In this document: piece after piece, positions 1-39,576 of the stretch
How positions within the stretch are numbered: position 1 is the first letter of the stretch
How the letters are laid out: every line of letters begins with the position of its first letter
NCBI GenBank assembly: GCA_947306745.1
Contig: CAMZHH010000007.1
Span: 1-39,576, forward strand
DNA from: an uncultured Candidatus Saccharibacteria bacterium
Lineage (GTDB): Bacteria > Patescibacteriota > Saccharimonadia > Saccharimonadales > Saccharimonadaceae
Direction of reading: 5' to 3'
Length of the DNA stretch: 39,576 nt
Position numbers and translations under genes: made by a program
The notes under the pieces: model-generated
Database searches by the model: none
The model's input: the letters and a program-made list of their open reading frames with translations, nothing else
What the model was told of the DNA's origin: nothing

Positions 1-1
1 C

Positions 2-52
2 AACAGTATTCTAACCACCGTCTTCTCTCGTGAATTACCGGTGAGGTACTAA
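2..52 (+). CDS. possible 3' end of an upstream gene (partial)
   Basis: Frame 2 reads 16 residues (NSILTTVFSRELPVRY) to a TAA stop at 50-52. Another frame reads 10 residues to a TGA at 31-33, so the true frame is not certain. If real, it is the C-terminus of a gene that ends just before the pilin promoter. It is too short to identify; a type IV pilus assembly gene would fit the context, but that is a guess. Confidence 0.3.
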   Translation, partial: NSILTTVFSRELPVRY

Positions 53-83
53 AAAACCATAAGCAAAATGTAAAACGCTAGTG

Positions 84-89
84 TATAAT
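84..89 (+). promoter_or_regulatory. -10 box of the minor-pilin operon (leaderless type)
   Basis: A perfect TATAAT lies seven bases before the ATG at 97. Transcription would begin at or within a base or two of the start codon. No Shine-Dalgarno is visible. No good -35 is seen. Confidence 0.6.
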
Positions 90-96
90 ATAAAAA

Positions 97-1038
97 ATGG
101 AGGGCAAGGTGAGGCATAGCAAACAAAAAGGCTTTACGATCATTGAAGTGATGCTTGTTTTAGCATTAACTGGCTTGTTGTTCGTCGGTCTTGTTGCAGG
201 CTTTAGCGGCAACCTTGCACGCCAGCGTTACAAAGACGCTGTCCAGGATGTAGCAGAGCAGCTACGCAGCCTATATTCTCTTGTCTATAATCCCCAAGTC
301 GAGATTCGCGATAAGTCTAACTCTGCTTGCTATGGTTTAGCGAGTGGAAGTAATGAGATTGGCGATAAGGCTAACGTTAACCGTGGCCGCAGTAACTGTA
401 TCGTGCTCGGTGTAGTTGCTAGTATTCATAAAGACACAATTGAGACCACCACTTTGCTCGGGCGCGATGTTAGCCGCGAGGATTTGAGTGGTAAGACTGA
501 GCTGCAAGTTTTGCAATATGCGCAGGCCAACAATCTTGTAGCAATTGGTTCGAATGCGACAAATTGCAAGATTACGACCGGCGGAGAAATGAGTCTTTAT
601 ACGATGAAATGGGGTTCGAAGCTAACGAAGATAGATAACAAAGATAAAAGCGTGCGCGCTACTTTGCTAATATATCGCTCACCACGCAATGGTAGTATAC
701 ATACCTATGTCTGGGATGGCGTTGTCGAAGATCCTACGTCATCACGCGATCCAGAGGGAAACCTTGAGGCAATAAGTTATGAGAAATATGAGAAAAATCC
801 TTTGAATTGTAGTAGTGCGAATAACGTTAAACTCAATAACGAGGGTATTTATAAGTATATTACTGACGCCAATTTTCATTCAGATAGCACCCATGACTTA
901 ATCCTCTGCGTCGAGGCGGGCGACGGTATGACCTATGATGGACATCGTAGACAGATTAGAGTGCATGCAGGCGGTAGTAGCTCGCTTGCAGTTGAATTAA
1001 TAGATACAGAAAGCGATAAGTTTAAACAATGTCAGTAA
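97..1038 (+). CDS. type IV pilus minor pilin / pseudopilin, FimU/GspH-like
   Basis: 313-residue prepilin-like protein. A short basic leader (residues 1-12) ends in a class III prepilin cleavage site, KG|FTIIEV, with the conserved Glu at mature position 5. One hydrophobic helix of about 20 residues follows, then a large hydrophilic domain with several Cys. The family is cleaved and methylated by PilD-type peptidases and inserted in the inner membrane before assembly. It is the first of four prepilin-like genes; its stop overlaps the next start by 10 bases. By position it corresponds to the FimU/GspH minor pilin. The assignment to pilus rather than competence or secretion pseudopilus is inferred. 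The start is fixed by a TATAAT seven bases upstream. Confidence 0.8.
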   Translation: MEGKVRHSKQKGFTIIEVMLVLALTGLLFVGLVAGFSGNLARQRYKDAVQDVAEQLRSLYSLVYNPQVEIRDKSNSACYGLASGSNEIGDKANVNRGRSNCIVLGVVASIHKDTIETTTLLGRDVSREDLSGKTELQVLQYAQANNLVAIGSNATNCKITTGGEMSLYTMKWGSKLTKIDNKDKSVRATLLIYRSPRNGSIHTYVWDGVVEDPTSSRDPEGNLEAISYEKYEKNPLNCSSANNVKLNNEGIYKYITDANFHSDSTHDLILCVEAGDGMTYDGHRRQIRVHAGGSSSLAVELIDTESDKFKQCQ

Positions 1039-1841
1039 AAAAGACTAAGCATGGCGACACAATTGTAGAAGTCTGTATTTGCATTACTATTTTTGCACTC
1101 GTCGCAATCGTTAATATCGGCCTCATGAACAATGGCCTCAATACGGCGCAACGTACACTCGAGGTTACAATGGCGCGCACGGCGATGGATTCTCAGGCTG
1201 AAGCTTTACGCTTTATCCATAACAACTATCTTTCTGAGCGCAACTTTACTTCAGGTAATATGCAGTTTAAGAAAATATGGGACACCATCAAAAGCCTCTC
1301 TCGTAATACTACGAATAGCGGTACCGATGCACAATTATTTGACATCAACAATGCAAAAACTTGTGCAGATGCATACAAGAACCAAGTCGATCACTATAGT
1401 GCATTTGTTGTGAATCCGCGCTTAGTCGTGCCAGACATTGCACCAAAATATCGTGGTTATCAGTATGCGGGTAGCGTATCTGCTACTACGGCTTCGATTA
1501 TGGATAATATGTTAGTTAGTGGTAAAGATGGCGCTAATCGTCTCAAGACCGCATCGCTATATCCGCGCATTATTTATAGTACAACCCCTTCTTCGGCGAG
1601 TGGCTTGATCGCTGCTGACGATGATTCCACTCTAAAGAACGATAACGAAAAACTCTATCAGTTCATTAACCGCGCTGAGGGTATCTGGGTAATCGCTGTA
1701 TTTAGTAATCAAAACGATAAAAACCGCTCCGAGTATTTCGATTTCTATATCCGTACGTGCTGGCAAGCTGCTGGTACTACGGCCCCATCAACGATTACGA
1801 CGATTATGCGTCTTTATAATCCGGAGGTTATTCAGGAATGA
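1029..1841 (+). CDS. type IV pilus minor pilin / pseudopilin, PilV/GspI-like
   Basis: 270 residues. The N-terminus MSVKKTKHGDTIVEVCICIT has a short basic leader, the cleavage Gly and the Glu five residues after it, but the usual Phe after the cleavage site is Asp. A hydrophobic helix follows. The soluble domain is rich in Asn, Thr and Ala with few recognisable motifs. It overlaps the previous gene by 10 bases and the next by four (ATGA), so translation is probably coupled. By order in the operon it matches PilV/GspI. Confidence is high for prepilin-like and moderate for the subtype. Confidence 0.75.
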   Translation: MSVKKTKHGDTIVEVCICITIFALVAIVNIGLMNNGLNTAQRTLEVTMARTAMDSQAEALRFIHNNYLSERNFTSGNMQFKKIWDTIKSLSRNTTNSGTDAQLFDINNAKTCADAYKNQVDHYSAFVVNPRLVVPDIAPKYRGYQYAGSVSATTASIMDNMLVSGKDGANRLKTASLYPRIIYSTTPSSASGLIAADDDSTLKNDNEKLYQFINRAEGIWVIAVFSNQNDKNRSEYFDFYIRTCWQAAGTTAPSTITTIMRLYNPEVIQE

Positions 1842-2671
1842 TCAAGAAGAATCTTCAACAGAATAAAAAAGGCTTCACGATTATCGAATTTAGCATTAGC
1901 CTTATCTTTATTAGTATTATTCTTGTTGCGGTCTGTATGCTAACCATTCAGATTTCGCAAATCTATCAGAAGGGTTTGGTTATTCGCGCTATTAACTCGA
2001 CTGGTCGTGAGATTATGGACGAAATGACGCAAACCGTTAGTGCATCGCAAATCGTCGCAAACATCAATCCGACTTTAGCCACTGGTACTGATAACATTAC
2101 GAATGAGCAGATTTTCAATGCTAGAAAGAAGTATTTCCTTTACAACCAGAAAGGTGGTGATAAAAGCCAACAAACCTCTGGTATCTTCTGTACCGGTAGC
2201 TATGATTACATATGGAATACTGCTGATACGGTTAAAAACAAAGATAAGAATAATGCCGTATTGGTAAATAATCAGATTTATAAGTTTATCCGCATTCCGG
2301 ATACTTCAAGACAATTCTGCGCCACAGATGCATCTACGAATAAGATTAAGAGTATTTCTATTCCTGCCGGCAATATCATTAACCTCATTAATAGCGACGA
2401 AAACGATCTTGCTCTCTATGACTTAACGGTCTATCCAGCCATGCAGAGTGAATCTACACTACATACCTTATATTCTATCAGTTTCATTATCGCAACTACG
2501 CGTGGCGGTATTAACATTAACGCAAATGGCGATTATTGTAGGAGCGTGGACAACCCGAAATCCGGCGAGTATTCCAACCAAGACTTTAATTACTGCGCAG
2601 TGAACCGTTTCGATTTCGTAATTCGTCAGACCGGCGAGTCAACCACTCAGGGTGGTTATGGTACAAAGTAA
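1838..2671 (+). CDS. type IV pilus minor pilin / pseudopilin, PilW/GspJ-like
   Basis: 277 residues. The leader MIKKNLQQNKKG is followed by the cleavage site and FTIIEFSISLIFISIILVAV, a typical prepilin N-terminal helix with Glu5. The soluble domain holds four or more Cys, which may form disulfides in the extracellular fold. Its ATG overlaps the upstream stop (ATGA). By position it corresponds to PilW/GspJ. No separate promoter is seen. Confidence 0.78.
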   Translation: MIKKNLQQNKKGFTIIEFSISLIFISIILVAVCMLTIQISQIYQKGLVIRAINSTGREIMDEMTQTVSASQIVANINPTLATGTDNITNEQIFNARKKYFLYNQKGGDKSQQTSGIFCTGSYDYIWNTADTVKNKDKNNAVLVNNQIYKFIRIPDTSRQFCATDASTNKIKSISIPAGNIINLINSDENDLALYDLTVYPAMQSESTLHTLYSISFIIATTRGGININANGDYCRSVDNPKSGEYSNQDFNYCAVNRFDFVIRQTGESTTQGGYGTK

Positions 2672-2682
2672 AAGGGAGAAAT

Positions 2683-4173
2683 ATGGAAAAATCACAAAAT
2701 ACTAGAGAAGGTGCGGCGTCGATTTATATCGTCATCTTCACCACAATGCTTCTGAGTATCATTGCGCTTAGCTTCGTGCGCATTATGGTTTCTGAAGCCA
2801 ATCAAACTACCAACTATAGCTTGTCTCAATCGGCTTATAACTCTGCTATGGCTGGCGTAGAGGATGCTAAAATTGCTCTCTTGAAGTATCAGAACTGTAT
2901 CAGCACTAACAACAAGATCGATCAGATTTATGGCAGAGGCGAATGCGAACATCTCCGTAGTACCTTCCAGGCCACTGATGCAAATGACGACTGCGATATC
3001 GTCAAAACCGCTCTGCGCCGTCCACTTGGCGATCAAGAAACCCTCATTTCTTCCTCTCAAACAAATAACCGCTTCGTCGAGCAAACGAGTAAGGCTATTG
3101 ATCAGGCTTATACTTGCGTGAAGGTGGCCGTCGATACGGATGATTATATCTCGAAGCTTAATAACAACAACATGTCGAAGTATGTTCCGTTGCGCGCCCT
3201 CAATAACGAGAAAGGTTTGAACCAAAATAGCATTGACCGTATGGTTATCAGCTGGTTTAGCGATGATGATGCCAGCAACGCTACGAATGGTAGTATTACT
3301 AACTACGCAAGCTTCGTTGGTAGTGGCAAGGAATATAGCAACATTCGCGGTTCATCAGTGACGGCGAACTATACAAAAACACGCGACAACACCTTCAGCC
3401 TAGCCGAAAACACCATCAAGGGCTTCGGGGCTACCGGCACTTTGCCACCAGCTCTCAAGATTGAGCTATTCCAGACCTCTACGACCTTTGCGCTCGCGCA
3501 GTTCTACGAGGCTGGTAACAATGGTCAAACTAACCGCGGCTCTATTATCCTGCGCCCTTATGAAGCATCTGGCGATATTTCGATTATCGGTTCAGACTAC
3601 AACACTTCTGGCTTTGTCGCTTCAGCGATGAAAGGTAACAACGTCCCAACAGACGTGAAGTGTCAGGCTCTCAGGGGAACTTCGTTCACTAGTGGCTATG
3701 CTTGTACCGCCGAAATCGTAATCCCATCAGTAATTTCCGGTAGATACAATGTTGAAGGCGCTAGCGTAAATAGCGCGAACGAACGCAATATGGCAACCAG
3801 TCTACTTCGTATTAGTAACCCTTATGGCGCTCCAGAGACCACCTTCGAGGTTAAACTCTATAGCTGTGGTGACAGAACTAGATATGCCTCAAAAGGTCAA
3901 TGTACACCAATGAAATTCTCTGGCGTTCAGTCTCTTGTGGACTCTACTGGTCGTGCAAATGATCTTCTTCGCCGCGTCGAGACTCGCATGGAGATGATCG
4001 ATACTTATTTCCCACAGCCAGATGCTGAGTTGACCGTCATGGGCAGCGGCGATAGCAAGATTGAAAAGAACTATTACGTTACGAATAACTGTATATCTCA
4101 AACTTCCACAATGGGTGCCACGTCTGTCTCGACCTCACGTTCATCCTGCGACAACTTCGGTACGCCGGATTAA
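2683..4173 (+). CDS. PilX/GspK-like minor pilin
   Basis: 496 residues, last gene of the pilin unit, with a good Shine-Dalgarno (AGGGAGAA) before the ATG. The N-terminus has no GFTxxE motif. It reads EGAASIYIVIFTTMLLSIIA, then a helix ending in a region rich in Ala, Ser and Asn. This is typical of PilX/GspK-type N-termini, which start with a short leader, Gly and small residues. The rest is a long Asn/Thr/Ser-rich extracellular domain with several Cys. In pseudopilin complexes GspK is the largest member and caps the tip; the size fits. A terminator follows at 4204. Confidence 0.7.
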   Translation: MEKSQNTREGAASIYIVIFTTMLLSIIALSFVRIMVSEANQTTNYSLSQSAYNSAMAGVEDAKIALLKYQNCISTNNKIDQIYGRGECEHLRSTFQATDANDDCDIVKTALRRPLGDQETLISSSQTNNRFVEQTSKAIDQAYTCVKVAVDTDDYISKLNNNNMSKYVPLRALNNEKGLNQNSIDRMVISWFSDDDASNATNGSITNYASFVGSGKEYSNIRGSSVTANYTKTRDNTFSLAENTIKGFGATGTLPPALKIELFQTSTTFALAQFYEAGNNGQTNRGSIILRPYEASGDISIIGSDYNTSGFVASAMKGNNVPTDVKCQALRGTSFTSGYACTAEIVIPSVISGRYNVEGASVNSANERNMATSLLRISNPYGAPETTFEVKLYSCGDRTRYASKGQCTPMKFSGVQSLVDSTGRANDLLRRVETRMEMIDTYFPQPDAELTVMGSGDSKIEKNYYVTNNCISQTSTMGATSVSTSRSSCDNFGTPD

Positions 4174-4203
4174 TCTAGTTTAAAAACAAACATTAATCAA
4201 AAA

Positions 4204-4223
4204 ACCAGCCCTTCGGGGCTGGT
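4204..4223 (+). terminator. Rho-independent terminator of the pilin operon
   Basis: The stem ACCAGCCC / GGGCTGGT encloses a TTCG tetraloop, followed by a short T-rich stretch (ATTTTGA). It lies 30 bases after the last pilin stop. Confidence 0.8.
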
Positions 4224-4267
4224 ATTTTGAAGGTATAAAAAATACGGCACTAAGACCGTAAAACAAA

Positions 4268-4355
4268 TGGTGCCCGCGACTGGAGTTGAACCAGCACGCC
4301 CGTGAGGGCACTAGCACCTGAAGCTAGCGCGTCTGCCAATTCCGCCACGCGGGCA
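4268..4355 (-). tRNA. tRNA-Leu (anticodon CAG), with encoded CCA
   Basis: Read on the minus strand, the seven-base acceptor stem TGCCCGC/GCGGGCA closes. The anticodon stem CTAGC/GCTAG encloses loop TTCAGGT, giving anticodon CAG. A long variable arm (TGCCCTCACGGGCGT) marks a class II tRNA, and the T-loop is TTCAACT. The mature tRNA ends at 4271 and CCA is encoded at 4270-4268. A TAGAAT hexamer at 4363-4368 (minus) lies about seven bases from the mature 5' end, so the transcript may have almost no 5' leader. Confidence 0.95.
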
Positions 4356-4371
4356 TGCACCTATTCTAGCA

Positions 4372-4411
4372 TAAAAAATACCGTGTCGCACTCTGAAGAG
4401 CACGGCACGGT
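4372..4411 (-). terminator. terminator of the small membrane protein gene
   Basis: On the minus strand the stem ACCGTGCCG / CGACACGGT (eight of nine pairs) is followed by ATTTTTTAT. It lies 13 bases beyond the stop of the gene at 4424-4807 and separates it from tRNA-Leu. Confidence 0.65.
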
Positions 4412-4423
4412 GCGGTGGAGTCA

Positions 4424-4807
4424 TCAATTCTCGCCAAGTGATCGTACGACGATAGTATCGCCATCATTCAAGTATAACGGAGTACCGAAGGCATTTACTA
4501 GGATTTGAACAGTGTCGCCTACCTCATAAGAGGCGGTCGCGTGTGATATTTTACTTAAATCCATGCGTACGGTTTTTCCGTTCGTGTCGCTGATTAGTAC
4601 CAGGTTGTCTTCCGCATGATAGGCCACGCGATAGGTTTCGACGTCCGGACTTACAGCAAATGAGCCGTACAATGCACTAACAGCCACAATCAGCATGATT
4701 GCGAAGCACAATGCACACCAACCGCGGCTATTCTTGCTAAAGGCGATGCAAAAGCCGACTAACGAAATGACGGATAAGATAACTCCCAAGATTAAAAGAA
4801 CTTTCAC
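4424..4807 (-). CDS. small membrane protein of unknown function with extracytoplasmic beta-rich domain
   Basis: I place the start at the GTG at 4807, because AGAGGAG lies eight bases upstream of it. An ATG further out at 4855 would add 16 residues and has no such site. The resulting 127-residue protein has two hydrophobic helices in its first 50 residues (VKVLLILGVILSVISLVGF and CALCFAIMLIVAVSALYGSF). A C-terminal domain of about 75 residues follows, with alternating hydrophobic residues (ETYRVAYHAEDNLVLISD, YEVGDTVQILVNAFGTPLYL) that look like beta strands. I do not recognise the family. Transcription is divergent from RNase H. Confidence 0.65.
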   Translation of the reverse strand: MKVLLILGVILSVISLVGFCIAFSKNSRGWCALCFAIMLIVAVSALYGSFAVSPDVETYRVAYHAEDNLVLISDTNGKTVRMDLSKISHATASYEVGDTVQILVNAFGTPLYLNDGDTIVVRSLGEN

Positions 4808-4936
4808 GAGCAAAACTCCTCTCGTTTTTTCTCCGAACAAAAACCAAATGTTCACGGCCTCGTTCGGTGATGAACTATTCTATTATAGCATATTTTATCT
4901 TAAAAATCAAGATGCTACCGCTTAACGGGGGAGTGA

Positions 4937-4945
4937 TGATACAAT
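4937..4945 (+). promoter_or_regulatory. extended -10 promoter of rnhA (leaderless type)
   Basis: TGATACAAT combines an extended TGn with hexamer TACAAT (4940-4945). It lies six bases before the ATG at 4952, so the transcript should begin at or next to the start codon. Confidence 0.55.
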
Positions 4946-4951
4946 AAAAAT

Positions 4952-5380
4952 ATGTCACATTACTTCACAGATGGTAGCGCAAGTCCAAATCCTGGCCCTG
5001 GTGGGTATGCCGTGATTCTTGATGGCGCACCAGTTGCGCTCGGGCGCGAAAAAGACTCTACGAATATTCGCATGGAAGCCCAGGCTTTGATTGCTGCTTA
5101 TAAAATTGCCCAAGCGGGCGACGTAATCAGCACCGATAGTGAGTTCTGGGTGAATGTTGTCACCAAGTGGGCTGCTGGCTGGAAACGCAACGGCTGGAAG
5201 AAAAAGACTGGCGAGATAAAAAATCTTGAGCTCGTACAAGAGCTATATGATTTATATTGCGCTAAGCCAGACATTAAACTCGAATGGACGCGTGGCCATG
5301 TGGGCACGGATGGTAATGAAGCTGCGGACGAATGGGCCAATAAAGCCCGTGAGGGCGCCACGCTGGAAGGAGGAGCATGA
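4952..5380 (+). CDS. rnhA: ribonuclease HI
   Basis: 142 residues, the usual length for bacterial RNase HI, which cuts the RNA strand of RNA-DNA hybrids. Visible motifs: YFTDGSASPNPGPGGYA with the first catalytic Asp (D7), MEAQALIAA with the catalytic Glu, STDSEFW with the second Asp, and the C-terminal RGHVGTDGNEAADEWA with the flexible-loop His and last metal Asp. The KWAAGWKRNGWKKKTG segment matches the basic handle that grips the hybrid. The stop overlaps the next start by four bases (ATGA). Confidence 0.93.
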   Translation: MSHYFTDGSASPNPGPGGYAVILDGAPVALGREKDSTNIRMEAQALIAAYKIAQAGDVISTDSEFWVNVVTKWAAGWKRNGWKKKTGEIKNLELVQELYDLYCAKPDIKLEWTRGHVGTDGNEAADEWANKAREGATLEGGA

Positions 5381-5946
5381 AAAAATCCATCGTCAAAATG
5401 AAATTAAACAGCCGTATTGATTTTGTCGATACGCTAAGTGAGATTGATTTTAAATTCAGCGAGCCTTACTGGCAGCATGATCGTATTTTTGTGCCTCGTG
5501 GTTTTAATCGCGAAAAATCTCAGCCACGCTTATCTCTTCGCACTATTGTTAAAGATCCAAACAAAGATGCAATTTATGCCTTAGTACTACGCCGTCACTT
5601 CGAAGATAAGAAATTCGACGTGGTGAATTCAATCATCGTGAAGGATTATACTGAAGCGGCTCATATCGTATATCAATTGGGTTATGAGCTAAAATACGAA
5701 GTCGCACGCAAGCGGGAAGAGCTCAATATGGGCGATACGATTAAAATCTACATCGACAAAATCGATAACCTTCCTGGCTACTATGCAAAGATTGAATCGG
5801 ATTTGAGCGACAATGATGATCCGATCGAAGCATACAATGATTTGCTCGAAACCTATAAGGTGCTTAACGTTAAGAATACAAAGCCAGTTGCGCAAACTTA
5901 CGGCGAACTACTCGATTCATCATTACACGACACTGTTGCTGGATAA
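5377..5946 (+). CDS. CYTH-like domain protein, metal-site motif missing
   Basis: 189 residues, translationally coupled to rnhA, with a strong Shine-Dalgarno (GGAGGAG) inside the end of that gene. The strand pattern follows the CYTH / triphosphate tunnel fold: WQHDRIFVPRG near residue 35, PRLSLRTIVKD, YALVLRRHFED, a helix with YQLGYELKYEVARKREEL, then DTIKIYIDKIDNLPGYYAKIE. These correspond to the family's alternating basic strands, the KxR after the helix, and the lD.v..LG.f.EiE strand. The N-terminal ExExK signature is absent; the equivalent segment reads KSIVKMKLNSR. It could therefore be a binding rather than catalytic member. CYTH enzymes act on triphosphates or nucleotides; the substrate here is unknown. 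Confidence 0.6.
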   Translation: MKKSIVKMKLNSRIDFVDTLSEIDFKFSEPYWQHDRIFVPRGFNREKSQPRLSLRTIVKDPNKDAIYALVLRRHFEDKKFDVVNSIIVKDYTEAAHIVYQLGYELKYEVARKREELNMGDTIKIYIDKIDNLPGYYAKIESDLSDNDDPIEAYNDLLETYKVLNVKNTKPVAQTYGELLDSSLHDTVAG

Positions 5947-5951
5947 ACAAA

Positions 5952-5975
5952 AACCCACCGTCAAAGCGGTGGGTT
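5952..5975. terminator. bidirectional terminator between the CYTH-like gene and rpsT
   Basis: The perfect stem AACCCACCG / CGGTGGGTT with a six-base loop is flanked by A-rich sequence on the left and TTATTTT on the right. It lies between two convergent genes. Confidence 0.8.
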
Positions 5976-5993
5976 ATTTTGAATAGCTAATTT

Positions 5994-6383
5994 TTATTTC
6001 TCAGCAGCCTTCTTGGTTGCAGTCTTTTTAGCAGCTGGCTTCTTAGCAGCGGTCTTAGTTGCAGTTTTCTTGGCTGGAGCTTTCTTTTCTGCGGCTGGCT
6101 TTTCAGCTTTTGGAGCAGCTTTCTTAGCGGCGGCCATCTTTACATTGTTAGCTTTAGCAAAAGCGGCAAGTTTAGCTTTGCGGCGGCTAGCAGTGTTTTT
6201 CTTCATCAAACCTTTTTTAACGGCCTTGTCGTACTCGGATTGAACTACAGACATCTTTTCGGCAGTTGGGTTAGCGCGGAAATCTTTCAAAGCACCGCGG
6301 ATGATCTTCTTGATCGCTTGGTTGTTGCTACGGCGCTTTTCTGCTTGGCGCGCAGCCTTCTTTGCGGATTTAATAATCGGCAT
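5994..6383 (-). CDS. rpsT: 30S ribosomal protein S20 with long Ala/Lys/Pro tail
   Basis: 129 residues against about 85-90 in most bacteria. Residues 1-84 are a clear S20: MPIIKSAKKAARQAEKRRSNN, the three-helix pattern, and TASRRKAKLAAFAKA. S20 binds 16S rRNA early in small-subunit assembly. Residues 85-129 form a low-complexity tail of AAK, APK and TKK units resembling the tail of histone H1. A promoter lies at 6425-6453 and an AAGGA ribosome site precedes the ATG. Confidence 0.93.
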   Translation of the reverse strand: MPIIKSAKKAARQAEKRRSNNQAIKKIIRGALKDFRANPTAEKMSVVQSEYDKAVKKGLMKKNTASRRKAKLAAFAKANNVKMAAAKKAAPKAEKPAAEKKAPAKKTATKTAAKKPAAKKTATKKAAEK

Positions 6384-6424
6384 TTAAATACTTTTCCTTA
6401 AATTATTATTTTCAATTGAGATAT

Positions 6425-6453
6425 ATTATATTCTAAAAATACCAAAAAGTAAA
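6425..6453 (-). promoter_or_regulatory. sigma70-type promoter of rpsT
   Basis: On the minus strand TTTACT (6453-6448) and TATAAT (6430-6425) are separated by exactly 17 bases. The leader is about 35 nucleotides and contains AAGGA before the start. Confidence 0.75.
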
Positions 6454-6542
6454 GGGTAGAACAGAAAAGGCCTTGCATTTATAAAAAGATTATGCTAAAT
6501 TAAGGCTATAAAAGGTCAAAAATAAACAGAAAACATAAAAAT

Positions 6543-8813
6543 ATGGCAGATAAGAAAGCCGCTCCACAGGCTGCGCCAACTCCGGCACCAGCTCCTGCAC
6601 CGGTCAAAACAAGCGTAATCGATCAAGTCGCTGAGAAGATTCGTACTAGCGATAATGTTCTTGTTGCGCTCTCGAAAGACCCGTCCGTTGATGAACTGTC
6701 GGCCGCTATTGGTTTAACCTTCATCTTAGATAAGATGGGGAAGCATGCTACTGCTATTTTCTCCGGCGCCGTTCCGAATGCTATTGAATTCCTTGAGCCT
6801 GAAAAGACCTTTGAAGTAAACACGAATAGCTTACAAGACTTCATTATCGCACTCGACAAAGAGAAGGCTGACCATCTTCGCTACAAGATTGAAGGTGATT
6901 TCGTCAAAGTTTTCATCACGCCTTATCGCACCAACATCGAAGAGAGCGATCTTGAGTTTAGTCATGGTGATTACAACGTCGATTTAATCATTTCGTTGAA
7001 CGTTAAAGGCGAAGGCGAGCTCGATGCGGCTTTGAGTGAATATGGGCGCATCAAGCACGACGCTAGCTCGATTAATATTTCCGCACATGAGCCAGGCAAA
7101 TTCGGCGATATTGAATGGGGTGACCCGAAGGCCTCGTCCGTATCTGAAATGATTGCCTTATTGACCGACAAATTCGACAACACTGAAGAAAACATTGTTG
7201 ATAAAACTGTCGCCACTGCCTTAATGGCCGGTATCGTTGCTGCAACGAATCGCTTCTCGAATGAGCACACTTCCGCGAATACGATGAGCGTCGCTAGTAT
7301 GTTGATGACCGCTGGCGCCGATCAGCAGTTGATTTCGTCGAGCATTCCTGTCGATATCGTGGCGGGCGCCACTACTGACGTGTCTGGCGAAGTTGATATG
7401 GAGGCAAAAGAGAAGTCTGAACCAGCTCCAGAAACTCCGGCCGAACCAGCACCAGAAGCTCCAGCTGAACCAGTATCTGAACCAGCCCCAGAACCTGCCA
7501 ATGATGCTCCAGAAGAAAATATGTCTGGCGCAGTAGACATGGAAGAATTAGAAGCCAAAGAAAAAGAGCTAGAACCAGCTCCAGAAACTCCGGCCGAACC
7601 AGCTCCAGCCCCAGCTCCAGAAACGCCAGCCCCAGCCCCGGCACCAATCCCAGAGCCAATTCCGGCTCCTGTACCAGAAACTCCAGTCCCAGCTCCAGCG
7701 AATGACGAGTCGGTTATTGATTTGCGTCATGGTGCCGTCGATTTTAATCCGGACGAAGATGATAAACCAGCCGCATCTAGCGTAGTAGTTGCACCAGATG
7801 CTGTTCCGGACGCTAATAAGCCAGCCCATGAAGGTCCAGTTGTTCCTGGCGCCGCTATGGACGAAGTTGAAGAACCTGTTAATGAAGCTGAAGACGCAAT
7901 CGACGCTGCTTTACAAAAAGCCGCCGCTGCCGCCGCCGCGCAACAAGCCGCTAATAGTGCAAATAACGTCCAAAGTGAACTTGAGCGCATTGTAAATCAA
8001 TCGACCAATCCAAGTGGTGTCGCCACAGAGCAAGTAATGGCTGAATTGCGCCAAGCTTCTGAAGCTCCAGCCCCAGCATCGTCCGTGAGTGGATTGAAGA
8101 ATATACAGCCGATCGGTGATGGCATTCATGCACCAACACCACCTCATGATTATGCTGCGATGATGTCAGCTGAACTTGCCGCTGCAAATAATGCTCCGCA
8201 AGCACCTCAGATGCCAGCAATGGCTCCACAGGTTCCTCAGATGCCAGCAATGGCACCGCAAATGCCACAAACCGCACCGGCTATGGCGCCTCAGATGGCT
8301 CAGGTTCCTCAGATGCCAGCAATGGCTCCGCAGATGCCACAGGCAGCTCCAGCAATGGCTCCGCAAATGCCACAAGCCCCAGTTATGCAAGCACCTCAGA
8401 TGCCAGCTCCAGAAGCTGCCGCAGAGTATATCGCCCCATTGCCAATGCCAGATGCTAGCACAATTCTGCCACCACCGCCAGCTCCATTTGATCCAGCCGC
8501 TGCTCCGGCCACAGTTGCTGCTGCGCCAGCCGAGGCCCCAACCGCACAGGCTTTCGCGCAACAGATTCAGGCCACTAATCCAGTCATGCAAACTCCGCAG
8601 ATGCCACAGGCAGCTCCAGCAATGGCTCCGCAAATGCCACAAGCCCCAGTTATGCAAGCGCCTCAGATGCCAGCTCCGCAAGTTGAAGCTGTACCTGCGC
8701 CAATTATATCCGAACCAGTTCCGGCCGGCTCTGGATACATTCAGCAGAATCCGGTCATGCAAGATCAAGTATATCCAGACGACCCAAGCGCCTTCAAGAT
8801 TCCTGGCATGTAA
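6543..8813 (+). CDS. degenerate DHH-type phosphoesterase domain with long Pro/Ala/Met/Gln tail
   Basis: 756 residues. After a Pro/Ala leader (1-20), residues 22-280 follow the DHH phosphoesterase (RecJ / NrnA) fold. LSKDPSVDELSAAIGL stands at the DxDaiGS motif, VDLIISLN at the second Asp strand, INISAHEPGKFGDIEWGD at the DHH strand, and ASSVSEMIALL and AGIVAATNRF at the later motifs. The metal ligands are mostly replaced: the DHH triplet reads SAH and the DTg motif reads ATN, so hydrolysis is unlikely. Residues 283-756 are disordered-looking: acidic EPAPETPAEP units, an Ala-rich helix around 455-475, then MAPQMPQ repeats. No signal peptide is visible, so it is probably cytoplasmic. A scaffold or ligand-sensing role is conceivable but unproven. 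Confidence 0.7.
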   Translation: MADKKAAPQAAPTPAPAPAPVKTSVIDQVAEKIRTSDNVLVALSKDPSVDELSAAIGLTFILDKMGKHATAIFSGAVPNAIEFLEPEKTFEVNTNSLQDFIIALDKEKADHLRYKIEGDFVKVFITPYRTNIEESDLEFSHGDYNVDLIISLNVKGEGELDAALSEYGRIKHDASSINISAHEPGKFGDIEWGDPKASSVSEMIALLTDKFDNTEENIVDKTVATALMAGIVAATNRFSNEHTSANTMSVASMLMTAGADQQLISSSIPVDIVAGATTDVSGEVDMEAKEKSEPAPETPAEPAPEAPAEPVSEPAPEPANDAPEENMSGAVDMEELEAKEKELEPAPETPAEPAPAPAPETPAPAPAPIPEPIPAPVPETPVPAPANDESVIDLRHGAVDFNPDEDDKPAASSVVVAPDAVPDANKPAHEGPVVPGAAMDEVEEPVNEAEDAIDAALQKAAAAAAAQQAANSANNVQSELERIVNQSTNPSGVATEQVMAELRQASEAPAPASSVSGLKNIQPIGDGIHAPTPPHDYAAMMSAELAAANNAPQAPQMPAMAPQVPQMPAMAPQMPQTAPAMAPQMAQVPQMPAMAPQMPQAAPAMAPQMPQAPVMQAPQMPAPEAAAEYIAPLPMPDASTILPPPPAPFDPAAAPATVAAAPAEAPTAQAFAQQIQATNPVMQTPQMPQAAPAMAPQMPQAPVMQAPQMPAPQVEAVPAPIISEPVPAGSGYIQQNPVMQDQVYPDDPSAFKIPGM
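7419..7603 (+). repeat. 32-bp direct repeat inside the tail-coding region
   Basis: Identical 32-base copies at 7419-7450 and 7572-7603 encode EPAPETPAEP. Each sits in a larger duplicated block that begins SGxVDMEE/A, so a segment of about 50 codons was probably duplicated. Confidence 0.75.
8326..8677 (+). repeat. 85-bp near-perfect direct repeat in the tail-coding region
   Basis: Copies at 8326-8410 and 8593-8677 differ at one base (A/G in GCACCTCAG versus GCGCCTCAG). They are 267 bases apart, a multiple of three, so recombination between them would keep the frame and shorten the tail by 89 residues. Smaller MAPQMPQ units surround them. Confidence 0.85.
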
Positions 8814-8848
8814 GCCAATTTAAATTTGCATTGTTGTAAAATATAGTT

Positions 8849-10039
8849 ATGCGCAAAATAATCTGCTTTTTGACTGCATTGCTAGGGATTTGCTGTCTAT
8901 TTTGTCGACCTGCTCAGGCCATCAATCTTGATGCGAGTCTGGTAATCAACGAACTCCAGCTTGGTTCGCAAGAATATCTTTTGATTGATACAACACACCA
9001 GCAAGTCGTGATGTCGAAAGACGCCGATAAAGTCGTAAAAGTGGCCTCCTTGTCGAAAATTATGACCGCAATCGTCGTACTCGAAAATCGTAAACTTGAC
9101 GAAGTAGTCACGATTACGCGACCAATGATTAGCAATCTATACGACTATCTCGTAGTTGGTTTACAAGTAGGGCAGAAGGTTACCGTCGAAGATTTGCTAT
9201 ACGCATTATTGTTGCCGTCGGCTGGCGACGCAGCGCAGGCTTTGGCATATTCAACTAGTGGCTCAATTGCAGATTTTGCTACATTGATGAACCAACGCGC
9301 GGCGAAACTCGGACTCAAAAACACGCACTTCAGTAATCCGACCGGCATGGACTATGACAACTATTCTACGGCTAGCGATATGGCTGTCATTCTTCAAGAA
9401 GCATTAAAGAATCCAACTTTTGTAAAGATTTTTGAAACTGCCGAATGGGATATGAAGTCTATCGACAAGAAAATTGAGAAGTCATACAAGCCACGTGCGC
9501 ATATCAAAGGCGGAAAAACTGGATACACTGGTGAGGCGGGGCGCTGTTTAGCCTCGACATCTACGATTGAAGGTGTAGATTATCTGCTCATTAATCTTGG
9601 AGCTAACCCGAAAACTAGCGACCATATCAATGATGCTGAAAAACTCTATGCATATATTGAAGATCACTTCGAAAAACAGACTGTTATAAATAAAGGCGTT
9701 TTAGCGCAAACATTGCAAGTTAAAGATAGTTTTCAAGAAACTACGGACCTTTATACGGAAACTGAATTTAGCGATTTATTACCAGCCGACCTCGATCATG
9801 GCAAAATCGAATATGTTTATGAAGGCATGACAATCATCACGCGCGATGTTGCGACTGGTACGAAAGTTGGACAGTATATTGCCAAATATGACGGAAAAGA
9901 AATCGGTCGTGTTGACTTATATCTACGCGATGAAATCTTCTTTCTAGACTATCCAGTTATAGCTGGCTTCGTTGCGGGCGGGGCAGTAGTCGCTTTATTG
10001 ATTGCGCTTGCTATTCGCGCTATTATTCGCCGCCACTAA
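8849..10039 (+). CDS. dacA: D-alanyl-D-alanine carboxypeptidase (penicillin-binding protein 5 family)
   Basis: 396 residues. A signal peptide (MRKIICFLTALLGICCLF to about residue 24) leads into a class A low-molecular-weight PBP domain. The catalytic tetrad SxxK is in VASLSKIMTA, and the KTG box is in IKGGKTGYTGEAGR. The SxN motif reads SAG in LLPSAGDAAQALA, where most relatives have SGN or SAN. A PBP5-like C-terminal domain follows, and the protein ends with a transmembrane helix and basic RAIIRRH tail, a membrane anchor. The enzyme trims the terminal D-Ala of peptidoglycan pentapeptides outside the membrane. A TAAAAT hexamer (8837-8842) lies six bases before the ATG. The SAG variant deserves a check. 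Confidence 0.88.
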   Translation: MRKIICFLTALLGICCLFCRPAQAINLDASLVINELQLGSQEYLLIDTTHQQVVMSKDADKVVKVASLSKIMTAIVVLENRKLDEVVTITRPMISNLYDYLVVGLQVGQKVTVEDLLYALLLPSAGDAAQALAYSTSGSIADFATLMNQRAAKLGLKNTHFSNPTGMDYDNYSTASDMAVILQEALKNPTFVKIFETAEWDMKSIDKKIEKSYKPRAHIKGGKTGYTGEAGRCLASTSTIEGVDYLLINLGANPKTSDHINDAEKLYAYIEDHFEKQTVINKGVLAQTLQVKDSFQETTDLYTETEFSDLLPADLDHGKIEYVYEGMTIITRDVATGTKVGQYIAKYDGKEIGRVDLYLRDEIFFLDYPVIAGFVAGGAVVALLIALAIRAIIRRH

Positions 10040-10056
10040 TTTTTAAAAGGAACAAT

Positions 10057-10623
10057 ATGAAACTTACATACTTAACAAGCAATCCGTTTAAATTTCGCGA
10101 GGCAAAATTAATCCTCGTCGATCAATACGGCATTGATTTAGATATCATGAATCCTGATTTCGAACTTTACGAAATTCAAGCTAAAACCTGCGCCGAAGTT
10201 GTCGCCTTTACGGTAAAATATGGTGCCGATAAGCTTGGCAAAGCTTGCCTTAAGTCTGACACCGGTCTCTATCTCGATGCGCTCGGTGGTTTACCGGGGC
10301 CATATAATGCCTATTTTGATAAGCAAATCGGTGTCGAAAAATTCTTACATTTGCTTCGCGACGAAAAGAATCGCAACGCTCGACTCGAGCACTGTTTCGG
10401 TTATTGCGAACCAGGTGGCGAACCGAAAATCTTTATCGGTGAGTGTAAAGGTACTATTGCGAATGCATCTCGCGGTAAAGATGGCCGTTGGCACGATTTC
10501 TTCTTTGTGCCAGAAGGTGAAACTCGTACGCTCGCCGAGATTGGCGATCAAGACCCGGTAGCAAAAGCTAGCAAATATGGCGACGCCATACATGACTTCG
10601 CCAAATGGTATCAAAGTCGTTAA
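10057..10623 (+). CDS. rdgB: RdgB/HAM1 family NTP pyrophosphatase (dITP/XTP)
   Basis: 188 residues. The N-terminal TSNPFKFREAK matches the TxNxxKxxE motif of the Maf/HAM1 fold, and KSDTGLYLDALGGLPGPY is the family signature with the catalytic Asp. These enzymes hydrolyse ITP, dITP and XTP to monophosphates and so clean the nucleotide pool. The usual C-terminal SHR motif is not obvious, so the substrate may differ. AAGGA precedes the ATG, 17 bases after dacA stops; the two are probably co-transcribed and end at the hairpin at 10633. Confidence 0.85.
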   Translation: MKLTYLTSNPFKFREAKLILVDQYGIDLDIMNPDFELYEIQAKTCAEVVAFTVKYGADKLGKACLKSDTGLYLDALGGLPGPYNAYFDKQIGVEKFLHLLRDEKNRNARLEHCFGYCEPGGEPKIFIGECKGTIANASRGKDGRWHDFFFVPEGETRTLAEIGDQDPVAKASKYGDAIHDFAKWYQSR

Positions 10624-10632
10624 TAAAAAATA

Positions 10633-10651
10633 CCCCGCCGATTGGGCGGGG
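10633..10651. terminator. bidirectional terminator after rdgB
   Basis: The stem CCCCGCC / GGCGGGG with a five-base loop has ATTTTTTAT on the right and TATTTTTTAT on the left when read on the minus strand. It serves the two convergent genes. Confidence 0.85.
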
Positions 10652-10656
10652 ATTTT

Positions 10657-11295
10657 TTATCGATGCATTTTTTTATTACAAAAACGCAACAATCGCGCAA
10701 TTATGTATGCGCTGCCTAAAATGACTACGCACCAAATTACCGACATCCACCACGGCTGCGAGTATACCATCAAGAATGGATATGGGCCAACTAGTTCGCC
10801 AATAAGGTTTAAGAATATTGTAACAATGGCATACAGGAACGTAAAACTTAGCGCCGTCCAAGCATGTTGTTTCTTGAGATTGTGTTTTTCGAAAAAGACG
10901 AAAGAAATAATACAGAGCAGTGGGCAAATCGTATGATGATACAGCATCGAATGCATGGTTAATAATTGCCAAAGCGTGTACTTCGTCGTCCAGGATAAGA
11001 TCGTGATTACCACGATAAATGTTAGAGTCACTGATGTTACGGCCGCGTATTTAATTAAATGCACGTATGGCTCAAATTTACTTTTATGCCCCAGCATCTT
11101 CCACATCGAGAAACAGATGAACAAAATTGAAGCCAGTAGAGCCAGTACGTTACTGTCTTGCGTGTAGAAAATTAGTGCCGACCAACCGTTATATGAAAAA
11201 GCCAGCATAAAACCGATTATTTCAAAAAAGATGATTGCGAGATTAAGTGCAATTGCGATTTTAAAATTACGGTCGTACGTGCTTTTCTTTATCAT
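10657..11295 (-). CDS. multi-pass membrane protein, Pr6Pr-like
   Basis: I start this at the ATG at 11295, giving 212 residues (MIKKSTYDRNFK...). The longer open frame to 11421 only reads through the tRNA-Pro gene. About six hydrophobic helices are visible. The segment FYTQDSNVLALLAS after helix 2, the MHSMLYHHTICPLL segment in the middle, and NLIGELVGPYPFL resemble the Pr6Pr / FAR-17a-like family of unknown bacterial membrane proteins (FTxxSN, H...P and Y.F pattern). No ribosome site is visible and no function can be assigned. Confidence 0.6.
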   Translation of the reverse strand: MIKKSTYDRNFKIAIALNLAIIFFEIIGFMLAFSYNGWSALIFYTQDSNVLALLASILFICFSMWKMLGHKSKFEPYVHLIKYAAVTSVTLTFIVVITILSWTTKYTLWQLLTMHSMLYHHTICPLLCIISFVFFEKHNLKKQHAWTALSFTFLYAIVTIFLNLIGELVGPYPFLMVYSQPWWMSVIWCVVILGSAYIIARLLRFCNKKMHR

Positions 11296-11306
11296 AGTTA
11301 AATTAT

Positions 11307-11332
11307 ATAAAAAACGAGCCCAAAACGCTCGT
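11307..11332 (-). terminator. terminator after tRNA-Pro(CGG)
   Basis: On the minus strand ACGAGC / GCTCGT with a seven-base loop is followed by TTTTTTATAT. It sits between the tRNA and the next minus-strand gene, so the membrane protein needs its own promoter or readthrough. Confidence 0.7.
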
Positions 11333-11339
11333 GTAATTA

Positions 11340-11415
11340 TGGTCGGGGCGACCTGACTCGAACAGGCGACCTCGCAGTCCCGAACCGCGCGCGCTACCAA
11401 CTGCGCCACGCCCCG
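11340..11415 (-). tRNA. tRNA-Pro (anticodon CGG), with encoded CCA
   Basis: On the minus strand acceptor CGGGGCG pairs with CGCCCCG, the D-stem is GCGC/GCGC, the anticodon stem CGCGG/CTGCG encloses TTCGGGA (anticodon CGG), and the T-arm is GCCTG/CAGGT. The mature 3' end is at 11343 and CCA is encoded at 11342-11340. It starts 13 bases after the glycosyltransferase stop, so the two are probably on one transcript. Confidence 0.95.
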
Positions 11416-11428
11416 ACTCACTACTATA

Positions 11429-12973
11429 TTATATCTGTTCTTTTTCTAATTTCAAGATTTGGTACGCATCGCTACGATCGTCGAATTGTAGATTTGAGCG
11501 CATCGAAACGCGCCAACCTTCACGCGGAAATTCGAGGTCTTCTCGGTCTTCTGGTTGAATTCCGACAAACCAAATCGCATCATGGCTTTCGAGGAATTTA
11601 TCTAGATCCGAAATCTTGCCAAAGTAGCTTTGTTGCAATGGAATTTGTGAACCATATTCATATTCGGTAATTTCGTCGATAAACAAAACTGGATGCTCGG
11701 CTGAGGTATAGGCGCTCAAATCATAATAGAGCCAGGAATCTTGCGAAATTATCGGTAGATTCTCGTAATTATCTAAAGTTATAACGTTATCGAGCAGGTC
11801 TTTGCTAGTCGACTTTTTGTAAGTTACGAAATTGTAATTACCATATGAATAAACGGAAACTAAACCGCAGATCGTTGTACCGAGCATGATGATCGCGACG
11901 CAGGCTATTGCAACCGTCGGGCGTTTGTACCAGTGTAACTTTTTAGGTTTCTTGGCGTTAAGTTTTTCGCGCGTATATAGCACGAGAGTAATGCCTTCAA
12001 TAATGTAAATAGCCACCATGGAATAAAGAACGTAGCGCGAAACGAACATTGGTTCAAGTGGCGGCATCGACAATAATACCAACACGATAATCGGTACAAC
12101 TGCGAGTGTAATTAGCATACTGAGTTTCTTGCGATAACGAATTAGTAAGCTAACAATTACAATAGAAGCGACTAAGAATAAGACCAATAGCCAGCCTTTT
12201 GTCTCGCTCGCTCTATTGTAGACTAAGGTCTCGGTAGCATAAGAGGCTAAACTTTCGACGCTCGTATCGCCAATCCAGAAGCTTTGTTGAACGGATTTGG
12301 TTTGCGCCCACAAGCTCGGCATCCATGGAATGAATAATGCCACGGCCAAGATATAAGTCAAAACAATCTTTTTCTGGAATAACTTTTTCTTGTAAATGAT
12401 GGCTAAATAGACCAAATGCGCCACCCAGGCAAAAGCGCAGAAATAATGCGTCCACATACCAGCCGCTACTAAAATCGCATAGATGATCCACCAACGTTTT
12501 TTCTTATTATCAACCGCGAGTTGCAAGACGTAAGTCGCGGCAAATATAATCAACATTACGAGCGTATACATACGCATCTCTTGGCCGTAGCGGACGAAAA
12601 TTGGCGAGATTGCAACCATAAATGAGCTTACAATCGCTGCCGCTGCGCCATATTTATATTTCACCCACAAATAGATAAACAGAATTGCCAGTGCGCCAAT
12701 TAGTGCAGACATTACACGTAGCGTTGCAACTTCGTGGCCGAACAAATGCGCCCAAATTTTCAGCAAGAAATAATAAAGTGGCGGATGAACATCGAGGGAA
12801 GTGAACTCCCAAATTTTACCAAAATCAAAACGCATCAAGTATGCACTGTAAGACTCGTCAAACCAAATCGATTGACGCATATTTAGGAAACAGAGTAATA
12901 AGTAAACCAAACCAATCACGGCTGGCGCCAAAATACATATAATACGTTTGCGTTCCTGGAAGAATTTTTTCAT
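11429..12973 (-). CDS. GT39-family membrane glycosyltransferase (ArnT/PMT-like)
   Basis: 514 residues with about ten membrane helices in the first 370 and a soluble C-terminal domain of about 130. The first extracytoplasmic loop has WFDESYSAYLM, whose Asp-Glu is the catalytic motif of this fold, followed by LDVHPPLYYFLLK and VRYGQEMRMYTL, both typical of the GT39/PMT_2 (dolichyl-phosphate mannosyltransferase-like) group. Such enzymes move a sugar from a polyprenyl-phosphate donor to a surface acceptor on the outer face of the membrane. The acceptor is unknown; pilins or teichoic-like polymers are possible. On the minus strand a TAAAAT hexamer lies six bases before the ATG and there is no Shine-Dalgarno. 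Confidence 0.82.
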   Translation of the reverse strand: MKKFFQERKRIICILAPAVIGLVYLLLCFLNMRQSIWFDESYSAYLMRFDFGKIWEFTSLDVHPPLYYFLLKIWAHLFGHEVATLRVMSALIGALAILFIYLWVKYKYGAAAAIVSSFMVAISPIFVRYGQEMRMYTLVMLIIFAATYVLQLAVDNKKKRWWIIYAILVAAGMWTHYFCAFAWVAHLVYLAIIYKKKLFQKKIVLTYILAVALFIPWMPSLWAQTKSVQQSFWIGDTSVESLASYATETLVYNRASETKGWLLVLFLVASIVIVSLLIRYRKKLSMLITLAVVPIIVLVLLSMPPLEPMFVSRYVLYSMVAIYIIEGITLVLYTREKLNAKKPKKLHWYKRPTVAIACVAIIMLGTTICGLVSVYSYGNYNFVTYKKSTSKDLLDNVITLDNYENLPIISQDSWLYYDLSAYTSAEHPVLFIDEITEYEYGSQIPLQQSYFGKISDLDKFLESHDAIWFVGIQPEDREDLEFPREGWRVSMRSNLQFDDRSDAYQILKLEKEQI

Positions 12974-12995
12974 GCTTCAATTTTAGCATACTTTA

Positions 12996-13004
12996 TGGTA
13001 TAAT
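12996..13004 (+). promoter_or_regulatory. extended -10 promoter of tRNA-Pro(TGG)
   Basis: TGGTATAAT combines a TGn extension with a perfect hexamer at 12999-13004. It is 10 bases before the mature tRNA 5' end. Confidence 0.65.
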
Positions 13005-13014
13005 TACTCGTAGC

Positions 13015-13090
13015 CGGGGTTTGGCGCAGTTGGTAGCGCGCGCGCTTTGGGAGCGCGAGGTCAGCAGTTCGAGCCTGCTAACCCCGACCA
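13015..13090 (+). tRNA. tRNA-Pro (anticodon TGG), with encoded CCA
   Basis: Acceptor CGGGGTT pairs with AACCCCG, the D-stem is GCGC/GCGC, the anticodon stem CGCGC/GCGCG encloses TTTGGGA (anticodon TGG), and the T-arm is AGCAG/CTGCT. CCA is encoded at 13088-13090. It shares a 23-base identical block with the other tRNA-Pro at 11340-11415. Confidence 0.95.
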
Positions 13091-13101
13091 TTTGGATTTC
13101 A

Positions 13102-13126
13102 GAGCCTCCAAAAGGGCTCATTTTTT
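13102..13126 (+). terminator. terminator of tRNA-Pro(TGG)
   Basis: The stem GAGCC / GGCTC with an eight-base loop is followed by ATTTTTT. Confidence 0.75.
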
Positions 13127-13132
13127 ATGCGC

Positions 13133-13161
13133 TTGTATAAAATGCCAAAATATTGTATAAT
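13133..13161 (+). promoter_or_regulatory. promoter of pgsA
   Basis: TTGTAT (13133-13138) and TATAAT (13156-13161) are spaced by 17 bases. The leader of about 50 nucleotides carries a small hairpin (TACCT / AGGTA, 13182-13200) and a purine-rich ribosome site (GAGGGGGGAG). Confidence 0.75.
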
Positions 13162-13220
13162 ATCGGACATTACATAGTAAGTACCTTTATATCCGAGGTA
13201 TTACAGAGAGGGGGGAGAAT

Positions 13221-13757
13221 ATGAATCTACCGAACAAGTTGACCTTGTCCCGCGTGGTAGCGATTCCGTTTTTCGTCGCCGCCATGTTGATACCGACCGG
13301 ATGGGCCGGACAGAAATGGATTGCACTTGCAATCTTCTGCCTCGCTAGCCTGACCGATCTTTTGGATGGCAAAATCGCCCGTGCCCGCGGCTTGGTAACG
13401 AATTTTGGCAAGTTTATGGATCCACTAGCCGACAAGCTATTAGTCTGCTCAGCTTTAATCTGCCTTTCAAGCCAACAACGCTTGGCGGCTTGGGTAGTCA
13501 TTATCATCATTGCACGCGAATTTATCATCAGTGGCTTCCGTTTAATCGCGTCCGACGCTGGCGTAGTGATTGCGGCGAGCATGTGGGGCAAAGTAAAGAC
13601 TGTTTTCCAAATGACGATGGTTATACTTCTTATCGCCGACTTACCGATTCCAGTACTTATCACGCAGGCGGTCATTTGGATAGCGGTCATTCTGACCATC
13701 GTGTCGCTGATTGACTACATCGCGAAGAATAAGAAACTCATCTCGGATTTCCGATAA
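13221..13757 (+). CDS. pgsA: CDP-diacylglycerol--glycerol-3-phosphate 3-phosphatidyltransferase
   Basis: 178 residues, normal for the family. The CDP-alcohol phosphotransferase signature D-x2-DG-x2-AR-x8-G-x3-D-x3-D is complete, from DLLDGKIAR through FGKFMDPLADK. Four to six membrane helices are visible. The enzyme makes phosphatidylglycerophosphate, the committed step to phosphatidylglycerol and cardiolipin, in the cytoplasmic membrane. The N-terminus MNLPNKLTLSRVVAIPFFV is typical. It is a single-gene unit between its own promoter and a terminator and is convergent with the diacylglycerol kinase gene. Confidence 0.9.
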   Translation: MNLPNKLTLSRVVAIPFFVAAMLIPTGWAGQKWIALAIFCLASLTDLLDGKIARARGLVTNFGKFMDPLADKLLVCSALICLSSQQRLAAWVVIIIIAREFIISGFRLIASDAGVVIAASMWGKVKTVFQMTMVILLIADLPIPVLITQAVIWIAVILTIVSLIDYIAKNKKLISDFR

Positions 13758-13781
13758 CTCGGGCCTTGTGCCCGAGTTTTT
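13758..13781 (+). terminator. terminator of pgsA
   Basis: The stem CTCGGGC / GCCCGAG with a five-base loop is followed by TTTTTC. It begins one base after the stop codon. Confidence 0.85.
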
Positions 13782-13794
13782 CTTGGTAAGAGAA

Positions 13795-13816
13795 ATCCCC
13801 AGCCTTAGCTGGGGAT
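13795..13816 (-). terminator. terminator overlapping the stop codon of the kinase gene
   Basis: On the minus strand ATCCCCAGC / GCTGGGGAT is followed by TTTC. The TAA stop codon of the upstream gene (13807-13805) lies in the hairpin loop. The T-run is weak, but the stem is perfect. Confidence 0.6.
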
Positions 13817-14221
13817 GATGTGTGCCCACCACGCGAAGTGCGCGATGTGCATGACCAAGAAAACGAGAACGCAGATAATGTACACGAGATGCCAAGTCCA
13901 AACGCTCGCCGAAGCCATATCTTTTGACCTTTTGACTTTTTCATTTATTTGATCGGTCACTAAGTCATTGACTTCTTCGATGGCGGAGTTGATCGTTTCC
14001 GTGGTGAATATCATGATAATTATCGCGCCCATGATAATGTATTCAAGCGCAATAAAACCAAAAATGATGCCCAAGACGACACCTACCACGATTTCGAGCG
14101 GAATCAGACGCTGCACTGTGCTAGACTCTTTGAACATAATTAATAGTCCGCGATTGGAGTCGCAGATATTGCGCCAAATTTGCTTGAACACGTTTCGTTT
14201 ATCAGGTTTCTGGAATATCAA
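13805..14221 (-). CDS. dgkA: diacylglycerol kinase / undecaprenol kinase family
   Basis: About 138 residues. The kinase core ETINSAIEEVNDLV, then NEKVKRSKDMASASV, matches the DgkA/UndPK signature (ExxNTAIE..VD followed by the KD.AAgAV helix), with three membrane helices as in the family. Gram-positive members phosphorylate undecaprenol and so recycle the wall lipid carrier; that is likely here. The open frame reaches an ATG at 14239, but GAGGGGGG lies eight bases before a TTG at 14221, which I prefer as start. The promoter is at 14277-14305. Confidence 0.82.
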   Translation of the reverse strand: MIFQKPDKRNVFKQIWRNICDSNRGLLIMFKESSTVQRLIPLEIVVGVVLGIIFGFIALEYIIMGAIIIMIFTTETINSAIEEVNDLVTDQINEKVKRSKDMASASVWTWHLVYIICVLVFLVMHIAHFAWWAHIIPS

Positions 14222-14276
14222 AGAACTCACCCCCCTCATTTCAACGAGATTAGGGCAAATAACGCCCCATAATATT

Positions 14277-14305
14277 ATTATACCACAAGCGGTTCAAAAA
14301 GTCAA
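14277..14305 (-). promoter_or_regulatory. promoter of the kinase gene
   Basis: On the minus strand TTGACT (14305-14300) and TATAAT (14282-14277) are spaced by 17 bases. The same TTGACTTTTTG start occurs in the promoter at 36828-36856. Confidence 0.8.
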
Positions 14306-14318
14306 TGCGAGCGAGCTC

Positions 14319-14347
14319 AAGACAAGCAACCTTAAAGATGTTATACT
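14319..14347 (+). promoter_or_regulatory. probable promoter of ftsH
   Basis: AAGACA (14319-14324) and TATACT (14342-14347) are spaced by 17 bases. The -35 matches consensus at four of six positions. The leader is about 45 nucleotides and holds the ribosome site TAGGAG at 14388-14393, six bases before the GTG start. Confidence 0.55.
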
Positions 14348-14399
14348 AGATTAATGAAGCACTGGGGGTGTGCATAAGAGATTTATTTAGGAGTATATT

Positions 14400-16289
14400 G
14401 TGCCAGAATATAAAAATACCGCGGGTCGTAAAAAACCACAGAAAACCAACAAGTTTTTCAGCTTTGTTCGTTTAACGATTTTTTGGTTATTGATTTTGAC
14501 GATGATTGTCGCTATTGCGTCCACTGGTGCCGGTGGTGGCGTCAACTACGAGGAGAAAGATATTACCGAAATCGCCAAGCTTGCGAATGATGAGAAGCTC
14601 GAAAAAATCGTCATCGAGGGATCGACGCTCTATGTCACTCCGCGCGAGGGCACGGATCTAAAGAATATGATCTCCCGCAAGGAGTCTAGTGGTACTTTGC
14701 AGGAGCAGGGTTTTGAGCAAGCCATCAATGATGGAAAAGTCTCCGTTGAAATCCGCGAAGAAGTTGACGTCTTTGGCATCGTATTGAATGTTGCAACGAT
14801 TTTGATTCCGCTCGTCGTTCTTGGCGGCTTCCTAATCTACATGATTCGCCAGGCTCAGAGTATGAATAATCAGTCGATGGGTTTCGGCAAGGCTAAAGCT
14901 CGCTTATACGGCAACGAAAAGAAGAAAGTGACCTTTGATGATGTCGCCGGTAACGAAGCTGCTAAGCAAGATTTGACCGAAATCGTTGACTTCCTAAAGA
15001 ATCCAAAGAAATACGAGAAGCTTGGTGCTAAGATTCCGCGCGGTGTTTTGCTTGCCGGCGATCCTGGTACCGGCAAGACTCTTATGGCGCGCGCCGTGGC
15101 TGGTGAAGCCGGTGTTCCATTCTTCTCAATCTCTGGTTCTGAATTCGCGGAAATGTTCGTCGGTGTCGGCGCATCTCGCGTACGTGACCTCTTTGGTAAA
15201 GCAAAGAAGAATGCTCCAAGTATTATCTTTATTGATGAGATTGATGCCGTCGCTCACAAGCGCGATGCACGTGGTGGTGCTGGACGCGAAGATGAGCAGA
15301 CGCTCAACCAGATTCTCGTCGAAATGGATGGTTTCGATAACGATACCGGCGTTATTGTGATGGCTGCTACGAACCGCGTTGATATGCTCGACAAAGCACT
15401 TCTACGCCCAGGCCGTTTCGACCGCCACGTAAATGTTACTTTGCCAGAGCGCAAAGACCGCGTTGAGATTTTGAAAGTTCACTTCAAGAACAAACCAGTT
15501 GCCGAAGACGTGAAAATTGATGCGCTTGCTGCTAAGACTGCTGGTAGCTCTGGCGCCGACTTGGCAAACATCGCCAACGAAGCCGCCATTGCTGCTGCGC
15601 GTAATAATCGTAAAGAGATTACTAATGCAGATATTACTGAGGCCTTTGAGCGCATTGCGATTGGTCCAGAACGCAAGTCTAAAGTTATGAACGACCAAGA
15701 ACGCAAGATTACCGCCTATCATGAGGCTGGTCATGCTATCGTTGGTCATGTCCTTCCAGATTCTGATCCAGTTCATAAAGTTACAATCATTCCGCGTGGA
15801 CGCACTGGCGGTGTCACTTGGTTCTTACCACCAGAAGATCGCAGCTATAAGAATATTTACGAACTTAAGGATGTTCTCGCGCGCGCTATGGGCGGTCGTG
15901 TTGCAGAGCGTTTAATTTTGGGGCCAGAGGGTATTACAACTGGCGCCAGCTCAGATCTTCAACATGTTGCCGAGCTTGCCCGTGAGATGGTTACCGAAGA
16001 GGGTATGGGTAGCCGCTTACGCGACCAGGTCTTCAATACCGAAGAGGTGAACTTCTTTGGCGATCGTGCAAAGATTTACTCCGAAAAGACCTCCGAGATT
16101 ATTGATGCTGAAATTGAGGCCCTCGGTAAAGAGGCTGGTCAGCGTGCCGAAGCTGTTCTCCGCGCTAACCGCAAATATCTTGATGCGCTGGCGAATGCTC
16201 TACTCGAGAAAGAAACCCTCGAAGAAGACGAGGTTGTAAAAATATTGCACGGCACTACGCTTCCGGAAACCGCAAAACTTCACAAATAA
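14400..16289 (+). CDS. ftsH: ATP-dependent zinc metalloprotease FtsH
   Basis: 629 residues, GTG start fixed by TAGGAG six bases upstream. A basic N-terminus and first membrane helix (23-41) precede an extracytoplasmic domain of about 80 residues and a second helix (126-150). The AAA+ module has Walker A GDPGTGKT (220-227), the FVG pore motif at 253-255, Walker B IIFIDEID (275-282) and a Second Region of Homology ending RPGRFDR. The protease domain has HEAGH (441-445) and a third zinc ligand Asp in ASSDLQHV. FtsH degrades misfolded membrane proteins and regulators as a hexamer. All key residues appear intact. Confidence 0.97.
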
Positions 16290-16309
16290 TCCACTATTTT
16301 ATGCTAAAC

Positions 16310-16315
16310 TAAAAT
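16310..16315 (+). promoter_or_regulatory. -10-like hexamer before the wall hydrolase gene (leaderless type)
   Basis: TAAAAT lies six bases before the ATG at 16322, with TATGCT ten bases further up as an alternative -10. No ribosome site is present. The arrangement matches the one before the glycosyltransferase at 12973. Confidence 0.45.
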
Positions 16316-16321
16316 TAGCTT

Positions 16322-18904
16322 ATGTATAAATTTTTGAAAAAATTCACTCGCACATGCTACCTTGTAGCTTCCGCATTTATAATCTTAAATTCGGCCGTAG
16401 CTACGTATGCTGAACCACGAGAATATCTCGATTTATTCGCTGCTAACGATATCATTTTCTATGATCCAGATGGTTGCGAAAATAATAACAAGTGTGAAGA
16501 AAAAGCTGTTTCTGGTTCTGATTTGACTGTTATCGGCGACTCTATTCTTGCTGATTCTGTCACGAAGCAGAAAATGATGGATAAATTCTCTGGCCTAACC
16601 GACGCCAACTATGATGCCGTCGTTGGTCGCCCATGGGCTACCGGTCTATCAGTCGCTAAATCCATGACTCTGAAAAACACAGTCATCTTTGAGCAGGGCT
16701 CTAACAATACCGGTCCGACTGTTACTGATAACGATATTGATTCGTTAATCGAGATTACTGGTAAAGAACGTACGGTTATTTTGGTTACAAATTACGGTAC
16801 GGCTAGTCAATATATTGATCCATATAATAAGAACAACGAAACATTCAAGCGTGCTGCTGAAAAATATGACAATATCGTAGTTGCTGACTGGTATACAGCG
16901 GCTAAGAACGCGAACGCAAATATGGATTCGATGACCGTCCACCCGAATGATGACGCCGCGCGCGATCTCTATGTTGAAACAATTGCGGGCGTTACGGGCA
17001 GTGGTAGCTGTGGTGGTGGCCGTGCAGTGATTAAAGGCGACAAGGCTGAAGAGAAAATTTGGTCCGGTCTCACCTCGCTCGGTTTTACTGAGGAGCAAAC
17101 CGCTGGCATTATGGGCAACATGATGCATGAAAGTAACAGCTTCAACCCAGCACAACACGAAGGTAGTCAATATAATAAATACTGGCCTGGCATGAGTCTC
17201 GGTACTGATTCGGAGAAGGCTTATGGTCTCGGCCTGATTCAGTGGTCCTTTGGCCGTCGCGTCAATATGTATAACTACGTTAAGGAAAAAGCGCCTGACC
17301 TGATTGACCATTTCGAAAACCCAGATACGTATAGTAAGAAGAACGGTAGTATTTATGGCTGTAATGGCGACTGCTATATCAGTCTCGCTGGCGAATCAGA
17401 TGCGAACCGCATGTATTCATTGCAATTAACGTTCTTATATGACGAGCTCCAGGGCGAGAGCAGCTATTCTGGCATCTTCAACCAGAGTTCCGTTTATGAT
17501 GCTGCTAAATTCTTCCTTGAACACGTAGAAATCCCGCAAAACCCGTATATTTCTAGCCACCCGGAACGCGCAACTGACGCTGAATCATTCTATCAGAAAT
17601 TTAAGGGTAGCGAATTTACGCTCAGTAGCACTTCAACAGGTTCTAGCTCGAGTGGTACCAGTCTTGGTTCTAGTCCAAGTTCCGGCACTAGTTCCGGCAC
17701 TAGCTCTAGTGCAGGTCTTAGCGGTGCAGCCACCTATGAAAACTATGATGGCGAGCGCGTGTTGGACGATGATCAAATCAAGGCTATCGAAGAGAACCAG
17801 CCACTCTATGAAAAAATCGTTGAAGGTACGGATTACCCATGGCAAATCATGGCCACAATCCATTACCTTGAGTACGGCCTAGGGCGCAATATTACGAAAG
17901 GCGACCCACTCTGTAATGGCGGTGGATGTTCGAACGGTCTCTTCCAGACAATTTACAACCAATACCCAATCATGGGCTACGTCGACGATGATAACTTCGT
18001 GAAGATGGGTAAGGACGCCGTAACTGAGCTACAGCAAAGCAATAGCGATCTCGATCTGACTAAGGATGGCGATATCAAGAAGTTATTCTTCCGCTACAAC
18101 GGTACGGCTGGCGTCTACAAACAGCAGGCTCGCGACCTTGGCTTTAGTGAAGAGGAAGCTGAAAACGGCGAAGGTTCACCATACGTAATGAACCGCTATG
18201 ACCGCGAACGTGACCCGAAGTACAACAAGACTACCTGGGGTCAGATTAAGCGTGACTACGGCCCAATCGAATATCCAGCCAACATGCACTTTGGCGCCTA
18301 CGTTATCTACACGGCTATCGGTGGTGGCAGCGGGGGTTCTAGTAAGGGGCGCTGCGGTAAGACCTATGGCGGTGGTAATATGGATGTCAACCAGACCGCT
18401 ATCGACTTGGCGTGGCCAATTGGCGATCCGCATAACTCCGCAAACGGCGGTGCTGTGAACGGCGAAACGATGGCTTTGACTGCATCGGATGAATACGACC
18501 ATGCACTTCAGGAAGTTGGTCTTAAGACTTACGGCGATGCGCAGGTCCAGCGTGGCTCGAGCTGTGATGCCTTCGTGACGACGGTCTATCGCTACTCGGG
18601 TGTCGATAAAGACTTCTACTGTTGCGGCTGTGGCTATCAAATTGATTACCTTACTGGTGCGGGGGCGGCGAAATTCGACGAAATTGAATACACCAAGTCG
18701 GGCTCTACTGGCGATACGTCAGTACTGAAGCCGGGCGATGTGATGATTTGTAGTGGCCACATTCTGCTGTATATCGAGTTGGACGGCAAGGGCATGGAGG
18801 CGCAAGCTTCCTACGGCGACCATAGTGGGCAGATTAGTGAAGGCGTTGGCTTATATTCTAACTATCACAGCGCTTGGTATCGTGTCTTTAGGTTTAAGAG
18901 TTAA
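16322..18904 (+). CDS. secreted multidomain peptidoglycan hydrolase: SGNH esterase, tail lysozyme, second lysozyme-like and CHAP/NlpC-like domains
   Basis: 860 residues with a signal peptide (1-30, ending ATYA). Residues 66-225 look like the OatA-type SGNH domain: IGDSILADS with nucleophile Ser74, the DAVVGRP strand, EQGSNNTG as the GxN block, and DSMTVHP with His207. Residues 245-430 match phage-tail-type lysozyme: GFTEEQTAGIMGNMMHES with Glu270, and YGLGLIQWSFGRR. A Ser/Gly/Thr linker (434-470) follows. Residues 490-660 look like an SLT/lysozyme-type domain (WQIMATIHYLEYGLGRN, then GLFQ). Residues 740-860 are CHAP/NlpC-like, with SSCDAF Cys748 and SGHILLYIE His813. Together it could de-acetylate, cut glycan and cut peptide in one chain. 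It may act on its own wall or a host wall. Confidence 0.8.
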   Translation: MYKFLKKFTRTCYLVASAFIILNSAVATYAEPREYLDLFAANDIIFYDPDGCENNNKCEEKAVSGSDLTVIGDSILADSVTKQKMMDKFSGLTDANYDAVVGRPWATGLSVAKSMTLKNTVIFEQGSNNTGPTVTDNDIDSLIEITGKERTVILVTNYGTASQYIDPYNKNNETFKRAAEKYDNIVVADWYTAAKNANANMDSMTVHPNDDAARDLYVETIAGVTGSGSCGGGRAVIKGDKAEEKIWSGLTSLGFTEEQTAGIMGNMMHESNSFNPAQHEGSQYNKYWPGMSLGTDSEKAYGLGLIQWSFGRRVNMYNYVKEKAPDLIDHFENPDTYSKKNGSIYGCNGDCYISLAGESDANRMYSLQLTFLYDELQGESSYSGIFNQSSVYDAAKFFLEHVEIPQNPYISSHPERATDAESFYQKFKGSEFTLSSTSTGSSSSGTSLGSSPSSGTSSGTSSSAGLSGAATYENYDGERVLDDDQIKAIEENQPLYEKIVEGTDYPWQIMATIHYLEYGLGRNITKGDPLCNGGGCSNGLFQTIYNQYPIMGYVDDDNFVKMGKDAVTELQQSNSDLDLTKDGDIKKLFFRYNGTAGVYKQQARDLGFSEEEAENGEGSPYVMNRYDRERDPKYNKTTWGQIKRDYGPIEYPANMHFGAYVIYTAIGGGSGGSSKGRCGKTYGGGNMDVNQTAIDLAWPIGDPHNSANGGAVNGETMALTASDEYDHALQEVGLKTYGDAQVQRGSSCDAFVTTVYRYSGVDKDFYCCGCGYQIDYLTGAGAAKFDEIEYTKSGSTGDTSVLKPGDVMICSGHILLYIELDGKGMEAQASYGDHSGQISEGVGLYSNYHSAWYRVFRFKS

Positions 18905-18918
18905 CGGAGGAGTAAAAC

Positions 18919-19599
18919 ATGCAGAACGAGAGAACGAAGGCTGATCAATATGCCAATAACCGGCGTACGATATTTATCGCTCTGGCCGTCATCTTTCTTA
19001 TGGCTGTAGTATTTGTAGTTGTATTGTTTATAAGCAATATCCCAAAAACGGCCACTATTAAAGTACTAGTCGCACCATCAACTTCAACTCTCACGATTGG
19101 TGGCAAGAAGTATAGGACTAAGGGCGATATTCGAATTGAGCCAGGCGAATATGAAGTAAAAATTCAGAAGGACGGCTTCATTTCGTATGAGGGCAAAATA
19201 TCCGTCGCAAAAGGTGAGACTGCTAAGCTTTATGAATGTCTGAAAGCTGAAGAAGGGAATGATTTCTATACCAAGAATACGCGCGAATATGAACTTTGCT
19301 ACACGGCACAAGAAACTACCGCCGAAGTAGAGCAACGTAAACTTTATGATTCTGACAAGATTTATACCATTTTGCCATTCCATAGCTACGAAAAAGGCTT
19401 CAATATCGACGCCAACAAGGCTGAAGATGGCGATGAGAAAATTACCATCAAAATCACCTTATTGTCTTGTATCGAAAAGCGCCGCGAAGGTTTGAAGAAG
19501 AATGCGCTTGAATGGCTTCGTGAAAATGGTGTAAACCCAGACGATTATAATATTATTTACGCAGGCGGATGTGACAGCAGTGACCAAAAAGCAGACTAA
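18919..19599 (+). CDS. membrane-anchored PEGA-domain protein
   Basis: 226 residues with a strong ribosome site (GGAGGAG) 14 bases after the hydrolase stop, so they are probably co-transcribed. One membrane helix (about residues 20-43) follows a short cytoplasmic tail. Residues 50-105 are a PEGA domain (IKVLVAPSTSTLTIGGKKY, IEPGEYEVKIQKDGF), a surface-layer-associated beta module. A C-terminal domain of about 100 residues holds several Cys and the IYTILPF segment. The function is unknown; an extracytoplasmic binding or scaffolding role is likely. Confidence 0.75.
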   Translation: MQNERTKADQYANNRRTIFIALAVIFLMAVVFVVVLFISNIPKTATIKVLVAPSTSTLTIGGKKYRTKGDIRIEPGEYEVKIQKDGFISYEGKISVAKGETAKLYECLKAEEGNDFYTKNTREYELCYTAQETTAEVEQRKLYDSDKIYTILPFHSYEKGFNIDANKAEDGDEKITIKITLLSCIEKRREGLKKNALEWLRENGVNPDDYNIIYAGGCDSSDQKAD

Positions 19600-20569
19600 G
19601 ACTCAGAAAAAAGGGAGGGCGAAAAACAGTTTTATTACAGATCAAATCCGACAGATCAAAAAAGACGGTATTTTGACGTATTTCAAAAAGAATAAAACTG
19701 CATCTTATATTTTGGCCTGTGTTGCATTAGTGTTAGCACTCGGCATTTTTATTGCCGTGAATTCGCATCCGGGTAAGGTTGGCGTAGAAATTAAAGTTGC
19801 GCCGTTTTCGGCCAAAGTTTTCATTAATGACAACGAAGTTCGTAATAATCATAAAGAGTACCTTGCGCCTGGTGAATATGATGTTAGAGTTGAACTAGAG
19901 CATTTCGAGACGATGGAACAAAAAGTCACAGTCTCGAATGACTTTAAGGCTATTATGGGCGGCTTGCAGCCAATCGATGCGGCTGGTGATGATATTTACT
20001 ACCAAAAAATCGTCGATTACCGTAAAACCAATACTGCCGATTCGTCGCCAGAACTTACCGGCGCAATCTATAAGAAATTACCGCTCGAGAAATCGATTTA
20101 CCGTGTCGTAACGGCCTACGATGAGGAAGAGAAGAAAGCTATGATTCGCATTTATGCCGGCGAACCATATGTAGAAACTGCAATTTCGGAATTATTCAAG
20201 AACCTCAAATATGATGCGGCAATTTCTGGCTATAAGATCACGCTTAGTAAATATAATGACATCTTTACTGAAGCTGCTGAGAGCAAAGCACATACTGCAA
20301 CGGACGTCGTAAAGGAAGCCTATGCCTCCGTGATTGATGAGAATTTCCAATTTAAGGAAGAATTGCATTCTGGACGCTATGCGGCCGTAGTAATGTGCAC
20401 ACAACAAAATACCGGTGGCGCCTTCTTCCGCGCTTATCGCACAGTGCTCGAGCGTGATGGTAATACTTGGAAGATTTTGCATGCACCGTATCCGGTAGTA
20501 TCAAAAGGCATTCTGCCAGACATCGAAACTACCTTCCTGAATCGTATTAATCTTGTAAAATGCAATTAA
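19571..20569 (+). CDS. second membrane-anchored PEGA-domain protein, paralogue of the previous one
   Basis: 332 residues. The GTG start overlaps the preceding gene by 29 bases; another GTG at 19580 is possible. A Lys-rich cytoplasmic stretch leads to one membrane helix (ASYILACVALVLALGIFIAV), then a PEGA domain (VEIKVAPFSAKVFINDNEV, LAPGEYDVRVELEHFE). The C-terminal part resembles the preceding protein near IYKKLP / IYTILP. It then has an extra domain of about 130 residues (SGRYAAVVMCTQQNTGGAFF, RAYRTVLERDG). Tandem duplication followed by extension of the second copy is the simplest reading. Confidence 0.75.
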   Translation: MTAVTKKQTKTQKKGRAKNSFITDQIRQIKKDGILTYFKKNKTASYILACVALVLALGIFIAVNSHPGKVGVEIKVAPFSAKVFINDNEVRNNHKEYLAPGEYDVRVELEHFETMEQKVTVSNDFKAIMGGLQPIDAAGDDIYYQKIVDYRKTNTADSSPELTGAIYKKLPLEKSIYRVVTAYDEEEKKAMIRIYAGEPYVETAISELFKNLKYDAAISGYKITLSKYNDIFTEAAESKAHTATDVVKEAYASVIDENFQFKEELHSGRYAAVVMCTQQNTGGAFFRAYRTVLERDGNTWKILHAPYPVVSKGILPDIETTFLNRINLVKCN

Positions 20570-20583
20570 TAATTCGGTTCTAT

Positions 20584-20592
20584 TGGTATAAT
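20584..20592 (+). promoter_or_regulatory. extended -10 promoter of murJ
   Basis: TGGTATAAT with perfect hexamer at 20587-20592 lies nine bases before the ATG and 14 bases after the PEGA gene stop. The leader would be only two or three bases long. Confidence 0.65.
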
Positions 20593-20601
20593 AGATAGAG
20601 T

Positions 20602-22233
20602 ATGAAACGCAAGCTACATTTTCGTTCAGTTGTGTCTTTAGCGAACAGCAAACTGTCGATTAAGACGGCTGCCGTAGTGCTTGCGAGCTCAACTTTAATT
20701 TCTGCTTTGCTTGGTATCTTCCGCGACCGCTGGCTAAACTCTTTGTACTACAATACCTATCCGGCCGGCCTGGATGCTTATACGGCTGCTTTTACGGTGC
20801 CAGATTTCTTATACTTCATCATTACTTCCGGCGCCTTAGCCGTAACATTTATTCCAGTCTTCAACCAACGTCTCGTCAATGGCAATAAGAAATCTGCCTG
20901 GGAGCTCAGCTCAAGCTTGCTAAACTTCCTGGCTATCATTTCGCTCGTTGCGTCGATTTTAATTATGATTTTTGCCGATCCGCTTGTGCGTTATGTGGTG
21001 GCGCCAGGCTTGAACGAGTCTGCCATGTCGCTCGCTATTAATATGATGCGCGTAATTGCAATTAACCCATTCTTATTCTCGATTTCGACAGTTATTTCCA
21101 GTATGCAGCAAGCCGTACGCCGTTTCGTCTTCTATGCCATCGCGCCAGCTTTGTATAACATTGGTATTATCGTCGGTATTCTCGTCTTTACGGATGGTAT
21201 TAATATCTTTGGTTTTCAATTATTTGAGGGCGGCATAATGGGCGTCGCAATTGGTGTCGTTTTTGGCGCCTTAATGCAGCTAATTATTAGTATTGTAGGT
21301 CTAGTTGGTTTAGGATTTGACTACGAGTTTAAGATTAATTGGCGCAATCAAGGTTTTCGTCAAGTGCTCAAGATGCTCCCGTCGCGCTCCATCGATCAAG
21401 GCATCGATTATGTCACGAGCATTATGAATACTAACCTCGCTTCTCGCATGGGTGAGCAGAGTATTCGCGCTTTTCAGCAAGCTTCGAGCTTGCGTGGTAT
21501 GCCGGTTAGTTTGATTGGCGTTGCAATCTCGACTGCATTCTTCCCGAAACTTAGCGAAGAAGCAGCAACGAATGACGAAAGCACCTTCATGCAAACTTTG
21601 CGCTCGGCGCTCAGCACGATTGTCTGGATTTCTTTACCAGTCGCGATTGTAGCGTTCTTTATTCGCGGCTATGTCGTAAACTTCATCGTAAATGGTGGTG
21701 ATGCGAAGATTGCTAGCGTGCTCGGCTCGTTTGTGGTCGCAATTTTCTGCCAGTCGCTCTATCATATCGTGGCGCGCGGCTATTATGCTAAGCAAAATAT
21801 TAAAACTCCACTTATTATTTCCATCATCGCTTTTGTAGTTCAGGTGATTTTCGCCATCTTGCTTAGCATGATGAATTTTGGTCCAGAAGGTCTAGCTTAC
21901 GCTGTGAGTATTAGTGCATTCTTTGAAGTATTTGTATTACTCGGCTTCTTACATAAAGATACGGGGAAGAAGCTAATCAATAAAGAGCTGCTCCATGCTA
22001 TGCTTAAAATTTTAATCGCTTCCTTGATTACGGGCGCAGTTTCGTATATTGCTACCAAGTTGTTGCCACTTCGCTCCACGGATAATTCTTTCTTGAGTAC
22101 CTTCCCGAAGTTCGTCGTCATCTGTCTTGTTAGTGGTGTTACTTATATAATCGTGTGTTGGATCATGAAGATTGAAGAAGTAAAACCAGTTGTAGATAAA
22201 ATCACCGGCGTATTGTTTAAGAATATCAAATAG
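20602..22233 (+). CDS. murJ: lipid II flippase MurJ (MviN)
   Basis: 543 residues with about 14 membrane helices. The N-terminal ASSTLISALLGIFRDRWL and DAYTAAFTVPDFLY are the family's conserved first loop and helix, and GALAVTFIPVFNQ follows. The central arginine-rich LKMLPSRSIDQGIDYV and RAFQQASSLRGMPVSLIG match the MurJ cavity and helix 7-8 region. MurJ moves lipid-linked peptidoglycan precursors to the outer face of the membrane. The next gene is convergent, with a terminator between. Confidence 0.93.
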   Translation: MKRKLHFRSVVSLANSKLSIKTAAVVLASSTLISALLGIFRDRWLNSLYYNTYPAGLDAYTAAFTVPDFLYFIITSGALAVTFIPVFNQRLVNGNKKSAWELSSSLLNFLAIISLVASILIMIFADPLVRYVVAPGLNESAMSLAINMMRVIAINPFLFSISTVISSMQQAVRRFVFYAIAPALYNIGIIVGILVFTDGINIFGFQLFEGGIMGVAIGVVFGALMQLIISIVGLVGLGFDYEFKINWRNQGFRQVLKMLPSRSIDQGIDYVTSIMNTNLASRMGEQSIRAFQQASSLRGMPVSLIGVAISTAFFPKLSEEAATNDESTFMQTLRSALSTIVWISLPVAIVAFFIRGYVVNFIVNGGDAKIASVLGSFVVAIFCQSLYHIVARGYYAKQNIKTPLIISIIAFVVQVIFAILLSMMNFGPEGLAYAVSISAFFEVFVLLGFLHKDTGKKLINKELLHAMLKILIASLITGAVSYIATKLLPLRSTDNSFLSTFPKFVVICLVSGVTYIIVCWIMKIEEVKPVVDKITGVLFKNIK

Positions 22234-22256
22234 GGTAGCGCAAGAATCAAAAAAAA

Positions 22257-22274
22257 CCACCCGTCTCCGGGTGG
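22257..22274. terminator. bidirectional terminator between murJ and the gatC operon
   Basis: The perfect stem CCACCCG / CGGGTGG with a TCTC loop has A-rich sequence on the left and CTTTTT on the right. It ends both the plus-strand murJ and the minus-strand operon. Confidence 0.85.
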
Positions 22275-22285
22275 CTTTTTAAAGA

Positions 22286-22576
22286 CTATTTATCTTCTTT
22301 TTTGTCGGTCTTTTTCTCGACCTTTTCTTTTACGTCTTCGACAACGGCTTCTGCTTTATCGCCGAGCTCTTTAGTGCTCTTCTTGGTCTTGCTGAGTAAT
22401 TTCTCGCCATTTTTCTTGGCATCTTTGACAGCCTTGTCGCCAGCGTCTTTTAAATCTTTGCGCGTCTCCTTGCCAGATTTTGGCGCCGTGAGAATGCCGG
22501 CAATTGCTCCTACTGCAGCGCCAAATAGGGCGCCGAGGAAGAACTTACCAGCTCCGCTCTTTTTTTCTTCTGCCAT
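22286..22576 (-). CDS. YtxH-like small membrane protein
   Basis: 96 residues if started at the ATG at 22576, which has GGAGGAG upstream; the open frame extends further but without such a site. One Gly/Ala-rich helix (GKFFLGALFGAAVGAIAGILTAP) is followed by KSGKETRKDLK, typical of YtxH-domain proteins. A strongly charged Lys/Glu/Asp coiled-coil-like tail ends the protein. Members are membrane-associated and often stress-related; no enzymatic role is known. The gene begins one base after the upstream stop. Confidence 0.75.
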   Translation of the reverse strand: MAEEKKSGAGKFFLGALFGAAVGAIAGILTAPKSGKETRKDLKDAGDKAVKDAKKNGEKLLSKTKKSTKELGDKAEAVVEDVKEKVEKKTDKKEDK

Positions 22577-22577
22577 T

Positions 22578-22850
22578 TTATTTCTCCTCCTTTTTGGATT
22601 TCTTGGCTTTCTTATCACCATCAGTGTAGCTGTCGACGAAATATTTGACAAGCCCACCCACGGTAGTCATATCGCGTACATTGCCCGCGATATCGTCGGC
22701 TTTTTCAGCAATATCTTGACCTTGTTGCACAATCTTTTTGGCTTCCTTCGTGACGCCAATCAACTTGATGACCAAGATGATGCTAACTAATAGAAAGATA
22801 AAGAGCGTTCCTGAAAGGATAAATACTAAAATCCAAGCAGGTGTTTCCAT
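22578..22850 (-). CDS. small membrane protein, DUF948-like
   Basis: 90 residues. One N-terminal helix (AWILVFILSGTLFIFLLVSI) precedes an amphipathic stretch with heptad-like spacing (KEAKKIVQQGQDIAEKADDI) and a Lys-rich tail. A ribosome site, GGAG, precedes the ATG. It is followed at once by the YtxH-like gene; such pairs are common in Gram-positive bacteria, which supports a shared envelope role. Confidence 0.65.
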   Translation of the reverse strand: METPAWILVFILSGTLFIFLLVSIILVIKLIGVTKEAKKIVQQGQDIAEKADDIAGNVRDMTTVGGLVKYFVDSYTDGDKKAKKSKKEEK

Positions 22851-22853
22851 GGC

Positions 22854-23696
22854 CTATTTCTCCATTTTATTAAATTCTTCGTAAGCCTGGTAGTAGTTCT
22901 TTGGATCACCGGTCGTGAGCCATTTGCCTTTACTTTTAACGACGAATACGTCGCCAGACTTTGCAAGTTTCGTAATAGCATCCACAGTCCAGAGCTCGTC
23001 ATCGAGACCAGTATTCTTTGGAATCAAGTGTGCAAATACTTCTGGGGTCAACAAGTAGCGACCGTAAGAAGTCAAATTGGATGGGGAAAGATCAGGAGTG
23101 GCTGGCTTTTCGACAATGTGGCTCAAAGTCTGCTTCTTCTTGTCTTTCATAGCAATCATGCCATATTTGTTCCAAACTTCTTCTGGCATTTCCTGAGCAG
23201 CAATAATTGCCTTGGCATCTGGATGCTTTTCATAAGCTTCGACCAAGGTTTGTACGTCGCCCTTGCCAAAGATGAGGTCGTCGCTATAAAGCGCCAAGAA
23301 GGCTTCATCGTCATTCAAATATGGCTTTGCGGATGCAATTGGGGAACCGTTGCCGTAAGGGAAGCTTGGATCTTGCTCAATCACGGTAATGTTAGCGAGC
23401 GACAATACTTCGCGGACGCTTTCAAAACGATCGAGTTTACCCTGAGATTCGAGCTGCTTGTAAATCTTTTCGCATGGGTTAGTGAAGTAATCTTCGTAAA
23501 TTGGCTTACCTTCATGAGTAGCAACGATGATGATATCTTTGATGCCACCAGCGACGCATTCTTCAACAACGTATTGCATGATTGGTTTTGGGCCAAGTGG
23601 AATCATTGCCTTTGGAACAGTTTTAGTAATAGGCAAGAAACGACTTGCGAAACCGGCATCTGTAATGACAGCCTTGGTTGGTGCTTTATATGACAT
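22854..23696 (-). CDS. galU: UTP--glucose-1-phosphate uridylyltransferase
   Basis: 280 residues, close to the usual length. Conserved segments: the nucleotide-binding N-terminus ending RFLPITKTVPKAMIPLGPKP, QYVVEECVAGGIKDIIIVA, YGNGSPIASAKPYL, FLALYSDDLIFG with the metal Asp, and IVEKP. It makes UDP-glucose, the donor for surface glycans and glycolipids. The nucleotide loop reads TDAGFASRF, where most relatives have PAAGLGTRF. An AGGAGG site precedes the ATG, 21 bases after gatB ends. Confidence 0.9.
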   Translation of the reverse strand: MSYKAPTKAVITDAGFASRFLPITKTVPKAMIPLGPKPIMQYVVEECVAGGIKDIIIVATHEGKPIYEDYFTNPCEKIYKQLESQGKLDRFESVREVLSLANITVIEQDPSFPYGNGSPIASAKPYLNDDEAFLALYSDDLIFGKGDVQTLVEAYEKHPDAKAIIAAQEMPEEVWNKYGMIAMKDKKKQTLSHIVEKPATPDLSPSNLTSYGRYLLTPEVFAHLIPKNTGLDDELWTVDAITKLAKSGDVFVVKSKGKWLTTGDPKNYYQAYEEFNKMEK

Positions 23697-23717
23697 TTTG
23701 TATTCTCCTCCTTTTGT

Positions 23718-25136
23718 TTAGGACAATTTCTTTTTTATTAATCCGTTAACGGTAGCCGGGTTTGCTTTGCCCTTGGATTTCTTCATAACTTGACCGACCA
23801 AGAACCCAATGGCCTTCATTTCGCCATTGCGTACGTCGTCGGCTGCTTTTGCGCATTCTGGAGCTTGCAGAACTTCATCGATGATTGCTTCAAGTGCGCC
23901 TTCGTCGTTTTCTTGTAGTAAATTCATTTCCTTCGCCAAAGTATGTGCAGTCTTTGCGGTATTTTTGCGGTCGTACATTTCCATCAAAACGGCCTTGGCG
24001 CCCGTCGAGGAAAGCTCTTTCTTTTCGACCATTTCAGATAGTTCAGCTAATTCTTCAGCTGTCGCAAGGGCAAAGTTCTTGTCCTGGTTTTCTTCAGAAA
24101 GCAATACACCAGAGAACCAGTGCGCTACGCGTGGTGCGAGAGAAATATTTTTATCACACACCTCATTGAGACGCTGAGCGAGGATCGGATAATTCAAAAT
24201 TGCTTCGCTTTCGCTGTGGTCAAGGTTTAGTAAGCCAAATTTAGAACGATATTCGTCTGGCATCATTGGCATGCTGGCTTCGACCTTATCAACATAAGAC
24301 TGTTCGAGTACTACTGGCGGTACGTCTGGCTCTGGCATGTAACGATAATCCTGCGCCTCTTCCTTGCTGCGCTGAGAAGTAGTCTTGCCAGTAGCATCAT
24401 TCCAACCGCGAGTTTCCTGCTTCACCTTGCCACCCTTTTCGAGCACTTCGATTTGGCGCTTTACTTCATATTCAACGGCGCGCTCAATCGAACGGAAAGA
24501 GTTCAAGTTCTTAGTTTCTGTGCGAGTGCCGAGCTTATCAGTCTTTGAAACGGAAACGTTAATATCGAAGCGCATGTTGCCTTGGTATAAGTCGCCATTT
24601 GTTACCCCGGCATACATCATCAAACGATGTAACTCTTCACAATAGGCACGAGCCTGGGCAGGCGAGTGGATGTCTGGCATTGATACGATTTCAATCAATG
24701 GCGTACCAGCGCGGTTTAAATCAACGAGGGAATAAGTGCCGAAATGAGTTAACTTACCGGCGTCTTCCTCGAGATGAGCATGCTCAATATGTACGTCCGA
24801 GCCATCCGGCAAATGAATTACGCCAGCACCAATAATTGGCTGGTACATCTGCGTAATCTGGTAGCCTTTTGGCAAATCTGGGTAGTAGTAATGTTTGCGA
24901 TCGAAACGACTAACCAAATTAATCTTACAATTCATGGCAAGGCCGGCGCGGACGCATTTCTCAATTGCAGCCTTGTTAAGAACTGGCAACATGCCTGGCA
25001 GGGCATAATCAATTGGACTAACGCAGGAGTTTGGCTCTTTGTCTACAGCATCGTTATCAACGGCGCTGAATAATTTCGTTTTCGTATTGAGCTGCACGTG
25101 GCATTCAATACCGATTGTCGTCTTGTATTCTTCCAT
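23718..25136 (-). CDS. gatB: aspartyl/glutamyl-tRNA amidotransferase subunit B
   Basis: 472 residues. The cradle domain has IGIECHVQLNTKTKLFSA, YPDLPKGYQITQMYQP and MRFDINVSVS, all classic GatB, and the C-terminal helical plus YqeY-like tail binds tRNA. GatB phosphorylates the mischarged Glu-tRNA(Gln) or Asp-tRNA(Asn) and amidates it with ammonia from GatA. I start at the ATG at 25136, which has AGGAG seven bases upstream and overlaps the previous stop as TGATG; a TTG one codon earlier is also open. Confidence 0.95.
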   Translation of the reverse strand: MEEYKTTIGIECHVQLNTKTKLFSAVDNDAVDKEPNSCVSPIDYALPGMLPVLNKAAIEKCVRAGLAMNCKINLVSRFDRKHYYYPDLPKGYQITQMYQPIIGAGVIHLPDGSDVHIEHAHLEEDAGKLTHFGTYSLVDLNRAGTPLIEIVSMPDIHSPAQARAYCEELHRLMMYAGVTNGDLYQGNMRFDINVSVSKTDKLGTRTETKNLNSFRSIERAVEYEVKRQIEVLEKGGKVKQETRGWNDATGKTTSQRSKEEAQDYRYMPEPDVPPVVLEQSYVDKVEASMPMMPDEYRSKFGLLNLDHSESEAILNYPILAQRLNEVCDKNISLAPRVAHWFSGVLLSEENQDKNFALATAEELAELSEMVEKKELSSTGAKAVLMEMYDRKNTAKTAHTLAKEMNLLQENDEGALEAIIDEVLQAPECAKAADDVRNGEMKAIGFLVGQVMKKSKGKANPATVNGLIKKKLS

Positions 25137-25558
25137 CAAATTGCTCCTAAATCTTTTAATGCCTGCTTAAATGTCTCAAGCGCGTGCTTGGCCTGATTAT
25201 AATCTGGGTGAAAATCATTTTCATGGGCGATTTGGTTGCGGAGTTTATGCGCATGCCATACGGCATTCAATTGGCTGAATTTCTCCTTACCGATTTTCTT
25301 CATGCGGTCTCCCATTGTACGACCCGGCACGCCCATTTCGCAAAGGGCTTTGTCGAGCAATTTATCGCCTTGGATAATCGCCATCGCGTAAGAGGCTTCG
25401 TTGCCTTTTTGAAGAGAATTCTCAATGCGCAAGAAATCGATTTGGTAATTTTCTTTGTCAAAAACTGGACCACGTTTCTTGGTGAGATTGATTGCCACCA
25501 AGATTAATACCCCAATAATTACCACCGCCAAGAGAAAGATAAGCAGTGAAGGATCCAT
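25136..25558 (-). CDS. membrane-anchored HEPN-like domain protein, between gatA and gatB
   Basis: 140 residues. An N-terminal helix (LLIFLLAVVIIGVLILVAI) is followed by KK and an all-alpha domain from about residue 38 to 140. Residues 107-112 read RNQIAH, an exact Rx4H motif with Asn after Arg, the signature of HEPN RNase and RNA-binding domains. A preceding helix (QGDKLLDKALCEM) and a following helix (QAKHALETFKQAL) fit the four-helix fold. It is inserted between gatA (adjacent, no gap) and gatB (stop and start overlap), so it is made with the amidotransferase. Whether it cuts RNA, binds the complex or is unrelated to it is not known. Confidence 0.7.
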   Translation of the reverse strand: MDPSLLIFLLAVVIIGVLILVAINLTKKRGPVFDKENYQIDFLRIENSLQKGNEASYAMAIIQGDKLLDKALCEMGVPGRTMGDRMKKIGKEKFSQLNAVWHAHKLRNQIAHENDFHPDYNQAKHALETFKQALKDLGAI

Positions 25559-26947
25559 TTACTTTACTTCCTCCACGGTCTTTGCAATGTTCAACAAGAC
25601 CTGATCACTCTTGCGTGGGCCAATTAGCTGAACGCCGATTGGCAAGCCACCCTTGCTCTTTGTGAATGGTGCGGAAATTGCCGGCAAACCAGCAAGGCTT
25701 GGCAAGACGCTCATCATATCTTCCATATACATTTGGAGTGGATCATTAATCTTTTCGCCGAGTTTGAAAGCTGGAGCTGGCGCGACTGCGCAGAGTAGCG
25801 CATCGTATTTCTCGAATGCCTCATTATAGGCATTAATCAAGAGTGTACGCGCTTTCTGGGCTTTCAAATAATACGCATCAAAGAAACCAGAACTCAAAAC
25901 GAAGTTACCAATCATAATACGACGCTTGTTTTCTGGCATGAAGCCTTCGTCACGCGTGTTGCTATAAACACTATCAAGGTCGGTAATCTCGGCGGCACGA
26001 TGACCGTAGCGTACGCCATCGTAGCGACTCAAGTTCGAAGCGACTTCGGCTGGCTGTACGATGTAATAAATTGCCAAACCATATTTCATAATTGGCATCT
26101 CGACTTCTTCAATCTCAAAGCCAGCTTTCTTCATCTTGTCGGCATAATCGCGAATCGCCTTTACGACTTCCGCATCAACGCCGCCACCTAAGAAATCTTT
26201 AATTAAGCCAATTTTCTTTTTCTTTGGCTTAGCATCCTCAAGTTCACGATTCCAGAAATCGTCAATCGTAGTAGAATCTTTTGGATCCTTGCCGGCCATA
26301 ATGCTCATAACGAGGTCGACGTCTTCGGCAGTCTTAGCAAAGCAGCCCATCGTATCGGTCGAGGAAGCCATAGCGACTACACCGTAGCGACTAACGGTGC
26401 CATAAGTTGGCTTCACGCCCCAAACGCCGTTGTAGCTAGCTGGTTGGCGAATTGAGCCACCAGTATCGGAGCCAAGCGCAAATTGAACGATGCCGAGCGC
26501 AGTGGCGACGGCGGAACCGCCAGAAGAACCACCAGCAACGCGCTCCATATCGTGAGCGTTGTGAGTTGGACCAAAATAGGAGTTCTCTGTACTAGAACCG
26601 TGCGCGTAAGCATCTAGGTTGGTGCGGCCAATCATAATCGCACCTTCAGCTTCAAGCTTAGCCACAGCCGTAGCGGTAATTGGTGAAGGGAAATTATCAA
26701 GCATGCGCGCAGCGGCAGTAGTTACACCTTCGCGACTGAGATAATTGTCTTTCAAGGCATACGGCACGCCAGCGAGACGGCCAACTTTTTCACCCTTCGC
26801 AATTTTTTCATCAATCTCACGAGCGCGTTCGAGTGCACGTGCTTCATTCATCGAAATAAAACAATGATATTGTTCGAATTCTTTGGCCTTTTCGAGCGCC
26901 TCACGGACGAGGTCGACGGCCTTCGTGTTCTTGTCAGCTATTTTCAT
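25559..26947 (-). CDS. gatA: aspartyl/glutamyl-tRNA amidotransferase subunit A
   Basis: 462 residues, amidase-signature family. The catalytic triad is visible with the family's normal spacing: Lys66 in YALKDNY, Ser141 in AGGSSGGSA and Ser165 in GSDTGGSIRQP. This glutaminase subunit releases ammonia that passes to GatB. Its ATG overlaps the end of gatC by four bases. Confidence 0.96.
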   Translation of the reverse strand: MKIADKNTKAVDLVREALEKAKEFEQYHCFISMNEARALERAREIDEKIAKGEKVGRLAGVPYALKDNYLSREGVTTAAARMLDNFPSPITATAVAKLEAEGAIMIGRTNLDAYAHGSSTENSYFGPTHNAHDMERVAGGSSGGSAVATALGIVQFALGSDTGGSIRQPASYNGVWGVKPTYGTVSRYGVVAMASSTDTMGCFAKTAEDVDLVMSIMAGKDPKDSTTIDDFWNRELEDAKPKKKKIGLIKDFLGGGVDAEVVKAIRDYADKMKKAGFEIEEVEMPIMKYGLAIYYIVQPAEVASNLSRYDGVRYGHRAAEITDLDSVYSNTRDEGFMPENKRRIMIGNFVLSSGFFDAYYLKAQKARTLLINAYNEAFEKYDALLCAVAPAPAFKLGEKINDPLQMYMEDMMSVLPSLAGLPAISAPFTKSKGGLPIGVQLIGPRKSDQVLLNIAKTVEEVK

Positions 26948-27231
26948 AATACTTTTGGCACCTTTATCTGATTATCTTCGCTCTCGACGGTCAAATTCAG
27001 TAAGTCTTCGCGATTTGCTTCAAATTCTTCAATTGTGTCTTCGCGCCAAACGTTTTTCATATCAAAACACTGATAAGTTGGCTCGACGCCTTCGGTATCC
27101 AACTCATCGAGCTGGGAAATATAACCGACGATATTGTCGAGGTCTTTTATCAGAGGTTCAATCTGGTCTTCGCTTAAGCGGAGATTTGACAATTCTGCCA
27201 AATGTAAGACATCTTCTCTAGTAATAGCCAT
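26944..27231 (-). CDS. gatC: aspartyl/glutamyl-tRNA amidotransferase subunit C
   Basis: 95 residues, normal for GatC. ITREDVLHLAELSNLRLSED and LDNIVGYISQLDELDTEGVEP are the conserved segments that wrap around GatA and GatB and stabilise them. It is the first gene of the operon. On the minus strand a TATAAT (27243-27238) lies six bases before the ATG and no Shine-Dalgarno is seen, so initiation is probably leaderless. Confidence 0.92.
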   Translation of the reverse strand: MAITREDVLHLAELSNLRLSEDQIEPLIKDLDNIVGYISQLDELDTEGVEPTYQCFDMKNVWREDTIEEFEANREDLLNLTVESEDNQIKVPKVL

Positions 27232-27237
27232 AGGACT

Positions 27238-27243
27238 ATTATA
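27238..27243 (-). promoter_or_regulatory. -10 box of the gatC operon (leaderless type)
   Basis: A perfect TATAAT on the minus strand, six bases before the gatC ATG. It sits in the 21-base gap after the MurA gene. Confidence 0.6.
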
Positions 27244-27252
27244 GCAAGAAAA

Positions 27253-28794
27253 CTAGATATCAGATAGAGGTTCTATGTCTGCACCGAGCTTCTTTAGACG
27301 GTTTGCGAAATCCTCATAACCGCGCGCAATCGAATAGACGTTACGCAAGATAGACTCACCCGGAGCGGCCAACATTGCTAGCATGATTACTACGGCTGGA
27401 CGAAGGGCTGGTGGAGCCATCATTTCGGCCGGACGCCAGTTGGTTGGACCGTTTACGAAGATGCGGTGTGCGTCAAGCAATTCAACTTTTGCATTCAAAT
27501 TCGAGAGCTCGGTCGAGTAAATTGCGCGGTTTTCGAACACCCAGTCATGAATTAATGTGCGACCATTTGCGGTGGCGGCAATCAGCGAGAAGAATGGTAA
27601 ACTATCAATGTTGAGGCCAGGGAATGGCATCGGATGAATCTTATCTACCGGCGCCGTTAAATCGGACTTAACCAGCTTTACGTCAACTAAGCGCGAGCGG
27701 CCGTTTTCGGCGAGATATTCTTCGCTAATCTTCATCTTTTGGCCCATACTACGGAGTACTTCGAGCTCGATTTCGAGGAATTCGATTGGCAAGCGTTTGA
27801 CTTCGATTTCGGATTTGGTTGCAATACCAGCCGCTACGAAGCTAATCGCCTCAATCGGATCTTCAGCTGGGGCATAGCTGATTTCTTGGCTAATTTTCTT
27901 CACGCCATGAACTACGATGTTAGTTGTGCCGACGCCGTCAATTTGTACGCCAAGCTTTTGTAGATAGAAGCAAACATCTTGCACCATATAGTTCGGACTA
28001 GCGCCAACGATGGTGGTTTTGCCAGGATAGAGGGAAGCGGCCATGATGGCATTTTCGGTTACCGTGTCGCCGCGTTCGATTAAGACAATCTTCTTGCCTT
28101 CTGGCTTAATAGTCTTTACGTGCGCCTTATAGAAACCGGATTCGCTCTTGGCATCAACCTCGAGACCAAATTCTTTCAGAGCATGCAGGTGCGGCTCAAC
28201 AGTGCGAGAACCGAGCGAACATCCGCCAGCGTATGGCAAGCGGAAATCTTTAAATCGGTGCATAAGCGGCCCCATCATCATAATGATGGAGCGAGTGCGA
28301 CGCGCGGCTTCGATGTCCAAGTTTTCAATTAGTAAGCGTTTTGGCGGAATAATTTCGAGGTCGCGACCGTTATTCACCCATTCGGTTTTAACACCCATCG
28401 ATTCGAGAACTTCAATAATGCGATAAACCTCTTCAATATGCGCCAGATGAATAAGCGTCGTCTTTTGATCATTCAAGAGAGAAGCGCACAATAGGCCTAC
28501 AGCGGCGTTCTTAGAGGTATTTACGGTTACTTCGCCGTGCAATTTTTTGCCACCACGAATGCGATATCCAGTCGTAGCCCCTTCGTTGACGGTTACAATC
28601 TGTGTGCGCAAAGCGTGACTAATTTTACTAATTATCTCGAGAGAGGCATTCTGTTTGCCGTGCTCGATGCGGTTGATTGCAGATTGGCTCGTGCCAATCT
28701 TTTTGGCTAATTCCGCCTGAGTCATATTTTGGCGGGTGCGAACCGTAGAAATCAGCTCGCCAATTTCCACCATGTAATCTGCTTGCTTCTTCAT
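27253..28794 (-). CDS. murA: UDP-GlcNAc 1-carboxyvinyltransferase with N-terminal XRE-type HTH
   Basis: 513 residues, about 90 more than ordinary MurA. Residues 9-68 are an XRE helix-turn-helix (IGELISTVRTRQNMTQAELA, then GTSQSAINRIEHGKQN). Residues 77-513 are MurA: GGKKLHGEV, SKNAAVGLL with catalytic Lys95, and GGCSLGSRTVEPH with the phosphoenolpyruvate-binding Cys192. PFPGLNIDSL holds the conserved Asp, and the C-terminal RGYEDFANRLKKLGADIE is typical. MurA starts peptidoglycan synthesis in the cytoplasm. The HTH could let it bind DNA, for example its own promoter; that is inference. An extended -10 (28801-28809) lies six bases before the ATG. Confidence 0.9.
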   Translation of the reverse strand: MKKQADYMVEIGELISTVRTRQNMTQAELAKKIGTSQSAINRIEHGKQNASLEIISKISHALRTQIVTVNEGATTGYRIRGGKKLHGEVTVNTSKNAAVGLLCASLLNDQKTTLIHLAHIEEVYRIIEVLESMGVKTEWVNNGRDLEIIPPKRLLIENLDIEAARRTRSIIMMMGPLMHRFKDFRLPYAGGCSLGSRTVEPHLHALKEFGLEVDAKSESGFYKAHVKTIKPEGKKIVLIERGDTVTENAIMAASLYPGKTTIVGASPNYMVQDVCFYLQKLGVQIDGVGTTNIVVHGVKKISQEISYAPAEDPIEAISFVAAGIATKSEIEVKRLPIEFLEIELEVLRSMGQKMKISEEYLAENGRSRLVDVKLVKSDLTAPVDKIHPMPFPGLNIDSLPFFSLIAATANGRTLIHDWVFENRAIYSTELSNLNAKVELLDAHRIFVNGPTNWRPAEMMAPPALRPAVVIMLAMLAAPGESILRNVYSIARGYEDFANRLKKLGADIEPLSDI

Positions 28795-28800
28795 AATTAA

Positions 28801-28809
28801 AATATATCA
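28801..28809 (-). promoter_or_regulatory. extended -10 promoter of HTH-murA (leaderless type)
   Basis: On the minus strand TGATATATT has a TGn extension and hexamer TATATT, six bases before the ATG. No ribosome site is present. Confidence 0.6.
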
Positions 28810-28822
28810 CGAAATGCATAAT

Positions 28823-28831
28823 TGATATAAT
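28823..28831 (+). promoter_or_regulatory. possible upstream promoter towards nrdD
   Basis: TGATATAAT is an extended -10 with hexamer TATAAT at 28826-28831 on the plus strand. A transcript from here would have a leader of about 255 nucleotides spanning all four NrdR-like boxes. It is back to back with the murA promoter. Confidence 0.4.
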
Positions 28832-28887
28832 GATTTATACATTTTGCAGCGGGGATGTGGAAAACTTGCCGTAGTAGTGTTGTAAAA

Positions 28888-28936
28888 AATAAGCAAATAG
28901 CGTTTTAAGCCACCCCTATAACGCTATATATAGCGT
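28888..28936 (+). promoter_or_regulatory. distal NrdR-box pair
   Basis: A weak box at 28888-28903 (only its right half AAATAGCGT fits) and a perfect 16-base palindrome ACGCTATATATAGCGT at 28921-28936. The start-to-start distance is 33 bases, the same as in the proximal pair. The palindrome fits the NrdR consensus (ACACTATATATAGTGT-like). Confidence 0.65.
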
Positions 28937-28988
28937 CTAAAAGCCGAAAAAAGTCTATCTGTTAACGTTGTATTATTTACAATTTCTA

Positions 28989-29018
28989 TTGCAAATCCAC
29001 TACATATAGCGTTAACAT
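28989..29018 (+). promoter_or_regulatory. probable main promoter of nrdD
   Basis: TTGCAA (28989-28994) and TAACAT (29013-29018) are spaced by 18 bases. One NrdR box occupies the spacer and the next lies just after the expected start of transcription, a typical repressor arrangement. GTTAAC occurs here and again at 28961. Confidence 0.5.
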
Positions 29019-29045
29019 TATGACAACAAACACTAAATATAGTGT
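28997..29045 (+). promoter_or_regulatory. proximal NrdR-box pair
   Basis: CCACTACATATAGCGT (28997-29012) and ACACTAAATATAGTGT (29030-29045) start 33 bases apart with a 17-base gap. Paired boxes about three helical turns apart upstream of ribonucleotide reductase genes are the hallmark of the NrdR repressor, which senses ATP/dATP. NrdR itself is not in this window. Confidence 0.75.
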
Positions 29046-29093
29046 TTCGGGACAACAGAAAATCAGCAATTGATCAGAACGACGGAGGTAAAA

Positions 29094-31442
29094 ATGTTCA
29101 AGTCAATTCGAAAGCGCGACGGAAAGGTCGTGTCTTTTAACCAAGACAAAATCACAGAAGCAATCGCCAAGGCCGGTGCGGCTACTGGCGAATTTGGCCA
29201 CGATCGCGCCGCCAATATTTGCGAAAAGGTAATGCGCGTCGCCCAAGAAAAGATTAAAAGTCGCATCCCAACAGTCGAGCAGATTCAGGACATTGTAGAA
29301 GAAGTCCTCATGGAATCCGCTTTCAAGAACACCGCCAAGGCTTATATTGAATACCGCGCCGAGCGCACTCGTGTCCGCGAAGCAAAGACTAAGCTCATGC
29401 AGACTTACGATACGATTTCTCAGCTTGACGCCGAAGAAGATTCCGATGTTAAACGCGGTAACGCCAACGTCGACGGCAACTCCGCCATGGGCAAGATGCT
29501 TCAATTCGGCGCTGAAGGCTCCAAGGAATACGCCAAGATTTGCATTCTAAAGCCAGAGTTTAGCTGGGCCCACGATCACGGCGATATTCACATTCACGAC
29601 CTTGATTTCTTAGCCACCGGTACCCTTACTTGCTGCCAAACCGACGTCCGCAAGCTCTTTGAAAAAGGTTTTAACACTGGTCATGGCTTCCTCCGCACCC
29701 CGCAGTCCATTGGTACCGCTGCCGCTCTCGCCGCAATTATCCTTCAGGCCAACCAAAACGAGCAACATGGCGGTCAGTCCATTCCTTACTTCGATTACTG
29801 TCTTGCCCCATCCGTCAATAAAACTTTCCAAAAATCGCTCAAAGAAAACCTCAAAAAATACAACGATTTCACCGGCAAAGATTTAAAGATTGAAATTAAA
29901 GACGATATCACTCTTGGCGACGACAAGAAGCTCAAAAAAGCCAAAGTGCCAGATGTTGTTATCGAAGAATCGCACAAAGACACCGAGCATCAGACGCTCC
30001 AAGCGATGGAAGGCTTCGTGCACAACCTCAATACCATGCACAGCCGCGCTGGCGCCCAGGTACCATTCACCTCCATTAACTTCGGCACCGATACTAGCCC
30101 AGAAGGCCGCCTCGTTTCCAAGATGCTTCTCGAGGCTACCATGAACGGTCTCGGCCATCACGAAACGCCAATCTTCCCAATTTCCATTTTCAAGGTCAAG
30201 GAAGGCATCAATTACAATCCAGAAGATCCAAACTACGATCTCTTTAAGCGTTCGATGGAAGTTTCTGCCAAGCGCCTCTTCCCGAACTTTACCTTCATTG
30301 ATGCGCCATTCAACCTTCAGTACTACAAGCCGGGCGATCCAGATACTGAAATCGCTACCATGGGCTGCCGCACGCGTGTCTTCGGCTCCTGCTTTAAGGA
30401 GACCGATGGTCACGTATCCGGTCGCGGTAACTGTTCCTTTACGACGATTAATCTCGTCCGCATCGGTATCAAACATGGCATCTGTCTCGGTGAGCGTAAA
30501 GAAGCTGACTGGGATGGTTTCTATAAAGAACTCGATGAAAAGCTTCAGCTCGTTGCTGAACAGCTCCTCCAACGCTTTGAATTTCAAGGCAACCAAAAGG
30601 TGAAGAACTTCCCGTTCTTGATGGGGCAAGGTAACTGGGTTGGTAGCGAAAAGCTTGGTCCAAACGACAAGCTCCGCGATGTGATTAAGCACGGTACGCT
30701 TTCGATTGGCTTTATCGGTCTTGCTGAAACGCTCGTCGCGATGACTGGCAAGCATCATGGCGAATCTGAGGAAAGCCAAGAGCTCGGCCTTGACATTATC
30801 GGCCATATGCGCGAATTCTGCGATGATATGACCAAGAAGCATAAGCTCAACTTCTCGCTTCTCGCCACTCCAGCCGAAGGTCTCTCTGGCCGCTTCACTC
30901 GCATCGATCGTAAGGAATATGGCAAGATTAAGGGTGTCACGGACCGCGACTTCTATACTAACTCCTTCCACGTCCCGGTTTATTACCCAATTTCCGCCTT
31001 CGAGAAGATTGATATCGAAGCTCCATATCATGCACTCTGCAACGCTGGCCACATTACTTACATCGAAATGGATGGTGATCCTTCTGAGAATATTGAAGCC
31101 TTCGAGGCTGTAATCCGTCACATGAAAGAAGCTGGTATTGGTTACGGCTCCGTTAACCACCCAGTTGACCGCGACCCAGTCTGTGGCTTCTCGGGCATCA
31201 TCGAAGGTGACGTCTGCCCAAGCTGCGGCCGCCACGAAACTGATGGTGAATATGGCTTTGAGCGCCTCCGCCGCATTACTGGCTACCTCGTAGGCTCACT
31301 CGAACGCTGGAACGATGGTAAAAAGGCCGAGGAAGCCGCCCGCGTCAAGCACAACGTAGCTGTCGGTCAATACGATCAAGAAACTAAGGTCAAACGCGAA
31401 TCCAAAAAAGCTGCCCAAAAAGCTGCTCTCGGTAAAGAATAA
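29094..31442 (+). CDS. nrdD: anaerobic (class III) ribonucleoside-triphosphate reductase
   Basis: 782 residues from the ATG at 29094, which has GGAGG before it; the frame is open eight codons further up without such a site. Residues 1-95 are an ATP-cone (SIRKRDGKVVSFNQDKI), the allosteric dATP/ATP site. The catalytic barrel includes GTLTCCQTDV, HSRAGAQVPFTSINFGTD, GSCFKETDGHVSGRGNCSF and NPEDPNYDLFK-type segments. The C-terminal RRITGYLVGSLERW carries the glycyl radical Gly. The zinc ribbon before it has DPVCGFSG and CPSCG, only three of the usual four Cys. It makes deoxynucleotides without oxygen and is activated by NrdG. NrdR boxes lie upstream. Confidence 0.95.
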   Translation: MFKSIRKRDGKVVSFNQDKITEAIAKAGAATGEFGHDRAANICEKVMRVAQEKIKSRIPTVEQIQDIVEEVLMESAFKNTAKAYIEYRAERTRVREAKTKLMQTYDTISQLDAEEDSDVKRGNANVDGNSAMGKMLQFGAEGSKEYAKICILKPEFSWAHDHGDIHIHDLDFLATGTLTCCQTDVRKLFEKGFNTGHGFLRTPQSIGTAAALAAIILQANQNEQHGGQSIPYFDYCLAPSVNKTFQKSLKENLKKYNDFTGKDLKIEIKDDITLGDDKKLKKAKVPDVVIEESHKDTEHQTLQAMEGFVHNLNTMHSRAGAQVPFTSINFGTDTSPEGRLVSKMLLEATMNGLGHHETPIFPISIFKVKEGINYNPEDPNYDLFKRSMEVSAKRLFPNFTFIDAPFNLQYYKPGDPDTEIATMGCRTRVFGSCFKETDGHVSGRGNCSFTTINLVRIGIKHGICLGERKEADWDGFYKELDEKLQLVAEQLLQRFEFQGNQKVKNFPFLMGQGNWVGSEKLGPNDKLRDVIKHGTLSIGFIGLAETLVAMTGKHHGESEESQELGLDIIGHMREFCDDMTKKHKLNFSLLATPAEGLSGRFTRIDRKEYGKIKGVTDRDFYTNSFHVPVYYPISAFEKIDIEAPYHALCNAGHITYIEMDGDPSENIEAFEAVIRHMKEAGIGYGSVNHPVDRDPVCGFSGIIEGDVCPSCGRHETDGEYGFERLRRITGYLVGSLERWNDGKKAEEAARVKHNVAVGQYDQETKVKRESKKAAQKAALGKE

Positions 31443-31455
31443 TTAACCGCTCAAG

Positions 31456-31483
31456 TGCCGCGACCGTAACATCGCGGCATTTT
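31456..31483 (+). terminator. hairpin with T-run between nrdD and nrdG
   Basis: The perfect eight-base stem TGCCGCGA / TCGCGGCA has an eight-base loop and is followed by TTTT. It lies inside an apparent operon, so it may be a partial terminator that lowers nrdG expression relative to nrdD, or an mRNA stabiliser. Confidence 0.6.
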
Positions 31484-31501
31484 GGGCTACATGGAGAAGA
31501 A

Positions 31502-32044
31502 ATGCGCACAACGAAAACTAACATTCTCTGCGACCCACAAATGGACGTGCCAGATGGCTACATTCGTCTTTCTGGCGACCTCGAAAGTGATAATATCGTG
31601 AATGGCCCTGGCCTCCGTGCGGTTTTATGGACGCAGGGCTGCCGTCAGCATTGTCCAGGCTGTCAAAATCCGGAAACTTGGACCGAAGAACCGGGCATTG
31701 GCGCCTTGGTGAAGATTGATAAAGTCAAAGAAGAGCTCCGCGCTCTGAAGGGCCAATCTGGTTTAACCTTCTGTGGTGGCGAACCGCTTTTGCAGGCTAA
31801 GGCTTGCTACGAAATCGCCAAATTCTGCCACGAAGAACTTGGCTGGAATGTCTGGTCATTTACTGGTCTTGTTTACGACCATCTGCCACATGAAGGTCCA
31901 GTCTGGGACTTCGTATGTGAGCTCGATGCGCTGATTGATGGTCCATTCATTCAGAGCCAGCGCGACCTAACCTTAAAGTTTCGCGGCTCGAAGAATCAGC
32001 GAATTTTACATCTAAAAAAAGGCGAGATTGTCTCGCAAGAATAA
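31502..32044 (+). CDS. nrdG: anaerobic ribonucleotide reductase activating protein, radical SAM
   Basis: 180 residues. The radical SAM cluster motif CxxxCxxC is in QGCRQHCPGCQNP. GLTFCGGEPLLQ is the GGE SAM-binding motif, and DALIDGPFIQSQRDLTLKF matches the NrdG C-terminus, with the RGSKNQRI that follows. The enzyme uses a [4Fe-4S] cluster and S-adenosylmethionine to make the glycyl radical on NrdD. GGAGAAG precedes the ATG, about 60 bases after nrdD. Confidence 0.95.
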   Translation: MRTTKTNILCDPQMDVPDGYIRLSGDLESDNIVNGPGLRAVLWTQGCRQHCPGCQNPETWTEEPGIGALVKIDKVKEELRALKGQSGLTFCGGEPLLQAKACYEIAKFCHEELGWNVWSFTGLVYDHLPHEGPVWDFVCELDALIDGPFIQSQRDLTLKFRGSKNQRILHLKKGEIVSQE

Positions 32045-32072
32045 TCACTATATCTTTTAATTATATCATACT

Positions 32073-32723
32073 ATGGCAAATAAGTCAAGCATTAGCGTAA
32101 AACGGGTGGAATATTCGAATCTCATTCGCAAGAGTGTTGCGGCGAGCGTTTTAATTGGCCTCGGCGATTATGTATTATTAAAGCTTGGCAATCCGCTTGG
32201 TCCGTTCCTGTTTGCCTTCGGTTTGCTCGGCGTCTGTGTAATGGGTGCAAACCTCTTTACGGGGAAGTGCGGCTTTCTGATCGAGGATAAAATCAAACCG
32301 CTACATTTAGGCACTATTCTACTTGGCAACTTAATCGCAGGTTATCTTATTGGTCTATTATTCAGCGTCTGCGATACCGGTATTGTAACCGCAGCGCAAG
32401 AAAAAGTGGCGAGCTGGAATTGCGATTGGAGCTTCTTCGTGCGCTCCATTATGTGTGGCGTAATCATGTATCTGGCCGTGGCAATCTACCGTAAAGGCTC
32501 CAAATTAGGTATTTTACTCGGTGTGCCACTCTTTATCTTTTGCGGTTTTCAGCACTGCATCGCCAACGTCATTACGCTTGGCGTGGCTGCGAGCTGGAGC
32601 TGGTCCTTGCTAATTTGTATTGTGGGCAATTTTATTGGTTCACTCTCGATTTGGTGGCTCTGTCGCGAACTAGTTCCGACTAAAATATCAACTCGAACAA
32701 GCCAAAAGAAACGCCGAGCATAA
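32073..32723 (+). CDS. formate/nitrite transporter (FNT/FocA) family channel
   Basis: 216 residues with six membrane helices, somewhat shorter than the usual 250-280. FAFGLLGVCVMGANLFTGKCG matches the family's helix 2 and broken-helix region (GxxLFTG). ILLGNLIAGYLIG, the FCGFQHCIANV segment with the central His-containing helix, and IVGNFIGSL are also typical. The family conducts formate, nitrite or hydrosulfide. Next to nrdDG, whose class III enzyme can use formate as reductant, formate import is the natural guess. A -10-like TATCAT lies just before the ATG, so it may have its own leaderless transcript. Confidence 0.8.
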   Translation: MANKSSISVKRVEYSNLIRKSVAASVLIGLGDYVLLKLGNPLGPFLFAFGLLGVCVMGANLFTGKCGFLIEDKIKPLHLGTILLGNLIAGYLIGLLFSVCDTGIVTAAQEKVASWNCDWSFFVRSIMCGVIMYLAVAIYRKGSKLGILLGVPLFIFCGFQHCIANVITLGVAASWSWSLLICIVGNFIGSLSIWWLCRELVPTKISTRTSQKKRRA

Positions 32724-33147
32724 TCAAGCCGGCCAATAATGTGCCACAAGTTGTAGCGACCATCGTTTTCTTGAAATCGAGATTTAAAAAGCTCGCCGCC
32801 AGGGTGCCAGTCCAGGCGCCGGTGCCAGGGAAGGGCACGCCGACGAATAGTAATAGCGCGAGGTAAATACTGGCGCTATTTTTGGCTTGCAATTTCTTAC
32901 CAGCGCGGTGACCTTTTCGCGTCAGCCATTTACAAAACTTCTTCAAATGTTTACGTTCGGAACCCCAACGTAGGAAATCCTGCGCAAAGATAAAGACTAG
33001 CGGCATCGGCAGCATATTGCCAAGCATCGCAATCAGCAGGGCAGGAATTTCAGGCAAGCCAAAGCCGGCCGCAATTGGAATCGCCCCACGCAACTCGATT
33101 AGCGGTAACATCGATACTAGTAAAACAATTAAAAACTTTCCTAACAT
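32680..33147 (-). CDS. small multidrug export family membrane protein (COG2426)
   Basis: 155 residues with about four membrane helices. LLVSMLPLIELRGAIPIAAG at the N-terminus and LLFVGVPFPGTGAWTGTLAA near the C-terminus are the two signature segments of the family PF06695. The name is historical; a true drug-export role is not established. The 3' end overlaps the end of the FNT gene by 44 bases on the opposite strand. Confidence 0.8.
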   Translation of the reverse strand: MLGKFLIVLLVSMLPLIELRGAIPIAAGFGLPEIPALLIAMLGNMLPMPLVFIFAQDFLRWGSERKHLKKFCKWLTRKGHRAGKKLQAKNSASIYLALLLFVGVPFPGTGAWTGTLAASFLNLDFKKTMVATTCGTLLAGLIMLGVSFGLFELIF

Positions 33148-33207
33148 CCCACTCGCTTAACTCTTATTATCATAACACGATAAAACCTTAATAATTCGTT
33201 GAAAAGT

Positions 33208-33213
33208 TATAAT
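33208..33213 (+). promoter_or_regulatory. -10 box before the pilin-like gene
   Basis: A perfect TATAAT gives a leader of about 15 bases before the GTG at 33237. No -35 or ribosome site is clear. Confidence 0.5.
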
Positions 33214-33236
33214 GCTCATGCTATAAATAAAATAGA

Positions 33237-33887
33237 GTGAATAAAACAACATCAACAAAACGCAAAGGTTTTACGATATTAGAGGTAGTTTTGGTGTTGG
33301 CTATTGCTGGGCTTATCTTCTTGATGATTTTCATTGCATTTCCTGCTCTGCAACGCGGCCAACGCAACACGCAACGTCGGCGCGATCTATCGATGATTGT
33401 GTCGCAAATGAACCGTTGGCGTGTCAATAACAGCGGTACGAGCGTGTCGGATAACTATAAAAACGCTTTTGCGCCGAATGGTTTCTGCACTTTCTATAAT
33501 CATTACATTGACGATACTGTCGTTGATCCAAGCACTGGCGAGCCGTATAAGGCCGCGCTTTGGGGCTCCACATTCGTGGTAAACTGCAAAACTGGCGACA
33601 AAGTTGACCGTAAGGCCGTTGACGATACTGCTATTGGCCGTTCGCCGAACAGCTATTGGGCCAAGATGGAACCGGGCGACCTTCAATTCGACGACGTCGC
33701 GGTATGTGATGGCGAAACCTTTAACGACGAACTCGGCCGTTCCGCTGGCTTGCATGCCTTTGCCTTCCGGGTAAAGCTCGAAGGTGGCTCTACGCTCTGT
33801 ATTGATAATGGCTACAAGCCTGTATCTGCGCTAGATGGCACCCCGTTTGACCCAATTTCAACATTCGGCATCATCGAAAAACATTAG
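33237..33887 (+). CDS. prepilin-like protein, type IV pilin / pseudopilin
   Basis: 216 residues with a GTG start. The leader MNKTTSTKRKG ends in the class III prepilin site, followed by FTILEVVLVLAIAGLIFLMI with Glu5 and a helix. After it comes a basic QRNTQRRRDL turn and a soluble domain with two pairs of Cys (CTFYNHY, NCKTGD, VCDGETF, LCIDNG). It is not in the minor-pilin operon and may be a separate pilin or pseudopilin. It is followed directly by the CapA-like gene. Confidence 0.8.
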   Translation: MNKTTSTKRKGFTILEVVLVLAIAGLIFLMIFIAFPALQRGQRNTQRRRDLSMIVSQMNRWRVNNSGTSVSDNYKNAFAPNGFCTFYNHYIDDTVVDPSTGEPYKAALWGSTFVVNCKTGDKVDRKAVDDTAIGRSPNSYWAKMEPGDLQFDDVAVCDGETFNDELGRSAGLHAFAFRVKLEGGSTLCIDNGYKPVSALDGTPFDPISTFGIIEKH

Positions 33888-33888
33888 C

Positions 33889-33894
33889 TATAAT
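33889..33894 (+). promoter_or_regulatory. -10 box before the CapA-like gene (leaderless type)
   Basis: TATAAT starts two bases after the stop codon of the pilin-like gene and ends seven bases before the ATG at 33902. No ribosome site is present. Confidence 0.6.
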
Positions 33895-33901
33895 TGTATA
33901 T

Positions 33902-35017
33902 ATGAAAGATAGACGCTTAAGCGGCATTCGTATTGTCGGTATCATTATGGCGACTTTATTGGTGGCGCTACTCGTATTTGTAGGGCTCGGCCTCTCTAAG
34001 TCGTCGTTCTCAGAAAACCGGATTGACTCGGCAGGATTGGGCGAAGCCATCAAGCCAGACGAAGATTATACAATCAGCATCGTCGGCGACATTTCGTTAG
34101 CAGATAACTGGCGGATTATGCCCGTATACGATAGTCGCGGCAAAGGCGTCAATGGCATTCTATCTGATGAAGTACTCAAAATCATGCGCGAGAGCAATTT
34201 TATGGTTGCGAACAGCGAATTCACGGTTAGCAACCGTGGCGCTCAGACGCCAGGTAAATACTACACTTTCCGAGCCAAACCAGAACGGTTATCAATTTAT
34301 GGCGATATGGGCGTCGATTTGGTGACACTTGCCAACAATCACGTCTACGACTTTGGTCCAGTCGCATTTAATGACATGCTCGAAAGCTTCGAAGCTATCA
34401 AAATGCCATACGTTGGCGCCGGCAGAAACTTGCAAGAGGCCAAAAAGCCATACTATTTAACTCTACCTAATGGCTATCGCGTTGCCTTTGTGAACGCCAC
34501 GCGTGCCGAAAAGTGGGGCATTGATACACCTGGCGCCACGGCTACTACGGGTGGCGTATTGCTTTGCTACGATACGACCGAGTTTATCGATACGATTAAA
34601 ACAGCCAAGGCAAATAGCGACTACGTGATAGCCGTCATCCACTGGGGCACCGAATGGTCACACAAGTTGGAACAGGTCCAAAAAACTACCGCCAAAGATT
34701 ATTTCAATGCCGGTGCCGATATTATTATCGGCGGCCATGCGCACACCCTACAGGGGATCGACTACAACAATGGCAAGCCAATCATCTATAATCTTGGCGA
34801 CTTCATTTTCAACGACAACACTGAAGATACGGGCATTTTACAGATTAAATTCCTTGCCGATGGCGGTATAAAGTTCTACTTCCTACCTGGCCAGCAAAAA
34901 GATGAATTCACGAGATTACTTTCGGGTAGCGAGCGAGCGCAGAAAATCAACGAAATCTTGTCGTGGGATGGTTCGAACGCCAAAATTCTCGACGACGGTG
35001 AAATCATCGCCAAATAA
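33902..35017 (+). CDS. CapA-like (PGA_cap) metallophosphatase-type protein
   Basis: 371 residues. A basic N-terminus and one membrane helix (about 9-33) anchor it with the enzyme domain outside. The domain has ISIVGDISLADNW, FMVANSEFTVSNR, VTLANNHVYDFG, VIAVIHWGTEW and IIIGGHAHTLQGI. These are the classic Asp, Glu, NNH, HWG and GHxH metal-binding motifs of the CapA/PgsA poly-gamma-glutamate family within the calcineurin-like fold. A polymer role is not supported by any other cap gene here, so the substrate is open. Related domains occur widely as surface phosphoesterases. Confidence 0.88.
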   Translation: MKDRRLSGIRIVGIIMATLLVALLVFVGLGLSKSSFSENRIDSAGLGEAIKPDEDYTISIVGDISLADNWRIMPVYDSRGKGVNGILSDEVLKIMRESNFMVANSEFTVSNRGAQTPGKYYTFRAKPERLSIYGDMGVDLVTLANNHVYDFGPVAFNDMLESFEAIKMPYVGAGRNLQEAKKPYYLTLPNGYRVAFVNATRAEKWGIDTPGATATTGGVLLCYDTTEFIDTIKTAKANSDYVIAVIHWGTEWSHKLEQVQKTTAKDYFNAGADIIIGGHAHTLQGIDYNNGKPIIYNLGDFIFNDNTEDTGILQIKFLADGGIKFYFLPGQQKDEFTRLLSGSERAQKINEILSWDGSNAKILDDGEIIAK

Positions 35018-35018
35018 A

Positions 35019-35044
35019 AACACCCCGCTACTACACGGGGTGTT
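35019..35044. terminator. bidirectional terminator after the CapA-like gene
   Basis: The perfect stem AACACCCCG / CGGGGTGTT with an eight-base loop has TTTC on the right and T-rich sequence on the left strand. It sits between convergent genes. Confidence 0.85.
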
Positions 35045-35055
35045 TTCATTGCTTT

Positions 35056-36012
35056 TTAGCGCGACTCGTAGAGTTTCACTTGACAGATCCAAATCTCCTC
35101 ATCTGGGTCGTCAACGTTAGAAGAGGATGGTCTTAAAGTTTCGGCATCGAGGTTTTCTGGGCACAGCCCCGTACGCCCGCTACCTTCCATCATAATATTC
35201 AAATTATAAGTAATTTTCGTATCGCTATCGGCGCCCGCATTTAAATCTTTGCGGTAGAGAATATCGAAGACGTCACGGTGTAATTTAGAGGCATTTAATG
35301 TATCGAGTTTCTCATTCCCAATTTCCGTATAATCCACATTTAGGCTAACAACCAGATTAGAATCATGTCTCTTCTCCTGAACGAGTTCGACGAGCTCTTT
35401 AAATGAATCATACTTAACATTTTCGCCGATTAAAGGGAATAATTCGCTTTCGCCGTACTGATAATCGCCCTCATAAACGGTAAATTTGTATGGGATGGCA
35501 CTTTTAAGCTCCTTACCGTACTTATTGTAGTAGTAATCTTTAAACTCTTTTTCGTAGAGCACCCAGTAGTAATTATCGGAAAAGCCACGGTCATTACTGT
35601 AAGCTACGTAGAAGTTTTTGCCGCCTTTAATAGAAGAGAATTCGTATTCAACGGATCCTGTCTCGAACATTGAGCCACCTGATAATACACCTTCCGAAAA
35701 GCCCTGGTCACTGCCGTATTTATTTTCGAGATATTGTTTGGCTTTTGCTTGAGTGTCACCGCCAAAACCTTCATACAAAGCCATGCCGCCACCCATAACT
35801 AAAGCGATAAAAACGACAAAGACGACTAATACGCATAAGATAATTATCAAAACCACCGGCACGCCCTTCTTTTTCGGCGGCACTGGCGCTGTTTGTGGCG
35901 CAGTTGGTGCGGCTTCGGTTGGCATTGGTGGTGTCGGCTCCGTTTGCGGAGCGGCGGCCTCCGGCACCGTTTCAGCCGTCGTTGGAGTTGCGGGATTTTC
36001 ATTCGTATCCAT
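35056..36012 (-). CDS. membrane protein with Pro-rich cytoplasmic tail, function unknown
   Basis: 318 residues. Residues 1-48 are Pro/Ala/Thr/Glu-rich and resemble the tail of the DHH-like protein in style. A basic PPKKKG then leads to one membrane helix (VPVVLIIILCVLVVFVVFIAL). About 245 residues follow outside, rich in Tyr, Asp and Lys, with short amphipathic segments (YYWVLYEKEFKDYYYNKYG) and a late pair of Cys (GLCPENL, IWICQVK). I recognise no family. The lone unit ends at the shared terminator. Confidence 0.7.
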   Translation of the reverse strand: MDTNENPATPTTAETVPEAAAPQTEPTPPMPTEAAPTAPQTAPVPPKKKGVPVVLIIILCVLVVFVVFIALVMGGGMALYEGFGGDTQAKAKQYLENKYGSDQGFSEGVLSGGSMFETGSVEYEFSSIKGGKNFYVAYSNDRGFSDNYYWVLYEKEFKDYYYNKYGKELKSAIPYKFTVYEGDYQYGESELFPLIGENVKYDSFKELVELVQEKRHDSNLVVSLNVDYTEIGNEKLDTLNASKLHRDVFDILYRKDLNAGADSDTKITYNLNIMMEGSGRTGLCPENLDAETLRPSSSNVDDPDEEIWICQVKLYESR

Positions 36013-36083
36013 AAGCCCAGTATAGCATGAGCATTACAATAGAAAGAGCGGCCATTGCTGGCCGCTCAGTTTTTGGCATTTAC

Positions 36084-36755
36084 TCACTTCATGGCAGCTT
36101 CCAGGTGCTTCTTGCGAATCTCGCCCGTAATGCGGGCGATCTCGTCTTTGCCCTTTGCGAATCCGGGAACGGCCCAGGGGCCCCACAGCTCACAAACGGT
36201 GCTGTGATTGGGCTTGGCGTCCAGGAAAGTAATCGCGTGGAAAGTTGGCTGCCAACCGCAGAAGATGAAGTAGAGCCTAGAGCGCTCCCACTGTCCCGCC
36301 GACATTACGACGTGGAGTTCGGAGAACTTTTCGCCTCCTTCGGAGAACATTTCTGCCGCCATACGGTCTTCGTCGTTTCCGCTAAAGACCACCGGCATCA
36401 TGTGGATCATGCCACTCTCGACACCATGGTCGATCAGCCATTTCTGACCGGCGTTGGCCAGCGAAATGGTTTTGTGTCCTTCGTGGACACCGCCGAACGT
36501 AATGTAGGAAACTTTCAGACCTTTGGCCTCAAGCTCATGGCCGACGGCCAGAGCTTTCTGCAGGCGCTGCTCATACTCGGGGCCGGGCGTCCCGTCGGAA
36601 TTTAACGGATGCTGTGCCTTGATGGCAACGATAGCTTCCTTTCCGCCGCGACGTAAACGGCTGAGCGTGTTAATGCGAGCCTGTTCTTCGAGAACGGCCC
36701 ACTGGTAGACCTCTTCGGTCATCCAGTCCTGGCGTGCTACCTTTACTTCTTTCAT
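36084..36755 (-). CDS. YdcF/DUF218-like protein
   Basis: 223 residues without a signal peptide. EAIVAIKAQHPLNSDGTPGP, EYEQRLQKALAVGHELEAKG, the VSYITFGG strand, WLIDHGVESGMIHMMP, NDEDRMAAEMF and LHVVMSAGQWERSRLYFIF follow the DUF218 (YdcF/SanA) Rossmann-like pattern. The usual SxxH before R is changed to SAGQWER. The function of the family is not settled. Base composition is visibly higher in G+C than neighbouring genes (many CTG, GGG and CGG), which suggests a different origin. GGAGGGATAG precedes the ATG and a consensus promoter with an operator-like palindrome lies upstream. Confidence 0.65.
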   Translation of the reverse strand: MKEVKVARQDWMTEEVYQWAVLEEQARINTLSRLRRGGKEAIVAIKAQHPLNSDGTPGPEYEQRLQKALAVGHELEAKGLKVSYITFGGVHEGHKTISLANAGQKWLIDHGVESGMIHMMPVVFSGNDEDRMAAEMFSEGGEKFSELHVVMSAGQWERSRLYFIFCGWQPTFHAITFLDAKPNHSTVCELWGPWAVPGFAKGKDEIARITGEIRKKHLEAAMK

Positions 36756-36802
36756 ATATCTATCCCTCCCATAGATCGTCTGAGTAAATATCTTAATTTA
36801 CA

Positions 36803-36820
36803 TACCCTGAAGCCAGGGTA
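36803..36820. promoter_or_regulatory. operator-like palindrome at the YdcF-like promoter
   Basis: TACCCTG / CAGGGTA with a four-base spacer (AAGC). It lies just past the expected transcription start of the minus-strand promoter at 36828-36856, a good position for a repressor site. Confidence 0.5.
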
Positions 36821-36827
36821 CATGTAT

Positions 36828-36856
36828 ATTATAGCACAAGCATTACAAAAAGTCAA
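36828..36856 (-). promoter_or_regulatory. strong sigma70-type promoter of the YdcF-like gene
   Basis: On the minus strand TTGACT (36856-36851) and a perfect TATAAT (36833-36828) are spaced by 17 bases. Confidence 0.8.
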
Positions 36857-36884
36857 GATAACAGAGGAATAAACCATAAGCATA

Positions 36885-36915
36885 TTGACAAAAATAAGCA
36901 TAAGTGGTGTAATGT
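36885..36915 (+). promoter_or_regulatory. probable promoter of the small gene at 37101
   Basis: A perfect TTGACA (36885-36890) is followed after 19 bases by TAATGT (36910-36915). The spacing is on the long side. The start would lie about 180 bases before the coding region. Confidence 0.5.
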
Positions 36916-36918
36916 AAT

Positions 36919-37082
36919 TATAGTCAGTTAAAATCTAAGATTGACTAAGTACATTAACGATTAGTTGCTGAAAGCATCCTTTTGCTTATCTGCGACCCGT
37001 TTTGATTATCTATAGGGTAGTTAGAACGGGTTGCAGAACTGTAGGTTTCGCGACTTAAATATACCGTCGCGAGACGTTAACG
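36919..37082 (+). ncRNA. long structured 5' leader (candidate cis-regulatory RNA)
   Basis: Successive inverted repeats lie in the leader. TAGTCA / TGACTA comes first, with TTA/TAA inside it. AAGCA / TGCTT follows at 36972-36987. A 15-bp stem pairs 36991-37005 with 37021-37035 around a 15-base loop (all paired if two G-U pairs are allowed). TCGCGAC / GTCGCGA lies at 37048-37072. The palindrome CGTTAACG (37075-37082) comes next, and an AAAGGA ribosome site precedes the ATG at 37101. The folding is drawn from the sequence by eye; no known riboswitch or T-box signature is present. Confidence 0.4.
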
Positions 37083-37100
37083 CGCGAAAGGACGAATATC

Positions 37101-37466
37101 ATGGCTAAGAAAATCAACAAAGAAATGGTTATCGAAGGATTAAAATATCTGGCGGAAAACCAGGACGCTTCTAGAGAAGAAATCAACTCCGGCCTTAAGG
37201 ATAGGGGCTGGGATATTCCCTGGGAAGACTTTTACCGGCAGTTTCCGCTGGTGAAGCTGTTAAAGCTGAAGTTCTTCAAAGGATTCAAAAAAGGCCGCAC
37301 CTGGGCCGGCGCAAATATCCTGATCAATCTTGCTACGGATGATTCCGGGTTCGCCTGGGGATATATCTATGACCAATTTCTGAGTGTAGACGACGAAATG
37401 TCGGTTTATCAGTTTATCCGCATGACGGGTGACAGACACTACACTAAAGCTAGCCTTAGCATCTAA
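37101..37466 (+). CDS. small protein of unknown function with structured leader
   Basis: 121 residues, no signal peptide or membrane helix. The first 60 residues look helical and charged (KKINKEMVIEGLKYLAENQ, then DASREEINSGLKDRGWDIPW), perhaps a small winged-helix-like or helical-bundle fold. The rest contains aromatic segments (GFAWGYIYDQFLSVDDEMSV). I do not recognise it. AAAGGA lies eight bases before the ATG and a strong terminator follows, so it is a single-gene unit divergent from the YdcF-like gene. Confidence 0.6.
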   Translation: MAKKINKEMVIEGLKYLAENQDASREEINSGLKDRGWDIPWEDFYRQFPLVKLLKLKFFKGFKKGRTWAGANILINLATDDSGFAWGYIYDQFLSVDDEMSVYQFIRMTGDRHYTKASLSI

Positions 37467-37477
37467 TCTTCTAAACA

Positions 37478-37523
37478 CCCCCGACTCCTACGCAACCAGC
37501 GTGGGGAAAAGTCGGGGGCTTTT
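37478..37523 (+). terminator. terminator of the small gene
   Basis: The outer stem CCCCCGACT / AGTCGGGGG and an inner stem CCTACGC / GCGTGGG (one G-U pair) surround loop AACCA, followed by CTTTT. It begins 11 bases after the stop codon. Confidence 0.85.
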
Positions 37524-37646
37524 CTATATCTGCTAGATCTAAAAAATACTTTAACTTTTATTCGACGGAGTTTTGCGCCAAAGGCTCAATTTCTATCTAT
37601 TGCAATATGATAAAATTAAACCAAGAACGTAAGCGGAGTCGTATTA

Positions 37647-39047
37647 ATGTTGACGGAGGAAAAAGCGGCCAAAATAGCTGCTTTACAAAAAGAAATAGCT
37701 AACCTCGAAAAAAGTAGCAAAGCCGAATACGAAGCTAAACAGAAAGAATTGTCGGACTATGGTTTTTTGGCCAGTTTCTGTGGAGTTAATCTGTATCGAG
37801 ATAGGATTATCGGCGATGGGCGAACAATCATGCTTGATTCGAAAGTTCAGGCTGCGGTCGAGTCGAATGGCGAAATTTCATATACAACAGAAGTAAAAGG
37901 CGGCGGCTCAAGACCAACGCTGACGCGTATTGCTGCCGGTGGCCTTATAGCTGGCCCGCTCGGAGCCGTGATAGGTGCAACCGCACAGAAGAAAAAGAAA
38001 ACCGAAACTATAGTTCACGAACACGATAATCGCATTGTGCGCGTAACGATTGCAAGCGATGACGGTTATATCACCGCTGCCGGAAATGGAGACCTTGAAA
38101 ACCAGGCTCATAGTTTTGTGACTAGCATTATGAATGCAGTTGTGGACTATCCAAAGATTAAAAAGGACCTAGTTGCGCATAAGGCTCAATTGCAGAAGGA
38201 ACTCGAACAGATCGAAAAAGATAACCCAGCTGCAGGCAGAAAGAAAGAATTAAAGGAACTAATGTCGGGGTTGTCTGAAGAAGAAAAGAAGGTTGCCTCG
38301 AATTTATATAATGATATAAACACGGCTTATTGGCTTAGTTTAGGCGGTTTATTTATTTGCTATATGCCAGTCTTTGGACTTATTTGTCCAATCATTGCGC
38401 TTATTAAGACTATGAAGTTTCGCAAATATAGTATTAAAAAGGGTACGGCAAATGCAGCTTTTATTGTGTCTATAATTGGGCTTGTCATCTCCGGATTAAT
38501 TACTATTTCCGTTCTATCTTTTGGCGGCAATAATAGCACTACTCAACAGACAGAAGGACAACAGGAAAAAGAATCTGATGCCTTGACGCATAACGCCGAT
38601 GATCTTACTGCCTCTGGTGTTAGATATGGGGATCTTGATAATTATTCCGATATTCAGAAAATATTACTCCGTTTCGGCGACTCGGTGACACGCGACGAAA
38701 TGAAAGATATAGTTGGCGAATATTCGGGCTATTCCATCTATATGGCAACGAGTACCCCGGGGCTTGAGGGTTACTATATTGCTAAAACTGGTATGGCAAC
38801 CGAACAGAGTGGAGGTGTGACTTGTCTTAGTGAATGTATCAATGTTGGGTTTTATACTTTCGATGGAGCGAATGGTGAGCAGGATATATATTATGGATCT
38901 GGTCTCAGCTCCTTCGGCTCGGCCGATTCGGCGAAACCGTTCTTTTCTTGTTCCAAAGGCTATTCGCCAATGGTAACAATTGACCATACTGACACGAAAT
39001 ATGATACATGGGCAGAAGCACTAGCTGCGTATAATGCAGGCTTATAA
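37647..39047 (+). CDS. large membrane protein of unknown function with coiled coil, glycine zipper and C-terminal extracellular domain
   Basis: 466 residues. Residues 1-35 are a charged coiled coil. About 40-160 form a soluble domain with a glycine zipper (AAGGLIAGPLGAVIGATAQ) followed by basic KKKK. A second helical charged stretch reaches about residue 215. Then come two membrane segments that resemble DUF4190-type proteins (YWLSLGGLFICYMPVFGLIC and AAFIVSIIGLVISGLITISV). The last 160 residues lie outside, with four Cys (VTCLSECINVGF, FSCSKGY) and many Ser, Gly and Tyr. The start has GCGGAG eight bases before the ATG. The function is unknown. Confidence 0.65.
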   Translation: MLTEEKAAKIAALQKEIANLEKSSKAEYEAKQKELSDYGFLASFCGVNLYRDRIIGDGRTIMLDSKVQAAVESNGEISYTTEVKGGGSRPTLTRIAAGGLIAGPLGAVIGATAQKKKKTETIVHEHDNRIVRVTIASDDGYITAAGNGDLENQAHSFVTSIMNAVVDYPKIKKDLVAHKAQLQKELEQIEKDNPAAGRKKELKELMSGLSEEEKKVASNLYNDINTAYWLSLGGLFICYMPVFGLICPIIALIKTMKFRKYSIKKGTANAAFIVSIIGLVISGLITISVLSFGGNNSTTQQTEGQQEKESDALTHNADDLTASGVRYGDLDNYSDIQKILLRFGDSVTRDEMKDIVGEYSGYSIYMATSTPGLEGYYIAKTGMATEQSGGVTCLSECINVGFYTFDGANGEQDIYYGSGLSSFGSADSAKPFFSCSKGYSPMVTIDHTDTKYDTWAEALAAYNAGL

Positions 39048-39391
39048 CCACAATAGCAGTAAGCAGGCGCCGATTGCTTATTTTACAGGGGCGAGCGGCC
39101 CCAAGAAGGGAACAAAAATTGGAGTAAATATACTCCAGAAAAACAAAAAATGTGCCCAAACGGTACATCTCTTCAGATAAGAAAACTCTTTAGTGCTTTA
39201 AAGCATTAGCGTAATGGTGGGCCTTAGTTCGCAAAGTTAGAACCATAATTCAGGCAGATATTCTCGATAGCTTAGGTGCTAAAATGTAGTACTGATTTTT
39301 ATTTATTTTTTTAAAATAATATAACTACCCCTATTCCCACTATTTTTCATTGCCTTTTTGGCCAGGGCAGAGCCCCCCGGGTACTTTCTCC
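39048..39391. other. intergenic region with small palindromes
   Basis: No open frame of note in these 344 bases. Inverted repeats are TAAGCA / TGCTTA (39060-39080, followed by TTTT, a possible terminator of the preceding gene), GGGGC / GCCCC (near 39090), TGGAGTA / TACTCCA (39120-39137), and the perfect 12-base palindrome TGCTTTAAAGCA (39194-39205). The rest is A+T-rich up to about 39350, then turns G+C-rich (39362-39381). Confidence 0.5.
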
Positions 39392-39576
39392 CTAGCAACG
39401 ACTATGTCGGTGCGTGGAGTGGGGCCGAACCACATCCTTATTTGTTTCGCTAACAACAATGTCGCCTAAATCTTTACTAATAGCGTTTAGCATCGCGACA
39501 ATTTCGCTGACAGAAAAACCATCAAAAGCTTCGATGTTTCTATAGTCATCGTCGTCAAAGCCGCACAAGGCAAATA
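39392..39576 (-). CDS. partial gene, C-terminal 60 residues, cut by the window edge
   Basis: On the minus strand a frame opens at the window edge and reads to a TAG at 39394-39392. Visible parts are CGFDDDDYRNIEAFDGFSV, EIVAMLNAISKDLGDIVVSE and a His/Arg-rich end (RPHSTHRHSRC). The acidic-aromatic middle looks like real coding sequence; the odd basic end may mean a frameshift near 39430 or a genuine tail. It cannot be identified. Confidence 0.45.
   Translation of the reverse strand, partial: FALCGFDDDDYRNIEAFDGFSVSEIVAMLNAISKDLGDIVVSETNKDVVRPHSTHRHSRC

What the first reader, a model, noticed from the sequence alone, without database searches (positions are those of the whole stretch)
16322..18904. 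Four-module wall hydrolase: SGNH esterase, tail lysozyme, second lysozyme-like and CHAP/NlpC-like domains
An N-terminal OatA-like SGNH domain with nucleophile Ser74 and His207 is joined to a phage-tail-type lysozyme (Glu270), an SLT-like domain and a Cys748/His813 amidase or endopeptidase-like domain. De-O-acetylation of MurNAc would remove the group that protects many Gram-positive walls from lysozyme. The fusion therefore fits a self-sufficient wall-breaching enzyme of an epibiont or predator of Actinobacteria. It sits in one cluster with two PEGA proteins and MurJ.
Basis: partly seen in the sequence, partly recalled or inferred. Interest (0 to 1): 0.7.

Follow-up and report, generated by a model that had tools for sequence, protein, structure and literature searches.

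The report
Four-domain wall hydrolase, type IV secretion-linked
A gene in a tiny epibiont-type bacterium (Saccharibacteria) encodes one exported protein with an OatA-type acetyl-handling domain, two lysozyme-like domains and a cysteine-hydrolase domain; its closest relatives sit in the type IV secretion gene cluster, so it is probably a cell-wall-opening tool of that machinery or a spare copy of it.

Summary
The protein has a signal peptide, an SGNH domain of the OatA C-terminal type, a phi29 gp13-type tail lysozyme, an SLT/goose-lysozyme-like domain and a CHAP/NlpC-like domain. The genome is Saccharibacteria. Three corrections follow. (1) The SGNH domain is closest to a peptidoglycan O-acetyltransferase, not an esterase. 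It carries the OatA Block II Val, has Met204 in place of the catalytic Asp, and lacks the AT3 acetyl-supply domain. De-O-acetylation is possible but unproven. (2) The protein belongs to a genus-wide family of shuffled hydrolases. A member sits 3-4 kb behind VirB4 in 33 of 38 VirB4-bearing genomes, and this exact type fills that place in three relatives. It works like PrgK of pCF10 (same phage-lysozyme family plus CHAP, coded beside VirB4). (3) PEGA genes are recurrent partners of these hydrolases (55 of 68); FtsH and MurJ are not, since four relatives have the same operon without the hydrolase. Whether the target is the host's or the own wall is undecided; I favour the host interface. New variant of a known kind.

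The parts
16322..18904 (+). whole gene, 860 aa exported hydrolase: signal peptide + SGNH + phage-tail lysozyme + SLT-like + CHAP/NlpC-like
16322..16411 (+). signal peptide, residues 1-30, Ala-x-Ala end ..ATYA|EP
   Evidence: read from translation; no signal-peptide program was available
16508..16999 (+). SGNH domain of OatA C-terminal type, residues 63-226: G72-D73-S74, Val101-Gly102-Arg103 (Block II), G126-x-N128, His207; Met204 where OatA has its catalytic Asp
17036..17611 (+). phage-tail lysozyme (PF18013), residues 239-430, Glu270 aligned with Glu45 of phi29 gp13
17621..17731 (+). Ser/Gly/Thr-rich linker, residues 434-470; much shorter in relatives
17756..18337 (+). SLT / goose-lysozyme-like domain, residues 479-672: H514, E517, Y592-N593-G594 invariant
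18374..18901 (+). CHAP/NlpC-P60-like domain, residues 685-860: Cys748, His813 invariant
14400..16289 (+). FtsH (AAA + M41), upstream gene of the operon
18919..19599 (+). PEGA protein 1: N-terminal TM + PEGA; recurrent neighbour of these hydrolases
19571..20569 (+). PEGA protein 2: N-terminal TM + PEGA + C-terminal region of unknown fold; a homologue follows the own genome's T4SS-locus hydrolase
20602..22233 (+). MurJ, last gene of the operon
14319..14347 (+). promoter-like site ahead of FtsH (consensus match only, not above the shuffled expectation)
22257..22274 (+). terminator-like hairpin after MurJ

Best explanation
It is an exported, multi-catalytic peptidoglycan hydrolase of a Saccharibacterium, and a paralogue of the hydrolase that sits in the type IV secretion (T4SS) locus across this genus. 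It works like PrgK of plasmid pCF10. The gp13-type lysozyme (Glu270) and the SLT-like domain (Glu517) would cut glycan strands, and the CHAP/NlpC domain (Cys748/His813) would cut, bind or regulate at the peptides, so that the secretion machinery or the epibiont can pass a wall. The added OatA-type SGNH domain would handle the 6-O-acetyl group of MurNAc, most likely by binding it and slowly removing it so the lysozymes are not blocked. Shown: domain identities, conserved catalytic residues, T4SS linkage of the family, and occupation of the T4SS slot by this exact type in three relatives. Inferred: enzyme activity, action on the host wall rather than the own wall, and the role of the SGNH domain.
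For: Domain and active-site conservation. T4SS link: in G039 the gene order is PrgI (PF12666) - VirB4 (PF19044, 1.5e-29) - large membrane gene - this hydrolase - RecF; same layout in G041 and G027. A PF18013 hydrolase lies downstream of VirB4 on the same strand in 34 of 38 genomes of the genus, 33 of them within 4.1 kb. In the family, 23 of 27 sampled VirB4 loci from other genera carry a LYS2, SLT or CHAP protein downstream of VirB4 and the large gene, mostly right before RecF/DnaN. The own genome fills that slot with a LYS2-SGNH-CHAP paralogue (contig 1). pCF10 PrgK is PF18013 (2.6e-29) + CHAP (6.5e-21), with a sub-threshold M23 match, coded directly after VirB4. PrgK's lysozyme domain is a gp13-like muramidase (PMC11323569). 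PMC12102498 states that peptidase and lysozyme homologues just downstream of virB4 are essential for epibiotic growth of S. epibionticum. Fast divergence: hydrolase 56% against VirB4 97% and FtsH/MurJ 80% between the same genomes, with many shuffled domain orders, as expected of a host-facing tool.
Against: This copy is not in the T4SS locus (contig 7, the T4SS is on contig 1), so its membership in the machine is by relatives only. VirB1-type enzymes open the cell's OWN wall, so host action is not implied by the linkage. In PrgK only the muramidase domain was active in vitro. The SGNH domain lacks the catalytic Asp, and replacing that Asp in OatA by Asn left minimal activity (PMC5697884). The SLT fold was confirmed only indirectly (AF2 pLDDT 51, Z 3.5 to MltE).
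Confidence: 0.6

Rival explanations
1. Own-wall autolysin: the protein remodels the Saccharibacterium's own peptidoglycan during growth, division or assembly of envelope machines, with no role in the host wall.
For: Operon with FtsH and MurJ. VirB1/PrgK-type enzymes act on the donor's own wall (PMC11323569). The genome encodes a true OatA (AT3 + SGNH, contig 9), so its own wall may be O-acetylated and would need an SGNH-aided hydrolase.
Against: FtsH-PEGA-(PEGA)-MurJ exists without the hydrolase in four relatives, so it is not part of a fixed growth operon. Rapid divergence and shuffling. Phage-tail lysozymes work on a wall from outside.
Confidence: 0.27
2. The SGNH module is a non-catalytic or barely catalytic sugar-binding module that aims the lysozymes at (acetylated) MurNAc.
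For: DxxH Asp replaced by Met204 in this protein and its orthologues; in another N-terminal-SGNH relative (L044) Asp73, Asn128 and His207 equivalents are all lost, so decay occurs. No acetyl donor domain.
Against: Ser74 is kept in 25/25, His207 in 22/24 and Asn128 in 23/25 family members.
Confidence: 0.35
3. Prophage or phage-derived endolysin / tail protein caught in the window.
For: PF18013 is a phage-tail family; PHROGs tape-measure hits to the lysozyme part.
Against: No full-length relative in phage, plasmid or viral-contig collections. Only two Mammaliicoccus phage tape-measure proteins match, at 27% over the lysozyme part. Signal peptide; chromosomal neighbours; vertical presence throughout the genus.
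Confidence: 0.04
4. O-acetyltransferase rather than deacetylase: the SGNH domain moves acetyl groups onto the own wall, for instance to protect it from its own lysozymes.
For: Closest solved relatives are OatA transferases. Val101 matches OatA Val460, which favours transfer over hydrolysis (PMC5697884).
Against: No AT3 or MBOAT partner in the protein; a complete OatA exists elsewhere in the genome.
Confidence: 0.1

Closest known systems
PrgK of conjugative plasmid pCF10 (DELTA family of T4SS peptidoglycan hydrolases)
   Same: PF18013 gp13-type muramidase plus CHAP in one large extracytoplasmic protein; coded beside PrgI and VirB4, as the genus's slot hydrolases are; other genus members also carry M23 (P0002)
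   Different: PrgK has a cytoplasmic part and TM helix and no SGNH or second lysozyme; P0001 has a signal peptide, an OatA-type SGNH and an SLT-like domain, and this copy is away from the T4SS genes
CwlT / TraG-type VirB1-like enzymes (Tn916, pIP501)
   Same: Lysozyme-like plus NlpC/P60 or CHAP tandem serving a monoderm T4SS (CwlT on pCF10/Tn916: Lysozyme_like + NLPC_P60); a distant Patescibacteria relative, L071, has the TM + SLT-like + NLPC_P60 layout
   Different: No SGNH and no phage-tail lysozyme; different lysozyme subfamily (no match to the SLT-like profile)
OatA C-terminal SGNH domain (S. pneumoniae 5UFY/5UG1, S. aureus 6VJP)
   Same: fold (Z 20.6, 20.5), GDS, Block II Val, Block III Asn, His
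   Different: no AT3 domain, DxxH Asp replaced by Met204, fused to lysozymes
phi29 gp13 tail lysozyme
   Same: lysozyme domain, Glu45 = Glu270; gp13 and other genus members pair it with M23
   Different: not in a phage; different partner domains
Bdellovibrio deacetylation plus DslA lysozyme (PMC7511926)
   Same: idea of chemical modification of a prey wall coupled to a matching lysozyme
   Different: N-deacetylation by separate enzymes; unrelated proteins; analogy only

Membership tests
PF18013 phage-tail lysozyme | profile match above curated cut-off | tested here: met
   82.6 bits vs 28.2, residues 242-427
PF18013 phage-tail lysozyme | catalytic Glu (gp13 Glu45) | tested here: met
   aligned with Glu270; kept in nearly all family rows
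OatA-type SGNH | sequence and fold relation to the OatA C-terminal domain | tested here: met
   E 3e-10 to 5ug1; Z 20.6 and 20.5, next family 17.6
OatA-type SGNH | Ser-His of the triad and oxyanion Asn | tested here: met
   Ser74, His207, Asn128
OatA-type SGNH | DxxH Asp (Asp568 in S. pneumoniae) | tested here: not met
   Met204 at that position in P0001 and its orthologues
OatA (full enzyme) | AT3 acetyl-supplying membrane domain | tested here: not met
   absent in P0001; present in the contig-9 protein of the same genome
peptidoglycan O-acetyl esterase | release of acetate from O-acetylated wall | not testable with these tools
   needs assay
SLT / lysozyme-like | homology to SLT families with catalytic Glu | tested here: inconclusive
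   Glu517 invariant; no direct Pfam hit; profile reaches Pfam-SLT proteins; goose lysozyme E 0.03; low-confidence model matches MltE/MltF at Z 3.5
CHAP / NlpC-P60 | Cys-His catalytic pair in a family-matching domain | tested here: met
   Cys748 and His813 in 19/19; relatives match NLPC_P60 and CHAP at 6e-4 and 3e-5; P0001 itself has no direct hit
VirB1/PrgK-type T4SS hydrolase | muramidase plus CHAP/NlpC modules | tested here: met
VirB1/PrgK-type T4SS hydrolase | gene inside the T4SS locus | tested here: not met
   window copy lies between FtsH and PEGA on contig 7, VirB4 on contig 1; met for the same-architecture gene in G027, G039, G041
VirB1/PrgK-type T4SS hydrolase | membrane anchor | tested here: inconclusive
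   one N-terminal hydrophobic segment that reads as a cleavable signal peptide
VirB1/PrgK-type T4SS hydrolase | needed for T4SS function | not testable with these tools
   needs gene removal in a cultured Saccharibacterium

The most novel reading that the evidence does not exclude
Saccharibacteria of this genus have turned the T4SS wall-opening enzyme into a shuffled, fast-evolving toolkit aimed at the host wall. An OatA-derived SGNH domain strips or reads MurNAc O-acetyl groups so that the attached lysozymes can cut resistant host peptidoglycan, and PEGA membrane proteins take the scaffold place that VirB8/PrgL holds in Gram-positive systems.
Probability: 0.22. Interest if true: 0.78.

Novelty: new variant of a known kind. 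Interest (0 to 1): 0.52.

Why it matters
How Patescibacteria breach the wall of the cells they live on is an open question. VirB1 homologues are reported as not highly associated with VirB4 in most classes of Patescibacteria (PMC12102498). This work points to a concrete, widely conserved candidate in the T4SS slot of one Saccharibacteria family, shows that it is a PrgK-like muramidase family, and shows that one genus has bolted on an acetyl-handling domain that could deal with lysozyme-resistant walls. Each step can be tested with purified protein and with gene removal in cultured strains.

Tried and rejected
Phage origin of the whole protein: no full-length relative in phage, plasmid or viral-contig collections. 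Full-length AlphaFold2 with five rows gave a usable model only for SGNH and partly for the lysozyme; the SLT-like domain alone also gave a weak model. The active-site geometry (Ser74-His207-Asp202) could not be measured because model coordinates are not exposed. PEGA proteins as VirB8-like: PDB profile searches found nothing of the kind (only an hdh assembly factor at 0.0027 for PEGA1). IseA inhibitor hit to PEGA1 was below cut-off (0.018). The first-reader idea of a MurJ-linked cluster was tested by synteny and found not to be specific.

Full report
What was checked. The window comes from a Saccharibacteria genome of 935 kb in 36 contigs, 90% complete; the nearest named relatives are Saccharibacteria MAGs UBA3723 and Horse_feces293.

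The modules. Pfam alone recognises only PF18013. I built family profiles for each module from relatives in the same phylum. SGNH (63-226): the profile without the genome's own OatA matches S. pneumoniae OatA at 3e-10 and S. aureus OatA at 1e-7, and the model of this domain (pLDDT about 85) aligns best to the same two enzymes (Z 20.6 and 20.5; next 17.6). Lysozyme (239-430): matches phi29 gp13 at 9e-11, with gp13 Glu45 on Glu270. SLT-like (479-672): no Pfam hit, goose lysozyme at 0.03, but the profile reaches proteins elsewhere in Patescibacteria that are Pfam SLT, and a poor model still aligns to MltE, MltF, MltC and goose lysozyme at Z 3.5 or less. CHAP/NlpC-like (685-860): weak to Spr in the PDB, relatives hit NLPC_P60 and CHAP. 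Catalytic residues are conserved: Ser74 25/25, His207 22/24, Asn128 23/25; Glu270 in nearly all complete domains; His514, Glu517 and the YNG motif 16/16; Cys748 and His813 19/19.

The SGNH domain is not a plain esterase. In P0001 and its orthologues the Asp three residues before the catalytic His is Met204. In S. pneumoniae OatA, replacing that Asp by Asn left minimal activity, and Val460 of Block II favours transfer over hydrolysis (PMC5697884); P0001 has Val101 there. OatA domains alone have only weak esterase activity, 45- to 252-fold below a true O-acetyl esterase (PMC5697884). P0001 lacks the AT3 domain that supplies acetyl groups, while a full OatA is encoded on contig 9 of the same genome. 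I therefore rate slow de-O-acetylation or acetyl-MurNAc binding as likely, and efficient esterase activity as unproven.

A shuffled family. In the same genus and family the four modules recur in other orders: LYS2-SGNH-CHAP (595-745 aa), SGNH-LYS2 with other ends (about 1065-1090 aa), LYS2-SGNH-M23-CHAP (P0002), SGNH-x-LYS2-SLT-CHAP (L047), LYS2-CHAP (L057), SGNH-SLT-CHAP (L050), and a glucosaminidase-CHAP protein (L051). Outside OatA itself, the secreted SGNH domains that I could read in full sit with a lysozyme-type module.

The type IV secretion link. In three relatives (G027, G039, G041) the gene with P0001's architecture lies directly behind VirB4 (PF19044, 1.5e-29) and a large 919-1094 aa gene, with PrgI (PF12666) upstream, and before RecF on the other strand. 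In the genus, 34 of 38 VirB4-bearing genomes have a PF18013 hydrolase downstream on the same strand, 33 of them within 4.1 kb; the usual occupant is the LYS2-SGNH-CHAP type, as in the own genome on contig 1. In 27 further VirB4 loci of the same family from other genera, 23 carry a LYS2, SLT or CHAP protein downstream; an SGNH domain was found in only two of them (L091, L101). Thus the slot enzyme is old and the SGNH addition is mostly a feature of this genus. For comparison, PrgK of pCF10, coded directly after VirB4, is PF18013 at 2.6e-29 plus CHAP at 6.5e-21, with a sub-threshold M23 match; its muramidase domain is gp13-like and it binds PrgL, coded next to it (PMC11323569). PMC12102498 reports that peptidase and lysozyme homologues behind virB4 are essential in S. 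epibionticum.

The window locus. Relatives G009, G027, G039 and G041 have the syntenic run FtsH-PEGA-(PEGA)-MurJ without a hydrolase, about 10 bases separating FtsH and PEGA in G039 and G041. So the window copy is most simply a gain between FtsH and PEGA, or a loss in the others; I did not build a tree to decide. The PEGA gene at 18919 has homologues within 4.5 kb of 55 of 68 large PF18013 hydrolases, but of only 1 of 9 small ones. Where the P0001 type sits in the T4SS slot (G027, G039, G041) no PEGA gene is adjacent, and the PEGA pair stays at the FtsH-MurJ locus. This makes PEGA proteins likely partners (anchor, scaffold or inhibitor); their role is unknown.

Own wall or host wall. Nothing here decides it. 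For the host interface: fast divergence (56% against 97% for VirB4 and 80% for FtsH and MurJ between the same genomes), module shuffling, and the reported essentiality of slot enzymes. For the own wall: this is what VirB1-type enzymes are known to do, and the own wall may be O-acetylated. 'Actinobacteria' as host was not testable.

Verdict.

Noticed in passing
window 19571-20569 and 18919-19599; homologues beside most hydrolases (L041, L042, L044-L050, L052, L053, L057): PEGA-domain membrane proteins travel with the hydrolases. Their place next to the hydrolase resembles that of PrgL (VirB8-like) next to PrgK, and VirB8 is reported as rarely detected in Patescibacteria. The C-terminal part of PEGA protein 2 looks NTF2-like by eye, but a PDB profile search found nothing.
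   Followed up: partly
L042:152-3484 (own contig 1): The 1111 aa gene between VirB4 and the slot hydrolase carries a CHAP-like stretch (863-957, E 1.5e-4) at its C-terminal part, so the large membrane gene of the T4SS may itself hold a wall hydrolase.
   Followed up: no
L008:7995-11183 (P0002): 1062 aa relative with five recognisable parts: LYS2, SGNH, a half lysozyme-like repeat, M23 peptidase and CHAP.
   Followed up: partly
L044:1521-4709: Relative whose SGNH domain has lost Asp73, Asn128 and His207 equivalents: a dead SGNH in the same family.
   Followed up: no
L093 (own contig 29, start of contig): A third CHAP-bearing gene next to a PEGA gene; appears without lysozyme or SGNH parts.
   Followed up: no
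L043:4013-5848 (own contig 9): Complete OatA (AT3 + SGNH): the epibiont can probably O-acetylate its own wall; ORFs of the same size with this SGNH recur in many genomes of the genus.
   Followed up: partly
window 97-4173: Run of four genes, the first with a type IV pilin methylation motif (PF07963), the others without Pfam match: likely a minor-pilin cluster.
   Followed up: no
window 6543-8813: 756 aa ORF without any Pfam match just before a D-alanyl-D-alanine carboxypeptidase (8849-10039).
   Followed up: no
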